Below, piece by piece: positions 1 to 64,000 of a DNA stretch of 64,000 nucleotides. The DNA is from a virus. How positions within the stretch are numbered: the first letter of the stretch is position 1; the number at the start of each line of letters is the position of its first letter. The notes below the pieces were generated by a model that saw nothing but the letters and a program-made list of their open reading frames with translations, was not told where the DNA came from and made no database searches. Location: the IMG/VR virus record IMGVR_UViG_3300027906_003011, positions 1 through 64,000 of that record; one strand, written 5' to 3'. A program made the translations under genes and the position numbers.

Positions 1-1
1 A

Positions 2-658
2 AATGTTACAGCATTTGTAGAAGCAGGCGGCGAAGCTCATTGGGATTATTTAATTTTTGATCATAATATACATCAAGTAGCAGAAGCAAAAGAATTAGCA
101 AAAACTCTAGGAATTAAAAGCATTAATTTTAAAAATACTAGTAGATTTGTAAAAGTAGAAGAATTTAATAAAGCTAGTAATGATGCTTTAAGAGTTAAAA
201 CTAGAAAATCAGAACATACTATTTCTAGTAAAGAAAATAAAAACAAATCAAAATATGACCAGATTATAGATAAGTTCGGATCGTTCCACACTTATGTAGA
301 CCAGACGCCTATAACTTGTAAATATAAAAAAAAGAATATGATTTATATAGACTTTGAAGCAAAAGCCTGGCCTTGTTGTTGGGTTGGCACAAATAGATAT
401 TCTACTGGTAGAAAGAATATACAAACACAACAAATGATACAGTTACAAGAACGATACGGAAAAGATTTTAATAGCACAAAAACACATAGTTTAAAAGAAA
501 TAATGGAACATAGATTTTATAATAACGATTTAGTTAGCAGTTGGTCTAATAAAATGAATGATAAAAATCCTAAATTATTTACTTGTGGAAGAACTTGTGG
601 AGATAGTTATGAGTTTACTAGTGTAGGTAACTTTAATGAGCAGAGGATAGAATTTTGA
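2..658 (+). CDS. Radical SAM protein, C-terminal part with SPASM-like cysteine cluster (5' end outside window)
   Basis: The frame is open from base 2, so the gene starts upstream of the window. The visible 218 residues begin in what looks like the last strand and helix of a radical-SAM barrel (WDYLIFDHNIH region). They continue into a SPASM/twitch-like tail: a Cys before the strand IYIDFEAKAWPCCW, then CGRTC near the end. Such auxiliary-cluster radical SAM enzymes modify peptides or small molecules. The CX3CC spacing inside IDFEAKAWPCC is typical of the family. The next gene overlaps its stop codon. Another member of this superfamily lies at 50113. The catalytic CX3CX2C motif cannot be seen because it lies outside the window. 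The substrate is unknown. Confidence 0.7.
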   Translation, partial: NVTAFVEAGGEAHWDYLIFDHNIHQVAEAKELAKTLGIKSINFKNTSRFVKVEEFNKASNDALRVKTRKSEHTISSKENKNKSKYDQIIDKFGSFHTYVDQTPITCKYKKKNMIYIDFEAKAWPCCWVGTNRYSTGRKNIQTQQMIQLQERYGKDFNSTKTHSLKEIMEHRFYNNDLVSSWSNKMNDKNPKLFTCGRTCGDSYEFTSVGNFNEQRIEF

Positions 659-1182
659 GTATGAGTCAATCACATGGATCGCCACACGCCGGATATAGTT
701 TTGGGCAAATAAGAAGCAAATATAAAATTAATACATTGGTAGATATATCACCCACAGGAATAATATCTGAATTTAGAGAAGGTGTACAGATGCCTTTTGT
801 AGATGATTTAAAACAAATTATTAATAACCAAGAAACATGGAACGTTAGTAGAAACGAACAACGTAATTGGGAAACAATCGTTCAATGTATTTCTATTAGA
901 GCTCAACCTATTATGTTAGGAACGCCTGTTATTGAAGAAATTACTGGAGTAGGCGGCAAAGGTTTTGGTTATACAGGAAAACAAAAAGTATGGTCTTTTG
1001 AATTTGGTTTTGAATTAGGAGACATATATGCTACCTCTGATGATCCTGTTGGGTTATTAAAAGAACAATTAGATTTAATTCCTATAGTTTCTAATTTAAA
1101 AGAAACTATAAGCCTACCTATTCCTTCACTAGCTACAACAGGTGATAAAGTAAATACGACCTGTATTGCTATAGACCTCTAG
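655..1182 (+). CDS. Conserved-type phage protein of unknown function (TTG start)
   Basis: 175 residues. I chose the TTG at 655 because AGAGG at 642-646 lies 8 bases upstream; the ATG at 661 would have 14-base spacing and is the alternative. It overlaps the preceding stop codon. There is no signal peptide or clear membrane segment. The sequence is rich in Ile, Gly and Pro, with a mid-protein stretch of alternating strands (GFGYTGKQKVWSFEFGF) suggestive of a beta-rich fold, possibly a virion or baseplate-associated protein. I do not recognise the family. Confidence 0.7.
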   Translation: MSMSQSHGSPHAGYSFGQIRSKYKINTLVDISPTGIISEFREGVQMPFVDDLKQIINNQETWNVSRNEQRNWETIVQCISIRAQPIMLGTPVIEEITGVGGKGFGYTGKQKVWSFEFGFELGDIYATSDDPVGLLKEQLDLIPIVSNLKETISLPIPSLATTGDKVNTTCIAIDL

Positions 1183-1214
1183 AACAATTTGTAGTAGTAT
1201 AATTTCCAAGTTCA

Positions 1215-1222
1215 GATAAATA
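1215..1222 (+). promoter_or_regulatory. T4-type late promoter motif GATAAATA
   Basis: GATAAATA lies in the 140-base gap between the gene ending at 1182 and the gene starting at 1323. T4-like phages use TATAAATA as the late-promoter -10 element, recognised by gp55. The position in one of the few gaps, ahead of a membrane-anchored small protein, supports the call. Confidence 0.6.
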
Positions 1223-1322
1223 ACTACAGTTGGAACTTAACAAAAACTTAGGCAGACTTTATAGGCAACAAACACAGGCACATTGTAAGTAGATCCAGCC
1301 CAGAAACATAGTGGGAAAAACA

Positions 1323-1586
1323 ATGGCAGTACTAGACGTTGAAAAAGAAAGCCTTGAGGCACACGTTGATTTGTGTGCGGAAAGGTATAAAAGAATGGAA
1401 GAGAAATTAGACTCGATTGACGAGCGTATGACTAAAATGGACGAAGTTTTAGTAGAGTTACGTGACGCTATGTACAACGACAAAACAACAAGATCAAAGC
1501 AAATGATGACGGTAGGCGTGGGAATTATAGGTGCTCTTATATCAGCAGTAGCATTTTTAACCTACCAACTAATTATTCTTAATTAA
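1323..1586 (+). CDS. Small coiled-coil protein with C-terminal membrane anchor
   Basis: 87 residues from the ATG at 1323; a GTG at 1311 would add four residues. Residues 1-55 are charged and heptad-like (EKESLEAHVDLCAERYKRMEEKL). They are followed by a single hydrophobic helix (MTVGVGIIGALISAVAFLTY) and a short tail. This arrangement is like the small XhlA-type or holin-associated membrane proteins common in T4-like marine phages, but the role is not proven. It is preceded by a late promoter motif. Confidence 0.75.
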   Translation: MAVLDVEKESLEAHVDLCAERYKRMEEKLDSIDERMTKMDEVLVELRDAMYNDKTTRSKQMMTVGVGIIGALISAVAFLTYQLIILN

Positions 1587-1607
1587 AACTTCATACTAAA
1601 TACAAGT

Positions 1608-1886
1608 ATGCTAGTAAATGAAATCACATCAGAAGCAACAATGGCATGGGCCAGATCGGGCAAAAAAGTAGTCCGTAAATTCCGTTGTTCAAGCGGAAGG
1701 CTTAAAGGAAAAATTGTAGCAAACCCAGGTTCTTGTTACAAAGCCCCTAACATACAAAAACGTATTAAGTTAGCTATTACTAAAGCTAAATTTAGCAGAA
1801 GAATATCTCGTAAAGCTAACAGAACTAAACGTATTAATCCAGCATCTAGAAGAGTACAGGCGTTAAATAAAGCAGGTAGAAGATAA
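1608..1886 (+). CDS. Very basic small protein, probable nucleic-acid-binding phage protein
   Basis: 92 residues, about one third Lys or Arg, with a WARSGKKVVRKFRC segment and a strongly basic C-terminus (ISRKANRTKRINPASRR). The family resembles a short conserved protein seen in T4-like marine phages that starts MAWARSGKK; here that phrase begins at residue 12, so an internal ATG at 1641 is an alternative start. Its charge suggests DNA or RNA binding. CTAAATA just upstream could be a weak late promoter. It shares one base with the next gene (TAATG). Confidence 0.7.
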   Translation: MLVNEITSEATMAWARSGKKVVRKFRCSSGRLKGKIVANPGSCYKAPNIQKRIKLAITKAKFSRRISRKANRTKRINPASRRVQALNKAGRR

Positions 1887-2092
1887 TGGAAAATATTAAA
1901 AACGTTAAAGCTAATTGGAGTACAAGGTATGGATGGACATTACAACGAACTTCTGAGTATTGTGATAACTGTGGAAGACTAGCACACGATGGTCCATTAA
2001 TGGAAGAATTTAAAGACGGTAATAACGAGATTGTTATTATTGAAGTATGTAAACAATATAGAAAGCAGGAGAAGTTCGATGAGTTGGCATAG
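1886..2092 (+). CDS. Small CxxC protein, unknown function
   Basis: 68 residues with YCDNCGRLAHDG in the middle, a single CxxC that could bind zinc or act in redox, and a third Cys near the C-terminus. Start overlaps the preceding stop (TAATG); the end overlaps the start of the next gene at 2079. The tight coupling suggests translation as part of an operon with the basic protein at 1608 and the kinase-domain protein at 2079. Confidence 0.6.
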   Translation: MENIKNVKANWSTRYGWTLQRTSEYCDNCGRLAHDGPLMEEFKDGNNEIVIIEVCKQYRKQEKFDELA

Positions 2093-3908
2093 TTTACTTA
2101 ATGAGTTAGACGTTACTAAAGGCAAAATTACTAAAGTTTCACCAGACGGTAAACAAGTAACAGTTCAAACTTCACCAGGACAAGAATTAAAAATAGATTC
2201 AGAAAAAGATCCTAATATTGATATTTCAACAGACAAAGGAAAAACATCTATTAAGTTAAACAAGAAATCAGGACCTAACGTTGGTCCTAAAGTTAGACCT
2301 GGACAAAGCGTAGATCTTGAAGAAGATTTTATGGACGATAGAAAATATCAATCATTAGAAGAATTACTAGCTAAACTTGAAGATATTGAGTCACACATCT
2401 ATAGATTAAGAGATATGGATAGTGCTACAGAATGGGAAGGTAAGAGAGTAACTGGAACCGGCGACATACACGACCAACTTACTACTATGTATAAGTCACT
2501 TCAAGCCTTACAAGGTGCTGTTGGTAGAGCATTAAAAGTTGTACCAGGCGAACAAAATCCAGATATACAAAAATTCAAAGCAGGCATGAAAGAAGGCTTT
2601 GGTGATAACGCCACAGCAACTCAGGCTTTAAGGCTTATGGTTGGTTCTCAAAATTTTGCTAAGGCAAAAAGAGCTTTAGAAATGGCAAGAGATGGTAAAA
2701 GTGTACCAGCAAACTTTGTATCAGGATTAATACCTTTATTAGATTTATTAAACAATGTAATGTCAGGTAGTATTGCTAACACTAGAATTTTACAACAGTT
2801 AGACAAGAGAGCAAAGCAAAAATTAAATATTGCTGACTCAGTTAAAGAAGGTGTAAATGATGTAGATAAAATCCATCAACTTACAGACGAGCTTTATAGA
2901 GAACTAGTTGATTTTAACAATGAAGAATATGACGAGAACGTAGAAGAGCTTGTTGGACACCTAGCAGAATTTAAAGCAAGACTTGAAGGTGACACAGGAT
3001 CATTTTCTGAAGGCTCTGTTAAAGAAGCCGGCGGTAACATGGAAGGCTACTTAAACACAATTGATGAGTATGTAGAAATGTTATTTAAAAGTGCTAAAGA
3101 TAAAAGAGATACTGAAATAGCATATAGAATTCAAAATGCTGTTGATGATATAAGGACTAGAGAACTTGGATTAAAGCCAAGTTTAATTAGAGCAAAATAT
3201 AACACAGCAGAAGCTGTTCAAAAAAAAAGACTAGTTGATACTGGTTTAGATCTCGAAGAAGGCCCAAACGATAAACATATTTTCAAAGCGATTTTTATGG
3301 CGGGCGGACCAGGTTCTGGTAAATCATTTGTAGCACAAAAAGTATTAAAACAATTTGGATTAAAAGTAATTGATTCAGATAAAATGTTTGAATACTTAAT
3401 GTCAAAGAAGGGTATGGATGTTAACGACCCAGAACAAATTTATAGCCCAGACGGTCAAGCAACAAGAGACAAAGCTAAAGCTCAAACAGCCAAACAAAAA
3501 CATTGGTGGTTAGACGGAAAACTAGGTGTAGTAATTGACGGCACTGGCCGAGACGTAGAAAAAACAGCAAAGTTAAGACAAGAAATGATTGATCAAGGTT
3601 ACGGTACAATGATGTTATATGTTAATACTAAATTAGCAGTAGCACAACAACGAAACTTAGATAGACCTGGTAGAACAATTAGACCCGAAGAAGTAGAAAA
3701 GATGTGGCGAAGAGTACAAGAAAATATTATGAAGTTTCAGCAAGTATTTGGTGCTGAAAGATTTCTTGTTATTGATAATTCAGGCGGACTTGAAGATCCA
3801 GAAAGAGCAGAAGCTTTTAAAAATGTTGAATCAAACATTAGAAAGTTTTTAAACCAAGAGCCACGTAATAAGATTGCTCAAAAATGGTTAGCTCAATATA
3901 AAAAGTAA
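2079..3908 (+). CDS. Large phage protein with C-terminal zeta-toxin/polynucleotide-kinase-like P-loop domain
   Basis: 609 residues from the ATG at 2079, preceded by AGGAG; the frame is open further upstream to 2031, but the RBS decides the start. The N-terminal two thirds are charged, helical and unlike anything I recognise, with an early beta segment (KITKVSPDGKQVTVQTSPG). From about residue 400 there is a Walker A motif GGPGSGKS (409-416), then VIDSDKMFEYL, and later RPGRTIRPEEVEKMWRRVQ resembling the lid of zeta-toxin or T4 Pnk-type kinases. Proteins with this layout occur in T4-like marine phages. An A9 run near 3229 stays in frame, a useful contrast with the A9 at 23528. Confidence 0.75.
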   Translation: MSWHSLLNELDVTKGKITKVSPDGKQVTVQTSPGQELKIDSEKDPNIDISTDKGKTSIKLNKKSGPNVGPKVRPGQSVDLEEDFMDDRKYQSLEELLAKLEDIESHIYRLRDMDSATEWEGKRVTGTGDIHDQLTTMYKSLQALQGAVGRALKVVPGEQNPDIQKFKAGMKEGFGDNATATQALRLMVGSQNFAKAKRALEMARDGKSVPANFVSGLIPLLDLLNNVMSGSIANTRILQQLDKRAKQKLNIADSVKEGVNDVDKIHQLTDELYRELVDFNNEEYDENVEELVGHLAEFKARLEGDTGSFSEGSVKEAGGNMEGYLNTIDEYVEMLFKSAKDKRDTEIAYRIQNAVDDIRTRELGLKPSLIRAKYNTAEAVQKKRLVDTGLDLEEGPNDKHIFKAIFMAGGPGSGKSFVAQKVLKQFGLKVIDSDKMFEYLMSKKGMDVNDPEQIYSPDGQATRDKAKAQTAKQKHWWLDGKLGVVIDGTGRDVEKTAKLRQEMIDQGYGTMMLYVNTKLAVAQQRNLDRPGRTIRPEEVEKMWRRVQENIMKFQQVFGAERFLVIDNSGGLEDPERAEAFKNVESNIRKFLNQEPRNKIAQKWLAQYKK

Positions 3909-4130
3909 ATGTTTATTAAAATATCACCTATGGTTAGGGTGTGGCTATCTGCCAAGGAAGAAGCAATATTAGAAGCTATAGAAAATGCTCCAGAACAGCA
4001 GATGTTACGATCTAATATAAAACAAGAAGAGTACCACCTAATTACCCTTTTGGTAAGTAAAAGTGTATTGTGGCGTAAGAAGCTCACAGATGATGTACTC
4101 TATGGCAAAAAACCAAATCTTAGACGCTAA
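3909..4130 (+). CDS. Small hypothetical protein
   Basis: 73 residues, starting directly after the stop of the preceding gene. The sequence looks like a small helical, winged-helix-like protein (RVWLSAKEEAILEAIENAPEQ then HLITLLVSKSVLWRK), which might bind DNA; this is only a fold guess. Its last 29 bases overlap the next gene. Confidence 0.6.
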   Translation: MFIKISPMVRVWLSAKEEAILEAIENAPEQQMLRSNIKQEEYHLITLLVSKSVLWRKKLTDDVLYGKKPNLRR

Positions 4131-4503
4131 ATTTCCAATAATCACAAAGGGTGAAAGATTTACCCGTGTGAATGATTCTGTAATATTTCAGATAAAAGGT
4201 GGATTATGGCGTTATAAACGTGAAGGAATAAAGATTGAATTTTATTCTAGACTAGGTGCTGTAGGGTATGCTGTAGCTTATTATATGAATGAACACCCCG
4301 ATCAATTCAAGGTTTTAGACGATAAATTAGCTAAACATAAGAATGATTGTATGTTTCATAAGCATCATTTGAAAGAGGCGTATAAAACCCACAATGAAGA
4401 AGCTATAATACTGTACGAAACACTACTAGAACAGAGTTTACACCGTGCTGATACAGTATTAAATGAATTAAAGGAATTGTCAAAAGCAATCCAACTTGCA
4501 TAA
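4102..4503 (+). CDS. Hypothetical phage protein
   Basis: 133 residues from the ATG at 4102 (MAKNQILDAKF); the frame is open up to 4063 but that region lies deeper inside the preceding gene. The C-terminal half is charged and helical with several His (CMFHKHHLKEAYKTHNEE). Unknown family. The stop codon is part of the late promoter motif at 4499. Confidence 0.6.
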   Translation: MAKNQILDAKFPIITKGERFTRVNDSVIFQIKGGLWRYKREGIKIEFYSRLGAVGYAVAYYMNEHPDQFKVLDDKLAKHKNDCMFHKHHLKEAYKTHNEEAIILYETLLEQSLHRADTVLNELKELSKAIQLA

Positions 4504-4506
4504 ATA
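4499..4506 (+). promoter_or_regulatory. T4-type late promoter motif CATAAATA
   Basis: CATAAATA overlaps the TAA stop of the gene ending at 4503 and lies 29 bases before the ATG at 4535. The same arrangement (motif built into a stop codon) recurs at 6345. Confidence 0.65.
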
Positions 4507-4534
4507 CATTATATAAAATTAAAGGGCTAAAATT

Positions 4535-5266
4535 ATGAAATTGGGCGAAATAGAAAAAAGAGTAACAAGTTCGAAAGTGAACCAACAACTCAAAAAAACA
4601 TTTAATCATGAAATAGATTTTAATAAGCTAACACCATCGTTGGCTTTAGACGTTCTAGAAGCAACTAGAAACGATATTAATACATTTAAACTCAAAGGTG
4701 AAAACTCAAATACTAATCCCAAGTATTTGAATGCTGTCTTGACTATAGAAGCATTGGAAAAATGGCTCACTGAGAAAAAAATGCCCACAATGAAACAAGA
4801 AGCAAAATTGACTCCTGTTAAAGGAAGTTTAACAGAAGGTGAAATGGAGTCAGCTGAATTAGTATTAGCCGCTAAAGATATGGTTGACCAATTACAAAAA
4901 ATGCAAGAGCAATTAGGCGAACTAATGAATGAAAACCTTCCACCATTAGTAGATGCTATTAGAGATGAAATGGGTCAAGATAAAGCAGACTCATTCTCAA
5001 ATGCGGCCAAAGGCACTTTAGAAACAGCTTTAGGTTCAATTGAATCAGCACGTTCAGGTATGGACGGTGCTAGTAGAGTTTTAACTGGCGAAGAGTCAGG
5101 TATAGACTTAGGTGCTGAACCAGAAGGTTCAGACTCTATGGAACCAGCTGGTGATTTAGATTTAGATGCTGTTGCTGACTTAGATGCTGAAGAGCCTAAA
5201 ATGGACTTAGACAGCGAAGAAGGTGGAACTGAAGGCGAGCCAGGATTAGACAGAGAGGAACGCTAG
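4535..5266 (+). CDS. Acidic helical phage protein, probable structural or scaffold-type
   Basis: 243 residues. The N-terminus is helical and charged, a central coiled-coil-like segment (AAKDMVDQLQKMQEQLGELMNE) follows, and the last 60 residues are highly acidic and low-complexity (Asp, Glu, Gly, Leu repeats such as DLDLDAVADLDAEEPK). It is driven by a late promoter motif. T4-like phages have acidic core or scaffold proteins, which makes a virion assembly role plausible, but no specific family is recognised. Confidence 0.7.
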   Translation: MKLGEIEKRVTSSKVNQQLKKTFNHEIDFNKLTPSLALDVLEATRNDINTFKLKGENSNTNPKYLNAVLTIEALEKWLTEKKMPTMKQEAKLTPVKGSLTEGEMESAELVLAAKDMVDQLQKMQEQLGELMNENLPPLVDAIRDEMGQDKADSFSNAAKGTLETALGSIESARSGMDGASRVLTGEESGIDLGAEPEGSDSMEPAGDLDLDAVADLDAEEPKMDLDSEEGGTEGEPGLDREER

Positions 5267-5267
5267 A

Positions 5268-5603
5268 ATGCTACTCTCTGAGTTTGCCCCTACCAAACTT
5301 TCAACTTTACTAACATTTTTAGCTAATCGCCTATCAGGTGATAATAAAGAAATGCCTATGAGTGCTGTTATTAGTACAGCACAAAGAATGGGAATACCTT
5401 TAAGCTATCCTGCTCTTAAAAAAGCATACGACGACAATCCAGAACTACAAAATCTTATTGCTGATATTAGCCAAGACAGTATTATATTAAAAAGTCCGGA
5501 CGACATCGATCAAGATTCAATTGAAGATGAAGATCCAAAAATAGATCCTGATCAAAAAGTAGATCAAATGGCTAAACGAGCTCTTAACAAAAGATCATCA
5601 TAA
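5268..5603 (+). CDS. Hypothetical phage protein with acidic C-terminus
   Basis: 111 residues, start one base after the preceding stop. The first 70 residues are a helical domain (LSTLLTFLANRLSG...LKKAYDDNPELQNLI); the tail is acidic (DDIDQDSIEDEDPKIDPDQK) and ends with basic residues. It is likely co-expressed with the acidic protein at 4535. Function unknown. Confidence 0.65.
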   Translation: MLLSEFAPTKLSTLLTFLANRLSGDNKEMPMSAVISTAQRMGIPLSYPALKKAYDDNPELQNLIADISQDSIILKSPDDIDQDSIEDEDPKIDPDQKVDQMAKRALNKRSS

Positions 5604-5608
5604 AACAC

Positions 5609-5637
5609 TTGACATTGGTATATTATTCTGTTATAAT
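5609..5637 (+). promoter_or_regulatory. Consensus sigma70 promoter for the nuclease gene
   Basis: TTGACA at 5609-5614, 17-base spacer, TATAAT at 5632-5637: a perfect host sigma70 promoter 28 bases before the GTG start at 5666. It marks the start of an early-type transcript. Confidence 0.9.
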
Positions 5638-5665
5638 GAATGATAGACAGTAAAGGTATGACCAA

Positions 5666-6349
5666 GTGATTACAAAAGAATACGATTATAAACAATTAAA
5701 ACGGGTAACAACAGAACATAAACGTCTGTATACAACACCTGAAGGTAAAGCTGTACCTAGTGTTACTACTATACTTGACAAAACTAAAAGCGAAGAAAAG
5801 AAACAAGCTCTAGCAAATTGGAAAAAGAGGGTAGGAAAAGAACAAGCACAGCAAATTACAACCGAAGCGGCCAGCAGAGGTACTAGAATGCACAAGTACT
5901 TAGAAGATTATTGTACTGATGATGTTTTAGCTACACCTGGGTCAAATCCATATAGTCAACAAGCAAATAAAATGGCACAGATTATTGTCGACAATGGTAT
6001 GGTTAATATGGATGTATGTTGGGGGACAGAAGTTCCTTTATATTTTCCAGAACTATATGCTGGAACTACAGATTGTGTAGGTGTATATAACGGACAACCT
6101 AGCATTATTGATTTTAAACAGACTAATAAACCTAAAAAAGATGAATGGGTAGATGATTATAAACTTCAATTATGTGCTTATGCCCATGCCCACAACGAAG
6201 TATATGGCACTAACATAGAACAAGGTGTTATTTTAATGTGTAGCAAAGACTTCGAATTCCAGACTTGGACCTTAAAAGGCGAAGAATTTAAGCTATTCTC
6301 TGAACATTGGTGGAACAGAGTAGAATCATACTATCGTCTTATAGCATAA
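5666..6349 (+). CDS. PD-(D/E)XK family exonuclease (RecB/Cas4-like nuclease fold)
   Basis: 227 residues, GTG start. The order of motifs fits the PDDEXK_1 family. There is an N-terminal PSVTTILDKT segment, the helix AASRGTRMHKYLEDY (motif with His), GTEVPLYFPELYAGTTDCVG giving the catalytic Asp, and then SIIDFKQTNKPKKDEW, the (D/E)XK strand IIDFKQ. The Tyr-containing helix LQLCAYAHAHNEVYG resembles the QxxxY motif of RecB-type nucleases. A single-strand or double-strand exonuclease used in replication or recombination is the likely role. It has its own sigma70 promoter. Confidence 0.85.
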   Translation: MITKEYDYKQLKRVTTEHKRLYTTPEGKAVPSVTTILDKTKSEEKKQALANWKKRVGKEQAQQITTEAASRGTRMHKYLEDYCTDDVLATPGSNPYSQQANKMAQIIVDNGMVNMDVCWGTEVPLYFPELYAGTTDCVGVYNGQPSIIDFKQTNKPKKDEWVDDYKLQLCAYAHAHNEVYGTNIEQGVILMCSKDFEFQTWTLKGEEFKLFSEHWWNRVESYYRLIA

Positions 6350-6352
6350 ATA
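6345..6352 (+). promoter_or_regulatory. T4-type late promoter motif CATAAATA
   Basis: CATAAATA overlaps the TAA stop at 6347-6349 and lies 23 bases before the tail-fibre ATG at 6375, with AAGGAG between. It fits late expression of a virion gene. Confidence 0.75.
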
Positions 6353-6374
6353 CTTCTATACAAGGAGTTTAAAA

Positions 6375-7928
6375 ATGGCTGTCGTTCAAATATCAAGAAT
6401 CCAACACAGAAGGGGTAAATCTGATGATTTACCACAATTAGCATCAGCTGAATTAGGTTGGAGCATTAATAATAGGAAATTGTACATCGGTAACGGTTCT
6501 ACAGTAGAGGGAGCCCCTACAGTAGGTAATACTGAAATTTTAACAGAACATAGTAATATTTTAGGCGGATCTAATAGTTATACATACACAGGCGACAGAG
6601 CAGGTTACACAGCATCTGGTACTTCAGCAAGACAGCTACAAAGAAAGCTAGATGAATCAGTTAGTGTATTAGACTTTGGTGCTAAAGGCGACGGATCTAC
6701 TGATGATACTATAGCTATTAATACAGCTTTATATCAACTTTATTGTGTACAAGATACAGATCCATTAGCAAGAAAAACTTTATACTTTCCAGCAGGAACG
6801 TATGTAGTTAACACAGATTCAGTTAGAGTTCCTCCTTATGCTCACATAATTGGTGACGGACAAGAAAAAACTTTTATTAAAAATACAAAAGAAAGTACGC
6901 CTGTTTTAAGAACAGCAGATAGTGATCAAAATACATCATCAAGTATTGGTACAGGTACAGCAATTACTCCGAGATACATTACAATAGAAGGAATGACATT
7001 ATGGCAATCAGTAGATGAAGATTGTGCTGTAATAGAACAATGTAATGAAGTAAGATGTAATGATGTAGGATTTAAAGGAAGACTATCAGCAGGTCCATCA
7101 GCTATTGGTAATAAAAAAGCTGGTGTTAAAATTGACCAAACAGCAACTCACACAGCAAGTCATATTGTTTTTGACGGTTGTGATTTTAACTTTATTGAAG
7201 TTGGTGTAATAAGTGATGCAAAATTTAAAAATGTAATATTTGATAAGTGTTCTTTTGCTTATACATATGAAGCATTTAGAATTGGCGAAAATTTAAGTTC
7301 AGGTAATGCTACTGGATTAAGAATACAGAATTCACATTTTGATAAAATAACAGGTAGAGCTGTTTATCTTTTTAACGGTAAAGGTTGTACATCATCTTTT
7401 AATACATATAGAGATTGTGCTACAAATTTAGCTGGAGCAGGTAACCCTGTTGCTCCTGTTGTTGAATGGAGTCAAGATGGTAATGGAAACTTTGGCGACT
7501 GGTTTGATAGAAACGACACAGACGCTTCAACTTTTCCTAGGGTTGAACATAATGGTAAAGAAATTTATACTACCTTAGCTGACAACTATGTTGGTTACGG
7601 ATATCATAAAACTTACCCAGGTAAGAAACTCACTCTTACTGATAACCAAAGTTCTGCTACTACTACAGGTTTAACTTTTAGTAGAACAACAGAACAAAAT
7701 TTACAAATTTCATATTCGATTAGTAGAAATTCAAGAGTTAGAACAGGACAACTTTTAATAACAAATACAGGTGCTGAAAGTAGTATAGCAGATGAGTTTA
7801 TTGAAGAAGCAGATGTTGGTGTAACTTTTACCATTGATCGAAGTGGCGGAACGACTACACTAAAGTATCAGACGAATAACCAAAGTGCTGATGCTTACTT
7901 TTACTACAAAATTGACAAATATTATTAA
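6375..7928 (+). CDS. Tail fibre / receptor-binding protein with pectate-lyase-type beta-helix
   Basis: 517 residues. The N-terminus ISRIQHRRGKSDDLPQLASAELGW is the tail-fibre attachment repeat seen in many phage fibres (RIQ.RRG...L..GE.G), followed by YIGNGS. From about residue 95 the motif VSVLDFGAKGDGSTDDT is the hallmark start of the pectate-lyase-3 / phage tailspike beta-helix. Repeated short strands follow, rich in Gly, Asn and Thr, ending in a beta-rich tip. It is probably located at the tail tip and recognises a surface polysaccharide. Preceded by a late promoter. Confidence 0.85.
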   Translation: MAVVQISRIQHRRGKSDDLPQLASAELGWSINNRKLYIGNGSTVEGAPTVGNTEILTEHSNILGGSNSYTYTGDRAGYTASGTSARQLQRKLDESVSVLDFGAKGDGSTDDTIAINTALYQLYCVQDTDPLARKTLYFPAGTYVVNTDSVRVPPYAHIIGDGQEKTFIKNTKESTPVLRTADSDQNTSSSIGTGTAITPRYITIEGMTLWQSVDEDCAVIEQCNEVRCNDVGFKGRLSAGPSAIGNKKAGVKIDQTATHTASHIVFDGCDFNFIEVGVISDAKFKNVIFDKCSFAYTYEAFRIGENLSSGNATGLRIQNSHFDKITGRAVYLFNGKGCTSSFNTYRDCATNLAGAGNPVAPVVEWSQDGNGNFGDWFDRNDTDASTFPRVEHNGKEIYTTLADNYVGYGYHKTYPGKKLTLTDNQSSATTTGLTFSRTTEQNLQISYSISRNSRVRTGQLLITNTGAESSIADEFIEEADVGVTFTIDRSGGTTTLKYQTNNQSADAYFYYKIDKYY

Positions 7929-7934
7929 TTAAAA

Positions 7935-8384
7935 ATGTTCGACTTATCATATCAGGATAAGATTCGTGCTTGGCGGACTTTTCGTCTTGACGTATCTTGG
8001 CTAGACAGAGAAGAAATCTTAGTAGAAACAGCTAAATTATGGGCCAAGGCTCCGATAGCTATGCCTCATCTGGCTTTTGACTTACCTAGAACTTGGCCTC
8101 AACCTTGGGAATTGATTAGTTGGGACCGTTGGGACGAAGTTGGAATTAATCTTGGAATTTATTATACACTTTTTTTGACAAATAGATTTGACAAACGGGA
8201 CCTAGATGTAGTAATATATAACAATAAAGAAAGTTCGACGTTGACCCCAACTGTAGATGTCTACAGCAAATATACTCTTAATTGGAGTTATGGACAGGTT
8301 GTAAATACTTCTATAGTAGAGGAGACCAGCAATAGAAGTTGGCGTTACAATTATGTTGAACTTAGAACTGAAACATACTTATAA
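7935..8384 (+). CDS. Hypothetical, probably virion-associated protein
   Basis: 149 residues, unusually rich in Trp (about ten) and Tyr, with a SWLDREEILVETAKLWAKAP segment and a C-terminal beta stretch. Located six bases after the tail fibre. I do not recognise it; the position suggests a tail-associated or fibre-assembly function. Confidence 0.65.
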   Translation: MFDLSYQDKIRAWRTFRLDVSWLDREEILVETAKLWAKAPIAMPHLAFDLPRTWPQPWELISWDRWDEVGINLGIYYTLFLTNRFDKRDLDVVIYNNKESSTLTPTVDVYSKYTLNWSYGQVVNTSIVEETSNRSWRYNYVELRTETYL

Positions 8385-8415
8385 TAGGGAAACCGGAAAA
8401 GAAGATAGATTTATT

Positions 8416-10755
8416 ATGCCTGCTCAAACAACTCAAATTCAAATAGCAAAACGTGACGGAAGAAAAGAAACACTAGACTTAGAAAAAATGCACAAGGTTG
8501 TATTTTATGCTTGTAAAGATTTAAAAAATGTATCAGCAAGCCAAGTAGAAATTAACAGTCATTTAAGTTTTTACAATGGTATTACTAGTGAAGAAATTCA
8601 AGAAACATTAATTAAAAGTTCAGCAAATTTAATTTCAGAAGATTCGCCAAATTATCAATACGTCGGTGGACGTTTGATTAACTACCATCTTAGAAAAATG
8701 GTATACGGTCAATTTGAACCTTGGCACATTTTAGATTTAATTAAAAAGAACGTTAAAGAAGAATACTACGATCCAGAATTATTAGAAACATATACAGAAC
8801 AAGAGTGGAATCAAATTAACGGCTTTATAAAACATAGCCGAGATGAAAACTTAACTTATGCCGCAATGGAACAATTTAGAGGAAAGTATCTAGTACAAAA
8901 TAGAGTTACTGGAGAACTTAAAGAAACACCTCAAGTTTGTTATATGTTAATCGCGGCTACATTGTTTTCAAGTTATCCACAAGAAACAAGATTACGTTGG
9001 GTAAAAGAATATTATGATGCTATTAGCAATTTTGATATTAGTTTACCAACCCCAGTTATGGCAGGAGTTAGAACACCACAAAGACAGTTTAGTTCCTGTG
9101 TACTAATTGAAACAGATGATAGTTTAGACTCGATTAATGCTACAACAAGTTCTATTGTTAAGTACGTTAGTCAAAAAGCAGGCATTGGGATTGGCGCAGG
9201 TTCTATTCGTGCTTTAGGGTCACCTATTAGAAAGGGCGATGCTTATCACACAGGCGTTGTACCTTTCTATAAAATGTTTCAAGCGGCGACTAGAAGCTGT
9301 TCACAAGGTGGTGTTAGGAACGGCGCCGCAACTCTTTATTATCCAATTTGGCATTACGAAGTAGAAGATTTATTAGTGCTAAAAAACAACAAAGGTACAG
9401 AAGATAATCGTGTACGACATATGGACTATGGCGTACAGTTTAATAAGTTAATGTATGAACGCTTAATTGCTGGTCAAGACATTACACTTTTCAGCCCACA
9501 CGATGTACCGGGCCTGTATGAATCATTTTTTGAAGACCAAGACAAATTTAAAGAGCTTTATGAAAAAGCCGAAAGGTCAAATAAACTTCGCAAGAAGTCT
9601 ATTCCCGCTTCTAAGTTATTCGCGGCCTTTATGGAAGAACGTAAAAACACAGGCAGAATCTACTTAATGAATGTAGATAATGCTAATGATCACGGAGCAT
9701 TTAAGAAAGACCTTGCTCCTGTAAGACAAAGTAATTTATGTTGTGAAATTAACCTACCTACAAAACCTTTAACAAGTTTTGATGATCCGGAAGGTGAAAT
9801 TGCTTTGTGTACACTTTCGGCAATTAACTGGGGTAACATAAAGGACCCAAGAGATTTTAACAAACCATGTGAGTTAGCAGTAAGAGGATTAGATGCTTTA
9901 TTAACGTATCAAAATTATCCTGTTAAGGCGGCAGAAATGTCTACTATGAAAAGACGTCCATTAGGAGTAGGAATTATTAACCTTGCTTATTGGATGGCTA
10001 AAAATAATATGACATACAGCGACCCAGATTTAGATTTAATTGATCGTTGGGCAGAAGCATGGAGTTACTACTTAATTAAAGCAAGTGCTGACCTGGCCTA
10101 TGAAAAAGGTGCTTGTTCAGGCAGTAACGAAACAAAATACGGTGATGGTATTTTACCAATTGACACATATAAAAAAGAAGTAGACGAGTTAGTGCCACAT
10201 AAAGAAAGAATGGCATGGACAAGTTTAAGGAAACAGTTACAAGCTACAGGTATTCGTAATTCAACATTGATGGCTTTAATGCCAGCAGAAACGTCAGCAC
10301 AAATATCTAACTCAACTAACGGTATAGAACCGCCTAGAAGTTTAGTAAGTGTTAAACAAAGTAAGCATGGTGTATTAAAACAAGTAGTACCTGGAATTCA
10401 TCAACTAAAGAACAAGTATGAATTGTTATGGGATCAAAAAAGTCCAGAAGGTTATATTAAAATTATGGCAGTATTACAAAAATACATCGATCAAGGTATA
10501 AGTGTTAATACAAGTTACAATCCTACTTTCTACGAAGATGAAAAAATTCCTATGAGTACAATGCTTGGACATCTTTTAACTTTTTACAAGTATGGCGGTA
10601 AGCAGTTATATTATTTTAATACATATGACGGTGCTGGTGAAATAGAAATTAAAGAAATAGTAAGCCAAGCTGAAGAAGTAACTAATCAACTTGCTCGAGG
10701 TGACTTTGCTAGTGACCAAGAGTATGATGATTATTGTGAATCCTGTACAATTTAA
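8416..10755 (+). CDS. nrdA: Ribonucleoside-diphosphate reductase large subunit (class Ia)
   Basis: 779 residues from the ATG at 8416; the frame is open to 8353, overlapping the previous gene. It converts ribonucleotides to deoxyribonucleotides for phage DNA synthesis. An ATP-cone lies at the N-terminus (IAKRDGRKETLDLEKMHKVV). FSSCVLIETDDSLDSI and NLCCEINLP carry the active-site cysteines and the Asn/Glu pair. PPRSLVSVKQSKHG and a C-terminal CESC redox pair complete the set. Length and order match the T4/E. coli type. It forms an operon-like run with nrdB and glutaredoxin. A methyltransferase-like gene is inserted between the two subunits. Confidence 0.95.
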   Translation: MPAQTTQIQIAKRDGRKETLDLEKMHKVVFYACKDLKNVSASQVEINSHLSFYNGITSEEIQETLIKSSANLISEDSPNYQYVGGRLINYHLRKMVYGQFEPWHILDLIKKNVKEEYYDPELLETYTEQEWNQINGFIKHSRDENLTYAAMEQFRGKYLVQNRVTGELKETPQVCYMLIAATLFSSYPQETRLRWVKEYYDAISNFDISLPTPVMAGVRTPQRQFSSCVLIETDDSLDSINATTSSIVKYVSQKAGIGIGAGSIRALGSPIRKGDAYHTGVVPFYKMFQAATRSCSQGGVRNGAATLYYPIWHYEVEDLLVLKNNKGTEDNRVRHMDYGVQFNKLMYERLIAGQDITLFSPHDVPGLYESFFEDQDKFKELYEKAERSNKLRKKSIPASKLFAAFMEERKNTGRIYLMNVDNANDHGAFKKDLAPVRQSNLCCEINLPTKPLTSFDDPEGEIALCTLSAINWGNIKDPRDFNKPCELAVRGLDALLTYQNYPVKAAEMSTMKRRPLGVGIINLAYWMAKNNMTYSDPDLDLIDRWAEAWSYYLIKASADLAYEKGACSGSNETKYGDGILPIDTYKKEVDELVPHKERMAWTSLRKQLQATGIRNSTLMALMPAETSAQISNSTNGIEPPRSLVSVKQSKHGVLKQVVPGIHQLKNKYELLWDQKSPEGYIKIMAVLQKYIDQGISVNTSYNPTFYEDEKIPMSTMLGHLLTFYKYGGKQLYYFNTYDGAGEIEIKEIVSQAEEVTNQLARGDFASDQEYDDYCESCTI

Positions 10756-10767
10756 ATAGCAGTAAAC

Positions 10768-11391
10768 ATGGAAAGTTTAGAGCAATTCAAGTCTACGGAC
10801 CTTTACCAAAGGATGATTAGTCATTTTGATTATGTTGTCGAAGACATGGCAACAGAAGATGGAGTGTTCTTTAATGAAACAAGAAGACAAGGCCTTATTA
10901 GTTGGACTTCACTAGATATATTTTATAGGATTTGGTTAGTACAACAAGCTAGTAAAGGACAAAAGATTTTAGACTTTGGAGCAGGCCCTAATCTACTTTC
11001 TAAATGGTTTGACATATATGCTGTGGATAAAGATGTATGGAAAGAGCCATCTGTGCTATGTGATTACACAGGAGACTTTAGGCAGTTTAAATCTTTTGAA
11101 AGATTTGGTGGAGGAATAGCAATTTGTTCTTTACATTACTGGACAAAAGATGTTATAATAGAGTTAATGGGTAGGATGATGGACCATATTGTAGAGGAAC
11201 CAGGTCGTAGGTTGTTTTGTACGTTTAATACTAGCAGACTAAAGGAACCTGTTTCTCACGATGTATTGGCTGAGCAGATAAGTAATTACTGTTCACAAAA
11301 AAACTGGAAAGTTATATACACATTTGCTCGTGAACCTAAAGGATTCTACGGGTACGATGGAAATGTACAGATAATGGCAGAGAGAGAATGA
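10768..11391 (+). CDS. Methyltransferase-like protein inserted between nrdA and nrdB
   Basis: 207 residues. The segment KILDFGAGPNLLSKWFDIYAVDKD resembles the SAM-binding motif I of class I methyltransferases followed by an acidic motif II; a later CSLHYWTKDVI may be motif IV. The stop overlaps the nrdB start by ATGA, so translation is coupled. No substrate signature is visible. It could modify a nucleotide, protein or small molecule, or have lost catalysis. Confidence 0.65.
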   Translation: MESLEQFKSTDLYQRMISHFDYVVEDMATEDGVFFNETRRQGLISWTSLDIFYRIWLVQQASKGQKILDFGAGPNLLSKWFDIYAVDKDVWKEPSVLCDYTGDFRQFKSFERFGGGIAICSLHYWTKDVIIELMGRMMDHIVEEPGRRLFCTFNTSRLKEPVSHDVLAEQISNYCSQKNWKVIYTFAREPKGFYGYDGNVQIMAERE

Positions 11392-12527
11392 AACAGAAAA
11401 CAGTATTTCAAACAAACAACAAAAAGAATCACGCTGAAAAGTTAGCTTTTTTAGACCCTACAGGCGGCGTTGATATTCAACGATACGATACAATGAAGTA
11501 TCGTCAATTTGACAAGCTAACAGATAAACAGTTAGGTTTCTTTTGGAGGCCTGAAGAAGTAGATATCTTAAAAGATGCTAAAGATTTTAAAGAACTTACA
11601 GATTGGGAACGCCATATTTTTACAAGTAATCTTAAAAGACAAATTCTTTTAGATAGTGTACAAGGAAGAGCACCAGCAGAAGCATTTGGTCCTATTGTTA
11701 GTTTACCAGAATTAGAAAATTGGATTATTACTTGGACATTCAGTGAAACAATTCATTCACGAAGTTATACACATATTATTCGTAACGTATATTCTAACCC
11801 AAGCATTGTATTTGATGAGATGTTAGATATTAGAGAAATTGTTGATTGTGCTGATAGTATTACTGTAGCATATGACGATTTAATTCAGCAGTCTAAAATA
11901 TTTGAATTACTTGGACCTGGAACACATACAATTAATGGTAAAAAGTATACTATTACACCATATGAACTCAAGAAGCTACTATGGAAGTCGCTAATGAGTG
12001 TAAATATATTAGAAGGCGTTCGTTTTTACGTTTCGTTTGCTTGTAGTTGGGCATTTGCTGAACTTAAGAAAATGGAAGGTAATGCTAAAATTATTAAGTT
12101 TATTGCTAGGGATGAAAACGTTCATTTAGCAAGTACTCAGACGCTTTTAAAGTTACTACCAAATGACGATCCAGATTTTAAAAAGATTAAAAAAGAAACA
12201 GAAGAAGAATGTATTGATATGTTCATGGATGCTGTAAAGCAAGAAAAAGCCTGGGCAGATTATTTGTTTAAAGATGGATCAATGATTGGTTTGAATGCTG
12301 ATTTACTTCATCAGTATGTAGATTGGATTGCTCATAAAAGAATTATGGCGGCAGGTTTACCTAGTCCAATTAAAGTAGATTCTTCAAACCCGTTACCATG
12401 GACAGAAAAATGGATAGCAGGTAGTGACGTACAAGTAGCACCACAAGAAACTGAAATCAGTTCTTATGTAATTGGTGGAACAAAACAAGATGTAACTGAA
12501 GAAACATTTAGTGGATTCAAGTTATAG
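11388..12527 (+). CDS. nrdB: Ribonucleoside-diphosphate reductase small subunit (class Ia)
   Basis: 379 residues. Iron ligands and radical Tyr are visible: ETIHSRSYTHI (Glu, His and the Tyr that carries the radical), LEGVRFY (Glu) and ARDENVHLAS (Glu and His). The C-terminal tail that docks into NrdA is present. Start overlaps the previous stop by four bases. Together with nrdA and the glutaredoxin at 12536 it makes a complete phage dNTP supply unit. Confidence 0.95.
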   Translation: MKQKTVFQTNNKKNHAEKLAFLDPTGGVDIQRYDTMKYRQFDKLTDKQLGFFWRPEEVDILKDAKDFKELTDWERHIFTSNLKRQILLDSVQGRAPAEAFGPIVSLPELENWIITWTFSETIHSRSYTHIIRNVYSNPSIVFDEMLDIREIVDCADSITVAYDDLIQQSKIFELLGPGTHTINGKKYTITPYELKKLLWKSLMSVNILEGVRFYVSFACSWAFAELKKMEGNAKIIKFIARDENVHLASTQTLLKLLPNDDPDFKKIKKETEEECIDMFMDAVKQEKAWADYLFKDGSMIGLNADLLHQYVDWIAHKRIMAAGLPSPIKVDSSNPLPWTEKWIAGSDVQVAPQETEISSYVIGGTKQDVTEETFSGFKL

Positions 12528-12535
12528 GAGTTAAA

Positions 12536-12820
12536 ATGATAACAGTATATACAAAAAATATTTGTCCTTATTGTGTAAAAGCTAAAAACTATTTAGAAAG
12601 CAAAGGGATAGAATACGAAACAGTTAACATAGAAGAAAACAGAGAAGAAAGAAATTGGTTAATGGACAATGGATTTAGATCTGTTCCACAAATTTTTGTT
12701 AACAAAAAACTTTTAGTCGAAGGCGGTGCTAACGAACTAATAAGAATGTCTAAAGAAGAAATACTCAATAAACAACAGAAACTAATCGAGGAAACAGATG
12801 CTGGTACAGAGCCAATTTAA
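12536..12820 (+). CDS. Glutaredoxin (CPYC active site)
   Basis: 94 residues with CPYC at positions 10-13, the RSVPQIF cis-proline motif and VEGGANELIRM (GG motif for glutathione binding). It likely reduces the phage ribonucleotide reductase. AGGAG precedes the ATG. The 3' end overlaps the next gene by 23 bases. Confidence 0.93.
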   Translation: MITVYTKNICPYCVKAKNYLESKGIEYETVNIEENREERNWLMDNGFRSVPQIFVNKKLLVEGGANELIRMSKEEILNKQQKLIEETDAGTEPI

Positions 12821-13115
12821 AGAAAACGAAATAATTTGTTTTAGAATTACTACAGGTGAAGAAATTGTAGCAAAGCTAAAAGAAGAAGACGATAAAACAT
12901 ACAAAGTTACAAAACCATTAGCATTAGTTAATGGGCCAAAAGGTGTTGTCATGGTGCCTGCTATGGTTACTGTAGATAAAGATACTGAAATTACTTACAA
13001 TAAGTCAGCTATTATTTCTACTAGTAAACCTAATAAAGCAGTAGAAGGAAGTTATGTAGAAAATACTAGCGGACTTGTAATGGCAAAGGCCAACGACGCT
13101 AAAATTAAAGTATAA
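12798..13115 (+). CDS. Small beta-rich phage protein, possibly Sm-like fold
   Basis: 105 residues, overlapping the glutaredoxin gene. The N-terminal part (IICFRITTGEEIVAKLKEEDDKTYKVTKPLAL) has the look of an Sm-like small beta-barrel, a type frequent in marine T4-like phages. The second half has Val/Met-rich strands. The fold and any RNA-binding role are guesses. Confidence 0.6.
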   Translation: MLVQSQFKENEIICFRITTGEEIVAKLKEEDDKTYKVTKPLALVNGPKGVVMVPAMVTVDKDTEITYNKSAIISTSKPNKAVEGSYVENTSGLVMAKANDAKIKV

Positions 13116-13121
13116 CATACA

Positions 13122-14363
13122 TTGTCTAAAATAGCAGTAAATTCTTGGGACGAGTTCCAACCTCTTAAAACCGTAATGGTTGGAAGTGTGTTTGAAGATG
13201 AGTTCCTTGCCCCTATTAAGAATAAAACTATCAAAGAGGGCTTAGGTAAAATATTACGAGAAACACGTGAAGATATAGAATATTTTAAAGAAACACTATT
13301 AACTCATGGTATTGATGTAATACAGCTTACACCAAAAGAATTAGGCTATCAAGATAGCATTTTAGACTATGCTGACTGGCAAACAGGTGAAATAGGTGTT
13401 AGTAGCCCTTTAGAACACTTTCCTGAAGCTAGTAACTTTGGACAAAACCATTCAAACATACGATTATCACGTGATTCTAGTACAGGAATACCACAACCAC
13501 CATTAGCTATTAGAGATGACGCTCTTGTAATGGGTGATAAAATACTAATTACACAGGCACACGTTTACAGTACTAACTTGTCAGCTATAAAGTATAAAGA
13601 AATGTTTGGTGAAGATGCTATTGATAATAGCATATATGAGAAAGATATAGAATTTAAACGTAGTGTAAAAAATATTCAAAGCTGGGCAGATAGACATAAG
13701 TTAAACATTGATCCAGAAGATATTGAGGCACTAGAAAAAATGAGAACAGAGCAACCACTTAATGGTTGGTGTGCTCCAAACTTAACAAGATTAGGAAATA
13801 AAGTTTTAGTAGATGTGTGGCAAACACCAGAAGTAGTAGAAGAATTTTTAGAGCCTAACTACAAAAACTTTGACTTCCATAAAATTTTTATAGGCGGACA
13901 TAACGATAGTGTGTTTAGTGTAGTTCGTCCTGGATTGGTAATTGCTACTCCTTGGTTCAAACCATATGCTGACATTTTTAAAGGTTGGGATATTATTTGG
14001 TTTGATCAACCTAGCTGGACAAAAGAAGTAGATACAGCAATTAAATTAAGACATAATAACCAAGGTTGTTATTGGTCACCTGAAGTAAATGAAAATCCAC
14101 AGTTAGAAAGTTTTATTAATCAATGGTTAGACAATTGGCACGGACAAGTTGACGAAACTATTTTCGATGTTAATGTTTTAGTCATTGATGATAAGCACGT
14201 TGTCATTAATAGTGACGACAAAAATCTTAGAAGCCAACTTGAACAAAGAGGAATTACTCCAATTTTTGTTCCACTAAGGCATCGTTTCTTTTGGGACGGT
14301 GGTTGGCATTGTAACACATTAGATATCCACAGGCAAGGGAACCAGACAGATTACAATTTGTAA
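13122..14363 (+). CDS. Glycine amidinotransferase-like enzyme, copy 1
   Basis: 413 residues, TTG start at 13122 (MSKIAVNSWDEFQPLK, collinear with copy 3 at 48925). The amidinotransferase fold transfers the amidino group of Arg to an amine. Landmarks: NSWDEFQPLKTVMVGS at the N-terminus, FIGGHNDSVFSVVRPG (catalytic His), and DGGWHCNTLDIHRQ near the C-terminus (nucleophile Cys). The position of the family's catalytic Asp (in DAADFxRxG of human AGAT) reads CAPNLTRLG, so the Asp seems replaced by Asn or shifted. Three divergent copies sit in this window; the acceptor amine is unknown. Confidence 0.85.
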   Translation: MSKIAVNSWDEFQPLKTVMVGSVFEDEFLAPIKNKTIKEGLGKILRETREDIEYFKETLLTHGIDVIQLTPKELGYQDSILDYADWQTGEIGVSSPLEHFPEASNFGQNHSNIRLSRDSSTGIPQPPLAIRDDALVMGDKILITQAHVYSTNLSAIKYKEMFGEDAIDNSIYEKDIEFKRSVKNIQSWADRHKLNIDPEDIEALEKMRTEQPLNGWCAPNLTRLGNKVLVDVWQTPEVVEEFLEPNYKNFDFHKIFIGGHNDSVFSVVRPGLVIATPWFKPYADIFKGWDIIWFDQPSWTKEVDTAIKLRHNNQGCYWSPEVNENPQLESFINQWLDNWHGQVDETIFDVNVLVIDDKHVVINSDDKNLRSQLEQRGITPIFVPLRHRFFWDGGWHCNTLDIHRQGNQTDYNL

Positions 14364-14400
14364 TCTTTTGTAATATTGGGCAAAAAATCTAAAATAAGAG

Positions 14401-14431
14401 TTGACAATTACTTTTTGTTATGTTATAAATA
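14401..14431 (+). promoter_or_regulatory. Overlapping sigma70 and late promoter for the tmRNA
   Basis: TTGACA at 14401-14406, 17-base spacer, TATAAA at 14424-14429. The -10 is embedded in TATAAATA (14424-14431), the T4 late motif. The gene may therefore be transcribed both early and late in infection. Confidence 0.85.
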
Positions 14432-14440
14432 TAGTCGTAA

Positions 14441-14745
14441 CGTTGAAGCAAATTCAACTCTATTCAGGACCCCGGGGCGGTACCGGGCGGCTCCACCAAA
14501 AACTTCGTTCACTCAAGACACATGGTCTGAGATGGGTGTGACTTGAGGGGCCGAACTAGGATCGACTGGTAGGTATTAGATTTAGTGGAGTTACCGGTAG
14601 GCGATGACCGTAAATCAAGCAACCTTATAAACGCAAACGATAATTTTGCTAATGAGGATTTTGCCTTAGCGGCATAATCACTCGGGGTTTAGAAGAGCCT
14701 GGCAACAGAATTCTTTAGTGGGTGTCCCTTTAGTTAGGGGCACCT
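14441..14745 (+). ncRNA. ssrA: Circularly permuted two-piece tmRNA (alphaproteobacterial type)
   Basis: tmRNA rescues stalled ribosomes and tags the nascent protein for proteolysis. The acceptor piece comes first: T-stem CCCGG/CCGGG (14471-14475 with 14483-14487, loop GGCGGTA), then CGGCTCC plus ACCA at 14488-14498. A spacer follows with a hairpin CTCAAG/CTTGAG (14512-14547). The coding piece begins with GGGGCCG at 14547, which pairs with CGGCTCC to give a 7-bp acceptor stem containing G3:U70, the alanine identity pair. The tag ORF at 14633-14677 encodes ANDNFANEDFALAA and a TAA stop, matching the alphaproteobacterial ANDNF...AA pattern. A 9-bp hairpin (14721-14744) ends the transcript region. 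Exact mature ends are estimates. Confidence 0.92.
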
Positions 14746-14795
14746 ATGATACTATAGTAAGAAAACAATATTGTTTTATTTTAAAGGAAAAACAT

Positions 14796-15692
14796 ATGAA
14801 AAAACTACTAATAGCCACAACAGCTCTTTTCATGACATTTTTCGTCACGACAGCATCAGCTGATATGAACGTATACGGTTCATTAAACTATATGATGTCT
14901 AACGATGATAATGCTTCTGGAGAGTCTGTGTTAAAGGCACAAAACAACGGATCTAAGATTGGTGTTGATTTCTCTGAAACTTTAGGTGAAGGTGAAACTG
15001 GCATTACTGGATTTGGTAAACTAGAAGTTGGCATCGATGCTGACGATTCGGGATCTGATACATTTGATTCTAGACTTGCTTATGTAGGTGTGGACTTAGA
15101 TGGCTTAGGTGCTGTATCTGGCGGACGTCAAGAGAACCCAGGAGCAGGTGTTAGTAAAACAAACATATTTAACGTATACGGTGGCAATGCTGTATTTAAA
15201 TATGCTGACAGAACATCTAACACAGTAAAATACTCTAATTCAATTGGCCCAGTTTCTGTAGATGCTATGGCAATGATTGATGGAGCGACTGGAAAAGATG
15301 GCTTAGATGTTACTGACATCTCAGCATCAATGGACTTAGGTCCAGTAGCAGTAGCTGGCGGTTTGATTGACGATAAAGTCAATAACGTTAAATACCAAAT
15401 TGCTTCAGCAGGTGTAGACGTTGCTGGTATTTCTTTAGCGGGTACTTACTCACTAAAAGATACTACAACAACTGACCTAACTGGTATGGAGTATTCAGCA
15501 TCTAAAGTAATCGGCGATTCAACTTTGATGGTTAGCTTACAAGATAAAGAAGGAACAGCAAATTATATGACTTACGGTGTAAGCCATAATTTCTCAAGTT
15601 CTTTAACTGGATATGCTGAGTATCAATCAACTGATAACGATACTGGTGTAGATACTACACAAATGGCAATGGGAATGAAATTTTCATTCTAA
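14796..15692 (+). CDS. Outer-membrane porin (Gram-negative porin family)
   Basis: 298 residues from the ATG at 14796, preceded by AAAGGA. A typical signal peptide (MKKLLIATTALFMTFFVTTASA, cut after ASA) is followed by DMNVYGSLNYMMS, the first porin strand. Many alternating beta strands end in a C-terminal MGMKFSF, with the terminal Phe needed for BAM-mediated insertion. It likely forms a 16-strand trimeric channel. A phage-encoded porin could replace the receptor porin of the host (superinfection exclusion) or alter nutrient uptake. It has its own strong terminator. Confidence 0.9.
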   Translation: MKKLLIATTALFMTFFVTTASADMNVYGSLNYMMSNDDNASGESVLKAQNNGSKIGVDFSETLGEGETGITGFGKLEVGIDADDSGSDTFDSRLAYVGVDLDGLGAVSGGRQENPGAGVSKTNIFNVYGGNAVFKYADRTSNTVKYSNSIGPVSVDAMAMIDGATGKDGLDVTDISASMDLGPVAVAGGLIDDKVNNVKYQIASAGVDVAGISLAGTYSLKDTTTTDLTGMEYSASKVIGDSTLMVSLQDKEGTANYMTYGVSHNFSSSLTGYAEYQSTDNDTGVDTTQMAMGMKFSF

Positions 15693-15710
15693 TCCATTAG
15701 AATAATTTAA

Positions 15711-15745
15711 GGTAGGCTTCATTAATTTGTTGCCTGCCTTTTTTT
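15711..15745 (+). terminator. Rho-independent terminator after the porin
   Basis: Stem GGTAGGC (15711-15717) pairs with GCCTGCC (15732-15738, one G-U), loop of 14 bases, followed by seven T. It lies 19 bases after the porin stop. Confidence 0.9.
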
Positions 15746-15761
15746 ATGGCTAATTAATAGT

Positions 15762-16535
15762 ATGTTAGCTAACTTTCAATTTAAAGCAGGAATGGGTGGA
15801 CACTTCTTTTTACGTCTGCTTGTTTACCGTTGGGGATATGGTCCAATGCCTAGGGCTAACAGCTATTGGAATGAATATCACTTTCCAATAGAACTATGGC
15901 ATTTAGAAAAATTCTATCGACTTCAAATCGATTTACCATACGGCGAAGAATGGTTTGATTGGGAAACAGGAAGAGGTTTTGAATACGATCCTGCTGTATT
16001 AGAAAAATATTTAGAAACATTTGAAATAAAAAACAAAGAAAATTTGTTTATGTTAGACCATGCTGTTTGGCCAGGTCTAAAAGAATCCTTTCAAAAAGTA
16101 AAAGGAATTGAATGCCCAAACATTTCTATCACAACAAAAATTTTTGATACGGCAGTTTCCTGTAGAATCCTTAGAGATATAAAAAGTCAATGTAAAGATT
16201 TTTATAATTTAAGAAGCCCAGCAAACAATCATTTAAGAGAAAAAGAAATTTGGTTTGCTGAAGGTCCAGGATTAAGAGAAATGGAAATTCATCCAGTTGA
16301 ATATAGTTTAGAAGAAAATTCAGCATTACAAAAAAGTATTGAATTAGAATATGCTCATGCTGATATGGTTTTAGATTATGATAAGTTAATAGCTGGTGAC
16401 ATTTCAGCATTTCAACAATTAGATGATTACTATAAACTTAAACCAGCAGTAGAAGATCAAAATATTATTACTTTAATAAATTTTTATAATAGAGATAACG
16501 ATCGATTGATAAAAGAATTACTTGGTAAAACATAA
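15762..16535 (+). CDS. Hypothetical protein, sulfotransferase/P-loop-like N-terminus
   Basis: 257 residues. The N-terminal FKAGMGGHFFLRLLVYRW has the shape of the variant P-loop (GxGGxFL) of sulfotransferase-like phage proteins. The same pattern is in the proteins at 51263 (PGSSGQFFSRLW) and at 61191 on the minus strand (STGGYGIARTI). Trp- and Tyr-rich first half, acidic helical second half. TAATG overlap with the amidinotransferase that follows suggests a joint role. Confidence 0.6.
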   Translation: MLANFQFKAGMGGHFFLRLLVYRWGYGPMPRANSYWNEYHFPIELWHLEKFYRLQIDLPYGEEWFDWETGRGFEYDPAVLEKYLETFEIKNKENLFMLDHAVWPGLKESFQKVKGIECPNISITTKIFDTAVSCRILRDIKSQCKDFYNLRSPANNHLREKEIWFAEGPGLREMEIHPVEYSLEENSALQKSIELEYAHADMVLDYDKLIAGDISAFQQLDDYYKLKPAVEDQNIITLINFYNRDNDRLIKELLGKT

Positions 16536-17575
16536 TGGAAAACTGTTTTCATAATTGGGGTGAACTTAAAACTGTACTACTAGGAGACGTATTACCGTCA
16601 AGTGTATACGAAGGTTTGTCGCCTAGTGTTAAAAATTGTTTAACTCAAATAACTGAAGAAACTCAAGAAGACTTACATAATATGGCTTCTGTAATGGAAG
16701 AATATGATATTAAAGTTTTACGTCCTGATGTTAACAATTATATGAAAAAACAAAACTTTACGTTAGCAGAAGAAACTATAGCAGAACGTAAAAAGTTACC
16801 AGGTCAACCTTTTGCTGTTCGTAACCATTTATTACGTTGGCACGATAAAATATTTGTTGGAGCCAATTGGGCTTGGGAAGATTATGCTGAAGAAGTTTTA
16901 AAACCTTGGAAAGATGATGTTATAATTTTTGATTATTTCTGTGCTAGTGATATATTTAGATTAGGTAAAGATTTAATCATTGATACAGAAAATAAAGATA
17001 ACATACCTTTTGTAGAATGGCTTAGAAAGTATAAAAAGCTACACGGCTTAGATGTAAACATACATACAGCTGGTATGGGCAGTCATAGTGATAGTAGTGT
17101 ATGTCCTGTTAAACCTGGAATGCTTTTAACACGATTTGAGATAGATCATTATTCAGATACTTTTGCTGGTTGGGAAATAGACAAATTACCTCATTACATA
17201 CCAAGCGACTTAGATAGATATCACCGACTATGGGAAGATTTTAGTTTTAAACTAACCCACGAACCTGAACAAGAAGCAGTAGACTTTATTCAAACATATC
17301 TTAAACATTGGATAGGATATAGCGAGGAAACTACATTTGAAGTTAATATGCTACACTTAAACCCTGAAACAGTTATTACTAGCCATGCTAACAATAGTGT
17401 CACAAAAATGTTAAATAACAATGGTGTTGAAGTAATACATTGTCCTTTAAGACACAAATATTTTTGGGACGGAGGAAGTCATTGTGTTACTTTTGATATA
17501 GATAGGGTAAGTGAAGCTGAAGACTTATTCGGTCATACCACCGATATAGACTTCGGCGACTTATGGAAGGAATAA
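16535..17575 (+). CDS. Glycine amidinotransferase-like enzyme, copy 2
   Basis: 346 residues, the shortest of the three copies. Catalytic landmarks: CASDIFRLGKDLIID (Asp present here), GMGSHSDSSVCPVKPG (His) and WDGGSHCVTFDIDR (Cys). This copy keeps the full Asp-His-Cys set, so it is the best candidate for an active enzyme. The start overlaps the stop of the preceding gene (TAATG). The substrate may be a phage-specific small molecule. Confidence 0.85.
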   Translation: MENCFHNWGELKTVLLGDVLPSSVYEGLSPSVKNCLTQITEETQEDLHNMASVMEEYDIKVLRPDVNNYMKKQNFTLAEETIAERKKLPGQPFAVRNHLLRWHDKIFVGANWAWEDYAEEVLKPWKDDVIIFDYFCASDIFRLGKDLIIDTENKDNIPFVEWLRKYKKLHGLDVNIHTAGMGSHSDSSVCPVKPGMLLTRFEIDHYSDTFAGWEIDKLPHYIPSDLDRYHRLWEDFSFKLTHEPEQEAVDFIQTYLKHWIGYSEETTFEVNMLHLNPETVITSHANNSVTKMLNNNGVEVIHCPLRHKYFWDGGSHCVTFDIDRVSEAEDLFGHTTDIDFGDLWKE

Positions 17576-17578
17576 CTT

Positions 17579-18007
17579 ATGTACGAATATAGAGCAAAGG
17601 TGATCAAAGTAATAGATGGTGATACAGTAGATGTAGACATTGACTTAGGTTTTGGTATTTCATTAAACAATGAACGTGTTAGAATTATGGGTATTGATAC
17701 ACCTGAATCAAGAACAAGAGATAAAGTAGAAAAGAAATTTGGACTAGCATCAAAGGCCAGACTTAAAGAACTACTAGGCAAAACTACAGTTCTAAAAACT
17801 CAAATTAATAAAAAAGGCGAGGATATGAAAGGTAAGTTTGGTAGAGTTCTAGGAGACTTTGTTACTGAAAATGGTAAAATGGTTACTGAGATAATGATTA
17901 AAGAAGGACATTGTGTTCCGTATTTTGGTGGTTCAAAAGAAGACGTTCAAGCACAGCATATGAAGAACAGAAAGCGTCTAATTAAAGAAGGAAAAGTAGT
18001 AATTTAG
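17579..18007 (+). CDS. Thermonuclease (staphylococcal-nuclease-like)
   Basis: 142 residues forming an SNase OB-fold: KVIDGDTVDVDID (calcium-binding Asp), RVRIMGIDTPESR (catalytic Arg and Glu) and GKFGRVLGDF (second catalytic Arg). No signal peptide, so it acts in the cell, perhaps degrading host nucleic acid. It follows the amidinotransferase by three bases. Confidence 0.9.
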   Translation: MYEYRAKVIKVIDGDTVDVDIDLGFGISLNNERVRIMGIDTPESRTRDKVEKKFGLASKARLKELLGKTTVLKTQINKKGEDMKGKFGRVLGDFVTENGKMVTEIMIKEGHCVPYFGGSKEDVQAQHMKNRKRLIKEGKVVI

Positions 18008-18091
18008 AGATCTTGCTGAAAACCAGCAAAAATACTTTAAAAAATCAAGCAAAATCAAGCAAAAATAGAAGGCTCAAATCAGAAAATTTGG

Positions 18092-18120
18092 TTGACAAAA
18101 TCGCCAAAATGTAGTATTAT
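18092..18120 (+). promoter_or_regulatory. Sigma70 promoter for the cell-wall hydrolase
   Basis: TTGACA at 18092-18097, 17-base spacer, TATTAT at 18115-18120. The gap before it (18008-18090) carries two tandem copies of AAATCAAGCAA. Confidence 0.85.
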
Positions 18121-18149
18121 ATTACTATAAAATGAAAAGGAGCAAACTA

Positions 18150-18782
18150 ATGAAAAAGATGTTTTTAGCGATGGTTTTGGTTTTTACTTCAACCTCAGCA
18201 ATAGCAACAACAGGAGCAGAATTAACTAGTCAGGCCAAGCATATTTTGTGGCAAACACTAGAAACAGAAAATGTTCCTAAAAAATTTCACCCAGAAGTAA
18301 TGTGTTTAGCAGAAAACATTTACTTTGAAGCAAGAGCAGAAAGTTTTTCAGGTAAAGCGGCCGTAGGTAATGTTACTAGAAATAGAGTAAAAGATTCTAG
18401 ATGGCCTAATTCATATTGTAATGTTGTTACAGAAGGTCCTGTTAGAGAAAGCTGGAAAACAAAACAACACACAGATTTAAAAGATTCAGAAAGAATTTAT
18501 TACCCTAGAAAGCACAGATGTCAATTTAGTTGGTACTGTGATGGACAGAAAGATGTTATATGGGCAAACTACGAAAAAACTGGTCAAACTATTAAAGGTA
18601 ATGCTAGAGCATGGAGAGAATCAGTAGAAGTAGCAATATACATTTTAGAAGTAGGCACAATGTCAATAAAAGATAATACAAATGGTGCTGTCTATTATTA
18701 TGCTCATAACTTGGTATATCCTAATTGGGCAGATACTAAAACATTTCTTGGTACACTAGGTAATCATACGTTCATGAAATAA
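18150..18782 (+). CDS. Secreted cell-wall hydrolase (SleB/CwlJ, Hydrolase_2 family), probable endolysin
   Basis: 210 residues from the ATG at 18150, with GGAG eight bases upstream; an upstream in-frame ATG at 18132 contains that RBS. A signal peptide (MKKMFLAMVLVFTSTSAIA) is followed by the SleB/CwlJ domain: CLAENIYFEARAES carries the catalytic Glu, GKAAVGNVTRNRV is the second conserved block, and CQFSWYCDG is the third. Such enzymes cleave peptidoglycan as lytic transglycosylase-type hydrolases. Export by Sec would give a holin-independent endolysin. Its own promoter allows separate timing. Confidence 0.88.
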   Translation: MKKMFLAMVLVFTSTSAIATTGAELTSQAKHILWQTLETENVPKKFHPEVMCLAENIYFEARAESFSGKAAVGNVTRNRVKDSRWPNSYCNVVTEGPVRESWKTKQHTDLKDSERIYYPRKHRCQFSWYCDGQKDVIWANYEKTGQTIKGNARAWRESVEVAIYILEVGTMSIKDNTNGAVYYYAHNLVYPNWADTKTFLGTLGNHTFMK

Positions 18783-18795
18783 GATAAGTAAGTTT

Positions 18796-19452
18796 ATGTT
18801 AATAAACGAAGTAACAAAACCCGAACAAGTAGAATTGGGTCCTTTGGCTAGAGAAATCCGAGGAACCCAATCTTTGTCTACGATAGCTGGTCTTGTTAAA
18901 AAACACTTTCCAATGACGAACATTCAAATTCACAAGAAGCCTGACCTTGAATCAGGTTCTATGAACATTGGTGCTCATTACGATCCTGATGCTGACGAGG
19001 AAGGCGGAATTCCAATCCACATTGATCTTTTCTTTAGTGATAAAGACAATGACGAGTTAGAATGGACCAAACAGGGCAGGAAGTTCTTTTTATATAAATT
19101 AAAAGATGTAATGAAGCATGAGTTATTACATATGAATCAACACAGAGCTAGAGATTTTCATCCAGGCCGAGACGGATATGATGACAGGAGTTTAGAGTAC
19201 GAATATATGTCCCGTCCTGATGAAATTGAAGCTTATGCTATGAACATAGCAGACGAACTAACAAGGCACGTCGGAAAAAAAGACGCCCTTACTTTATTAA
19301 GAATGGCAAAGAAAACAGCTCAATTTAAAACAGAAATTGGACATTATCTAAGTCCAGACTTATTAGCCTATTTTGCTCTCTTTAACTATGATTCCTCTCA
19401 TCCAGTTATTAAGAGACTATTGAAAAAAATCTATATATATTTAAAGCGATAA
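18796..19452 (+). CDS. HExxH-motif zinc-metalloprotease-like protein
   Basis: 218 residues. MKHELLHMNQHR is a classical HExxH zinc site, and the downstream RPDEIEAYAMNIA has the Glu typical of gluzincin-type third ligands. The N-terminal part has LSTIAGLVKKHFP and an acidic region (DPDADEEGGIPIHIDLFF). It could be a virion maturation or host-targeted protease; the family is not identified. It lies 13 bases after the hydrolase and is likely co-transcribed. Confidence 0.7.
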   Translation: MLINEVTKPEQVELGPLAREIRGTQSLSTIAGLVKKHFPMTNIQIHKKPDLESGSMNIGAHYDPDADEEGGIPIHIDLFFSDKDNDELEWTKQGRKFFLYKLKDVMKHELLHMNQHRARDFHPGRDGYDDRSLEYEYMSRPDEIEAYAMNIADELTRHVGKKDALTLLRMAKKTAQFKTEIGHYLSPDLLAYFALFNYDSSHPVIKRLLKKIYIYLKR

Positions 19453-19465
19453 ACCGAAAAAAAGG

Positions 19466-19495
19466 TTGACTTTCGCCTAGTACTTCTAGTATAAT
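19466..19495 (+). promoter_or_regulatory. Sigma70 promoter for the primase
   Basis: TTGACT at 19466-19471, 18-base spacer, TATAAT at 19490-19495, only six bases before the ATG at 19502. The transcript would be almost leaderless. Confidence 0.8.
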
Positions 19496-19501
19496 ACAAT
19501 T

Positions 19502-20506
19502 ATGAATAACAGCATTCAAGATAGTGTAGTTTCCCTCCTTCCTCCTCGTCGTAAGACTACACCATCAGGCTGGACAAGTTTTGATGCTCCGTGTTGTATT
19601 CATAATGGCGAAAGCCAAGATAGACGTGGTAGGGGCGGTGTTATTACACAAGGAGATGGCACCGTTTCCTACCATTGTTTTAATTGTAACTATAAAACAG
19701 GTTGGAAACCCGGAGGGCATCTTGGATACAAGATGAGAAAGCTATTAGGTTGGCTAGGTGCTAATGATGGGGAAATACAAAGACTAGTTATTGAGGCAGT
19801 TAGAATTAGAGATGAAGTTGGTGTAGCAGAAGAATACAAGCCAGAAGAAGAAATAGACTTTGATGCTCACCCATTACCTGATGGTAGTTTAGAGTTACCA
19901 CATTGGCAAGATCGGTTAAATCAAGAAGACATAGAGCCGTTTACTGAATGTTGTAAATACTTGTTAGACAGAGACCCTAACTATGATTGGCCAACGTATT
20001 GGTCAAATTCAAAACCTATGAAGCATAGGGTAATTGTACCTTTCTTTTGGAAAGGCGAAGTAGTCGGATATGCCGCCAGAGCAGTAGTTGATAATATTAA
20101 GCCAAAATATATGTCACATAGGCCGGCAGGATATGTTTTCAATTCCGATAGACAAACCGATGATAGAGAGTGTATAATAGTAGTTGAAGGTGTGTTTGAT
20201 GCCGTTGCTATTGACGGTGTTGGAACGTTAGGTAACAATATTAATGAAACCCAAGCTGATATTATTGACAGTATTGGTAAAGAAGTTATTTGTGTTCCAG
20301 ATAGAGATCAAGCAGGAGAACAAATGATTGATAGTGCTATTGAATATGGTTGGTCAGTTAGCTTTCCAGATTGGCATGAAGATGTTAAAGACGTAAGTGA
20401 TGCCGTATTAAAATATGGAAAACTATTTACAATTAAAAGTATCATTGAAGCAAAGCAAAGTAATAAACTAAAGATACAATTAGCAAGGAAGAAACTTGGA
20501 AACTGA
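19502..20506 (+). CDS. DNA primase (T4 gp61-like)
   Basis: 334 residues. An N-terminal zinc ribbon (CCIHN, then YHCFNC) is followed by a TOPRIM domain with IIVVEGVFDAVAIDGVG (Glu) and VICVPDRDQAGEQM (DxD). It makes RNA primers with the helicase encoded next. The 3' end overlaps the helicase start. Size and domain order match T4 gp61-type primases. Confidence 0.9.
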   Translation: MNNSIQDSVVSLLPPRRKTTPSGWTSFDAPCCIHNGESQDRRGRGGVITQGDGTVSYHCFNCNYKTGWKPGGHLGYKMRKLLGWLGANDGEIQRLVIEAVRIRDEVGVAEEYKPEEEIDFDAHPLPDGSLELPHWQDRLNQEDIEPFTECCKYLLDRDPNYDWPTYWSNSKPMKHRVIVPFFWKGEVVGYAARAVVDNIKPKYMSHRPAGYVFNSDRQTDDRECIIVVEGVFDAVAIDGVGTLGNNINETQADIIDSIGKEVICVPDRDQAGEQMIDSAIEYGWSVSFPDWHEDVKDVSDAVLKYGKLFTIKSIIEAKQSNKLKIQLARKKLGN

Positions 20507-21893
20507 ACAAAATAAAATAACTGAGTATACTGTAGAACTTCAAAAATTATTTTTGGAGATGATGGTTAATGACGCTCAAAGTTATGTTAGAGTACAGAAT
20601 ATTTTTAATCCAGAAAACTTTGATAGAAGTTTAAGGAAGGCGGCCGATTTTATTTTTGATCATGCTGAAAAACAAAGCACAATGCCTACACTTGAACAGG
20701 TAAATGCTTTTGCTAATACAAGTTTAAAAGCAACACCAGAATTACAAGATGGACATTACAGTTGGTTCTTTGAGGAGTTTGAAAATTTTACAAGACGACA
20801 AGAATTAGAAAGAGCAATTTTAAAAAGTGCTGATCATTTAGAAAAAGGCAACTATGCTCCAGTAGAAAAATTAATTAAAGATGCCGTACAAATTAGTTTA
20901 ACAAGAGACTTAGGTACAAACTACTTTGAAGATCCAAAAGGTAGATTGTTAGCATTAAAAGATAATAATGGACAAGTAAGCACAGGCTGGCCAACATTAG
21001 ATAGAAAACTATTTGGTGGTATGAGCAAAGGCGAACTTAATATATTTGCTGGTGGTAGTGGATCTGGTAAGAGTTTATTTTTACAGAACATGGCTTGTAA
21101 TTGGGCATTAGCAGGACTTAATGGTTGTTATATAACTTTAGAATTAAGTGAAAATTTATGTTCTATGAGAATTGACAGTATGCTTACAGAAATTCCAAGT
21201 AAAGATGTTTTTAAAGATTTAGATGATTTAGATTTAAAAGTTAAAATGGTAGGTAAGAAAGCAGGTAACTTAAGAATTAAGTATATGCCAGCACAGAGTA
21301 CAATTAATGACATTAGAGCATATTGTAAAGAACTACAAATTAAAACTGGAAACAAACTAGACTTTATGCTAGTTGATTATTTAGACTTGTTAAGTCCTGT
21401 TAGTGTTAAAGTAAGTCCAAATGATCAGTTTATTAAAGACAAGTATGTTAGTGAAGAATTGAGAAATTTATCAAAAGAACTTAATGTAATATTTGTAACG
21501 GCTTCTCAATTAAACAGAGGAGCAGTAGAAGAAATAGAATTTGACCATAGCCATATTGCTGGAGGTATTAGTAAAATTAATACAGCAGATAACGTGTTTG
21601 GTATTTTTACAAGTAGGGCTATGAGAGAAAGAGGCAAGTATCAAATACAGCTTATGAAAACTAGAAGTAGTTCAGGTGTTGGACAAAAAGTTGAATTAGG
21701 ATTTGATATTAGCAGTTTAAGAATTACAGATTTAGGCGAAAACTATCAACCTGAATCGACTCCACAAAGTGATGTTATGGACAAACTAAAAACTAGATCA
21801 ACAGTTAGCACCAGCGAAACAGACGAAGAGCAACCTAAAATCACAGCAGACGTACAGGCTAGTAAGTTAGCTAATATGCTTAAGAACATCTAA
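20496..21893 (+). CDS. Replicative DNA helicase (T4 gp41 / DnaB family)
   Basis: 465 residues with a TTG start at 20496, AAGGA upstream, overlapping the primase. Walker A GGSGSGKS at about residue 186, Walker B FMLVDYLDLL, and motif TASQLNRGA are all present. STGWPTLDRKLFGGMSKGEL is the DnaB/gp41 linker-core signature. It unwinds duplex DNA at the fork with the primase. Confidence 0.93.
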   Translation: METEQNKITEYTVELQKLFLEMMVNDAQSYVRVQNIFNPENFDRSLRKAADFIFDHAEKQSTMPTLEQVNAFANTSLKATPELQDGHYSWFFEEFENFTRRQELERAILKSADHLEKGNYAPVEKLIKDAVQISLTRDLGTNYFEDPKGRLLALKDNNGQVSTGWPTLDRKLFGGMSKGELNIFAGGSGSGKSLFLQNMACNWALAGLNGCYITLELSENLCSMRIDSMLTEIPSKDVFKDLDDLDLKVKMVGKKAGNLRIKYMPAQSTINDIRAYCKELQIKTGNKLDFMLVDYLDLLSPVSVKVSPNDQFIKDKYVSEELRNLSKELNVIFVTASQLNRGAVEEIEFDHSHIAGGISKINTADNVFGIFTSRAMRERGKYQIQLMKTRSSSGVGQKVELGFDISSLRITDLGENYQPESTPQSDVMDKLKTRSTVSTSETDEEQPKITADVQASKLANMLKNI

Positions 21894-21909
21894 ATAGGCG
21901 GTAAATACA

Positions 21910-24137
21910 ATGATGATATTTGGACTTTTTATTTTACTAGTGGCACTATCAATATCAGGTGTGGCCGCTTACTACTCTATTATAGGCTTGACGGCTATTT
22001 TTGCCGCCGCTGTAATACCTATTATCATAATGGGTGGTGTATTAGAAGTAGGTAAAATTGTAACAACAGTCTGGTTACATCAGTACTGGCGATTTGCTCG
22101 TGGCTGGATGAAGACATATCTGTCTTTAGCAGTTATTATTCTTATGTTCATTACAAGTATGGGTATCTTTGGATTTTTATCTAAAGCACATATTGAGCAA
22201 ACATCAGCAAGTGAAGAAACACAATCACAATTAGTAAGAATAGAATCTGAAATAGCACGTTATGAAACTATTATCACTAGGTCAGAAACTAAAATTAATC
22301 AAGCAGAAAATAGTGTATCTAATAAAGATGGCGAAATACAAGCAAAAATAGATAAAGAACAAGAACGTATTGATGGTGCTTATGATAGACAACAACCTGC
22401 TATTGATGAACAAAACGAAATTATTAACAAAGAACTAGCAAGAGTAAACGAAGCATATACTCGTGTACAACCTGCTATTGATGAACAAAACGAAATAATA
22501 GCTAAAGAAGAACAAAAACTAAAAGACCTAGTTAAAACACAAGAAGAAGAATTAGCAGATATTAAAGAAAAATTAAAGGCCGCTGAAACTTGGCAGTCAG
22601 AAGGAAAAATTAAAGAACTTCAGGCACTTATTGGTGTAACAGCAGATGGCAAGTTTGGTTATGGTAGTAGAACAGCTCTTAAAAAGTTTAAAGCAGATTT
22701 AGAAGCTCGAAAACAAAAACTTGTATTACAAATATCTTATATACAAAGTCAAAACCAAACAAACGAAACAATAACATCAGCTAGGGAAGAAATTAAACGT
22801 TTACGTGGACTAGCAGAAGCAGAAGTTACAAACACAGCCGAGAATCCTGTTATAATCGCGGCCAGAGAAGAAATTAAACGTTTAAGAGGATTAGCAGAAG
22901 ATGAGATTAATAATGCTAATGAACTTATTTCAAGATTAAGAGATCAATTAGGACAAGACACAGGGCAAGACATTGAAGCATTAGTAGATGAATACTATGC
23001 TAAAATTAGAGAAGCCAATACTCAAATTGATGTATTGATTGATGAGAAATTTGAGATTGAAAAAGAATTTAGACAATTAGAAGCAGAAGTAGGACCAATC
23101 AAGTATATTGCTGAATTTGTTTACGGAGATAATCCAGACCAGTCGGTTTTAGAACAGGCTGTTAGATGGGTGATCATTATTATTGTTATAGTATTTGATC
23201 CACTTGCTATTATGTTGGTGTTAGCAGGTGTACAGACAATTGGATGGGCTAGACAGTCGAAAGGCTTAAAACCCTATGAACCAATAACACCACCAACATC
23301 ACCTAAACCACAAAACTCTAAAGAATTTAAAAAGTTAGAGAAACGAGAGAAGGAACTAGAAATGAAAATACAAGAGCATACTGACCTTCTGTTAAAACTT
23401 GAAGCCGAGTTAGACAAATCGATAGCCAATGAAAATTTGACTAAAGAGGAGTTAGATAAACTTCAGACTGCCTATGACGACTTAGGCAATGACAAGAAAG
23501 AGTTAGAGATGGAGTTATCCGAACTTCAAAAAAAAAGGATGAAATTAGCGAGTTAACGGCTAAAGCAACAAAAACGATTGCTAAACTTGAACAAACTACT
23601 CAAGCACAAGAAGAAGAAATAGAAGAACTGAAAAGTAAAATCAACGAGCTGGAAAATAAAGAACCAGAAATCCAAGAAGTCATTAAAGAAGTAGAAGTTG
23701 AAAAAATTGTAGAAGACACTACTGGTATTGACAATCTAAACAAAGACATCATTAAATTACAAACACAAATAGCAAGTAGAGATCAAGCTATAGAACGTAT
23801 TAGTCAAAAGTACGACCTTGTAGATAAATCTGCGAAAAAGGTAATTGATGATAGTAGAGGTGCTAAAGCAACGTTTGGTGAGAACTTACCAAGTGAACCA
23901 GAAAAAGGTCAACTACATACATTAACAGGAACTTACCCACACGAACTTAAAAAGTGGAATGGTAATAAATGGATTGAAGTAGATAAAGATGGAACATCAG
24001 CTTACTTAACGGCAGACTATATTAAACATCTTGTAGACCAACTTGCTAAAAATGAGCAAGACGTAGATGATTTAAGTGTTGAAGAAAAAGAAGCAGTATC
24101 AAAATATTTAACGAGAAGGGACGTCCTTGGACAATAA
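21910..24137 (+). CDS. Long membrane coiled-coil protein, complete only with a -1 frameshift
   Basis: The zero frame gives 548 residues (21910-23556). N-terminal hydrophobic helices, a long coiled coil (residues about 95-385), an embedded peptidoglycan-binding-like motif (IKELQALIGVTADGKFGYGS) and another membrane helix (WVIIIIVIVFDPLAIMLVLA) are followed by a second coiled coil. The zero frame ends soon after an A9 run at 23528-23536. In the -1 frame the coiled coil continues without a break for about 200 further residues to a stop at 24135-24137, giving about 742 residues. Codon use is the same on both sides. It may be a programmed shift, slippage or an indel. The cell-envelope role is inferred. 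Confidence 0.75.
23527..23538 (+). other. Candidate -1 slippery site (C A9 GG)
   Basis: Zero-frame codons are CAA AAA AAA AGG ATG, stopping at TAA 23554-23556. A slip by one base on A AAA AAA gives AAG GAT GAA ATT and a long open frame. No strong hairpin is obvious directly downstream. Confidence 0.6.
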
Positions 24138-24510
24138 ATTAACAGTAGTAACAGAACCAGATTATTGGTTTGGCAGACCAGAAAGTGTATTCTTACTTGG
24201 TTGTGATAACTGGACAGTAGAACAGTATATCAAAGAATTACCAGGGTTAGGAGATTACAGTTTACACGTCGGTGAACAAGAAAGCAGTTTAGATTGGATT
24301 GTTAATACAGCAAGTCGTTCAACTGTAGTCATTGTAAGCAACGAATACGAAAATAAAATTGTTATGGGTTACTTAATGTCTATGCCAAACGTTTGGTGGT
24401 GTGACGATATTCACCATGACGCCGACTATGAAAAGTTAAATATTAATAAGTTAACAGTACCTGTTGATTGGCTATTAAAGAAAAGGATGAATAATGACAA
24501 CAAAGATTGA
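24127..24510 (+). CDS. Hypothetical protein
   Basis: 127 residues, TTG start at 24127, overlapping the end of the frameshifted gene. It has an alternating alpha/beta pattern (RSTVVIVSNEYENKIVMGYLM) and is rich in Trp and Asp. Function unknown. Overlaps clpX by 17 bases, so it is part of the same operon. Confidence 0.65.
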   Translation: MDNKLTVVTEPDYWFGRPESVFLLGCDNWTVEQYIKELPGLGDYSLHVGEQESSLDWIVNTASRSTVVIVSNEYENKIVMGYLMSMPNVWWCDDIHHDADYEKLNINKLTVPVDWLLKKRMNNDNKD

Positions 24511-25642
24511 ACAACTTCCGGCTAGCTCTTGTAATTTTTGTGGTAAAGGCAAAGGAGATGTTTATAAAATTGTAGTAGCTAATAGTGTAGGTATATGTGA
24601 CGAATGTATTTCATTATGTAACAAAGTTCTAAATGATGAGAAATCTAAAGCTGGAGTAAGACAGTTAAAGCCAAAAACAGCTAAAGAAATAAATGATTTC
24701 TTGTGTAAGACAATGGTCGGACAAGACAAAGCAAAACGTCATATGGCTGTTGGTGTAGTTAATCACTACAAGCGAATAATGTTTGATGATACTGGTAAAA
24801 TTGAAAAAAACAATCAGCTAATTATTGGACCAACAGGATCCGGTAAAACGTTTATGGCTAAACAAATTGCCAAGTTTTTAGATGTTCCTATTGTAATTGC
24901 TGACGCCACAAGTTTAACAGAAAGTGGTTATGTTGGTGATGACGTAGAAAGCATTATTAGTTCTTTGTTAATGAAAGTTGACTTTAATGTAGCTAGAGCT
25001 GAACAAGGTATTATATTTTTAGACGAAATAGATAAAATTGGTCGTAAGTCAGAGAACGTATCTATAACTAGAGATGTATCAGGCGAAGGTGTACAACAAG
25101 CATTATTAAAATTAGTAGAAGGAACTAAAGTTAGAGTAGCACCACAAGGTGGTAGAAAACATCCACATCAAGAAATGTTAGAAGTTGATACTAGTAAAAT
25201 TTTGTTTATTGGTAGTGGAGCATTTGTTGGATTAGATGATGGCCAAAATAACGCCATTGGCTTTAATGGTACTTTGGGTAAAGAAAAGAAATTTATGACA
25301 AACGAACTAATCAATTTTGGAATGATCCCAGAGTTTGTAGGTCGTTTTCCAGTAATAGTACAAACAACAGAATTAACAAGATCAGAGCTAAAACAAGTAT
25401 TAACGGAAGTAGATAACAATCTAATTCACCAAACCCGATTTTATTTTGATTTGGGGGAAGTCGAATTGGAATTTTCGGAAAAAGCTCTTGACAAAATAGT
25501 AGATAATGCGTTACAATATAAGGTAGGTGCTAGAGCATTGAAAGGTATTTTAGAAAACACATTATTAGAATACTATTATGAGATAGACCTATTGAAAGGG
25601 AAAAAGGTAACAATTAATGAATCAGACGTACAGGAGGTTTAA
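24494..25642 (+). CDS. clpX: ATP-dependent Clp protease ATP-binding subunit ClpX
   Basis: 382 residues with all functional parts. The zinc-binding domain has C13, C16, C35 and C38. Walker A GPTGSGKT is at about 113, the GYVG pore loop is present, Walker B is IIFLDEID, and the RKH loop is GRKHPHQ. NAIGFNGT at about 254 contains the IGF tripeptide that docks onto ClpP. The phage unfoldase could thus work with host ClpP, for example on proteins tagged by the phage tmRNA. No clpP is in the window. It overlaps the gene before and is followed directly by bS21. Confidence 0.95.
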   Translation: MTTKIEQLPASSCNFCGKGKGDVYKIVVANSVGICDECISLCNKVLNDEKSKAGVRQLKPKTAKEINDFLCKTMVGQDKAKRHMAVGVVNHYKRIMFDDTGKIEKNNQLIIGPTGSGKTFMAKQIAKFLDVPIVIADATSLTESGYVGDDVESIISSLLMKVDFNVARAEQGIIFLDEIDKIGRKSENVSITRDVSGEGVQQALLKLVEGTKVRVAPQGGRKHPHQEMLEVDTSKILFIGSGAFVGLDDGQNNAIGFNGTLGKEKKFMTNELINFGMIPEFVGRFPVIVQTTELTRSELKQVLTEVDNNLIHQTRFYFDLGEVELEFSEKALDKIVDNALQYKVGARALKGILENTLLEYYYEIDLLKGKKVTINESDVQEV

Positions 25643-25959
25643 TGTTTGTAGGTAACCGAGGTGGTTTCAACAAAAATAAAAATAGAACTTTTACATCAAG
25701 GATAGACGCTTCAGGAAAAGGCGGACTAACTGTAGAGGTTCGTAACAATGATGTTAACAAAGCTCTAAGAAAACTTAAAAAGAAACTTCAAAACGAAGGG
25801 ACTTTACAAGAAGTTAGAGATCGTCAGTACTTTATAAAGCCTAGTGAGAAAAGAAGACTTGCTAAAAAAGCCGGTAAAAAACGTTGGCTTAAAAAACAAC
25901 GTGAAATGAATGCCGAGTGGGGACAAGGTGCTGAGGATCGTTTTGCTCGTAAGAAGTAA
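25642..25959 (+). CDS. rpsU: Ribosomal protein bS21
   Basis: 105 residues. VEVRNNDVNKALRKLKKK and FIKPSEKRRLAKKAGKKR are the bS21 core, preceded by a Gly/Asn-rich basic extension of about 30 residues and followed by a tail; E. coli bS21 has 71. bS21 sits next to the anti-Shine-Dalgarno end of 16S rRNA and is exchangeable. Its own RBS is a perfect AGGAGG. From memory, bS21 genes have been reported in SAR11 phages. It could bias host ribosomes to phage mRNA. TAATG overlap with clpX. Confidence 0.92.
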   Translation: MFVGNRGGFNKNKNRTFTSRIDASGKGGLTVEVRNNDVNKALRKLKKKLQNEGTLQEVRDRQYFIKPSEKRRLAKKAGKKRWLKKQREMNAEWGQGAEDRFARKK

Positions 25960-25964
25960 TCGAC

Positions 25965-26750
25965 GTGAGTTCAAGTGTCTACATATCTGGGTGTAGTAAC
26001 TCACACTATTCATTTTTTAATAGTATAGATCAAGTTTGGACAAATCAGTTAGGTTATGATAAAGTTTATAATCATGCTGTTTGTGGTAGTTCTAATGACT
26101 ACATTACAAGGCGAGCGATAGATTTTTGTAGCAGGCAGAAACCTGACCTAGCTATTATTCAATGGACACAAATACCACGTAGTGAAACTTTTGGGAGGCC
26201 TACTTCTGTAAGTGAAGTAATTAATGAAGACCATAATTATGAACCAGAAGTAAATTGTTTACAAGCTCACACAAAAGAAAATCTTAAAGACTATCAATGG
26301 CATCAATATTTCAAACCTGATTTTTATGCTAGTAATCCTTTAGGTAATTGGGTAGAAACACCAGAAGGAAAAGGTTTTACGATACAAGAAGATGCCACTA
26401 CAAGTTTATTCAATTTGATTAAGAATGCTTATATACTTCAAAACTTTTTTAAGCAACGTGGACAGAGTTTCTTGTTTGTTAATGGGGGTGATTGGTTACA
26501 CTCAAATCAATTTGGATATGGAGGAGATATTGGTAGTTGGTATCCTTTAGAATTTATAGATAATTTCAGCGATGGACCTATAACAGCAATTCAGCCATTA
26601 GCAAAAGAACTTAATAGAGATCGTTGGCCTAACATTAATATAATGAAAGATCCACAAGACCTTGCTAACGACAATGAACACCCGGGTCCAAATACTCACC
26701 AGTATTTTGCCCAAGAGGTAAAAAATTATGTTGATAATAGGAAATTCTAA
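25965..26750 (+). CDS. SGNH-hydrolase-like protein
   Basis: 261 residues, GTG start. YISGCSNSHYSFFN (block I Ser), HAVCGSSNDYITRRA (block II/III Gly and Asn) and DNEHPGPNTHQYFAQ (Asp-His dyad, block V) follow the SGNH/GDSL order. Such enzymes are esterases or act on cell-surface acyl groups. The next gene, overlapping by 23 bases, seems a degenerate relative. Confidence 0.7.
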   Translation: MSSSVYISGCSNSHYSFFNSIDQVWTNQLGYDKVYNHAVCGSSNDYITRRAIDFCSRQKPDLAIIQWTQIPRSETFGRPTSVSEVINEDHNYEPEVNCLQAHTKENLKDYQWHQYFKPDFYASNPLGNWVETPEGKGFTIQEDATTSLFNLIKNAYILQNFFKQRGQSFLFVNGGDWLHSNQFGYGGDIGSWYPLEFIDNFSDGPITAIQPLAKELNRDRWPNINIMKDPQDLANDNEHPGPNTHQYFAQEVKNYVDNRKF

Positions 26751-27333
26751 TTTAGTTGACACTAATACTCATGGCGAAGGACATTGGATATTCCAACTAG
26801 CAGATCACTATAAAGAAACTCCTGAGATCTTTATTACTAATTCTAATGAATCAACGTATAATAAGTTTTTAAATAACTACGAAAAGCACGAACAGGTCGT
26901 CATTACGGTACCAAATTTGGTACATCAACAGATAGGTAACTTTGTATATAACTGGGATAATGACCAGTATTTAGACGTAAATTACACTCGTAGACGTGAT
27001 ATGTTATTGCTTTCACACACTCCTAAAACACTAGTAGATCACAATAAAACGTTTATAGATAGTATCAAACTAATGAAAAAAGACGTTAAAATAGCCTCGG
27101 AATGGGCCCAAATCAGCCCGTGTGTAGCTGAAAAACTACTAGGTACTACAACAACACCATATTATCACAAATATTCATTATCTGACCAGTTTATTCGTTG
27201 GTGTGAAATACACGATACAGATATCTCAAAACATACTGAATTAGACAGCTTAATTCAATCCAGTGACCACTATAATAGCGATTATACCTATACTCAAACA
27301 GGTCATGATGCTATTTTTCAGCTTTTTATATAA
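26728..27333 (+). CDS. Hypothetical, degenerate SGNH-like relative
   Basis: 201 residues. LIIGNSNLVDTNTHGEGHW at the N-terminus and SDHYNSDYTYTQTGHDAIFQ at the C-terminus echo blocks I and V of the preceding protein, but the block I Ser is not at the usual place. It may be a structural partner or a diverged duplicate. This reading is tentative. Confidence 0.6.
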   Translation: MLIIGNSNLVDTNTHGEGHWIFQLADHYKETPEIFITNSNESTYNKFLNNYEKHEQVVITVPNLVHQQIGNFVYNWDNDQYLDVNYTRRRDMLLLSHTPKTLVDHNKTFIDSIKLMKKDVKIASEWAQISPCVAEKLLGTTTTPYYHKYSLSDQFIRWCEIHDTDISKHTELDSLIQSSDHYNSDYTYTQTGHDAIFQLFI

Positions 27334-27387
27334 GTCATTGATTTTCTTACAAAACTGAAAAAAGATGAAAAAAAGACGCCATTTTGG

Positions 27388-27416
27388 TTGACAAGTATTC
27401 CAAACCTAAGTATAAT
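27388..27416 (+). promoter_or_regulatory. Consensus sigma70 promoter for the small-gene operon
   Basis: TTGACA at 27388-27393, 17-base spacer, TATAAT at 27411-27416. It drives three small genes whose starts all follow an AGGAGCA ribosome-binding site. Confidence 0.92.
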
Positions 27417-27447
27417 ATTAATTTTAAACGGTAACAAAGGAGCAAGT

Positions 27448-27729
27448 ATGAAGTTAGCAAGTTTTAAAAGTAATTACCAAGTTGGAATTCGTCCTAGAAT
27501 TTCTAAATGTTCACACGTAGATAACATATTCATTAAGGCTTTCTCGGTTGATGATGCTATTGATAGAGTTCAAAAACTTTTGAAAGATGGTGCTCATATA
27601 CCAGAATTAGGTAAACGAATTGATTACATTGTTAAAGATGTTATTGAACCAGGTCATGAAATATATGGTTTAGAAGAATTTTGCTGTGACAGACCTACAG
27701 CTTATATTGGTTCATCTTACATAGTTTAA
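27448..27729 (+). CDS. Small early protein, unknown function
   Basis: 93 residues from the ATG at 27448, chosen because AAAGGAG lies eight bases upstream and the -10 box at 27411 excludes the upstream in-frame start. The sequence has SVDDAIDRVQKLLKDGAHIP and four Cys, with CCDRP near the C-terminus. First gene of an early operon; early small proteins often target host functions, but nothing specific is visible. Confidence 0.75.
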   Translation: MKLASFKSNYQVGIRPRISKCSHVDNIFIKAFSVDDAIDRVQKLLKDGAHIPELGKRIDYIVKDVIEPGHEIYGLEEFCCDRPTAYIGSSYIV

Positions 27730-27747
27730 TTTTAAGGAGCAGATAAT

Positions 27748-28074
27748 ATGGTAAATTTAAATGACGAGTACGGCCCAGGTTACAAACAAACTAAAATGTT
27801 TGTACAATTTGGTAAGATTGAAGATTCACAAGAAAATCCAAAACCGTTAGATAGTGTTATAACAGATGACGGTGAAATTGTTAAAGTTACATTAGAACAA
27901 GCTATGAAAATGAAAGCTCTAGAGCGTTCATTTAGAAAACCAGCTGATAAGATCAAGTTTGCTGATAAGATTCAAACTAGCACAGGTTTAATTCAATGGC
28001 TTAATTCACCTGTACTTTCTTTGTTTGAAGTACACCCAGATGGTGAAGTAGTTAGTAATTCAATTTACTCATAA
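27748..28074 (+). CDS. Small early protein, unknown function
   Basis: 108 residues, RBS AAGGAGCA. Charged, with a central helix (EQAMKMKALERSFRKPADKIK). No recognised motif. Middle gene of the three-gene early operon. Confidence 0.7.
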   Translation: MVNLNDEYGPGYKQTKMFVQFGKIEDSQENPKPLDSVITDDGEIVKVTLEQAMKMKALERSFRKPADKIKFADKIQTSTGLIQWLNSPVLSLFEVHPDGEVVSNSIYS

Positions 28075-28082
28075 GGAGCAGT

Positions 28083-28382
28083 ATGTCACATCCAGATCAT
28101 TTACCACATATTAACGACAGAATCGTTATAAAAAAAGAACCTAAGGATTTAATAGATTTAGTACAACGTCCAAGGCACTTGTTTATATACGCCGAAGGTA
28201 CTGATTGGTTACTAGATAAAATTAAAGGCACAGGCCCATGGTATACATTTAAGAAGCAGGAATGGAGCAACGAAAAACAATGTTGGTATGATATTCCTAA
28301 AATTACATATACATGGACTTTACAAGAAATACGTGATTACTATAATGAACGTATGATGGATCACTTCGTCCATTGCCAATAA
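28083..28382 (+). CDS. Small early protein, unknown function
   Basis: 99 residues, RBS AAGGAGCA. Rich in Trp, His, Asp and Tyr with a SHPDHLPHINDRIV N-terminus; no recognised family. Last gene of the early operon before the terminator. Confidence 0.7.
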   Translation: MSHPDHLPHINDRIVIKKEPKDLIDLVQRPRHLFIYAEGTDWLLDKIKGTGPWYTFKKQEWSNEKQCWYDIPKITYTWTLQEIRDYYNERMMDHFVHCQ

Positions 28383-28407
28383 AGAAGTAAGGCAGAGCAA
28401 CTTTCCA

Positions 28408-28478
28408 GGGGATTTTTGAGCTCTTTAAAAACTAAAATCCCACACTATTCAAATCCCCCTTAATTGGGGGATTTTTTT
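28408..28478 (+). terminator. Rho-independent terminator with a competing upstream hairpin
   Basis: The terminator proper is AAATCCCCC (28451-28459), loop TTAATT, GGGGGATTT (28466-28474) followed by T to 28478. Upstream GGGGATTTTT (28408-28417) can pair with AAAATCCC (28434-28441) or, alternatively, with AAATCCCC of the terminator stem. The two pairings exclude each other, as in attenuators. Confidence 0.85.
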
Positions 28479-28489
28479 CCAAAATACTC

Positions 28490-28547
28490 TTGTAATTTTA
28501 AAAAAAAGTGTTATATTATATACATACAGAGTAAATCTGTATAAATA
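28490..28547 (+). promoter_or_regulatory. Sigma70-like promoter plus late promoter TATAAATA for hsp20
   Basis: A weaker sigma70 promoter, TTGTAA (28490-28495) with TATATT (28512-28517) or TATTAT (28514-28519), is followed by a perfect late motif TATAAATA at 28540-28547. Hsp20 would be made both early and late. Confidence 0.7.
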
Positions 28548-28551
28548 AATG

Positions 28552-28574
28552 TGTACGCCGAATGTTCGGGTACA
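28552..28574 (+). promoter_or_regulatory. Hairpin in the hsp20 leader
   Basis: TGTAC (28552-28556) pairs with GTACA (28570-28574), and CCGAA with TTCGG inside, with one bulged G. It could be a 5'-end stabiliser or a simple thermosensor; it lies 33 bases before the ATG and does not sequester the RBS by itself. Confidence 0.45.
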
Positions 28575-28607
28575 ATAATGTTAACTTGCTTAATAAAGGA
28601 GAAAACA

Positions 28608-29036
28608 ATGACAAACGCAAGACTATCTATCTTTAATCAACTTAAACCATTCACTGTAGGATTCGACGATATGTTCAGTCATTTTGAACAAATGACGGAT
28701 ATGCCACAAGTGAATTTTCCACCATACAATATCGTAAAAACAGGTGACTTCACATATGATATCGAAATGGCTTTAGCCGGTTTTGGCAAAAAAGACATTG
28801 AGGTAAAATATGCTGATAACAATTTGACTGTTAATTCAGTTCAAAATGAAAAAGACGAAAACGAAGATCCAAGTGTAATACACAGAGGAATTTCAAAACG
28901 TCAATTCAAACGTTCTTTTACGATTGCTGATGATGTGGTAGTAAATGGAGCCGAGTTGAAAGATGGCCTATTGAAGGTATCATTGGAAAAGATTGTTCCA
29001 GAGGCCAAAAAGCCAAGAACAGTCGAAATTAAGTAA
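28608..29036 (+). CDS. Small heat-shock protein (Hsp20 / IbpA-like)
   Basis: 142 residues from the ATG at 28608 (AAAGGAG upstream). The alpha-crystallin domain runs from about residue 38 (YNIVKTGDFTYDIEMALAGF) through RQFKRSFTIADDV to GLLKVSLEKIVPE, the conserved GxLxI-type motif, here LLKVSL. ATP-independent chaperone. Hsp20 is common in marine T4-like phages, where it is thought to assist capsid or replication protein folding. Own terminator at 29052. Confidence 0.93.
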   Translation: MTNARLSIFNQLKPFTVGFDDMFSHFEQMTDMPQVNFPPYNIVKTGDFTYDIEMALAGFGKKDIEVKYADNNLTVNSVQNEKDENEDPSVIHRGISKRQFKRSFTIADDVVVNGAELKDGLLKVSLEKIVPEAKKPRTVEIK

Positions 29037-29051
29037 CTCACTTAATTTGGT

Positions 29052-29091
29052 AGATAGGGCTAATCTTTTTTGGATGAAGCCCTATCTTTTT
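29052..29091 (+). terminator. Rho-independent terminator after hsp20
   Basis: AGATAGGGCT (29052-29061) pairs perfectly with AGCCCTATCT (29078-29087), loop of 16 bases, followed by T. Confidence 0.88.
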
Positions 29092-29093
29092 AC

Positions 29094-29122
29094 TTGACAT
29101 TCAGTCTAGTATCAGCTATAAT
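29094..29122 (+). promoter_or_regulatory. Consensus sigma70 promoter for clpS
   Basis: TTGACA at 29094-29099, 17-base spacer, TATAAT at 29117-29122, directly behind the hsp20 terminator. It starts the clpS-to-QueC-like early operon. Confidence 0.93.
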
Positions 29123-29145
29123 AGTAATACATTTAAGAGGCAAAT

Positions 29146-29454
29146 ATGACTGATACACAAATCAAAGAAAAACCAACAACCAAATCACATCAGGAAGTAA
29201 AAGAGCCTGGTTTGTATAAAGTAATTTACATCAATGACGAGCTTACTACTATGGAGTTTGTTATTGAAACTTTACTAGATATTTTTGACTATAATCCAAC
29301 CTCGGCAGAAGAAATTACAGTAAAAATTCATGATGACGGTTCAGCCGTTGTAGCTCTATTGCCTTTTGAGTTAGCAGAACAGAAAGGTATTGAAGTAACT
29401 GTACTTGCTAGGGGAAGAGGATTTCCTTTACAAGTAAAAGTAGAAAGGGAGTAG
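29146..29454 (+). CDS. clpS: ClpS, N-degron adaptor for ClpA-type unfoldase
   Basis: 102 residues. YKVIYINDELTTMEFVIETL matches the ClpS core; the N-degron pocket residues Asn, Asp, Thr and Met (INDELTTM) are present, as is the pocket His in VKIHDDGSA. ClpS delivers proteins with Leu, Phe, Trp or Tyr at the N-terminus to ClpAP and blocks other ClpA substrates. First gene of an early operon. A phage ClpS with an intact pocket next to a phage arginyl/leucyl-transferase-like gene (47830) suggests redirection of the host N-degron pathway. Confidence 0.92.
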   Translation: MTDTQIKEKPTTKSHQEVKEPGLYKVIYINDELTTMEFVIETLLDIFDYNPTSAEEITVKIHDDGSAVVALLPFELAEQKGIEVTVLARGRGFPLQVKVERE

Positions 29455-29457
29455 TAA

Positions 29458-29994
29458 GTGGCTATACACAGCATGATAGATTTAGAAACATTAGGCACAC
29501 AGCCTGATAGTGTTATCATATCATTAGGTGTTATTAAGTTCGATCCTTTTTCTGACAACGAACCTTATGACGGACAATATTTAAAATTAGACATTGACGA
29601 ACAAAATACTTTAGGTAGAAAAGTAGATGAAGATACTTTGGCTTGGTGGTCAAAGCAAGATCCTAAAGTAAGAGATGAAGCATTAACAGATGATGGTAGA
29701 ACATCATTAACAGAAGCATTACAAATTATTAATAAAAGTTTAGTAGGTGTAGATTATATATGGGCTCAAGGTCCTTGCTTTGATATTGTTATGCTTGAAC
29801 ATTTATACAGACAAAAGGAAACACCTTTACCATGGAACTTTTGGCAAATCAGAGATTCAAGAACTTTGTTTAGTTTAATGCCAGTTGATCCACGTAAAGC
29901 AATACAACAAGATTTACATAATGCTTTGGCTGATTGTTATTATCAGGCAAAATGTGTCCAACAGAGTATGAAACATTTAGGAGTTAAAAAGTAA
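29458..29994 (+). CDS. 3'-5' exonuclease (DexA-like, DEDDh family)
   Basis: 178 residues, GTG start. MIDLETLGTQPDSVIISLG is the first DxE block, ILAQGPCFDI-like (WAQGPCFDIVMLEHL) the second Asp, and HNALADCYYQAKC the His-Asp block of DEDDh exonucleases. Similar to T4 DexA, which degrades single-stranded DNA. Same operon as clpS. Confidence 0.85.
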   Translation: MAIHSMIDLETLGTQPDSVIISLGVIKFDPFSDNEPYDGQYLKLDIDEQNTLGRKVDEDTLAWWSKQDPKVRDEALTDDGRTSLTEALQIINKSLVGVDYIWAQGPCFDIVMLEHLYRQKETPLPWNFWQIRDSRTLFSLMPVDPRKAIQQDLHNALADCYYQAKCVQQSMKHLGVKK

Positions 29995-30185
29995 TGGAAG
30001 GAATCATATGGCATTTATTACTAACAGTTTGTGCCGGCAGTACTTGCCTATCACAAGACATACAACACTTTGAAGATAGAACAGCTTGTGAAACAATGTT
30101 AGTAAGGTTTCAAGATATACCACCTGATGGAGATTGGGATAGTGTAGAATATATTTGTAAACCAAAGGATAGTTATTCAGTATGA
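29994..30185 (+). CDS. Small Cys-containing, possibly secreted protein
   Basis: 63 residues with a hydrophobic N-terminus (IIWHLLLTVCAGSTC) and four Cys. It may be a signal peptide or anchor followed by a disulfide-bonded domain. It overlaps both neighbours (TAATG before, 4 bases after). Function unknown. Confidence 0.55.
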   Translation: MEGIIWHLLLTVCAGSTCLSQDIQHFEDRTACETMLVRFQDIPPDGDWDSVEYICKPKDSYSV

Positions 30186-30592
30186 AAGTAGGATTTACTT
30201 GTTCAACATTTGACTTACTTCATGCTGGTCATATACAAATGTTGAGAGAAGCAAAAGAACAATGTGATTATTTGATTTGTGGTTTACAAACAAATCCACA
30301 ATTAGACAGACCAGAAAAAAATAGTCCAATACAATCGTTAGTAGAAAGGTATACACAATTAAAAGCAGTAAGTTATGTTAATGAAATTATACCTTATCAA
30401 ACAGAGCAAGACTTAGAAGATATTTTATCAATGTACCATATTGATATTAGAATTTTAGGTGTTGAATATAAAGACAAAGACTTTACAGGAGAAAGTGTTT
30501 GTCAAAAAAGAGGAATTGAATTATACTTTAATAAAAGAGATCACAGGTTTAGTTCCAGTGATCTAAGAAGAAGGGTGTGTAATGAGAATTGA
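30182..30592 (+). CDS. Cytidylyltransferase-like nucleotidyltransferase (TagD/GCT type)
   Basis: 136 residues. [17 protein letters not shown] is the HxGH motif, and FSSSDLRRR corresponds to the ISSTKIR motif. Glycerol-3-phosphate cytidylyltransferase-type enzymes make CDP-glycerol or related activated alcohols. The alternating Rossmann pattern and length fit. A substrate cannot be assigned. Confidence 0.85.
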
Positions 30593-31721
30593 ACCAGATA
30601 TTAAACTAGATTATTCAGATGTATTAATGAGACCTAAACGTAGTACATTGGGTTCTAGAAAAGCAGTAGATTTACAACGTAGATTTACATACCATAATTA
30701 CAAGCCGGGTGAACCAGGAAAAAGCAGACGTGAAGAACACGGAGACTTTTTAGGTATTCCATTAATGGCAAGTAATATGGATGGTGTTGGTACATTTGAA
30801 ATGGCTGACACTTTAGCAAAGCAACGTATTTTTACTTGCTTGGTTAAAACTTATAGTGTTAATGAACTTGTAAGTTATTTTGATGTTGATACAAACGATC
30901 GTAAAAATAACGTAGCAATGAGTATTGGAATTTTAGATCACGATCATCAAAAGTTTCGTGATGTATACGAGCAAACAGGAAACAAGTTAAAATATGTTTG
31001 TATCGATGTAGCAAATGGATATAGTGAAAGATTTTTACAATTTATTAATACGTTTAGATCAAACTATCCAGAGATTGTTATTATTGCTGGTAATGTAGTA
31101 ACATCAGATCAGACACAGGAGTTAATTTTAAATGGAGCAGATATCGTTAAGGTTGGGATTGGACCTGGCTCGGTTTGTACAACAAGACTTAAAACTGGAG
31201 TTGGATATCCACAGTTATCAGCAGTTATTGAATGTGCAGATGCCGCCCACGGCTTGGGTGGTCATATTATTGCTGACGGTGGGTGTACTTGCCCTGGAGA
31301 CGTAGCAAAAGCATTTGCCGGAGGTGCTGATTTTGTAATGCTTGGTGGAATGTTAGCAGGACACAATGAAGGTGGTGGCGAAGTTATTGTTAAAAAATAT
31401 GTTACTAACGAAATGTCAAACGGTACTAACAGACGAATAGAAGAAAAACAGTTTGTACAGTTTTATGGTATGAGTTCAAAAACAGCAAATGAAAAGCATT
31501 TTGACGGATTAAAAGACTATCGTTCAAGTGAAGGTCGTACAGCATTAGTTCCATACAGAGGAGAAGTTAATAATACTATCCAAGATATTTTAGGTGGTGT
31601 AAGAAGTGCTTGTACCTACGTAGGTGCTAATAAATTAAAAAGGTTATCAAAGTGTGCTACATTTATTCAAGTGTCAAATCAGTTAAACACAATTTACGAA
31701 AGCTCAACAACAGGTGAATAA
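30582..31721 (+). CDS. guaC: GMP reductase (IMPDH/GMPR family)
   Basis: 379 residues. [20 protein letters not shown] is nearly the GuaC signature with the catalytic Cys, followed by [19 protein letters not shown] and [15 protein letters not shown] for phosphate binding. The CBS domains of IMP dehydrogenase are absent, which favours GMP reductase. The reaction is NADPH-dependent GMP to IMP, which would redirect host RNA-derived GMP to adenine nucleotides for an AT-rich phage genome. Overlaps both neighbours. Confidence 0.88.
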
Positions 31722-32629
31722 TGTTTCCATATATAGGTGGTAAAAAACAACACAGCAAATGGATAGATCCATTCTTTCCTGAGAACACTACAAAGTATAT
31801 AGAAGTGTTTGGCGGTGCTATGTGGATGTACTGGATGAGCGGAAAGCTACCTGCTACTGTTAATGTTTATAATGACTTTAATAGACATTTAGCAAACGTG
31901 TTCTTATGTAGCAGTACAGATCCTGCTAAAATGGAACAAACTTGTTTAAGCTATTATAAAGACATAGGCAATGGAGATAAGTTTATAGAATATAGAGATG
32001 AAGTATTTGCTATCTATAATCAAAAATTTCCTATACCAGATTACGATTTAGCCGCGAAGTATATGTTATTACAGATGCAGATATTCAGTGGCGGTAATGG
32101 TTTAACAAAAACAACAAAGATGTATCACAACGAAAACTATAAACCAAAGTTCAAGACTTTTACAGAAAAGTTTCAACAAGTTAAATACTTGGACAAGTTA
32201 AGTCACTTAACAGTTGAGAATATGGATTGTAGAGATTTAATTAGAAAGTATGATCATGCTGACACATTTTTCTATATTGATCCACCTTATTTTAAACTTG
32301 AAAGTTATTATACAGAAGATGAATTTGGTAAACTTGATCATATAGAATTATTAGAAATGTTAAAACATACTAAAGGTAAATGGGCATTAAGCTATTATCA
32401 TTTTCCTGAATTAGAAACTATGTTACCTAGAAACAAATACTATTGGCATGAAGAAGTTACATATACTAATAACGGACTTAAAAAACAAGAAGGAGCAGTT
32501 CGTAAAGATGGTAAAATGGGTACAGGTATAAGACCTGAACGTACTGAACTATTAATAATGAATTACAATCCAGAAGATGTTGTAGAACCAATGAATAACT
32601 TTAACGAACTGTTCGAGGAAGGAGCATAA
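31721..32629 (+). CDS. Adenine-specific DNA methyltransferase (D12/Dam class)
   Basis: 302 residues. PYIGGKKQHSKWI is motif X/I of the D12 class, YIEVFGGAMWMYW the FxGxG-type SAM motif, and FFYIDPPYFKLESYY contains the catalytic DPPY. The family methylates N6 of adenine, often in GATC. GATC sites are frequent in this window. TAATG overlap on both sides. Confidence 0.88.
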   Translation: MFPYIGGKKQHSKWIDPFFPENTTKYIEVFGGAMWMYWMSGKLPATVNVYNDFNRHLANVFLCSSTDPAKMEQTCLSYYKDIGNGDKFIEYRDEVFAIYNQKFPIPDYDLAAKYMLLQMQIFSGGNGLTKTTKMYHNENYKPKFKTFTEKFQQVKYLDKLSHLTVENMDCRDLIRKYDHADTFFYIDPPYFKLESYYTEDEFGKLDHIELLEMLKHTKGKWALSYYHFPELETMLPRNKYYWHEEVTYTNNGLKKQEGAVRKDGKMGTGIRPERTELLIMNYNPEDVVEPMNNFNELFEEGA

Positions 32630-33324
32630 TGATATTCAAATCTTCCCAAGACACATACGATTTTACCAGCCTAAAAGATGTAAGCAAAATTGCTATTAAA
32701 GTATCCGGTGGCCTTGATAGTGCTGGAGTATCTTATATGATATTTAAAACTATACACGAACAAAACCTAGATGTAGAAGTTGTTATTGTAACAACAGATT
32801 ATGATACTAAAGCATATCAGGTAGAGTTTGCTACAAAAGTTATTAAATGGTTACAAAAAGAATTTCCTAGTGTAAAAGTAATAGACCATATAACAAATAT
32901 GAGATCAGGTGATATGGATTATTCAGATACACAAGATCTTATTTTAGATCAAGCATATAATAATACTTGTAATGATGAACCAGGCCACACAGGTGTACAA
33001 CGACATTATATGGGTTTAACACAAAACCCACCTAAAGAAGTACACGAACAATTTGACGAAGATGGAACAGATCCATTGTTGTATGAGAGGCATGGTGTAT
33101 TTGATCAATTTAATAACGACGGGTGCCATCCGGGTTATAGACCTTTTATTAATACAGATAAAAAAGGTGTAGCAGAAATCTATAATCAATTTAGTCTAAT
33201 GGAACCTGGCAGTTTGTTTGATCAGACAAGAAGCTGTGAAGCATATACAACCGACTTTAGTCATCATTGTGGAGAATGTTGGTTTTGTAAAGAACGTGAG
33301 TGGGGCTTTGGCAGGACTGATTAA
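32629..33324 (+). CDS. QueC-like PP-loop ATPase, copy A
   Basis: 231 residues. IKVSGGLDSAGVSYMIF is an SGGxDS pyrophosphate-binding loop of the N-type ATP-PPases. The C-terminal HHCGECWFCKEREWGFGR with an upstream Cys (RSCEAYTT) resembles the CxnCxxCxxC zinc site of QueC (7-cyano-7-deazaguanine synthase). The sequence between them differs from bacterial QueC. It may take part in base modification of DNA or tRNA. Directly follows the DNA methylase and precedes a second copy. Confidence 0.75.
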   Translation: MIFKSSQDTYDFTSLKDVSKIAIKVSGGLDSAGVSYMIFKTIHEQNLDVEVVIVTTDYDTKAYQVEFATKVIKWLQKEFPSVKVIDHITNMRSGDMDYSDTQDLILDQAYNNTCNDEPGHTGVQRHYMGLTQNPPKEVHEQFDEDGTDPLLYERHGVFDQFNNDGCHPGYRPFINTDKKGVAEIYNQFSLMEPGSLFDQTRSCEAYTTDFSHHCGECWFCKEREWGFGRTD

Positions 33325-33975
33325 ATGGAAGAGAACTTAATTATTGTAGGTCCGAAGTGGGACCGAAGAGTAATAGATTTAGTTGTACCTAAACATATAG
33401 ATGAAATAGCAGTATTTGTATCCGGTGGAATGGATAGTGCTATTTTATTTTATGCTTTATCTGTAATGAATCCAGCTATAAGCATTAAGACATTTTGTGT
33501 TCCTAGATCGGCAGATGATGCCAAAACTCATTCTCATAATGTACACGACACAGTTTATAGAATGTTAAAACGCCCAGGTTCTGCTCCAGAGCTTATTGGA
33601 ACAGCAGATGAGAAAAACAGTTTAAAACCCACACAAGAATTAGTAGAATCAAACAGATTTAAATTAATATATGATGGAGTTAATCATCAAATACCATTAG
33701 GATTTGATTTCCCTGAGTTTGCTGGATTTAATGATCAGCATAGCAGAGGAGAAAGGCCGTGGAGAGTTATTAGTGATGTTGTGAGAACACCATTTCTACC
33801 TCTTTACAAATACCATATAATAGACTTATTTTATAAGCTACAAGCAGAGGAACTAATAAAACCAACTCACAGTTGTACAGCAAATACCGTAGGAAGGTGT
33901 AATAAATGTATGTGGTGTAAAGAACGTGAGTGGGGATTCAACCAGCTAGGGCTAACAGACCCTGGCGAGTGCTAA
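33325..33975 (+). CDS. QueC-like PP-loop ATPase, copy B
   Basis: 216 residues. FVSGGMDSAILFYALS is the PP-loop; the C-terminus SCTANTVGRCNKCMWCKER is the four-Cys zinc site, with the same CKEREWGF phrase as copy A. The two copies are adjacent without a gap and clearly paralogous. They may form a heteromer. No QueD, QueE or DpdA-like gene is visible nearby. Confidence 0.75.
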   Translation: MEENLIIVGPKWDRRVIDLVVPKHIDEIAVFVSGGMDSAILFYALSVMNPAISIKTFCVPRSADDAKTHSHNVHDTVYRMLKRPGSAPELIGTADEKNSLKPTQELVESNRFKLIYDGVNHQIPLGFDFPEFAGFNDQHSRGERPWRVISDVVRTPFLPLYKYHIIDLFYKLQAEELIKPTHSCTANTVGRCNKCMWCKEREWGFNQLGLTDPGEC

Positions 33976-33983
33976 TACATTTA

Positions 33984-33991
33984 GATAAATA
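33984..33991 (+). promoter_or_regulatory. T4-type late promoter motif GATAAATA
   Basis: GATAAATA in the 42-base gap between the QueC-like gene and the gene at 34018; marks the switch from an early operon to a late gene. Confidence 0.7.
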
Positions 33992-34017
33992 TTCTATATA
34001 CATAAGGCGTTTAAACA

Positions 34018-35265
34018 ATGAGAGCAAAAGAATTTTTATCTGAAGGTATATTATCAAAGGTTGGCGATTTCTTTCGTAAGATTTATGGAAGAATTGTTAG
34101 TGCTGTATCTAATGCTATTAATAGTCTAGGATTTGGTGAGGAAACTAGTTTTAAGATACCAAGAGTGATAAAAGAAGAAATTAATCCAAAAGGCTTAACA
34201 GGAATGATAGGCTATTTTAACGAACACGCTGTAGCCTATAAATTAGGCGTAGCTTTACAAGAAGCTGGCGTTGATGTTACTAGTCCAGGTCCTGGATTAA
34301 AAGCTACATATGAAGGATATAGACAATATATCTTAGACCATACAGAAAATTTCAAAGAAGGCGAAGCTCAAGTAAAAAGCGAAATTCAAAGAGCTGAAGA
34401 AGGCTCAGACGCTACAGCAAAATTATTATATAAAGAATTATCAGAAGCAAACGACCTAGCATTTATTGATGTATCTATTAAGCATGATGGTGTAGAAGCT
34501 ATGGGCTCTGGTAAAGAAGATATTACAGTTACAATTAAAAAGAAAAGCACAGAAGAAGTTGTTGATACAATTAAAGCTAGTTTGAAACTATACAATTCTG
34601 CTAGTGGTGTTAATGTTTATAATGCCACGTTTGCTTCATGGATTAATAGAGTACTAATAGGTAATGATAATCCACCTGTAGGTAAAAATGCTATAGCAAG
34701 TTTCTTAGATGCTTTAGAACAAAGTAAAGCAGACGAGTATAAAGAAAAGATTGAAAATGTTTTAAGCATTACTGATAACTGGAGAAAGATTAAAAAGAAT
34801 CCAGATGAGTTTAGTGACCAGCCATGGTACAAAGAAGGTGGCTCTGGTAGAGAAAATGCCAATGCTTATATTACAGCTAATAAAGGCTACCAAAGTATGA
34901 GAACTTTACTATTTGATGATATGTGGAGTTATTTTTATACAGAAAAGAATAAGAAAAGAATCAATGAAAGAATGCTAAACTTACTAGGACTTGATGGAGC
35001 AGATGATGTTTATCTTGCTGTAGGTAAAGTTGGCAAAGCAAAGAAAACAGTTAGCAGTAGAACAAGTCCTAAATTTAAAGAACTATACGACACATTAAAA
35101 TCAGACTGGGAATTTGAATGGAAGTTTCCTAATAAAGAAGAAACAGTTTCTTGTTTATTGGTTATTAAAGATAGCTCAGGAAAAGAGTTTGTCAAATTTA
35201 CAGTTCCGTTTAAAGAAGGCGGAACATTCACTCACCAGTTCTCAATGACATCACTTTTAGATTAA
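34018..35265 (+). CDS. Hypothetical late protein
   Basis: 415 residues with an N-terminal MRAKEFLSEGILSK, a phrase common at the start of T4-like phage late proteins, then a helical region and mixed alpha/beta sequence. The middle contains KHDGVEAMGSGKEDITVTIKKK and LKLYNSASGVNVYNATF, faintly nuclease-like, but no catalytic set is clear. Preceded by a late promoter, so probably virion-associated. Family not recognised. Confidence 0.65.
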   Translation: MRAKEFLSEGILSKVGDFFRKIYGRIVSAVSNAINSLGFGEETSFKIPRVIKEEINPKGLTGMIGYFNEHAVAYKLGVALQEAGVDVTSPGPGLKATYEGYRQYILDHTENFKEGEAQVKSEIQRAEEGSDATAKLLYKELSEANDLAFIDVSIKHDGVEAMGSGKEDITVTIKKKSTEEVVDTIKASLKLYNSASGVNVYNATFASWINRVLIGNDNPPVGKNAIASFLDALEQSKADEYKEKIENVLSITDNWRKIKKNPDEFSDQPWYKEGGSGRENANAYITANKGYQSMRTLLFDDMWSYFYTEKNKKRINERMLNLLGLDGADDVYLAVGKVGKAKKTVSSRTSPKFKELYDTLKSDWEFEWKFPNKEETVSCLLVIKDSSGKEFVKFTVPFKEGGTFTHQFSMTSLLD

Positions 35266-35319
35266 GCAAAAAAGCATAACAGCTTTGTTTCTATAACAGA
35301 GCTATTTCTATTCTACAAT

Positions 35320-35327
35320 TATAAATA
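35320..35327 (+). promoter_or_regulatory. T4-type late promoter TATAAATA
   Basis: A perfect TATAAATA ahead of the structured RNA candidate and the three tiny ORFs. Confidence 0.75.
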
Positions 35328-35394
35328 AAGGTGGATAAAGATACAACAAATATTCATTTTGTTTTTGTCCAAAGAGCGTCCTCGGCTCAGAAAA

Positions 35395-35480
35395 AAAGAG
35401 TGACTCTAGGAAAGACTAGGGCGGTGGCTACGCCTTACAACAGACTGACAGCGGAAAAGACCGCGGTATTGCTTTCCTTA
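35395..35480 (+). ncRNA. Structured RNA candidate in the leader of the tiny-ORF operon
   Basis: Local GC content is far above the surroundings. Nested pairing is visible: AGGAAAG (35408-35414) with CTTTCCT (35472-35478) closes a multiloop holding AGGGCG/CGCCTT (35418-35423 with 35431-35436, loop GTGGCTA) and GCGG/CCGC (35451-35454 with 35461-35464). AGAG/CTCT (35397-35407) sits outside. Could be a riboswitch-like leader, a small RNA or a processing signal. No known class recognised. Confidence 0.5.
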
Positions 35481-35517
35481 AGCATCGAGTAAAATTTATA
35501 TATACGGAGAAAACAAA

Positions 35518-35697
35518 ATGGTTCAACGACTATTCACTAACCTTGCGGCGTTTTTGATACGCCCTAATATCAAAGAAATCAACAAAGAATACCTTGACTA
35601 TGCTAAAACTGAATACAGAAATGATTGGCAATATGCTTATCAATATATGTTAGATAATGAAGGCAAAGGTCCTAAAGATAAGAGGTATATTAGATAA
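35518..35697 (+). CDS. Small protein, 59 residues
   Basis: ATG at 35518 with GGAG nine bases upstream. N-terminus MVQRLFTNLAAFLIRP is amphipathic, the rest is Tyr- and Asp-rich. The stop TAATG overlaps the next start. Three tiny ORFs follow each other in this way, which argues for real translation. Confidence 0.65.
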   Translation: MVQRLFTNLAAFLIRPNIKEINKEYLDYAKTEYRNDWQYAYQYMLDNEGKGPKDKRYIR

Positions 35698-35861
35698 TGA
35701 CTACAATAACAATGGCGTATTGTTCTTTATGTGAATCACTAAGAAAATTTGGCAAATCAGTAATAGAAACATCAGAAACTATTGGTAGAGCTAGAGCATC
35801 TGCTGAATTGGCAAGAATGGGTTACCATAAACAAGCTAAAGCATTAATGGTACAAAAATAA
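35697..35861 (+). CDS. Small protein, 54 residues, DUF1127-like
   Basis: Starts in the TAATG overlap. Contains TIGRARASAELARMGYHKQA, a phrase close to short alphaproteobacterial proteins of the DUF1127 kind (AR.AAELARMG). A CSLC pair sits near the N-terminus. Its host-like character suggests acquisition from an alphaproteobacterium. Ends with another TAATG overlap. Confidence 0.65.
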   Translation: MTTITMAYCSLCESLRKFGKSVIETSETIGRARASAELARMGYHKQAKALMVQK

Positions 35862-35908
35862 TGTGGCCTTATACAGATGAAGAGAATGATTTTGTAAGTG
35901 GCAGATAA
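35861..35908 (+). CDS. Very short ORF, 15 residues
   Basis: Starts in a TAATG overlap: MWPYTDEENDFVSGR. The sequence is acidic and aromatic. Reality as a functional peptide is uncertain, but the repeated stop-start coupling makes translation likely. Confidence 0.4.
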   Translation: MWPYTDEENDFVSGR

Positions 35909-35915
35909 CTGCCTC

Positions 35916-36395
35916 TTACACCATTCCCCTATCTAACATTATTAGATAAACTATACCACCTACTACTGCCACACATAAAAGACAGGCAAGTACAACAGCA
36001 ATAACCTCAAAGAACTTTCTTTGGCGTTCTTTTTGATTGTATATTGCATCTTGCCTTTTCTTTCTTATATCTGCTTCTGTTTTTAAAAGATCATTCCAGG
36101 CACTAGGTCCTCGAGAAAATGAAATAATATCTCGAAGTTGAGCTCTCATATCTTCAGCTTTCTTTTTAGCCATAAAGGCCGCTAATGCTTCTTCTTCTAC
36201 TGAACCTGCTTTAAATAACTTTTTAAATAGTGGAGGATTTTTAGAATATTCTTCTGCTTTTTTAATGTCTGAAACAGCACCCATCCAGCGACCTAAGTCG
36301 CCTGCCATACCTTCAATATCTCTACCTGCTTGAAAACCTTGTTTAATCGTATTGAAGGCCGCGGTTGCTGTCGCTACTGCCGTAATTGGATCCAA
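35916..36395 (-). CDS. Phage membrane-anchored protein
   Basis: 159 residues on the minus strand. N-terminus MDPITAVATATAAFNTIKQG, a helical charged middle (RAQLRDIISFSRG...RKKRQDAIYNQKERQRK) and a C-terminal membrane helix (FFEVIAVVLACLLCVAVVGG). Proteins with this start and layout are common in T4-like marine phages; function unknown, perhaps tail-sheath or envelope associated. Driven by the minus-strand half of the palindromic promoter at 36424. Confidence 0.75.
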   Translation of the reverse strand: MDPITAVATATAAFNTIKQGFQAGRDIEGMAGDLGRWMGAVSDIKKAEEYSKNPPLFKKLFKAGSVEEEALAAFMAKKKAEDMRAQLRDIISFSRGPSAWNDLLKTEADIRKKRQDAIYNQKERQRKFFEVIAVVLACLLCVAVVGGIVYLIMLDRGMV

Positions 36396-36423
36396 AACAT
36401 TTCCCCTCTCGTCTTGTCAGTAG

Positions 36424-36435
36424 TATTTATAAATA
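36424..36435. promoter_or_regulatory. Palindromic bidirectional late promoter TATTTATAAATA
   Basis: TATTTATAAATA is its own reverse complement and gives TATAAATA on each strand (36428-36435 plus, 36424-36431 minus). It lies between the divergent genes starting at 36395 (minus) and 36465 (plus), about 30 bases from each. Confidence 0.85.
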
Positions 36436-36464
36436 CAGTAGCAGAAGAAGGATTAACACCAAAA

Positions 36465-36752
36465 ATGACAGACCGAAAAAGTTTTATGACGGCTGATCAC
36501 ATCACAGAGCAGGAATTTATATGGAAGTCATTAGACGACCTTCAGTTTTCAATTCCAGATGATGATTTCTTCACACCAGATCCGAGTGAACCGTTACCAG
36601 ACTATCTTAAGAACTTAGAAAAGAAGAATATACAAAGAGCCCTTCAAAACAACCATAATGTAATAGCGAAGGCGGCCAGGGATTTAGGAATATCAAGGGA
36701 ACGATTACACCATAGAATAAAATCGCTTGACATCGACTTAAATACTCTCTGA
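36465..36752 (+). CDS. Fis-type helix-turn-helix regulator
   Basis: 95 residues from the ATG at 36465; the frame extends upstream into the divergent gene, but AAGGA and the promoter support 36465. C-terminal NIQRALQNNHNVIAKAARDLGISRERLHHRIKSL, split here as NIQRALQNNHNVIAKAARDL and GISRERLHHRIKSL, is the Fis/NtrC C-terminal HTH. The N-terminal 50 residues are acidic. It stands directly before the curli-like module and could regulate it. No sigma54 ATPase domain. Confidence 0.85.
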   Translation: MTDRKSFMTADHITEQEFIWKSLDDLQFSIPDDDFFTPDPSEPLPDYLKNLEKKNIQRALQNNHNVIAKAARDLGISRERLHHRIKSLDIDLNTL

Positions 36753-36753
36753 T

Positions 36754-36785
36754 CCGTAAAGATTTTTACGGAAATGGCATAAATA
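36754..36785 (+). promoter_or_regulatory. Hairpin followed by late promoter CATAAATA
   Basis: CCGTAAA (36754-36760) pairs with TTTACGG (36765-36771), then CATAAATA at 36778-36785 lies 18 bases before the ATG at 36803. The hairpin lacks a T tract and may be a weak terminator or processing site. The motif starts the curli-like module. Confidence 0.65.
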
Positions 36786-36802
36786 TTTGCTGAGGAGTCA
36801 AT

Positions 36803-37048
36803 ATGAAAATATTCTGGATTTTAATGGCAATAGTATCTAATGTAGATAATACTACATACGAGGTCTATGAGTTTAAAAATATAAGTTTTGAGAACGAAAT
36901 ACAATGTATCCAGTTCGCTCAGCAAAATTACACACCTATAAACATCCACGTAAACAATTTCTACAAAACCGAAGGCGTATTGTATGACTTTGCTTGTGTA
37001 TCTAACGAAGAATATAAGGTCTTATTAGACACCTCGACTGAGAATTAA
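36803..37048 (+). CDS. Small protein with N-terminal hydrophobic segment
   Basis: 81 residues, RBS GAGGAG. MKIFWILMAIVSNV may be a signal peptide; the rest has two to three Cys (QCIQFAQQ, DFACVSNEE). It resembles other tiny phage proteins with a paired-Cys core, such as that at 29994. First gene of the curli-like transcript. It is not CsgE by sequence. Confidence 0.6.
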   Translation: MKIFWILMAIVSNVDNTTYEVYEFKNISFENEIQCIQFAQQNYTPINIHVNNFYKTEGVLYDFACVSNEEYKVLLDTSTEN

Positions 37049-37068
37049 ATAGTACGGGGAGTTGTTTT

Positions 37069-37527
37069 ATGACGAGATACATAATAATCGCCGCGGTCTT
37101 AGTGATCACCGTGGGTTTCAACACGAGCCTAAGAGCTCAACAGTTGGAGTTTGGGTTTAAAAACCCTTCCTTTCATTCTGGAAACGGTTATTCATCTCAC
37201 GTTTTATCAGTAGAACAGCTTCGCTTCACACGTCAAAAAGAAGTAAAAGACAAAGCAGAAGCAGAAGCCAAAGAAGCTGAAAGACAAGCCACTCAAAATA
37301 CTGTTAAGAAATTTTTAGTCAACGTAGAAAGTCGTATCTATGCTCAATTATCCAAACAGTTAGTTGATAATATGTTTGGAGAAGGTAGTGCTACAAGTGG
37401 TACTGCCGAAATAGAAGACAACATCATTTACTGGGAAAAAGTTGGAGATAACATTAACATTAGGATTACAGAGTCCGATGGAACTGTTACAACAATGTCA
37501 GTACCTGTAGGAGATTTTGCATTCTAA
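37069..37527 (+). CDS. csgF: CsgF-like curli assembly protein
   Basis: 152 residues. N-terminal signal (MTRYIIIAAVLVITVGFNTSLRA) followed by QQLEFGFKNPSFHSGNGY, which matches the CsgF FxFxNPxF motif that plugs into the CsgG channel. The C-terminal beta domain (NINIRITESDGTVTTMSVP) also fits CsgF. CsgF couples secretion through CsgG to nucleation outside the cell. TAATG overlap with csgG. A charged helical linker (KDKAEAEAKEAERQAT) is longer than I recall for bacterial CsgF. Confidence 0.87.
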   Translation: MTRYIIIAAVLVITVGFNTSLRAQQLEFGFKNPSFHSGNGYSSHVLSVEQLRFTRQKEVKDKAEAEAKEAERQATQNTVKKFLVNVESRIYAQLSKQLVDNMFGEGSATSGTAEIEDNIIYWEKVGDNINIRITESDGTVTTMSVPVGDFAF

Positions 37528-38405
37528 TGAACAAGATATTTTCAATAATCCTAGTTGCTATGTTCTTGGTAGGCTGTACAGCGACAGTTAGTAATAATAC
37601 TTACAAAAAGCATTATTCTGACGCTGGTGTACAAAATGCCTCACAAGATGTCAAGAACTTTCCAAAGCTAGATGGTCCACTGATTACTGTAGCAGTATAT
37701 CAGTTTAGTGACTTAACTGGCCAAAGAAAGCCTGGACAAATAGCACATTTAAGCTCAGCAGTTACCCAAGGTGCTGGTGCTTATCTAATAGAAACTCTTA
37801 AAGAAGTAGGAGATAGTAGTTGGTTCCAAGTTGTTGAACGAACTGGTATTGATCACCTTATAAAAGAAAGACAAATTATAAGACAAACAAGAGAGCTTAA
37901 TAAAGACCAAGATGTCCTACAACCTCTATTGTTTGCTGGAGTTTTAATAGAAGGAGCCATAGTTGGATACGACAGCAACCTTGAATCAGGCGGGTACGGA
38001 GCTCGAGTGCTAGGCATTGGAGCAAATACTCAATACACAAGAGATACAGTAACGGTCAGTATTAGATTAGTATCTGTATCAAGCGGAGAAGTTTTATTAA
38101 CATCTACTACAACAAAAACAATCATAAGTGTAAAAACACAAGGTGATGTTTTCCGTTGGATGGATGCTGGAACAGAACCACTTGAAGCAGAAATAGGAAC
38201 GGCACTTAACGAACCAGTAAATGTAGCTACAAGACTTGCTATTGAATTAGCAGTCTGTAACTTGATTGAAAAAGGTAAACAAAAAAATCTTTGGGCTTAT
38301 AAGAAAGTAAACGAAGTGAAAGAATCTAAACAAGAAATAAAGACAGAACTAAAAGAAGAAAAAGTCATTGTTGATAGTTGGGTTCCAGACACTTTTAATA
38401 GATAA
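37527..38405 (+). CDS. csgG: CsgG-like curli secretion channel lipoprotein
   Basis: 292 residues. Lipobox LVGC near residue 17 predicts a lipoprotein. The CsgG core is very clear: ITVAVYQFSDLTGQRKPGQ, SSAVTQGAGAYLIETL, WFQVVERTGIDHLIKERQI, AIVGYDSNLESGGYGARVLG, and ELAVCNLIEKGKQKNLW. CsgG forms a nine-fold outer-membrane pore for unfolded curlin. A basic/acidic tail of about 40 residues (KESKQEIKTELKEEKVIV) extends beyond the usual end. Directly coupled to csgF and followed by curlin-like substrates. Confidence 0.95.
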   Translation: MNKIFSIILVAMFLVGCTATVSNNTYKKHYSDAGVQNASQDVKNFPKLDGPLITVAVYQFSDLTGQRKPGQIAHLSSAVTQGAGAYLIETLKEVGDSSWFQVVERTGIDHLIKERQIIRQTRELNKDQDVLQPLLFAGVLIEGAIVGYDSNLESGGYGARVLGIGANTQYTRDTVTVSIRLVSVSSGEVLLTSTTTKTIISVKTQGDVFRWMDAGTEPLEAEIGTALNEPVNVATRLAIELAVCNLIEKGKQKNLWAYKKVNEVKESKQEIKTELKEEKVIVDSWVPDTFNR

Positions 38406-38418
38406 GGAAAAGGATATT

Positions 38419-39108
38419 ATGAAAAAAATAATTATAACTTTACTAACTTTCCTGTTTTCAACTTCTGTGTGGGCCAACGACATTTATATTACACAAAGCG
38501 GAGCAAGTCTAAACTTAGACGTAGTCCAAGATGGTACAAATAACGTATTTGGTACATCAAGTGCTAGAGCATCGTTGATAGGTGCTACTATGGCATTTAG
38601 TGTAACTCAAACTGGTAACAGTAACATTTTGGCGGCAGACGTTGAAGGTGCTTCAGCTAGTGTTGATATAGATGTAACTGGTAACAGTAACAACATTGTT
38701 TTAAATTGTGATGCTACTGGAAACTATAACTGTGATAACTGGAACGTTGATATTGACGTAACTGATTCTGGTTCAACAGGTGATAGTAACGACATTGACA
38801 TTGATGTAGGTACAATTAGAAACTCTGCTGACTCAGACGTTACATTACAGATTACAGGCGATACTAACACAGCTAATATTGATGTTGATGGTGCTAGTGC
38901 TCCAACTTCATTAACAATAGTAGGTTCAACAAATACATTTAACATTGATGTTGACGGCGACGGTGATAGTGCTGGTCATAGTGTAACTATGCATCACACA
39001 GGATCTTCAGGAAACTTTGATGTTGTTGTAAGTGGAACTAATGATGCTAATACAAACTTGATTACATCAGGTGCTAGTCACGACGTTGACATAAGTCAAA
39101 CAGACTAA
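38419..39108 (+). CDS. Curlin-repeat (CsgA/CsgB-like) secreted protein
   Basis: 229 residues from the ATG at 38419 (AAGGA upstream). Signal peptide MKKIIITLLTFLFSTSVWA, then imperfect curlin repeats: IYITQSGASLNLDVVQDG, FSVTQTGNSN, VTLQITGDTNTANIDVDG, with the QxGxxN-type core, rich in Asp, Asn, Thr and Ser with almost no Lys. This is the expected substrate of the CsgG pore. The repeats are more acidic and Asp-rich than in E. coli CsgA. Confidence 0.85.
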   Translation: MKKIIITLLTFLFSTSVWANDIYITQSGASLNLDVVQDGTNNVFGTSSARASLIGATMAFSVTQTGNSNILAADVEGASASVDIDVTGNSNNIVLNCDATGNYNCDNWNVDIDVTDSGSTGDSNDIDIDVGTIRNSADSDVTLQITGDTNTANIDVDGASAPTSLTIVGSTNTFNIDVDGDGDSAGHSVTMHHTGSSGNFDVVVSGTNDANTNLITSGASHDVDISQTD

Positions 39109-39115
39109 GGCGTTT

Positions 39116-40216
39116 ATGTTATACAAGCTAATAATCGTGTTTTCGCTCCTCTTTAGCTCAGTAGCTATAGCTGATGATAAATCTATCGGTATAGTTAGTG
39201 CGGCTGAAAGCTCTGGATTATTAGAAAGAGAAGGTGGGACTTCTCTTGAAACTGAAGAAAATACTCCATTAGAAATGATGGATAGAATTGAAACATTTCA
39301 AGGAGCTCATAGACTTACGTTCATAGATGAAACTATCGTAGATATGACTCCTCAGTCTTTATTAACTATTGACGATTATGTATATGATCCAAGTAATAAT
39401 GAAGGCTCCTTGAACTTACAGGCTAAATTAGGCACAATTAGATATGCTTCAGGCAAACTGGCAAAAAACTTTAGGCAAAATGTTAAAATAGAAACTCCTA
39501 CTTCAACTATTGGAGTAAGGGGTACTGACTTTACTATGACAGTGGACGAGCTCGGCGGCAGTACAATCATATTGCTCCCCTCTTGTGATATTTCCGGTGC
39601 TTGTTATGTAGGTGAGATAAGTGTAGAAACCGATGCAGGTTTTGTTCTTCTTACCCAGGCATTTCAGGCAACATCTACTAGTTCTCGAGAACGTTCACCG
39701 TCACCAGTTGTACAGTTAGAAATAGATGAAAGTTTAATTAATAACTTATTATTAATAAGAAGTAAACCTATTGTTGAGGACGAAGACGCCTTAGCAAGAC
39801 AAAAAGTTGTTGACTTACTTGATATTGATTTTTTAGAGTTTAAAGAATTAGATGTTGATGCTTTAGAAGTAGAAGAAGAATTTGACGAATTGGCTATTAA
39901 CTGGTTAGACTTTGACCTATTACCAGATATCTTAGAACAAGTTAACGCAGAACTTATTAAATTATTAAGCAAAGACGCTTTAGCAGGTATAAAGAAAAAA
40001 GAAAAATCATCTATAGATGAACGTGGTATTATATTAATTGTGAGAGATGATAGCTGGAACTGGAGCAGAAGAGTTGACGGCAATAATACAATCGACTTAG
40101 AATTAACTAACGATAATAACTATACTATTAATGTAAAGCAACAAGACTTCGAAGTTTTCGATTATGAATTAGGAGGAACTGGAGGAAACGAAATTGTCAT
40201 TTACCAAGCTCAGTAG
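39116..40216 (+). CDS. Secreted FecR-domain protein
   Basis: 366 residues. Signal peptide (MLYKLIIVFSLLFSSVAIA), then a FecR domain: TPLEMMDRIETFQGAHRLTF, VDMTPQSLLTIDDYVYDP, NVKIETPTSTIGVRGTDFTM. The GVRGTDF phrase is the hallmark. An acidic helical region follows, and the last 50 residues (TIDLELTNDNNYTINVKQQ) resemble a curlin repeat. Free FecR domains without a sigma factor or TonB receptor are known near CHASE2 cyclases. Its 3' end overlaps the next gene. Confidence 0.85.
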   Translation: MLYKLIIVFSLLFSSVAIADDKSIGIVSAAESSGLLEREGGTSLETEENTPLEMMDRIETFQGAHRLTFIDETIVDMTPQSLLTIDDYVYDPSNNEGSLNLQAKLGTIRYASGKLAKNFRQNVKIETPTSTIGVRGTDFTMTVDELGGSTIILLPSCDISGACYVGEISVETDAGFVLLTQAFQATSTSSRERSPSPVVQLEIDESLINNLLLIRSKPIVEDEDALARQKVVDLLDIDFLEFKELDVDALEVEEEFDELAINWLDFDLLPDILEQVNAELIKLLSKDALAGIKKKEKSSIDERGIILIVRDDSWNWSRRVDGNNTIDLELTNDNNYTINVKQQDFEVFDYELGGTGGNEIVIYQAQ

Positions 40217-41684
40217 TATATTTTGTTTTCTATTTTTGATTTTCTTTACAACATCAGTATTAGCAGATGATGTTTTAATTATCCACCAAAACTACGGTAA
40301 TACACATAGCAAACATAAAAACAGATTAGAAAATGCTGGTCATACTGTGACCATGCAGAATACAAGTTCATCATATTCTTATACAGCATCTAACTATGAC
40401 CAAGTTTATGATATAAGATATTCTTACTCTAGTTACTCAACAGCAGATAAAGACAGATTTAAAACAGTATTATCAAATGGAGGTACTGTATACCTAGTAG
40501 GTGAGAACGGTAACTTCGACGCTAGGAATGATGGAATTGTTGCTTTCTTACAAGAAGTTACAGGTGATAACAACATATCACATTCTGGTCAATCTTGTTG
40601 TGGTAGTGGTTCTGGGTATTCAATGGACGAAAACAGAGATATTATGACAAGTTATTCTAGTAGTGCTGACATGACAGTTGTTGCTTCTGGTTATTTTGAT
40701 AACATAGGAACAAATGGTAAATGGTTAATAAGAGACCCAAGTAATACAAGTAAAGTAGTTGGTGCTTTATGGGACGGTGACGCTATGAGCAGTTATGCTA
40801 ATGGTAAAGTTATTGTAGTATTAGATATTAACTATGCTTCTCATTCAAGTTATTATAATAGTGGTGACCAAGCATGGATTGATTCACTACAATCAGATGT
40901 TGCTGTTTCTACAGCAACAACAAGGTCAGCGTCTTCTGTTGCTATAACATCTAGTCAATCGACAATAAAGTCTACAGCAACAAGTAGAACATATAGTACC
41001 AACACAATAAGAATTACACAAAGTGGCGGAAATTTAGATTTAGATATTATTCAAAAAGGTGACAATAACTTTATTGAAGGAAGTGATTTTAGTTCTGTTG
41101 CTACACTTACTGGTGATAATTTAGACATAACACTAGAGCAAGGTTCGAGTTTAGGAGCATCTAATAATAATGGTATTGGACTAGACGTAGACGGAGATGC
41201 TAATACTGTAATGATTAGACAAGGAACAATGGGTAATAGTGATACTGGCGGACATAAAGCAAAAGTAAATGTAACAGGCGATACTAATAGTTTAACACTT
41301 TATCAATATAATGATGGTGGTAATACTTCTAGCCATTTCTCACACATTGATATTACAGGCGGACAAAATACAGTAACATCATATCAAAGAAATAATAATT
41401 CAAAAGACTTGTTTATAGACTTAGATGGAAGTAGTAATACTATATCAACAGACCAAAAAGAAACTGGAAATCATTATTTAGATTTGGATATTAACGGAAA
41501 CGGACATACAGTTACAGCAACACAGCGAGGGTCAGGTGACCACGGTGCTAGAATAGATTTAACAAATTCAGGTGGATCAAGTACTGTAACATTAGACCAA
41601 AACAGCAGTACAGACCAAAATTATACACTTACACAAGACTGTACTAATAGTTCTGGGTGTACTACTTCTGTGACACAAAATTAG
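40194..41684 (+). CDS. Curlin-repeat protein fused to an N-terminal alpha/beta domain
   Basis: 496 residues, TTG start at 40194 with GGAGGA eight bases upstream. Signal peptide (FCFLFLIFFTTSVLA), then about 220 residues of an alpha/beta domain (DDVLIIHQNYGNTHSKHKNRL...GGTVYLVGENGNFDARND...VIVVLDINY) that looks like a glutamine-amidotransferase-like or DUF4350-like fold. From about residue 275 come curlin-type repeats (IRITQSGGNLDLDIIQKGDN) running to the C-terminus, which has Cys pairs. It could be a nucleator or surface-active curlin. Confidence 0.8.
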   Translation: MSFTKLSSIFCFLFLIFFTTSVLADDVLIIHQNYGNTHSKHKNRLENAGHTVTMQNTSSSYSYTASNYDQVYDIRYSYSSYSTADKDRFKTVLSNGGTVYLVGENGNFDARNDGIVAFLQEVTGDNNISHSGQSCCGSGSGYSMDENRDIMTSYSSSADMTVVASGYFDNIGTNGKWLIRDPSNTSKVVGALWDGDAMSSYANGKVIVVLDINYASHSSYYNSGDQAWIDSLQSDVAVSTATTRSASSVAITSSQSTIKSTATSRTYSTNTIRITQSGGNLDLDIIQKGDNNFIEGSDFSSVATLTGDNLDITLEQGSSLGASNNNGIGLDVDGDANTVMIRQGTMGNSDTGGHKAKVNVTGDTNSLTLYQYNDGGNTSSHFSHIDITGGQNTVTSYQRNNNSKDLFIDLDGSSNTISTDQKETGNHYLDLDINGNGHTVTATQRGSGDHGARIDLTNSGGSSTVTLDQNSSTDQNYTLTQDCTNSSGCTTSVTQN

Positions 41685-41696
41685 TTAAATACTTTT

Positions 41697-41915
41697 ATGT
41701 TATACGAACATGAAAATTATCGTCTAGTACTAGACGACGGGAAAAGTAGATTTTATAAAGACGGCCAGCTTATGTTTCAGGGAGATGGTTATGTGGGTAT
41801 TAAGTTTATGGTTCAATGTTGTGATAGTGAAGAGGTAACCGGTTGGTTCAAAAATCAATTAGAAACAAGAGAAAAATTAAGATGGAAAAAAGAAGATGAA
41901 AACAAAGTTAAGTAA
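41697..41915 (+). CDS. Small hypothetical protein
   Basis: 72 residues, charged, alternating strands (NYRLVLDDGKSRFYKDGQLMFQ). Overlaps the start of the cyclase gene by 20 bases. Unknown function, possibly a regulator of the cyclase because of the coupling. Confidence 0.6.
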   Translation: MLYEHENYRLVLDDGKSRFYKDGQLMFQGDGYVGIKFMVQCCDSEEVTGWFKNQLETREKLRWKKEDENKVK

Positions 41916-43998
41916 GATTTTAACACATTGGACTATTCCATTCCTTACAGTTTTTGCTATAGCTTATATGGTGTTTGTTAATCCTTGGGTTGTTCAAACA
42001 GCAAAGTTAAAGAGTTTTGATTACCAACTACAAAATGAAACAGTTTACCAAGATAATAATTTAGTTTATGTAACTTTAGGCGAAGCAAGTATAGAGTCAA
42101 ACGGACAATGGCCTTGGCCTAGAGATAAGATAGCACAATTAATATTAGAATTAAGAATGGCCGGTGCTGGAGTAATTGTTTTACCTGTATTGTTTAGTGA
42201 AGCAGATAGGTTTAATAAAGATCAAGAGTTTATGGAAATGCTTTACCAAAATGGTGTAGTTATAGCACAGACAGGTAGCATACAAAAAAGCACAACGGGT
42301 ATACCTCGTGGCGTTAGTATGGTTGGTGGTAATAAAGATGCGGCCAACAATTTATTTACATATCCAGGTATGCTAGGGCCTCTAACTTCGTTAGCTGACG
42401 TAGTAGATGGTGTAGGTGTTATTAGTACAGCACCAGAAGTAGATGGCGTTGTAAGACGTGTTCCTTTGCTTATTAACGTACAAGGAGATTTGTATCCTAA
42501 TATAGCAATAGAAACATTAAGAGTAATGATGGGTGTAGACAGTTATCAAATGAAAACTACACCATACGGAATTCATAGTGTTAGAGTAAAAGGCTTTCCT
42601 ATTAACAGAGGAATTATTAAAACTGACGATAGAGGTAGATTATTTTTACGTTGGAATGCTGACATACCAACACTTAATTATACAGTAGATGGTTTAGAAG
42701 GCATTGAAGGTAAAACTGTTATTATAGGATTAACAGCAGAAGGATTAGGCAATCCGGTTGCTACACCTTTAGGTGAAAAGTATCCACACGAAATTATAGG
42801 TAGTACATTAAGCACAATTATATTAGGCGAAACTGTAGAGCGTCCTATGTGGGCTGACTTATACGAACTTGGTGGAATACTTGCTATTGGACTTTTACTT
42901 GTTGTTGTTATTGCTTTTGCTCCTTATTGGTTTAGTGGTATACTAATTATTTCTAGTTTGGGTGGTATTGGATATGGAGTAACATATTTGTTTAACACTA
43001 AACTTTGGCTAATAGATCCTACTATGCCAGCAGTAATGATTTTTGTTGTTGGATTTCATGCTGTCTTTAATAGATTTGTAAAAGAGTTTATGCTTAAACA
43101 ACAAATCAAGAAACAGTTTGAACATTATCTAGCTCCGGCAATGGTTAAAAAGCTCCAGAAGAATCCAGACTTATTGAAATTGGGTGGTGATACTAGACAG
43201 TTAACTTTATTGTTCTGTGATATTAGAGGGTTTACTCCTATATCAGAGCAATTTAAAACGAATCCACAAGGACTAACAGAATTAGTTAATAGGTTCTTAA
43301 CACCAATGACGGATATTATTATGGTAAATGAAGGTACTGTTGACAAGTATATGGGTGACTGTATTATGGCGTTTTGGAATGCTCCTTTAGATGTAGAACA
43401 ACAGGCCGATAAAGCTGTTGATACCAGTATTAGTATGTTAAAGGGCTTAAAAGAGTTAAATACTCAGTTAACTAAAGAAAAGATGTTACCAATTAACATA
43501 GGAATTGGTCTTAATACAGGCGATGCTGTTGTAGGTAACATGGGTTCAGATCAAAGATTTGATTATAGTTGTTTAGGTGACGCTGTTAATTTAGCGGCCA
43601 GACTAGAAGGACAAACGAAAGGATACGGTGTGAAAATATTATTTGGACAAGAAACAGCAAAGGCTTTAACAGGTAAGCACACAATTTTAGAATTAGATTC
43701 TATTGCTGTTAAAGGTAAAAAAGAACCAGTAGCGATTTATACTGTTGTTGATCCTGACATTGTTAAACTAGAAGAAATTGCTCAACTACATCACCTTGTT
43801 GATTTACATTGTAAATTAAGAGAAAATTATGTTAAGCAGAACTGGAAGTTCTGTGAAGATGCTATTGATAACCTGATGGGTAAGTTTTCCGGAGAGTTAG
43901 ATAGTTATTATACTATTATAACTGATCGAATTAAAGATTATAAAATTAATCCACCGCCTAAAGATTGGGATGGTGTATATGTAGCTACTACAAAATAG
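41896..43998 (+). CDS. CHASE2-domain class III adenylate/guanylate cyclase
   Basis: 700 residues. One N-terminal membrane helix (WTIPFLTVFAIAYMVFV), a CHASE2 sensor domain in the periplasm (residues about 40-310, NNLVYVTLGEASIESNGQWPWPRD being typical), three membrane helices, and a catalytic domain from about residue 425. Metal-binding Asp residues are in LLFCDIRGFTPISEQF and KYMGDCIMAFW, and DYSCLGDAVNLAARLEG is the conserved core. It should make cAMP or cGMP from outside signals. Last gene of the curli-like module. Such a full receptor cyclase is very unusual for a phage. Confidence 0.92.
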   Translation: MKTKLSKILTHWTIPFLTVFAIAYMVFVNPWVVQTAKLKSFDYQLQNETVYQDNNLVYVTLGEASIESNGQWPWPRDKIAQLILELRMAGAGVIVLPVLFSEADRFNKDQEFMEMLYQNGVVIAQTGSIQKSTTGIPRGVSMVGGNKDAANNLFTYPGMLGPLTSLADVVDGVGVISTAPEVDGVVRRVPLLINVQGDLYPNIAIETLRVMMGVDSYQMKTTPYGIHSVRVKGFPINRGIIKTDDRGRLFLRWNADIPTLNYTVDGLEGIEGKTVIIGLTAEGLGNPVATPLGEKYPHEIIGSTLSTIILGETVERPMWADLYELGGILAIGLLLVVVIAFAPYWFSGILIISSLGGIGYGVTYLFNTKLWLIDPTMPAVMIFVVGFHAVFNRFVKEFMLKQQIKKQFEHYLAPAMVKKLQKNPDLLKLGGDTRQLTLLFCDIRGFTPISEQFKTNPQGLTELVNRFLTPMTDIIMVNEGTVDKYMGDCIMAFWNAPLDVEQQADKAVDTSISMLKGLKELNTQLTKEKMLPINIGIGLNTGDAVVGNMGSDQRFDYSCLGDAVNLAARLEGQTKGYGVKILFGQETAKALTGKHTILELDSIAVKGKKEPVAIYTVVDPDIVKLEEIAQLHHLVDLHCKLRENYVKQNWKFCEDAIDNLMGKFSGELDSYYTIITDRIKDYKINPPPKDWDGVYVATTK

Positions 43999-44149
43999 CT
44001 ATTAAAATTAGACAAGTAGCAAATCCTAAAATTGTTCCAATAACAAAAGATTTACACATATCACAGTGGCTCCATATAACGCCACCTAATGATCTATCTA
44101 GACTTTTCCACGCCCTTGCTTCCGCTTCGTCCATTTTTTTGTTTATCAT
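43988..44149 (-). CDS. Small membrane protein
   Basis: 53 residues from the ATG at 44149 (MINKKMDEAEARAW); an in-frame ATG at 44173 is possible. DEAEARAWKSLDRSLGGVIW is followed by one membrane helix (FVIGTILGFATCLILIAIL). It overlaps the end of the cyclase gene by 11 bases on the other strand and the end of the gene at 44094 in a different frame. Part of a cassette of small minus-strand membrane proteins. Confidence 0.6.
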   Translation of the reverse strand: MINKKMDEAEARAWKSLDRSLGGVIWSHCDMCKSFVIGTILGFATCLILIAIL

Positions 44150-44402
44150 TATCACGTTTTTCTTTCTCCTCAAGACCTTCTAATATCATATTGAGTTTTA
44201 CTGTTAAACGAATCATATCATTGTCTAACATTCTTATTCTATCGATAAGAGCAATTAACGTTACAGTTGTAGATGAAAGTACAGGTTTAATAGTTTTAGT
44301 TACCCATTGGTATATGAACCATATAAAGTAGCCCATGCCTACGGCCGCCACTATGGGAAAGCCGTATTTGTTAATGACTTCGACTAAATCTTCTATACCC
44401 AT
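44094..44402 (-). CDS. Holin-like small membrane protein, copy 1
   Basis: 102 residues. N-terminal helix (YGFPIVAAVGMGYFIWFIYQW), then a heptad-rich helix (RIRMLDNDMIRLTVKLNMIL) and a highly charged C-terminus. The layout is that of the BhlA/UviB-type holin-like family. It is paralogous to the gene at 44758. A role in lysis is possible but not shown. Confidence 0.7.
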   Translation of the reverse strand: MGIEDLVEVINKYGFPIVAAVGMGYFIWFIYQWVTKTIKPVLSSTTVTLIALIDRIRMLDNDMIRLTVKLNMILEGLEEKEKRDNDKQKNGRSGSKGVEKSR

Positions 44403-44410
44403 AACATCTC

Positions 44411-44614
44411 TTATAAGATTTTATTGGCCTTTCTTTGCTGTTTCACAAGCCAACCATCTTCGTTTACTATAAAAATATCTCCGGGCTGATACAAATAACT
44501 TTCTTTTTGTTTATCGCCCTCTTTATTACTTACGCCCATTACTTCACCAGGCCAATCACCTTCAACTTTAAAATTCTCTCCAGCTTGACTGATTGTATAA
44601 TCTACCCATAACAT
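44411..44614 (-). CDS. Small hypothetical protein
   Basis: 67 residues, no membrane segment, beta-rich (YLYQPGDIFIVNEDGWLVKQ), possibly an SH3-like mini-domain. Lies between the holin-like genes in the same minus-strand cassette. Function unknown. Confidence 0.65.
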   Translation of the reverse strand: MLWVDYTISQAGENFKVEGDWPGEVMGVSNKEGDKQKESYLYQPGDIFIVNEDGWLVKQQRKANKIL

Positions 44615-44620
44615 CCTAGT

Positions 44621-44758
44621 TTATCCTAACTTTTTCTTGATCCAAAGTACCAAGGCATAAACGGCCAAGCCATATACTGTAGCAATACCAATATCAATTA
44701 GATGTTCTCTCATATGATATATAAATTCTATTCCTGCTTGTACATCACCTTCTGCCAT
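44621..44758 (-). CDS. Very small membrane protein, 45 residues
   Basis: ATG at 44758 overlaps the stop of the gene before (TAATG), GGAGAG upstream. MAEGDVQAGIEFIYHMREH is followed by a membrane helix (IATVYGLAVYALVLWIKKK) with a basic end. Fits a pinholin- or spanin-like accessory by size only. Confidence 0.65.
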   Translation of the reverse strand: MAEGDVQAGIEFIYHMREHLIDIGIATVYGLAVYALVLWIKKKLG

Positions 44759-45039
44759 TAATCTCTCCTTGCATCTTCTTTGCCTTCATTCGCGGCTATT
44801 CTGGACACGTCCGGTCTTACACCAGCAACGTGAGATAGTAAAGTGTCAATTTTGACTAAATCGTTGTTCATTGTTTGAACTCTGTTGTCTAGAGCTTTAA
44901 TCATACTTTGCATAGTAGTTACTGTTTGGGTAACACTCGCCAAAATGAATTTAATAACAATGTATATGAAAATACCAGCTATTATGGCGCCTGCTATTGG
45001 GAAACCTACTTCCCCTATTAGATAGAAAAAATTACTCAT
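44758..45039 (-). CDS. Holin-like small membrane protein, copy 2
   Basis: 93 residues. YLIGEVGFPIAGAIIAGIF membrane helix, then a heptad segment (IKALDNRVQTMNNDLVKID) and a charged tail. Same architecture as the gene at 44094, with shared GFPI and the heptad helix. First gene of the minus-strand cassette, read from the bidirectional late promoter at 45054. Possible holin or antiholin. Confidence 0.7.
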   Translation of the reverse strand: MSNFFYLIGEVGFPIAGAIIAGIFIYIVIKFILASVTQTVTTMQSMIKALDNRVQTMNNDLVKIDTLLSHVAGVRPDVSRIAANEGKEDARRD

Positions 45040-45053
45040 TGACCTTCCTTTAC

Positions 45054-45067
45054 GATAAATATTTATA
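45054..45067. promoter_or_regulatory. Bidirectional late promoter (GATAAATA / TATAAATA)
   Basis: GATAAATATTTATA reads GATAAATA on the plus strand (45054-45061) and TATAAATA on the minus strand (45060-45067). It sits between the divergent starts at 45039 (minus) and 45086 (plus). Confidence 0.8.
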
Positions 45068-45085
45068 CAAATAGAAGGTGTTCAA

Positions 45086-46015
45086 ATGAAGATAGCTATA
45101 GTATGTAACGGTCAATTAGGGTCTGCAATAAGGAGTGTACTCCTAAGACAGAAGAATAGATTTCATATAGGACTTGATATAACGTGGTTTGACGACTCTC
45201 AAGTAGGTCAAACACTATCACAGGGTGCTTTACCATTTGCTAATTACACGCCACAGGAAATAGCTGAAAATCACGATTACATAGTAACAAACAGTGAATT
45301 TCCAACTACTCACGCTATAGCCAACGCTTTACCAGATCAAAATTGTTTAATTACTGTTAATAGAACTGATATGTTTCATGGTACAGGTAAAAATATAGTA
45401 GACGGAGTTGGTGTATTTTCAGGATTAATGGATATGATGTCAGCAGTGATGATGTCAGAGTTTTCAACAGTTGATCGCTTAGATTATTATGTTGGAATGA
45501 ATCCAAATATGTGGGACGGTAAAACAGCTATTGCTCCAAATATAGATCCAAAGCTATATCAAGACATTGTTAACAGCGGTAAAGATCATTTTAGTGAAGT
45601 TAGTTTAAGAAGTAGGAATTATGTATCAGAAGCTATTAGTCATGCTTTATACCTTCCATATCATCCACATGATTATAGTTTAAATTGGTTATACCTAAGT
45701 AAAGGTTATAGAGATATTGTTAGATCGGCTAAGAAGTTATATAACCACCAGGATAGTTATTTGGATATATTTTGTAATATTAATGGGAAAAAGTTTGGAC
45801 AATCCCAATGTGATATATATTACACAAGAGTACCAGCAACACAAGGAGCAAGTGCTTGGCACTATGCTGAAGCTTGTTGTGTTGGTAGTTGGATCTGGCA
45901 ATTGGCTACACACCAAATTGAAAAGAAAGAATGGCATCCTAAAGATGCTGATTGGAAGTTATTTACAGATAACATATTTGGTAAACGATTCCAAGCCGCA
46001 CCAATCGCCGCTTAA
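45086..46015 (+). CDS. Hypothetical Rossmann-like protein
   Basis: 309 residues. The N-terminus KIAIVCNGQLGSAIRSVLLR looks like a nucleotide-binding Rossmann start (GxGxxG variant), then LDITWFDDSQVG. The middle is not recognised; the end is Trp-rich. It could be a dehydrogenase-like enzyme. Expressed late by its promoter. Substrate unknown. Confidence 0.65.
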   Translation: MKIAIVCNGQLGSAIRSVLLRQKNRFHIGLDITWFDDSQVGQTLSQGALPFANYTPQEIAENHDYIVTNSEFPTTHAIANALPDQNCLITVNRTDMFHGTGKNIVDGVGVFSGLMDMMSAVMMSEFSTVDRLDYYVGMNPNMWDGKTAIAPNIDPKLYQDIVNSGKDHFSEVSLRSRNYVSEAISHALYLPYHPHDYSLNWLYLSKGYRDIVRSAKKLYNHQDSYLDIFCNINGKKFGQSQCDIYYTRVPATQGASAWHYAEACCVGSWIWQLATHQIEKKEWHPKDADWKLFTDNIFGKRFQAAPIAA

Positions 46016-46031
46016 CTTATAAAGACAATTA

Positions 46032-46424
46032 ATGGATAATAAATCATCTCTCGATAACCACTTTTATGTTCCCACCATCAGTGCTGGTTGTAAAAAAGAG
46101 CTACAAGAACTCTCAAAAATTACACCCAGAGAAGGAACAGTTATCTATGACAAAAAATGGAAAACAGATTTAAAAAATGGAAAAGATGTTTTAGATTCAC
46201 ACATAAAAAAGTTTGACATTGAACGAATAATGTTGTATAATACAGCATCACCTAGAGAGATAGAAATAACAGATTTTAAAAAATGCTTTTATGTTAGTAA
46301 CAAAGTAGTTTTAAAAAATAACAAAAAGTATCGACAGAGAGAATATTTAATCACATATGATAAAGAAGAATACATTGATGAAGATACAACACTTGCTGAA
46401 GGAACACTATTAGTATGTTACTAA
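46032..46424 (+). CDS. Hypothetical protein
   Basis: 130 residues, Lys-rich with a central ITDFKKCFYVSNKVVLKNNK. No recognised domain. It contains an internal consensus promoter (46213-46241) that could serve the next gene. Overlaps the next start by 10 bases. Confidence 0.6.
   Translation: MDNKSSLDNHFYVPTISAGCKKELQELSKITPREGTVIYDKKWKTDLKNGKDVLDSHIKKFDIERIMLYNTASPREIEITDFKKCFYVSNKVVLKNNKKYRQREYLITYDKEEYIDEDTTLAEGTLLVCY
46213..46241 (+). promoter_or_regulatory. Internal consensus sigma70 promoter
   Basis: TTGACA at 46213-46218, 17-base spacer, TATAAT at 46236-46241, inside the coding region of the gene at 46032. It would start a transcript for the gene at 46415. A chance match is possible but both boxes are perfect. 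Confidence 0.55.
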
Positions 46425-47362
46425 AGTATATTTTAGGGTCATCAGCACACACTAACGGACTAATTTTTTGTTGTTGGTCTCCAGAGCAAGATTCTAATAC
46501 TAGATCAAAATGTTCTTTTACTGAATCTTTTTTACAAGTGAAGTTTTCAGCTGAACATAAGAATAGTGTTATTATTAATGACGGTAAAGAACCATTAAAC
46601 AGAATACTATGGCACGTTTCTACGATGCCAGGCGCTCCTAAAGTTGTTTGGGTTAAACCTGGGTCACTTATGTATTTTGAAACACTAGATAATATATCAA
46701 ACCAAATGCAGGAAAAATTTGAGAATGATTCTAATACTGAATATGACTGGGGCATGATGAAATCTAGTTTAGGACATTTTGCTATCTTAAACCCCGTACA
46801 CAATGATTGCTTTCAAGGTAGTACTATAGAAGAATGGGAAGAAAAGTGTAAAGCAAATAACTTAAAAGTAGAAGTAGTAGAGCAAAAGGAATCGTTATTC
46901 TTAGAGAAAGACAAGTACGAAGAAAATAGAAAAGACTTTTTAGAATGGGTAGATAAAGCAGAGGTATGGAAGGATAATGAATTTGCTGGACAATATACAG
47001 AGCAAATTAAAAATATGACAGCTTCTGAGCGTGAAGAAATTTTATCTTTTAGAACAAAAACTTTAGTATATTATAAAGGAATGAATATACCAAGCGAATT
47101 TAAGAGTCATTATGATGTTTCATTAGAATTTGATACTATAGAAGAATTAGAAAAAATTATACAAGAAGAAAGAGATAATGTTACGTGGCTATTTGGTTTA
47201 AAATTAACACTTCCTGAGGCATGGTGGCGTTATGGACATTATAGGTTAGAGAAAGTTGCTAAAAGTATGATGGCAACACCAAACTCTATTTTATACGGAT
47301 ACACTTTTGAAAATAACGACATAATAAAAAGTACATTTGGAGATGTAAATATTCATGTTTGA
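46415..47362 (+). CDS. Hypothetical protein
   Basis: 315 residues, mixed alpha/beta, starting LLKYILGSSAHTNGLIFCCW. The middle is Glu- and Lys-rich with coiled-coil character; DVSLEFDTIEELEKIIQEE near the end. No domain recognised. Overlaps both neighbours, so it is translationally coupled to the gene at 47355. Confidence 0.6.
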   Translation: MLLKYILGSSAHTNGLIFCCWSPEQDSNTRSKCSFTESFLQVKFSAEHKNSVIINDGKEPLNRILWHVSTMPGAPKVVWVKPGSLMYFETLDNISNQMQEKFENDSNTEYDWGMMKSSLGHFAILNPVHNDCFQGSTIEEWEEKCKANNLKVEVVEQKESLFLEKDKYEENRKDFLEWVDKAEVWKDNEFAGQYTEQIKNMTASEREEILSFRTKTLVYYKGMNIPSEFKSHYDVSLEFDTIEELEKIIQEERDNVTWLFGLKLTLPEAWWRYGHYRLEKVAKSMMATPNSILYGYTFENNDIIKSTFGDVNIHV

Positions 47363-47870
47363 TTTAGAAGAAGCAACAGGTTATATAAAATCATGGATTA
47401 ATGATTTTGTTACACAACCAAACCCAAACTTGAATAACTTTCCACCTTGCCCTTATGCTAAACAGGCCATAATTGATAACAAGGTAGCTTATGATGTAGC
47501 AAATGTAGATATTGATTTATTCTTGATTAAAAAAGCAGAATTATGGAATGAAGATATTGATGTATGTGTTATATTTGTTCCAGGCGTATCATCAAAAGAA
47601 TTAAGCAGATTAGTAGATAGTATTAATAAACGTTACTTAATGGGTAATAATTTTGTAGCATTAGAAGACCATCCAGACGATGAAGAAAATATTAACGGTG
47701 TAATAATGAACAACGGAAAATATCCTATAGTACTGATGCAACGTTTAAGTAAGATACAAATGTTTAGTGGGTTTCTTAAAAAGAAAGGTTACTATGATGT
47801 TTGGAGTAAAGAGAATTTAGATGATGTAGTTAATTGGAGACAACATCATGAAGATCTTGAAGAGATTTAA
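47355..47870 (+). CDS. Hypothetical protein with FPPCPYAKQA motif
   Basis: 171 residues. IKSWINDFVTQPNPNLNNFP and then PCPYAKQA resemble short conserved proteins of marine phages and bacteria of unknown role, where the CPYA segment is invariant. Its 3' end overlaps the convergent arginyltransferase-like gene by 41 bases. Confidence 0.65.
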   Translation: MFDLEEATGYIKSWINDFVTQPNPNLNNFPPCPYAKQAIIDNKVAYDVANVDIDLFLIKKAELWNEDIDVCVIFVPGVSSKELSRLVDSINKRYLMGNNFVALEDHPDDEENINGVIMNNGKYPIVLMQRLSKIQMFSGFLKKKGYYDVWSKENLDDVVNWRQHHEDLEEI

Positions 47871-48516
47871 TTAAACTATCACGTTGACAAAGTTTAATAT
47901 AATCCTCTTTGTTGCTATTCCATTTTTCGCCAGTCCAAAATTCAAAACCTTTTAACTTGCCTTTGTATATACAAGTTTTTTCATAACCAGAACCTATGTA
48001 AAGATGTTTGTGTCCTAGTTGTGAAGCAAGATGAATTTCGTGGTCAAGTGTCATTCTGCCAAAATGAGGAATAGAATGATCGTGAGCAAATATACAAGTT
48101 TCCCAAGCACCAACGTATTCGCGAATTTTAGAGATGCCTATTAGTTTGTCGCTATCGTCAAAGTATCCTAGCAGTTTGTTTTCTTTGTGTACTTCATCAT
48201 CTCCTGGATACGGGTATAAGTTTTTGCTTTTTATGTACTTGCTGTACATAGGAAGCCAACGAGGGTCGTTACGTTTAAGTTCTTTCACGTTATGCCATAC
48301 AGGTTTTTTCCTTTTGGTTTTCCAAGTGCTTAAATCAACCCTAACAGAACGTGAATTATACCATATGTCGTAATCACCTTCTACGCTATGCCATAGGAAA
48401 CCCATGTCGAGGGCTTTTAATTCCTCTTCTGGTTTAACGTGTTTTGCTAGAATTTCGGAACAACGGATATCAAGTTTTTCCATTGTACCATAAACGTGAT
48501 CGTAGTATATTTTCAT
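47830..48516 (-). CDS. Arginyl/leucyl-tRNA-protein transferase-like (GNAT fold) protein
   Basis: 228 residues on the minus strand. MTLDHEIHLASQLGHKHLYI followed by GSGYEKTCIYKGKLKGFEFW and GEKW follows the C-terminal pattern of the ATE/Bpt family (EI..A..LG..Y.YLGY....C..M.YK....P.E). The ATE N-terminal Cys cluster is not visible, so substrate handling may differ. Such enzymes add Arg or Leu to protein N-termini and create N-degrons read by ClpS. The phage carries its own clpS. A generic GNAT enzyme is the alternative. Confidence 0.6.
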   Translation of the reverse strand: MKIYYDHVYGTMEKLDIRCSEILAKHVKPEEELKALDMGFLWHSVEGDYDIWYNSRSVRVDLSTWKTKRKKPVWHNVKELKRNDPRWLPMYSKYIKSKNLYPYPGDDEVHKENKLLGYFDDSDKLIGISKIREYVGAWETCIFAHDHSIPHFGRMTLDHEIHLASQLGHKHLYIGSGYEKTCIYKGKLKGFEFWTGEKWNSNKEDYIKLCQRDSLIKSLQDLHDVVSN

Positions 48517-48548
48517 GAATTAACTTTCGAGTTATATGCTATGATAAT

Positions 48549-48556
48549 TATTTATA
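48549..48556 (-). promoter_or_regulatory. Late promoter TATAAATA on the minus strand
   Basis: TATTTATA on the plus strand reads TATAAATA on the minus strand, 33 bases before the start at 48516 of the arginyltransferase-like gene. Confidence 0.65.
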
Positions 48557-48572
48557 TAAAAGGAGGTCCTGG

Positions 48573-48935
48573 ATGGACATTTATACAATTTACGCTGATC
48601 ATACTGAAGACACTAATGCTTTTGCCTTCGTAAAGAATATGAGTAAGTTCCTAGATCATATGGTTGAACTAGGTAGAATGGAAACTTATAGAATTACAAG
48701 AATGAAGCTAGGTTTTAGAAGTATGGATTTACCAGAATTCCGTATTGATATGGAGTTTAAAAACATGACACAGTTAGATAATGCTATGTCAAGTGTAGTA
48801 ACAAATGAAAAGAACATAGAAAAAGACCATGTTGGCTTTAACCAACTAGTTGATGTTGAAACAATTCAGCATTTCCTTTATAGAGATTTCCCTGATAATA
48901 TTAATGAACATAAAGAGAATATAAATGACAAATAA
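48573..48935 (+). CDS. DUF6614-type protein
   Basis: 120 residues with a perfect AGGAGG RBS. MDIYTIYADHTEDTNAFAF, LDHMVELGRMETYRITRMKL and LYRDFPD follow the pattern I know as DUF6614, a short alpha/beta protein of unknown function in marine bacteria. It overlaps the amidinotransferase copy 3 by 11 bases, and might act with it. Confidence 0.75.
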   Translation: MDIYTIYADHTEDTNAFAFVKNMSKFLDHMVELGRMETYRITRMKLGFRSMDLPEFRIDMEFKNMTQLDNAMSSVVTNEKNIEKDHVGFNQLVDVETIQHFLYRDFPDNINEHKENINDK

Positions 48936-50109
48936 TGTAAATTCCTGGAGTGAATTCCAACCATTAAAGCAGTTAGTAATTGGCACTACTTACCCTCCAG
49001 AGTTCTTTGAAGATGTAAAGAACCCTAAAGCCAGAGACTGCCTCCAACGTATAGCAAGTGAAACACTTGAAGACCTTGACAACCTTAAAAAAGTATGTGA
49101 AGATAAAGGCGTAAAAACTTATACTTCAACTACAGAAGAGCTAGGGTATAAAACTAGCATTATGGACTACCTAGATGACGAAGGCAAAATGGGAATGGGT
49201 AGCGATAAGCATGGTCAACACGAAAAAGGTCGTAATCAGCTTCCTGTACCTCCTCTTAATCCGCGTGATGATTTTGTTACTATGGGTAACCAAGTAGTAA
49301 TGACAGGAAGTGCTTTTGAATCTAAACCTTGGGTTCCTCTTTTTGAAAAATGGTTTGGTGAAAAATTTGATTGGAGTATTGTCAGAGATAAAAAGAAATT
49401 TACTAGAACTACAGCTAATCATAGAAACAGATTAGGTAGACTAGGTGTTAAAGATAGTGACATTGATACATTATTAGAGCTTGAAGCTGAACAGCATACA
49501 CAAGATAGGATGACAGGATTTTGTGCCCCAGAGTTAACAAGAGTAGGTAAGACTTGTTTTTGTGATACTCAACAAGCTGTAGATATTGCTGATTATATGG
49601 AACTAGCATATCCTCAATTTAATTACAAAGGAGTATTCATCGGAGGTCATAATGATGCTGTATTCAATGTATTAAAGCCAGGAGTATTATTAACAACAGA
49701 AGATATTGGCCACTATGCTGAATCGTTCCCAGGATGGGAGAAAATTTATCTCCCTGATAGTAATTTAAACCAAGTAAGACCTTTCTTAGAAATTAAAAGA
49801 CATAATGAAGGAAAATGGTGGATGCCAGGTGAAGAAGATAACAACGAGTTTACTGACTTTGTTGAAACTTGGTTAGAAGATTGGGTAGGATTTGTAGAAG
49901 AAACAGTATTTGATGTAAACTTATTAATGCTTGATGAAAAGACAGCAATAGTAAACGCCGAGAATGCCGAACTTGAGAAAAAGTTTAATGCTCAAGGAAT
50001 TGAGATGATCCATGTACCAAACAGACACAGACATTTCTGGGACGCTGGATGGCATTGTATTACATTAGATATTGAACGTGAAGGTGGACAAGAAGATTAC
50101 GGAGTTTAA
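48925..50109 (+). CDS. Glycine amidinotransferase-like enzyme, copy 3
   Basis: 394 residues. NSWSEFQPLKQLVIGTTYP at the N-terminus is collinear with copy 1. FIGGHNDAVFNVLKPG carries the catalytic His; WDAGWHCITLDIEREG the nucleophile Cys; CAPELTRVG has Glu or a shifted acid in place of the family Asp. Copies 1 and 3 are closest to each other, copy 2 is more divergent. Coupled to the DUF6614 gene and followed after three bases by a radical SAM gene. Confidence 0.85.
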   Translation: MTNNVNSWSEFQPLKQLVIGTTYPPEFFEDVKNPKARDCLQRIASETLEDLDNLKKVCEDKGVKTYTSTTEELGYKTSIMDYLDDEGKMGMGSDKHGQHEKGRNQLPVPPLNPRDDFVTMGNQVVMTGSAFESKPWVPLFEKWFGEKFDWSIVRDKKKFTRTTANHRNRLGRLGVKDSDIDTLLELEAEQHTQDRMTGFCAPELTRVGKTCFCDTQQAVDIADYMELAYPQFNYKGVFIGGHNDAVFNVLKPGVLLTTEDIGHYAESFPGWEKIYLPDSNLNQVRPFLEIKRHNEGKWWMPGEEDNNEFTDFVETWLEDWVGFVEETVFDVNLLMLDEKTAIVNAENAELEKKFNAQGIEMIHVPNRHRHFWDAGWHCITLDIEREGGQEDYGV

Positions 50110-50112
50110 ATT

Positions 50113-51273
50113 GTGCCTTCCAAGTTTTGTAGGATGCCATATGAAGCTGTAGCTGTATCCTCAATGGGTAATCTTATACCCTGTTGTGCTTTTGATAATA
50201 CTAAAGCAGGCAATCACAAAACTATTTCAGAATATTGGGAATCAGATTTTAGAAAAGAAGTTATTGATTCTTTTGATAAAGATTTACAACATCCAGGATG
50301 CCGTTCTTGTTGGGAACAAGAAGATTTAGGCAATAGATCTAAAAGAGAAAAGTATAACTTAAACAATGCTAGTCAACTTTTTACCAAAAAAAATATATCA
50401 CCAAAATTTGTAGAGTTAGCATTAGGCAATCAATGTAATGTTGCCTGTGTTACTTGTGGTAGTGATTTTTCTACTGGCTGGCGACAGTATGATAAGCAAA
50501 TGCCTGAAATGTTTGCTGATAGAAAAGAGTTACTAAAGATAAACTTTAAAATTGATAGGCCATTTATAGACGATCTATTAAGTAAGATGAAAATTAATCC
50601 CTCGTTAAAGATAGAGCTAATTGGCGGAGAGCCATTTTTTAACAGAGAAGGAGTCTACTTACTTGAGCAAATGGCTGAAAATAATATGCCGAACGAAGTA
50701 GCTATGACTAGTAATTGTACGATTATAACAGACTCGATTGTAGACGTAGTTAAGAAGCTAAACGTTCATATTTGCCCTAGTATTGACGCTGTAGGACCTA
50801 TGTATAGTTACATTAGGAACTATAACTTTAATACTGTAGAAGATAACTTAATGAAGCTAAAAGACGCCGGTATTCAGCTTATAATAATGCCTGTGTTTAG
50901 TGTGTTTAATGTTTGGCAAATACCAAACTTGTTAAGATGGTTATTATCAAAGGAATGGGGTAGTAAAACAAAGATTAAACTTAATAATTTTGTACACGGA
51001 CCTGACTACTGTTCTATTAAAAATATACCACACGAGTTATTAAGAGATACTATAAGCGAAATTAAAGAGTTAGACATTTCAGAGTTTTGTACCCATGAAG
51101 ATAAGTTATCGTTTATTAGTTCACTTACAAATTATACACAAGAAGATGAAGAAAGAAAACTCAGAAAAACCTTAGGCTGGATCAAACAATGTAATACAAT
51201 AAGAGGAGTTAATATACAAGACTTAGATGAAGATGTAGAATTGTATATGGAATATTTAGAGCATGGAATATAA
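50113..51273 (+). CDS. Radical SAM protein with N-terminal twitch-like Cys cluster
   Basis: 386 residues, GTG start. The first 60 residues have CRMPYEAVAVSSMGNLIPCC and CRSCWEQ, a SPASM/twitch-type cluster binder normally found at the C-terminus. The radical SAM core has LGNQCNVACVTCG, a CX3CX2C motif with the Cys at NQC, AC and TC, and ELIGGEPFFN for SAM binding. Twitch-first radical SAM proteins are a known layout in marine phages. The product is unknown. It overlaps the next gene by 11 bases. Confidence 0.85.
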   Translation: MPSKFCRMPYEAVAVSSMGNLIPCCAFDNTKAGNHKTISEYWESDFRKEVIDSFDKDLQHPGCRSCWEQEDLGNRSKREKYNLNNASQLFTKKNISPKFVELALGNQCNVACVTCGSDFSTGWRQYDKQMPEMFADRKELLKINFKIDRPFIDDLLSKMKINPSLKIELIGGEPFFNREGVYLLEQMAENNMPNEVAMTSNCTIITDSIVDVVKKLNVHICPSIDAVGPMYSYIRNYNFNTVEDNLMKLKDAGIQLIIMPVFSVFNVWQIPNLLRWLLSKEWGSKTKIKLNNFVHGPDYCSIKNIPHELLRDTISEIKELDISEFCTHEDKLSFISSLTNYTQEDEERKLRKTLGWIKQCNTIRGVNIQDLDEDVELYMEYLEHGI

Positions 51274-51961
51274 ATTTTTAGATAACAATGAACTAGTAAT
51301 AATAGATTACATACCTGGCTCTAGTGGCCAGTTTTTTTCTCGACTTTGGTGTGAGTTAGATAAGCACCAAAACTATGATGATGAAAGAACTATGAGAGAA
51401 AACGGAGAAGTTTATTATGATACAATGTTGCCTAAACGTATTGTAAACTTTTTTCTAGAACAAAATAAACCTAAAGATCAAGACTACAATACTTTCTTTG
51501 AATTCTTAGGAACAACATTATTAGCTTGTAGGCAAATGGAATTGTTTTGGTGTGGTAACAATACAGAATTTTATCCTACTTGGAATTCACCTGTAGAGAA
51601 CAACAGGATAGTTTATCATTTACATAGCTGGAACGAAATACCTTGGCAGACAGTACATAAAAATATTAAAAGAATAGTATTACAATCTAAAACGTGGGAG
51701 AGTTGTGAGTATCAACGTAATAGAGCAGAGAAATTTTATCCAAATAATGATTGGGATAAACATCTTGATAGTTGGAATACAGCAGAGTGTGAAATAAGTG
51801 TAGATTTTTGTAATATGCTAGTTAATAAAAAGACAAACGAAATTATAGATTGGTTTAGAAAACATCTTGGTAAAGACTTCGACGAAAGCAAAACTATTAA
51901 AGCTGAATTACTATTGTTAGAGTATTATAGAGAGGTAAAAAGTGTACCAGCTATATCTTAA
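51263..51961 (+). CDS. Sulfotransferase/P-loop-like protein
   Basis: 232 residues. VIIDYIPGSSGQFFSRLWCE is a variant P-loop as in the proteins at 15762 and 61191. Trp- and Asn-rich. It is translated in coupling with the radical SAM gene before and the kinase-like gene after it. Possible transfer of sulfate or another group; unproven. Confidence 0.6.
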   Translation: MEYKFLDNNELVIIDYIPGSSGQFFSRLWCELDKHQNYDDERTMRENGEVYYDTMLPKRIVNFFLEQNKPKDQDYNTFFEFLGTTLLACRQMELFWCGNNTEFYPTWNSPVENNRIVYHLHSWNEIPWQTVHKNIKRIVLQSKTWESCEYQRNRAEKFYPNNDWDKHLDSWNTAECEISVDFCNMLVNKKTNEIIDWFRKHLGKDFDESKTIKAELLLLEYYREVKSVPAIS

Positions 51962-52508
51962 CGACAATAGTTCTAGAGGATCTCTAGCAGAAGTTTGGAT
52001 AGACGAAGAAGCTAAACTAGTTAAAAAAATATACAAGCCAACAGGAATAACAATTAAAAACAAACCTCCATTATTCCAAGACATAAAAGAAATAGAAACT
52101 ATGTATACTAATGAGTGTAAATGGTTATATCGTTTACAGTCTGACAAAGTAGTAAGGTTATATGAACATGGTAAGCTAAAAGACGAAGAAGGATTCTACT
52201 GTATACAAGAATATGGTGGCCCTACGTTGCTTGAATACTATTCGAATGGTACATTACATACCCACTTCCCCAATATAAAAGAGCAAATAACCGACCTCTT
52301 TTTGTTTTTTAAGGAAAAAAATGTATACAAATTTAATAATGCTATGGCTAATATATGTGGCAATGAGAATGGCAAAATAAAAGCCTTTGATTTTAAATAT
52401 GCTGACAAAAGAACTCTTGACAAAAGAGAAAATGAATGCTATAGTATTGATACTTGGATTGCTAAAATAGATAAAAGTCTACCAGACATTTTAAAGGAAT
52501 TAATTTAG
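51942..52508 (+). CDS. Protein-kinase-like (small APH/lipopolysaccharide-kinase fold) protein
   Basis: 188 residues, GTG start. LVKKIYKP corresponds to the ATP-anchoring Lys strand, YCIQEYGGPTLLEYY to the hinge, and NNAMANICGNENGKIKAFDF to the catalytic loop (Asn) followed by the DF of the DFG-type motif. The canonical HRD Asp is not seen; the sequence has NNAMAN. It could be a small-molecule kinase or inactive. The tRNA-Thr follows directly. Confidence 0.6.
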   Translation: MYQLYLNDNSSRGSLAEVWIDEEAKLVKKIYKPTGITIKNKPPLFQDIKEIETMYTNECKWLYRLQSDKVVRLYEHGKLKDEEGFYCIQEYGGPTLLEYYSNGTLHTHFPNIKEQITDLFLFFKEKNVYKFNNAMANICGNENGKIKAFDFKYADKRTLDKRENECYSIDTWIAKIDKSLPDILKELI

Positions 52509-52529
52509 CTTAATAAGTAAGTAATGAAG

Positions 52530-52605
52530 GCCGCTTTAGCTCATTTGGTAGAGCAACTGATTTGTAATCAGTAGGTGCGCGGTTCGAATCCGTGAAGCGG
52601 CACCA
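52530..52605 (+). tRNA. tRNA-Thr (anticodon TGT)
   Basis: Acceptor stem GCCGCTT/AAGCGGC, D-arm TAGCTCATTTGGTAGAGCA, anticodon stem CTGAT/ATCAG with loop TTTGTAA giving TGT, T-arm with GTTCGAATC, and encoded CCA. Confidence 0.95.
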
Positions 52606-52621
52606 TTATAGGAGAGGGAAT

Positions 52622-52837
52622 ATGTCAGAAATAGAAATGAGAGAGAAAATTGTAGCTGGATTGATAGCTCATGCTGAAGGTGAAATTGCTCTACATAAAA
52701 CTAACGTAGAAGTATATCTATCAAAGACAGTAGGCATTGGAGAGCATTCAGATATTTTAGAAACAGTACAAAAAGAATTAGATATTATAGCAACACACAT
52801 GGACAGAATTGACGTTCTAAAGAGATTCTTCCAGTAA
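52622..52837 (+). CDS. Small conserved-type phage protein
   Basis: 71 residues from the ATG at 52622 (AGGAGAGGGAA upstream; the frame open upstream runs through the tRNA). MREKIVAGLIAHAEGEIALH and VGIGEHSDILETVQKELD resemble a short helical protein common in T4-like marine phages. Helical; function unknown. Confidence 0.75.
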   Translation: MSEIEMREKIVAGLIAHAEGEIALHKTNVEVYLSKTVGIGEHSDILETVQKELDIIATHMDRIDVLKRFFQ

Positions 52838-52862
52838 AGTATAAGTAAAGCCAAAGGGTAAT

Positions 52863-53240
52863 ATGACTAGTAGGCACAAACACTTAATTATTAGAGCGGA
52901 GACTAAAAAGACTCCTAAATCTCAAAGTTGGTGTCATAGATGGTTAACTGAACTAGTTCAAAAAATAGAGATGAAAATATGCCAAGGCCCCATCACAACG
53001 TATGTGGATATGCCAGGCAATAAAGGACTCACTGGTTTAGTTATCATTGAAACAAGTCATATAGCTCTACATTGTTGGGACGAAATGGATCCAGGATTGT
53101 TACAGTTAGACGTATACACTTGTTCAGAGCTAAATCCTGAAATCATATTTGAAGAACTAAAACAGTTTGAACCTACGAAATTAGAGTACAAGTTTATTGA
53201 CCGTGAGAACGATCTTACAGAAATAAAACTAGACAATTAG
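52863..53240 (+). CDS. speD: S-adenosylmethionine decarboxylase-like protein
   Basis: 125 residues. IIETSHIALHCWDEMDPGLL followed by QLDVYTCSELNPE matches the SpeD core (ES.....H.WPE...DV.TC). The residue before the pyruvoyl-forming Ser is Thr instead of Glu (ETSH, usual AESH), so self-cleavage would be at Thr-Ser. SpeD makes the aminopropyl donor for spermidine. speD occurs in marine cyanophages. Likely still active, but this needs testing. Confidence 0.85.
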   Translation: MTSRHKHLIIRAETKKTPKSQSWCHRWLTELVQKIEMKICQGPITTYVDMPGNKGLTGLVIIETSHIALHCWDEMDPGLLQLDVYTCSELNPEIIFEELKQFEPTKLEYKFIDRENDLTEIKLDN

Positions 53241-53324
53241 TACTCAATGGGGTTGTGACCTAATACACACGCCAGAAGCCACGGTTAGCTTCTGATCAAA
53301 AAATAAATATCATTATAATCCTAT

Positions 53325-53400
53325 GGGGGATTAGCTCAGCCGGGAGAGCGCCTGATTTGCATTCAGGAGGTCAGCAGTTCGATCCTGCTATCCTCCACCA
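53325..53400 (+). tRNA. tRNA-Ala (anticodon TGC)
   Basis: Acceptor stem GGGGGAT/ATCCTCC with G3:U70, anticodon stem CCTGA/TCAGG with loop TTTGCAT giving TGC, T-arm GTTCGATCC, encoded CCA. The gap before it (53241-53324) holds a hairpin AGAAGC/GCTTCT and AATAAATA (53302-53309), a possible late promoter. Confidence 0.95.
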
Positions 53401-53418
53401 AAAAGAAAAGTAATATAG

Positions 53419-54234
53419 ATGACTATTCAAGTAAAAAATTTCACAGATACCCAAATAAAACAAGAAGCACAAAAGATTCTAGATGATGGTTATACATTAC
53501 ATCATGAACAAGATATGGATCAGTTTGAGGTTGTAGATTATTGTAGACGTATAGGTAATACAGATGACGATAAGCTAGGGTATATGGCTTTTAATCCTAA
53601 AGAAAATCCAGATGTAACTAGAGTAACACCGGGACCTACAGGACTTTTTGGACACAGTGATTTACATTGGCATAGTAATGGTACAGTATTTCATATTGGT
53701 GAGTTTAAAGAAATACTAATAGCTTTATATTGTGAAAACGAATGTGTTGATACAGTATTCAGTATATTGAATTGTAAACAAGCATATGATGACCTTGATT
53801 CTCGTGAAAAAGATTATTGGAGTACTATTGATATACAGCTAAACAATTTAGGTACAGGTATATATGGTGAAGCACAGCCACAAGCAGAAGGTAGCTTAGA
53901 TGAATATGTACAAATGGATCGTCATGAAGGTGATGACAGAATGCCTGTAGTAAATAGCCACCCAGTAGATGGCAAAAAATTCTTATACTGGCAACCACCA
54001 TTAATAGAAAAAGCATGGAAAGATGGCGAGCCTACTGATGTAGAAGAAATTAAAGAAAAACTCAAAGCTACATTAGATAGGTCAATTTATCAAAAACATT
54101 TTGTATTTAAAAAAGGAGATATCTTAATCATGGATCAGTTATCTACGTTACACAGACGTTCGCCAGTAGTGAATAAATCACGGTTGCTTTGGCGTGTAGC
54201 ATTCGATTATACTAAGGTCTTTGATTACAGTTAA
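53419..54234 (+). CDS. TauD-like 2-oxoglutarate/Fe(II) oxygenase
   Basis: 271 residues. FGHSDLHWHSNGTVFHIGEF is the first metal site region; DQLSTLHRRSPVVNKSRLLW gives the distal His and the Arg that binds 2-oxoglutarate. The usual HxD is either HSD (GHSD) or the site is HSN (WHSN). If the latter, the Asp ligand is missing. Hydroxylation of a small molecule or amino acid is the family norm. First gene of a tightly packed operon with an adenylating enzyme, a nitroreductase and a methyltransferase. Confidence 0.82.
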   Translation: MTIQVKNFTDTQIKQEAQKILDDGYTLHHEQDMDQFEVVDYCRRIGNTDDDKLGYMAFNPKENPDVTRVTPGPTGLFGHSDLHWHSNGTVFHIGEFKEILIALYCENECVDTVFSILNCKQAYDDLDSREKDYWSTIDIQLNNLGTGIYGEAQPQAEGSLDEYVQMDRHEGDDRMPVVNSHPVDGKKFLYWQPPLIEKAWKDGEPTDVEEIKEKLKATLDRSIYQKHFVFKKGDILIMDQLSTLHRRSPVVNKSRLLWRVAFDYTKVFDYS

Positions 54235-54246
54235 ATAAGTAATATT

Positions 54247-55665
54247 ATGTTAAAGCAATATCAAGAACCATTAGATAGCAATCAAGTATTTTTAAGTTCA
54301 TCAACAGAACAAATTACGTGGGGCGAACTTCACGCCAATTTAGACGCTAAAGTAGAAAAGTTAAAAGAACATGGCATTGGCCAGCACGTTGTTTTTATCT
54401 TAACAGAAGACCAAGTTACAATAGACGACTATCTGTGGGTATTAGCTAGTATTAAAAATGGTGGCTCGGCAACAAACGCAGAAGCTAGACAATCTAAATT
54501 AGAATTAGATAGTTTAATTGCTACTTGTAAACCAACTTGTATTATACGTTCAAACAAAATAGAAATGTTAACTGATCCTGCTGAAACAGGACCAACAATT
54601 TTACACCCATTAGAAATATTCAGAGGCCAAACAAGCGGAACTACTGTTAAAGAAATTTTTGAAATGTATCCTTTCTTTTGGGATTACGAAGATCATGAAA
54701 ATGCTATTGTAAACGGTGAAACATTATTAGGCTGTACAGCACACGCCTCCACAAATCATTTGTTTGCTGTTGCACCAGAGTTTAATAAAGGAACAGAAAG
54801 ACCTAAAGTACTTTGTACACACGGATTTACATCAACTTACAATCCTTATAATTTACTTAGAATGTATTATATAGGTGGTAGTTTACATTTCTTAAACTAC
54901 GGTGATGATATACCAGGAGAAATACAAAAAGCAAAACCTAATTGTTGTATTTCTTATCCAAATGCTATTAAAAAGATAGTAGACTCTTGCCCAGATGATT
55001 TTAATTGGACAATTGACTATTGGGAATGTTCGGGAGGTCATACACCTGAAGTAGTTCTTAAGTCTATTGAGCAGAAATTTAAGTTTAAAGTAATATACAA
55101 TATGATGGCAAGTACAGAAGCAGATTGTCATTCAAGGGCAGAGTATAGACGAGGTGATCCGACAGAAAACTTTTATGGATTTAAACACAGAATATATAAC
55201 GGTGAGCTTAAACTAGACGAAAGAGGTATTCTTTGGTACAAATACGGAACACTAGACTGGCACACAGATGGTGACAAATTTGAAAACAAAAATGGTATGT
55301 GGTATTTCCAGGGTAGAGCATTTGATGACGTTATTTTTATGAAAGGTGGTGTTAAAATTTTTACAAGACTAGTTGAAGCATTGGCACTTGAAGTTGAGGG
55401 AGTTGAAAATGTTGCTAGTTGTGAAAAAGGTGAAATACATCACTTGATTTATACAGGAACAGCAAACATAAATGAAGTTGCTAAACATTACATAGAAGAA
55501 GCTCAAGAATCTAAAAGACCCCATGACATATATCACGTTACAGAGCAGTTATATTTTTCAGGACCAAACAAATTACAAAAAAGTAAACTACCAGACATTG
55601 TCCAAGCTAGTAGCCCTCCTCATATTATAGGTAAAGTTACTATAAAGGATCATTCAAGGGTATGA
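54247..55665 (+). CDS. ANL-superfamily acyl-adenylating enzyme (full length)
   Basis: 472 residues. The P-loop IFRGQTSGTTV is the A3 motif. NMMASTEADCHSRAEY (A5), DWHTDGDKFENKNGMW (A7), YFQGRAFDDVIFMKGGVKI (A8) and GPNKLQKSKLPDIV with the A10 Lys are all seen. It would activate a carboxylate with ATP and load it to CoA or a carrier. No carrier protein is visible nearby. It overlaps the nitroreductase by 4 bases. Confidence 0.85.
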   Translation: MLKQYQEPLDSNQVFLSSSTEQITWGELHANLDAKVEKLKEHGIGQHVVFILTEDQVTIDDYLWVLASIKNGGSATNAEARQSKLELDSLIATCKPTCIIRSNKIEMLTDPAETGPTILHPLEIFRGQTSGTTVKEIFEMYPFFWDYEDHENAIVNGETLLGCTAHASTNHLFAVAPEFNKGTERPKVLCTHGFTSTYNPYNLLRMYYIGGSLHFLNYGDDIPGEIQKAKPNCCISYPNAIKKIVDSCPDDFNWTIDYWECSGGHTPEVVLKSIEQKFKFKVIYNMMASTEADCHSRAEYRRGDPTENFYGFKHRIYNGELKLDERGILWYKYGTLDWHTDGDKFENKNGMWYFQGRAFDDVIFMKGGVKIFTRLVEALALEVEGVENVASCEKGEIHHLIYTGTANINEVAKHYIEEAQESKRPHDIYHVTEQLYFSGPNKLQKSKLPDIVQASSPPHIIGKVTIKDHSRV

Positions 55666-56351
55666 TCGTTAGTGACGCTTTAGAAAAACGTAAGTCAACT
55701 AGAGCTTTTTTAAAGAATCCAGTTTCAATTGATATTATAAACTCTATTTTAGAACAAGCCAAAAAGGCACCTAGTGGAGATAATCATCAACCTTGGCAAA
55801 TAGCAGTATTAACAGGTGAAGCAAAAAAGAATTTGTGTAGCAAGTTAGAAGAAGCATTTCGTTCTGGTATAGAACCTGCTATGGACTATGAATATTATCC
55901 TCAATATAAAAACAGTGAAAAAGAAACAGAATGGTTTGGCTCATATAAAGAAAATAGAAAGGCTTGTGGGTTAGCTTTATATAACCAACTAGGTATTACT
56001 AGAGAAATGACAGAGCGTAAAAGTTTGTTATATGCTAAAAATTATAGAGCCTTTGATGCTCCAGCTATGCTGTTATTTTTTATTGACAAAGAACTAGGAA
56101 AAGGTTCGTATGTAGATTATGGAATGTTTTTACAATCTATTATGCTATTAGCAACAGAAAAAGGATTAGCAACCTGCCCACAGGGTTCGTTAGGAGAATA
56201 TGCTGATATTGTAAGACAAGAACTACCTGAGTACAAAGATAAAATAGTATTATGTGGTATGAGTATTGGGTATGAAGATACTAAGAATATAATCAATAAG
56301 TATAGAACACAAAGACAAGCCCTTAACAAAATGGTTAGATATTATGAGTGA
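55662..56351 (+). CDS. Nitroreductase-family flavoprotein
   Basis: 229 residues. KRKSTRAFLKNPVSIDIINS (FMN phosphate-binding RxSxR-type start), AKKAPSGDNHQPWQIAVLTG, and GLATCPQGSLGEYADIVRQE with a late GMSIGYEDTKN are typical of the FMN-dependent nitroreductase family. Overlaps the ANL gene by 4 bases and the next gene by 8, so all are coupled. The substrate is unknown. Confidence 0.9.
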   Translation: MIVSDALEKRKSTRAFLKNPVSIDIINSILEQAKKAPSGDNHQPWQIAVLTGEAKKNLCSKLEEAFRSGIEPAMDYEYYPQYKNSEKETEWFGSYKENRKACGLALYNQLGITREMTERKSLLYAKNYRAFDAPAMLLFFIDKELGKGSYVDYGMFLQSIMLLATEKGLATCPQGSLGEYADIVRQELPEYKDKIVLCGMSIGYEDTKNIINKYRTQRQALNKMVRYYE

Positions 56352-56946
56352 TAATGAAAAATGGTTAGATGAAGTATATGGTAAAACCAACAGCGAGTTA
56401 TACGATAACTGGGTAAACTATAACGAACAAGTGATTGAAGAACTAGGTTGGAAGTGCCATACATTAGCATCTGAATGGATTATTAATAACTTTCCACACG
56501 GTACAGAAGTAGCTGACATTGGCTGTGGTAACGGACAAGTAGGATTTGCTATAAATCAAGGACTTTACCTATTAGACGGGTACGATATTAATCAACCAAT
56601 GCTTGATAGATTTATAGCACAAAATTATAGATCAACACAAATACACGATATAACTAAAGCACCACTTCCTAAAAAGTACAAATGTATAACAGCTATTGGT
56701 GTATTAACAAAAGGCCACGTTGATGCTAGTGCTTCAAAGAATATAGCTGATAGTTTAACTGATGATGGGTTGCTTTATTGTAGCATGACTAAACACGATG
56801 GTGATTGGTTCTTTGATGGTGGTTGGAGTTCACAAAAAGACTTAGAAGTTGTTACAATCCAGCCTGTTCACAGTTTAACAACGCCTGAGGGCGAGAAACA
56901 ATACCACAATATGATTGTATTTAGAAAGCCAAAATCAGATAAATAA
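56344..56946 (+). CDS. Class I SAM-dependent methyltransferase
   Basis: 200 residues. VADIGCGNGQVGFAINQGLY is motif I, LDGYDINQPMLDRFIAQNYR motif II, and KKYKCITAIGVLTKGHV motif IV-like. Last gene of the oxygenase-ANL-nitroreductase set. Small-molecule methylation is likely. Confidence 0.88.
   Translation: MSDNEKWLDEVYGKTNSELYDNWVNYNEQVIEELGWKCHTLASEWIINNFPHGTEVADIGCGNGQVGFAINQGLYLLDGYDINQPMLDRFIAQNYRSTQIHDITKAPLPKKYKCITAIGVLTKGHVDASASKNIADSLTDDGLLYCSMTKHDGDWFFDGGWSSQKDLEVVTIQPVHSLTTPEGEKQYHNMIVFRKPKSDK
56938..56945 (+). promoter_or_regulatory. T4-type late promoter GATAAATA
   Basis: GATAAATA overlaps the end of the methyltransferase gene and lies 37 bases before the ATG at 56983. It separates the enzyme operon from virion-type genes. 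Confidence 0.7.
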
Positions 56947-56982
56947 TATTATATAAAGTTAACTCAAGAAAAAGATAAAAAT

Positions 56983-57753
56983 ATGAACATACCTGATAAA
57001 GTCTATAACAAAGCATTAAAAAGAGTTATAGAAGCGAACCCTAAGAAAACACTAGAAATAGCTGAAGTCAAAACCCAGATAATAGACTCTGTATTGGGTT
57101 ATGCTAAAGGAACACATCCTAAAATTTATAATGTTTTAAGTTTAGGCTGTAATTTAGTTACAATGGGTTTAGCTCAAAGAGGCCATAACGTTAAAGCTAT
57201 ATTATGTACTGATGTTTGTGACGAAGTATATTCTACTACTTTTAAAGACCTCAATCTTTCAATAAACATGGACGAAGATGGTTTAGAAAAAGAAGTAGCA
57301 AATGGCAATACATATGACGTTGTATTAGGTTTAGATCAAATACTAACATACTTTAATACCGAAGAAGAGCAAAGACAGTTTATAGGAATGATTGCTAAAG
57401 TAACTAAAGGCAGATTTGTTACTAGTTTAGTTGATTATAAAAATCAATCAAGCCAAAGCAGAATGTCAGACTTACCTTTAACAATTAATATTAATGGAAA
57501 ACAGAATTTGTTTATCAATCACAGAAGCTGGGGAATGATGGACAGACAAACGTACATAAATCACTGGGTTCATTTAGAAGAATCTAATTTGGTTAATAGT
57601 TGTACAACAGCAAGGAGAACGATGTTCTTTAAACAATTAGCGAAATTTAGCACAGATGCTGGATCAACGGGATTCACGATCCATAAGAGTGTGTTTTATA
57701 AACCGCTAATTAATAAAACATTTGAACACGTTATTTCAATTAATTATGAATAG
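56983..57753 (+). CDS. Phage protein with methyltransferase-like fold
   Basis: 256 residues. IYNVLSLGCNLVTMGLAQRG resembles SAM motif I; TYDVVLGLDQILTYFNTEEE resembles motif IV. T4-like marine phages carry similar proteins near tail genes. It may be catalytic or a structural relict. It precedes the tail-fibre-like protein and shares its late promoter. Confidence 0.65.
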   Translation: MNIPDKVYNKALKRVIEANPKKTLEIAEVKTQIIDSVLGYAKGTHPKIYNVLSLGCNLVTMGLAQRGHNVKAILCTDVCDEVYSTTFKDLNLSINMDEDGLEKEVANGNTYDVVLGLDQILTYFNTEEEQRQFIGMIAKVTKGRFVTSLVDYKNQSSQSRMSDLPLTININGKQNLFINHRSWGMMDRQTYINHWVHLEESNLVNSCTTARRTMFFKQLAKFSTDAGSTGFTIHKSVFYKPLINKTFEHVISINYE

Positions 57754-57761
57754 GAAAATCA

Positions 57762-59213
57762 ATGAAAACAACAGAAGAACTAGTAGAGGAAACGGTATCC
57801 AAGTCGGTTAAAAGTGCGGTATTAGTAGCCCTTAGAAGTATTAATTTTCAAGAAACTGTTCAAAACATTATCAAAGAGCAGATTCCTAAAAGAGAACTTG
57901 ATGACATTTATAATAATGGTTATATTCCGGCAAATAAGGTAAACTTTTCAGCATATAGTTTTAGAGATTTTATGTCAACGGGCATAGAAGATACTAGTGA
58001 AAACTTACAGCTTAGAGTTTCAAAAGATAACGTAGTAGTTGAAAACAATCTTACATCTAAAAACATTAAAGTAGCAGATAGCATAGAAGCAGGAAAACAA
58101 TTACGAGCAAAAATATTAGACATTGTTGGCTCGTCTTTATTAAGTGGTGATACACTTATGCTTGGTAAGTTAACTACTAAAGGCGATAACGAATTTATAG
58201 GTCCAACAGAATTTAAAGGTCCAGCAAAGTTTTCTAGAGGAATTGAAGTAGAATTTAATCCTAGTCAAATACCACATGGTGCTATTGACTGGTCAGGATT
58301 CCAAATCCCACAAGATCAAATTCAACCTGGTCCATTAAAAGAATTTAAAAGCCAAGGTATAACAGATAATGCTAGTGAAACAAGAATTACTGTTAACAAT
58401 GAACAGACATCTATAACATCTGATAATTTTTCAGCAAGAAAAATTGAAGGTACTAGTATTTCAGTTCATGGCAAATCAAGTTCAGATAGTTTACAAGTTG
58501 AAAACGAAACTATACTAAAAGGACAAACAGAATTACACAATAACGTGTTAGCAGGAAAGAACGTAGATGTTCATGGTAAGCTAACTGTATTAGATGGTTT
58601 AGAAGTTAGAGGTAATATGGTTATTCCTGACACATTAAAAGACCATTTAGTAGAATATATGAATACTAGAGTAAATTTAGAAAGTATAATTCCAGAAGGC
58701 GGAAGTATACAAATAGGAAAAAGAACTGTTCTAGATGAAAATACTTTAGGTGGTACAGTTATATCAAGTAATTTAAGAAAAGTAGGAACTTTAAGAGAAT
58801 TAGAAGTTGCTGGAGAAAGTAGACTAGCAAATACTATATACTTTTCACCATTAGGTCGAATAGGTGTTAATACCGACGAACCCACAGCACCATTAGATAT
58901 ATGGGATGAAGAGGTCCAAGTTACAGTTGGGAAGAACAAGAATCGTACAGGTTGGCTTGGAACTAATAGAGATCACAATTTAGAGATAGGAGTTAATAAA
59001 GAAACTAAAGTTACTATTACTCCTTCTCAAACTATTATTAAAAATCCAGTTCTAAATAGTAGAACTTACACAGACGGACCTTCGGTCCCAGGACATAGTG
59101 GAGTCTTTGGTGACATTCATTGGAATTCTAAACCTTCAATAGGCGAACCTGTTGGGTGGATATGTTTAGAAAACAGTAGATGGGCTAAATTTGGAGTAGT
59201 AGAAGATGATTGA
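57762..59213 (+). CDS. Virion structural / tail-fibre-like protein, beta-repeat rich
   Basis: 483 residues. N-terminal helical region (EELVEETVSKSVKSAVLVAL), then repeated short strands with Asn, Gly and Ser turns (LTSKNIKVADSIEAGKQLRA, ILKGQTELHNNVLAGKNVDV) as in fibrous shaft domains. The end has PHGAIDWSGFQIPQ-type turns and GRIGVNTDEPTAPLDIWDE, seen in tail fibres, and GDIHWNSKPSIGEPVGWIC as the head domain. Read from a late promoter. Confidence 0.8.
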   Translation: MKTTEELVEETVSKSVKSAVLVALRSINFQETVQNIIKEQIPKRELDDIYNNGYIPANKVNFSAYSFRDFMSTGIEDTSENLQLRVSKDNVVVENNLTSKNIKVADSIEAGKQLRAKILDIVGSSLLSGDTLMLGKLTTKGDNEFIGPTEFKGPAKFSRGIEVEFNPSQIPHGAIDWSGFQIPQDQIQPGPLKEFKSQGITDNASETRITVNNEQTSITSDNFSARKIEGTSISVHGKSSSDSLQVENETILKGQTELHNNVLAGKNVDVHGKLTVLDGLEVRGNMVIPDTLKDHLVEYMNTRVNLESIIPEGGSIQIGKRTVLDENTLGGTVISSNLRKVGTLRELEVAGESRLANTIYFSPLGRIGVNTDEPTAPLDIWDEEVQVTVGKNKNRTGWLGTNRDHNLEIGVNKETKVTITPSQTIIKNPVLNSRTYTDGPSVPGHSGVFGDIHWNSKPSIGEPVGWICLENSRWAKFGVVEDD

Positions 59214-59346
59214 TGAGAGAGAAAAAATTTATGAACGTAATCCAGACACCGGAGTAATCCGTTGGAGATACGTTGGCGAAAGTCCTGATGATTATGGATG
59301 GCCAAACTATGGAAATATATTAACCGAGGATGAAGTAGATGAGTAA
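59206..59346 (+). CDS. Small acidic protein, 46 residues
   Basis: ATG at 59206 overlaps the preceding stop by 8 bases; ends inside the next gene's start (ATGAGTAA). Sequence has RNPDTGVIRWRYVGESPDDY and is acidic at the end. The length and coupling suggest a real virion-associated peptide. Confidence 0.65.
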   Translation: MIDEREKIYERNPDTGVIRWRYVGESPDDYGWPNYGNILTEDEVDE

Positions 59347-59530
59347 TAAAGAAGATGAAGGCAAAATTGAAATGTCTGTAAGAGTATTAGGTAACGAACT
59401 TATAGGTTTTAAAATGGTAGTTGATGATTTTAAAATGAAATGGTTAATATTTGGTGTAATAACAATCGTAGCTTTGACGTATGCTTTTACAACATTTGGG
59501 CCTGCTTTAATGTCAACATTTGGAGAGTAA
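59339..59530 (+). CDS. Small membrane-anchored phage protein
   Basis: 63 residues. A charged N-terminus (EMSVRVLGNELIGFKMVVDD) is followed by a membrane helix (WLIFGVITIVALTYAFTTF). Similar short proteins lie near tail-fibre genes in T4-like marine phages. Role unknown. Confidence 0.7.
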   Translation: MSNKEDEGKIEMSVRVLGNELIGFKMVVDDFKMKWLIFGVITIVALTYAFTTFGPALMSTFGE

Positions 59531-60157
59531 ATGAGACCTGGATTCGTAATAGGTAACGGAAGAAGTAGAATAGGATTTGATATTAGACGCTTAAATGTAG
59601 CAGGAGTTACATATGGCTCTAATGCTATTCATAGAGAACAGCACGTTGACTATCTTGTTTGTTGTGATAAGATTATGTTGGGGGAAGCTGTTAGTCGGAG
59701 AGTAGAAAAAACTAGCTTCTTACATACTAGGGCTAGATGGAAGGAAAATAATAACGATCCTTCAATTCAAGTTGTTCCTGACTTACCTTACTTAGGTCCA
59801 AACAAAGCAGACAAACCAGAGCATTGGGGAAGTGGACATTATTCGGCTTTATTAGCCTGTTTAAAAGGACACGAAATTATTATACACTTAGGTTTTGATT
59901 TATGGGGCAACGCCCATAACGAACAGAATAATATATACTCAGATACAAATGGGTATAAGAAAAAATCAGATGATGCTGTAGATCCACAGTTTTGGATTTA
60001 CCATAGTGCTAAACTATTTGAGCATTTTCCAGAAACACAATTTGTTTTTATTAATTCTCCAGAATGGAAATCACCAGAAGAGTGGGACAAATATACAAAT
60101 TGGAGTAAAGATACATACGAAGGCTTAGAATCATTTTTGGTTGACTATCCTATTTAA
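59531..60157 (+). CDS. Conserved-type phage protein (FVIGNGRSR motif)
   Basis: 208 residues. FVIGNGRSRIGFDIRRLNVA and VTYGSNAIHREQHVDYLVCC are reminiscent of a widespread T4-like marine phage family with an MptE/DUF115-like alpha/beta fold. IIIHLGFDLWGNAHNEQNN is another conserved part. Catalytic role unknown; glycan- or nucleotide-related activity is a guess. Confidence 0.7.
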   Translation: MRPGFVIGNGRSRIGFDIRRLNVAGVTYGSNAIHREQHVDYLVCCDKIMLGEAVSRRVEKTSFLHTRARWKENNNDPSIQVVPDLPYLGPNKADKPEHWGSGHYSALLACLKGHEIIIHLGFDLWGNAHNEQNNIYSDTNGYKKKSDDAVDPQFWIYHSAKLFEHFPETQFVFINSPEWKSPEEWDKYTNWSKDTYEGLESFLVDYPI

Positions 60158-60169
60158 TTGTAGTATAAT
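60141..60169 (+). promoter_or_regulatory. Sigma70 promoter for the UV endonuclease
   Basis: TTGACT at 60141-60146 (inside the end of the previous gene), 17-base spacer, TATAAT at 60164-60169, 28 bases before the ATG at 60198. Confidence 0.8.
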
Positions 60170-60197
60170 TTTACTATAATTTAAGTTAGGTATACTA

Positions 60198-61209
60198 ATG
60201 AAGATAGGCTTTGCTTGTAAATATTTACACCCAGATCAATCACAAAAGAAAAAACTACTAGAAGATATTCAGCGTCCGTTGAATACTAGATCTACAACCG
60301 TACAATGGCTTAATAGGCAAACTAAAGAAGTTTGCTGAAGAACGTCTGTGGGATATTATGGTACATAATATCCAATCGTATTACAATCTTGTAGAGTATG
60401 TTACAACACTAGAGCCAGAACTTAGAATGGTACGTTTAGGCTCAGATTGTCTTCCTGTATATACACAAGCAGATTGGTCTTACTATTGGACCAAGCCAGA
60501 TGTAATTGCTTATTGTCAGAAACATCTTATTAAGGTAGGCGACCTAGCTAGAAAACACAATGTTCGATTGTCATTTCATCCTGGACAATTTACAGTATTA
60601 GCAAGTGACAATCCAGATATAGTAAATAGAAGTATAGAGGAGTTTGAATATCATGCGGATCTCATCAGGTACATGGGTTACGGTAAAAACTGGCAGGACT
60701 TCAAGTGTAACGTCCACATCTCAGGCAGACAAGGTCCAGCCGGTATCAAAGCCGTCCTTCCAAGATTGTCTACAGAAGCACGAAACACACTTACTATTGA
60801 AAACGATGAAAACTCGTGGGGCCTCGACGCCTCACTCGAACTTGAAAAGGAGGTAGCATTAGTTGTCGACATACACCACCACTGGGTTCATAGTGCCGGA
60901 GAATATATTACTCCAAGCGACGACAGGATTAGACGTGTTATTGATTCTTGGCGTGGCGTTCGGCCTGTTTGCCATTATAGCATTAGTCGTGAAAACTATA
61001 TTATCGATCATCCGATCGACGTAAAACCCGATTATAATAAACTACTTGAAAGTGGTTACAAGAAAGGCAAGTTACGTGGCCATTCTGATTACTATTGGAA
61101 CAAGCCTGTTAATGAATGGGCTTGGACATTTACTAAAGATTTTGATATTATGTGTGAAAGCAAAATGAAAAATCTTGCTAGTATTAAATTCTATAACGAA
61201 TTCAAATAA
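60198..61209 (+). pseudogene. uvdE: UV-damage endonuclease (UvdE/UvsE), interrupted by a +1 frame change
   Basis: The family TIM barrel is clear from about 60320 on: ERLWDIMVHNIQSYY, RMVRLGSDCLPVYTQ, RLSFHPGQFTVLASDN, NVHISGRQGPAGIKAVLPRL, TIENDENSWGL, VDIHHHWVHSAGE, and KGKLRGHSDYYWNKP, with the conserved His and Glu metal ligands. The N-terminus MKIGFACKYLHPDQSQKK starts at 60198 in another frame and stops at TGA 60336-60338. The frames join if one base is skipped near 60309-60318 (WLN then GKLKKFAEERLW), giving 336 residues. It may be an indel, a real lesion or +1 frameshifting. The gene has its own promoter. Confidence 0.8.
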
Positions 61210-61958
61210 GTCTTAACTTTTTTCCAATCTACTTTATCTTGATGGATAGTACAGATAGTATTATCCTTTTCACCCAATATTTTTCTTACAGCTAATCGGG
61301 TTTCTTTTTCTTCTAAAATTTCAGCATGATATTGTGCTCTATGTTTCTCGTCATCATATAGTTCATAGTGCTTTTTCATAGCCCAAACATCAGCATTATT
61401 AAAGTCTGGTTTTTTGGTTCTTATGGTTTCCAAAAATTTAACATATTCGTTATTAGGGTCTGCTAAACCAGGCATTACGTTATATGCTAAGAACTTACTA
61501 GTGGTTAAAATATGGCGTTTAAACGCTTTTAAAGGGTCGTACAGCACGTTTAAGCAGGCACTAGTACCAAAGTACTGCCTTAACTGAAAAGTGCTTAAAT
61601 GTGTGGTAAAAACCAGCTTTTTAGACGTCTGTCGCTGTGCTTTTTCAATGGCAGGAAAAAAGATGGCTCTTAAATAACCTTCATGATCAGGAAAATAGTC
61701 TTTTACATAGTCCCAAGTTGGGGGTAATTTAACACCATTTATCCAGCGATCAAAGTGTCTTGGAGTTACTAGTCTTTGTTTAACATAAGTGTCTGAATCG
61801 TAAAATGTATCCATATCCAAATGAATATTCCAGGGTTGTTTTCCGTTATCTGGATGACTATACCAATACACATCTGGCAAGGAACAAATAGTTCTAGCTA
61901 TTCCATATCCGCCAGTGGATTGTTCAAAACTTACAAAGATTAATTTAGATTCGTCCAT
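61191..61958 (-). CDS. Sulfotransferase-like protein
   Basis: 255 residues, minus strand. The N-terminus LIFVSFEQSTGGYGIARTIC is a variant P-loop; RAIFFPAIEKAQRQTSKKLV precedes a KLVFTTHLS strand with His. The pattern is that of phage sulfotransferase-like proteins (15762 and 51263). Its start overlaps the end of the adenylating enzyme by 14 bases; its end overlaps uvdE tail to tail by 19 bases. Confidence 0.6.
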   Translation of the reverse strand: MDESKLIFVSFEQSTGGYGIARTICSLPDVYWYSHPDNGKQPWNIHLDMDTFYDSDTYVKQRLVTPRHFDRWINGVKLPPTWDYVKDYFPDHEGYLRAIFFPAIEKAQRQTSKKLVFTTHLSTFQLRQYFGTSACLNVLYDPLKAFKRHILTTSKFLAYNVMPGLADPNNEYVKFLETIRTKKPDFNNADVWAMKKHYELYDDEKHRAQYHAEILEEKETRLAVRKILGEKDNTICTIHQDKVDWKKVKTYLNSL

Positions 61959-62655
61959 AGTAATAAAACTCGCCGTTGCTGTTTACAGCGACATTGTCTC
62001 CTGTAGCAAACCATTCATTACCGTATACACTTATGTCTCCTTTGACATATAATTCGCCGTCTTTAATATCTACATAACAATACGTTCGATCGCCCAAAAA
62101 TGTAGCACCTACTAGTTCTCTAGATTTATAATCTTCAATTTGTTCCAAACTAGTAAAGGTAGTATTAATAGCACATGGTCCTATTTCTGTCATTCCCCAA
62201 TTAGTAGTAAACGTAGCACCTTTAGAAACAAATGATTCTATCATTTCCCAAGGCACAGGATCACTACCACAAGTAACATGGATACCTGTTAAGTCGAGGT
62301 GTTTAAAACCCTTTGTAAGGGCTAAAATACGCCCGTGTGTTGGTGTTAAATGTGTGTGGGTATAGTTTGTTATATCTTTTAAAAACTTGTAAGCATTAAA
62401 GTCTACGACGGTCACACTAGCACCAATAGAAAATGCTGGTAATGTTTGGGCAAGTAGTCCTCCGGCATGAGCCATTTTACACACGGTATAAATTTTAGAT
62501 TTTTCTGTTATGTTCTGAGAGTTAACGGCTATAGCATTAGCATGGTATAACTTTTCAGGAGATTGGAAAATTTCTTTTTGGGGACCGGTAGTTCCAGAAC
62601 TCTTAAGAGTCGTCCCGTTCTTTAGAATGTTTGATAAAGTTTCTTTCAGTTCCAT
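61945..62655 (-). CDS. Minimal ANL adenylating core protein, lacks N- and C-terminal subdomains
   Basis: 236 residues, about half the usual ANL length. SSGTTGPQKEIFQ is the A3 P-loop, NWGMTEIGPCAIN the A5 motif, ELYVKGDISVYGNEWFATGD the A6/A7 region, and the protein stops at FYYYGRI, exactly at A8. The part before A3 (normally about 150 residues) and the mobile A10 subdomain are missing. It may work with a separate partner, the overlapping 61191 gene being the candidate. LuxE-type acyl-protein ligases are the closest idea. Confidence 0.8.
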   Translation of the reverse strand: MELKETLSNILKNGTTLKSSGTTGPQKEIFQSPEKLYHANAIAVNSQNITEKSKIYTVCKMAHAGGLLAQTLPAFSIGASVTVVDFNAYKFLKDITNYTHTHLTPTHGRILALTKGFKHLDLTGIHVTCGSDPVPWEMIESFVSKGATFTTNWGMTEIGPCAINTTFTSLEQIEDYKSRELVGATFLGDRTYCYVDIKDGELYVKGDISVYGNEWFATGDNVAVNSNGEFYYYGRI

Positions 62656-62830
62656 CTGTTATCATCTTTGCTAGTTTATAAGGTGTAAGGGCAAACATAA
62701 ACGGAAAGATACTATGAATAGTTCCTGTAATAAAAACTAATAGTGCTAAAAAATTATAATAGGTAGCATAAGCAAAATGCTTAAAATATCCTGATTTAAT
62801 TTTCTTTAAATGTTTAAGATCTATGTCCAT
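62603..62830 (-). CDS. DUF6356-type membrane protein
   Basis: 75 residues. FKHFAYATYYNFLALLVFIT followed by GTIHSIFPFMFALTPY is the DUF6356 pattern (YF.H....... IHA.FPF.F) of short alphaproteobacterial membrane proteins. It overlaps the next gene by 53 bases and the previous by 17. The close coupling suggests a role together with the adenylating enzyme. Confidence 0.75.
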   Translation of the reverse strand: MDIDLKHLKKIKSGYFKHFAYATYYNFLALLVFITGTIHSIFPFMFALTPYKLAKMITDGTERNFIKHSKERDDS

Positions 62831-63347
62831 GATATTCTTCTTTGTTTACCTTCCATATTGATTGTTTAGTATAGTATACATCCTCTTCACCTACAAAGTC
62901 AACTATTTTTGACTTTTCTAGTAAATGGAATACTTTATTGATTCTTAGCATTTTACCACTAGCATCATTTTCTACATTAGTTGTAATATATATTGGAACT
63001 TCCGAATTGTCTGTCATTATTTCGGCCCATTCCATTTGTAAAGGTAAATGCTCAGCAAACGGATAACTTGACATATGATATTTATTTAATCCTGCTGGCC
63101 TTTGGTATGTTTGAACGCCTCTAAACAAAGCTCTGTAACCATCTTTGAAAGGATGGATACCACTAATAGATGCTATATGATCGCCAACCTGTGTAGCCCA
63201 CCAACTACCACCGTTGTCTAATAACCATTGCCATTTAATTGCTGATAAACTAGAATTGTTTAAGAAGCCCATGTGCCTACAAAGCTCTAAAAAGTCTTTT
63301 AAGACATTTGGATCATTTAATCTAATAGTTTGTGATTTCGATTTCAT
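62814..63347 (-). CDS. GNAT-like hypothetical protein
   Basis: 177 residues from the ATG at 63347 (GGGAG upstream); the frame is open to 63431, which would overlap the next gene. KWQWLLDNGGSWWATQVGDH and ISGIHPFKDGYRALFRGVQT have the look of an N-acetyltransferase-like fold (strand with bulge then helix), as in other marine phage GNAT proteins. Acceptor unknown. Confidence 0.55.
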   Translation of the reverse strand: MKSKSQTIRLNDPNVLKDFLELCRHMGFLNNSSLSAIKWQWLLDNGGSWWATQVGDHIASISGIHPFKDGYRALFRGVQTYQRPAGLNKYHMSSYPFAEHLPLQMEWAEIMTDNSEVPIYITTNVENDASGKMLRINKVFHLLEKSKIVDFVGEEDVYYTKQSIWKVNKEEYHGHRS

Positions 63348-63381
63348 ATAGTTGTACGTCTCCCGCTCCGGAGTTGTAGCC

Positions 63382-63708
63382 CTACTTTCTGTCTTTAAAC
63401 AATTCGTCTTTAGCTGACTCAACTTGGTCAATAATCTTTTTACTATCCATTAACCAATCTACGTGAGTAATCTTGTGTGACATCTTATCAAGTTGCCGTT
63501 GAAGTGCTGACTCTAATTTACGATAGTCTGTTTTAGAGTCAGCAATTTTGGAAATATCAACTGACTTAACTGTACCATCTTTAAAATGTATTAAAACTTG
63601 GTTCAGCAATTCCAATGGCACATCTTCCATAGATACTTCTTTTAGAAGTAGGTCCCACTGGCTTTGAACTATTTTATCGTAGTTCTTATCTTCGTTAGGC
63701 TGTGGCAT
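63382..63708 (-). CDS. Hypothetical phage protein
   Basis: 108 residues. DVPLELLNQVLIHFKDGTVK is a conserved phrase of short T4-like phage proteins, followed by a charged helix with THVDWLMDSKKIIDQVESAK. It overlaps the next gene upstream (63695) by 14 bases. Its neighbours suggest a virion or assembly role. Confidence 0.65.
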   Translation of the reverse strand: MPQPNEDKNYDKIVQSQWDLLLKEVSMEDVPLELLNQVLIHFKDGTVKSVDISKIADSKTDYRKLESALQRQLDKMSHKITHVDWLMDSKKIIDQVESAKDELFKDRK

Positions 63709-64000
63709 CAGACGTGGTCTTCTTACTTGGTCGACCGCGACGTGGTCTAAGGTCAGGGTTTAAATCATACGCCTGTTCTCTTAACTTCACCGCCTCATCT
63801 TCAAATCCTTTAGCCTGGTTTAGTAAACTATCAGCCAATTGAGAGTCGTCTAGTGCTTGGTTATTTGAAGCAGATGGAACGTTTGACGGTTCACCTACAT
63901 CTCTACCACGAGGTTGTGGCGAGACCATACCAGCATTTTGATCTAGTTCTCTCATTTTATCAGCGGCTTCACCGCCTGCTTTTAATTTATTAACAACATC
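63695..64000 (-). CDS. Hypothetical phage protein, N-terminus outside window
   Basis: Minus-strand frame open to the window edge (DVVNKLKAGGEAADKMREL before the internal Met), so the protein begins beyond 64000. Visible 101 residues: a Gly/Ala-rich helical start, a low-complexity Asn/Ser/Gln middle, and a basic end RPRRGRPSKKTTSDA with an AT-hook-like RGRP core. It might bind DNA. Partial gene. Confidence 0.65.
   Translation of the reverse strand, partial: DVVNKLKAGGEAADKMRELDQNAGMVSPQPRGRDVGEPSNVPSASNNQALDDSQLADSLLNQAKGFEDEAVKLREQAYDLNPDLRPRRGRPSKKTTSDATA

Follow-up and report, generated by a model that had tools for sequence, protein, structure and literature searches.

The full transcription unit of a permuted tmRNA occupies positions 14401–14747 on the plus strand of the window, a stretch of 64,000 nucleotides from a 65,954-base IMG/VR fragment of a large virus infecting marine bacteria. 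The RNA is of the alphaproteobacterial type, is encoded at 14437–14719 (+), and is preceded by a composite promoter in which the sigma70 −35 sequence TTGACA is joined to the T4 late promoter octamer TATAAATA. This RNA type is already known from phage Melnitz and from other phages with two-piece tmRNAs, and 79 phage tmRNAs are found in PMC11915505. What is new here is the pairing of a tmRNA with phage ClpX and ClpP in one lineage, and the finding that the composite promoter recurs before many viral tmRNAs and a small number of other genes. The explanation favored, with a probability of about 0.7, is that of a working tmRNA unit that is expressed from early to late infection, rescues ribosomes with host SmpB and directs tagged fragments to ClpXP. 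The gene, its structure and tag, the promoter pattern, ClpX in the window and, for a near relative, ClpP and gp55 are seen in the sequences themselves; the timing of expression, processing, charging, SmpB binding, tagging, degradation and a gain to the phage are inferred from them. Coordinates are given in Table 1.

Table 1. Features of the tmRNA unit and the phage ClpX and Hsp20 genes, in window positions.
Feature	Position	Strand	Details and basis
Composite promoter	14401–14431	+	TTGACA 14401–14406, 17-nt spacer ending TGT, TATAAATA 14424–14431; direct reading
Acceptor piece	14437–14498	+	ends ...CGGCUCC-A-CCA; RF04321 and RF01849 alignments, pair counts
Outer-helix strand in acceptor piece	within 14437–14498	+	RF04321/RF01849 alignments
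T arm	stem 14471–14475/14483–14487	+	loop GGCGGUA; RF04321/RF01849 alignments
Acceptor 3′ strand	14488–14494	+	followed by A14495 and CCA 14496–14498; CCA encoded
Intervening sequence	14499–14546	+	predicted hairpin stacked on acceptor stem; folds in window and relatives
Coding piece	14547–14719	+	3′ part ends ...CAACAGAA; RF01849 alignment to 14719
Acceptor 5′ strand	14547–14553	+	GGGGCCG, then D-loop-like part
PK1	14595–14620	+	ahead of tag CDS
Tag CDS	14633–14677	+	GCA AAC GAT AAT TTT GCT AAT GAG GAT TTT GCC TTA GCG GCA TAA = ANDNFANEDFALAA-stop
12-bp hairpin after RNA	14718–14747	+	fold z −2.5
Phage ClpX, 382 aa	24494–25642	+	zinc finger, Walker A GPTGSGKT, pore loop GYVG, RKH loop, IGF loop
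Phage Hsp20 small heat-shock protein	28551–29036	+	phrog_432 E 1.5e-45, PF00011

A two-piece tmRNA had been proposed from the sequence, and a covariance-model search confirms it with two Rfam models, both well over their cut-offs. The merged permuted model RF04321 gives 130.1 bits against a cut-off of 47 (E 3.6e-25, 14437–14677), and the alphaproteobacterial model RF01849 gives 124.5 bits against 50 (E 1.7e-33, 14397–14719). ARAGORN also reports a tmRNA at the locus, but places the tag start too far upstream. As read from the sequence and the models, the acceptor piece comes before the coding piece in the gene and the two pair across the intervening sequence. The perfect 7-bp acceptor stem described in the original prediction is present (7/7 pairs), its G3:U70 pair is G14549:U14492, and the complete tag is directly readable. 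With G3:U70 and the encoded ACCA at 14495–14498, the acceptor is tRNA-Ala-like. The tag frame has a resume codon, a stop and the small hydrophobic end ...ALAA-TAA, and these are kept in relatives. The hairpin helix of PK1 is matched by RF04321; the second PK1 helix was recognized by eye only, and shows compensating changes between two relatives (UGU/ACA in L173, UCU/AGA in L123). The terminal hairpin is terminator-like in L174 and L179, two relatives with a T-rich tract behind it; the window has no T run at this place.

The phage RNA resembles the alpha_tmRNA of RF01849 (Caulobacter, Sinorhizobium, Paracoccus) in piece order, the T-loop GGCGGUA, G3:U70, the ANDN... tag start and a D-loop-like sequence. 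Unlike RF01849, it has no 5′ hairpin, and two segments of the 3′ part (27 and 16 model positions) are missing.

The original prediction was held open to refutation by a lack of pairing support in relatives; the pairs are supported there by covariation. Across ten related loci, 23 pairs hold in 97.4% of cells, compared with 84.6% in shuffles, and controls with slid partners are paired in at most 52.4%. Two-sided changes at these loci number 30, versus 10 in shuffles. Covariation is strong among 89 distinct IMG/VR viral tmRNAs: their acceptor and T stems are 100% paired, against at most 89.6% and 74.6% in shuffles, and 89/89 have G3:U70. Viral tmRNAs of the alpha type are common, with at least 120 matches to a single pattern in a scan. 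The intervening sequence of viral tmRNAs is 7–247 nt in length (median 62); in syntenic relatives its letters vary and it folds alike. Similarly, seven relatives form the same terminal hairpin from different arm sequences. The tags of syntenic relatives read ANDNFANED(F/Y)ALAA, ANDNFAYEDYALAA, ANDNVF(H/Y/N)ED(F/Y)ALAA and AKDNVFFEDYAIAA, and none of them has lost the tag frame, the resume region or the degradation end.

On the evidence of its DnaB-type helicase, which is closest to those of jumbo phages PA5oct, Atu_ph07 and Phosso (47–50% identity), the carrier belongs with the relatives of jumbo phages rather than with OM43/SAR11 myophages such as Melnitz. The tmRNA is at the same place in eight IMG/VR relatives (L122–L128, which include overlapping loci, L174 and L179), one of them on a 204-kb contig. 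Its neighbors in these are ribonucleotide reductase, glutaredoxin and mostly then an amidinotransferase-like gene on one side, and a porin-like gene on the other, where the contig extends that far. In the window, the gene behind the tmRNA (14796–15692) encodes a secreted porin-like outer-membrane protein that is kept in relatives and has no Pfam or PHROG match. The amidinotransferase/dimethylargininase-like protein adjoining the tmRNA (13122–14363) is one of three paralogs of phrog_25854, the others being at 16535–17575 and 48925–50109. Elsewhere in the window (32629–33975), two adjacent proteins with weak QueC-like matches are encoded beside nucleotidyl-transferase and dehydrogenase genes.

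Phages often integrate at ssrA and may carry fragments of it, as stated in PMC9004378, and the gene might be a functionless acquisition in passing, for example from such tmRNA-targeted integration. This explanation is already largely refuted and is very improbable: the gene is complete, it has its own promoter and terminal hairpin, its helices show compensatory changes, and its place is kept among relatives whose flanking proteins differ by 15–40%. Two PK1 types (window 14590–14620; L173, L175, L176, L123) are present at one syntenic locus, and both types also turn up in viral tmRNAs elsewhere. They raised the suspicion that relatives have exchanged the tmRNA, which is possible but not required by unrooted trees (AU p 0.09, RNR tree).

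A search of isolate phages with the gene by blastn in 'distant' mode gave no match at 1e-5, and only T-arm fragments at weak E values. The similarity to Melnitz noted in the original prediction is real: the two-piece ssrA of this Methylophilales phage (MZ577097; PMC9004378) matches RF04321 with 113.4 bits. Melnitz is a marine T4-like phage whose tmRNA, like the one described here, is permuted and of the alpha type, and the gene also has a TTGACA-N17-TATAAATA promoter; no SmpB is mentioned for the phage in the available text of PMC9004378. Melnitz differs in phage lineage, in the neighbors of the tmRNA and in the tag, and it has no ClpP. In addition, a glutamine riboswitch directly follows the tmRNA of Melnitz on its 3′ side, whereas none adjoins the tmRNA of the window: RF01739 found no match at E ≤ 1 in 14200–14950, and the Melnitz positive control matched. 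The riboswitch is at 46398–46446 of MZ577097 (locus L460), where the RF01849 match to the tmRNA ends at 46390. It is said to control ssrA but, being 3′ of the tmRNA, more likely acts on genes further downstream, of which the next on the plus strand encodes the late-transcription coactivator.

Sinorhizobium jumbo phage Phosso is like the carrier or its relatives in having a related helicase (46.8%), a permuted tmRNA and ClpP. In contrast to the carrier, its tmRNA is at another place, the tag is ANDNVSTKVALAA, and the promoter match is weaker (TTGACT..TGTAAATA). Sinorhizobium jumbo phage AP-J-162 has been reported to have a tmRNA, ClpX, other Clp proteins and Hsp20, which are not joined together in the part of the report available. 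No tmRNA was found in Atu_ph07 or PA5oct. Several permuted tmRNAs of isolate phages are unannotated or lie under a hypothetical-protein call (PV764938, 349596–350198; OP009285, near 49360–49396; MH015255, near 9231; OP186293, near 3287).

The promoter had been described as a consensus sigma70 promoter combined with the T4 late motif. The −35 sequence and the spacing are consensus and the late octamer is present; the −10 hexamer is not consensus. Read as a sigma70 promoter, the sequence is TTGACA-N17-TATAAA with an upstream TG, and the −10 agrees at 5/6 positions, the final T being missing. The term 'consensus sigma70' therefore applies to the −35 and the spacing only, and a consensus scanner omits this promoter because its −10 is without the final T. 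TTGACA-N17-TATAAATA is kept in syntenic relatives, in which most of the bases around it differ. The octamer at −10 in upstream intergenic DNA is a likeness to T4 late promoters; the difference is that here it is joined to a −35 TTGACA at 17 nt. T4 late promoters need no −35 TTGACA.

The composite form is widespread before viral tmRNAs. Of 94 distinct upstream regions, 43 have the composite form, six have TATAAATA alone and ten TTGAC alone. In 2.08 Mb of loci, chosen mostly for their tmRNA, the composite form occurs 61 times, 56 of these directly before a tmRNA, and TTGAC(A/T)-N16-18-TATAAT occurs 103 times, with two at a tmRNA. The spacing is strict, as 51 of 55 TTGACA..TATAAATA pairs in tmRNA-centred loci are separated by exactly 17 nt, and 48 of these 51 are at a tmRNA. 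Because the 2.08 Mb of loci had mostly been selected for tmRNA, two further IMG/VR scans were drawn on promoters alone. In this promoter-only sample, the composite form stands before a tmRNA in 16/96 usable cases (15/93 sequence clusters). In the controls, a tmRNA follows 0/147 sigma70 TGnTATAAT promoters (Fisher 1.6e-7 against 16/96), 0/217 TTGACA-17-TATAAT promoters and 2/249 TATAAATA octamers without TTGACA. The other 80 of the 96 composite promoters are not at a tmRNA; the main further genes behind the form are those for Hsp20 (13), a gp32-type ssDNA-binding protein (7) and phrog_7759 (6), for which the 147 control promoters gave 1, 2 and 0. Hsp20 and gp32 are enriched, as is the tmRNA. 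Examples of such loci in IMG/VR are L258, L266 and L312. None of the papers searched described the composite promoter form, and its presence before viral tmRNAs appears to be undescribed so far.

This raises the question of whether the octamer is read by a late polymerase or is simply the −10 region of a host-type sigma70 promoter, in which case the RNA would be made early only. The exact 17-nt spacing to TTGACA and the upstream TG are hallmarks of sigma70 promoters, and the Melnitz authors term their ssrA promoter early (PMC9004378). Also, among short tmRNA loci, those with a composite promoter are not richer in other TATAAATA octamers before open reading frames (8/55 loci, compared with 18/46), and a tie of the composite promoter to the late system is therefore not general. 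Against sigma70 use alone, the other sigma70-like promoters in the same 2.08 Mb use TATAAT, and the octamer that is kept matches the late consensus of T4 and, in the phage and its relative, lies for the most part only in intergenic DNA upstream of genes. The five alphaproteobacterial ssrA copies checked, which came from replicons listed as plasmids and do not include hosts of this phage, are without the TATAAATA of the composite promoter, as are eight other phage records with an alpha-type tmRNA. The gp32 gene has the composite promoter as well. An exclusively sigma70 promoter thus seems rather unlikely.

The placement of the octamer points the same way. In the window and the 204-kb relative, TATAAATA is intergenic at 13/17 sites, and one further site of the 17 is the tmRNA promoter itself, overlapped by a spurious open reading frame; other AT-rich octamers are mostly inside genes. 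The other octamers in the window (28540, 35320, 36424/36428, 45060 and 48549) are all intergenic and aimed at a gene start, and include a divergent pair; that at 28540 precedes the Hsp20 gene and has no TTGACA. Only placement is informative, because the total number in the window is not enriched (7, compared with 11.8 expected). A gp55-family late sigma factor is encoded in the 204-kb relative (E 1.8e-24); none was found in the 66-kb record, which is a fragment. The gp32 protein is needed throughout T4 infection, and its composite promoter fits early-plus-late use. Thus, the dual-promoter idea of the original prediction gains comparative support, and late use of the tmRNA promoter by gp55 is likely, judging from these sequence patterns.

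In the favored explanation, host RNA polymerase would start at TTGACA-N17-TATAAATA and a gp55-type late polymerase of the phage probably reads the same octamer as well. We propose that the tmRNA would be made from early to late infection because both may read the octamer. The transcript may start at 14437, as this is 8 nt past the −10 hexamer, and, with transcription starting near this position, 5′ trimming of the acceptor piece may be unnecessary. By analogy with known permuted tmRNAs, excision of the intervening sequence from the precursor would leave an acceptor and a coding piece, joined by base pairing. Alanine would be loaded onto the RNA by way of G3:U70, and host SmpB would bind to it. 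The RNA would free ribosomes that have stalled on non-stop or broken mRNA, a kind of mRNA that should be plentiful when a lytic phage degrades the transcripts of its host, and the phage would presumably benefit. The added ANDNFANEDFALAA tag would then send the fragments to ClpXP, of which both components, ClpX and ClpP, are also encoded in the phage lineage. Like other ssrA tags recognized by ClpX, this tag has LAA at its end.

The ClpX gene is complete in the window, 10 kb from the tmRNA, which according to the original prediction may mark chosen proteins for degradation. The protein scores 424.2 bits with NCBIfam TIGR00382 (equivalog cut-off 370.75) and 455.9 with NF003745 (cut-off 359), matches PF06689 and aligns to solved ClpX. 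The copy in the 204-kb relative is 79.5% identical, and this relative also has a complete ClpP (E 1e-80, with an end-to-end match to solved ClpP). ClpP was not found in the 66-kb fragment. From these sequences we infer that the tmRNA and the phage Clp proteins may act together. It is an even chance that phage ClpX and ClpP instead have a role apart from the tmRNA, in the assembly of virions or the control of replication. Papers on Atu_ph07, AP-J-162 and other jumbo phages note the Clp genes and read them as replication or assembly factors. ClpP is present without a tmRNA in Atu_ph07 and PA5oct, and a tmRNA without ClpP in Melnitz; since each occurs in phages without the other, the two need not act together. 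Speaking for a joint role, the phage ClpX keeps the GYVG, RKH and IGF loops, which serve to handle ssrA tags and to dock ClpP, and the tag has the LAA end.

SmpB and SspB were not found in any record searched, and SmpB must therefore be supplied by the host. The same absence would suit a tmRNA that acts mainly as a decoy or competitor, taking up host SmpB or ribosomes and lowering the action of the host tmRNA. There is a precedent in the DS6A phage tmRNA, a form of which without tag frame inhibits endogenous tmRNA when expressed in E. coli (cited in PMC11915505). Such a role is improbable, as all syntenic relatives maintain a complete tag frame together with the resume region and the degradation end, for which a decoy has no use.

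A wider proposal can be put forward only tentatively, and we consider it doubtful. Perhaps marine T4-like and jumbo phages have in common a small set of composite-promoter genes (tmRNA, Hsp20 and gp32), each with one TTGACA-N17-TATAAATA site read by host sigma70 and then by gp55 polymerase, so that translation quality control would continue across the change of polymerase. For the jumbo branch, the products of the tmRNA would go to a phage-made ClpXP, and the tag-and-degrade pathway of the virus would be complete but for SmpB.

The published guess on how a tmRNA benefits Melnitz builds on an early promoter only. The composite promoter predicts that the tmRNA is expressed from the start to the end of infection. 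With ClpX in the window and ClpP in a near relative, the action of phage ClpXP on phage-tagged proteins is directly testable, and Melnitz and the Sinorhizobium phages Phosso and AP-J-162 are cultivable systems among the isolates. That gp32 and Hsp20 genes have this promoter as well points to maintenance of the machinery for translation and protein quality, and not to a short attack at the start of infection.
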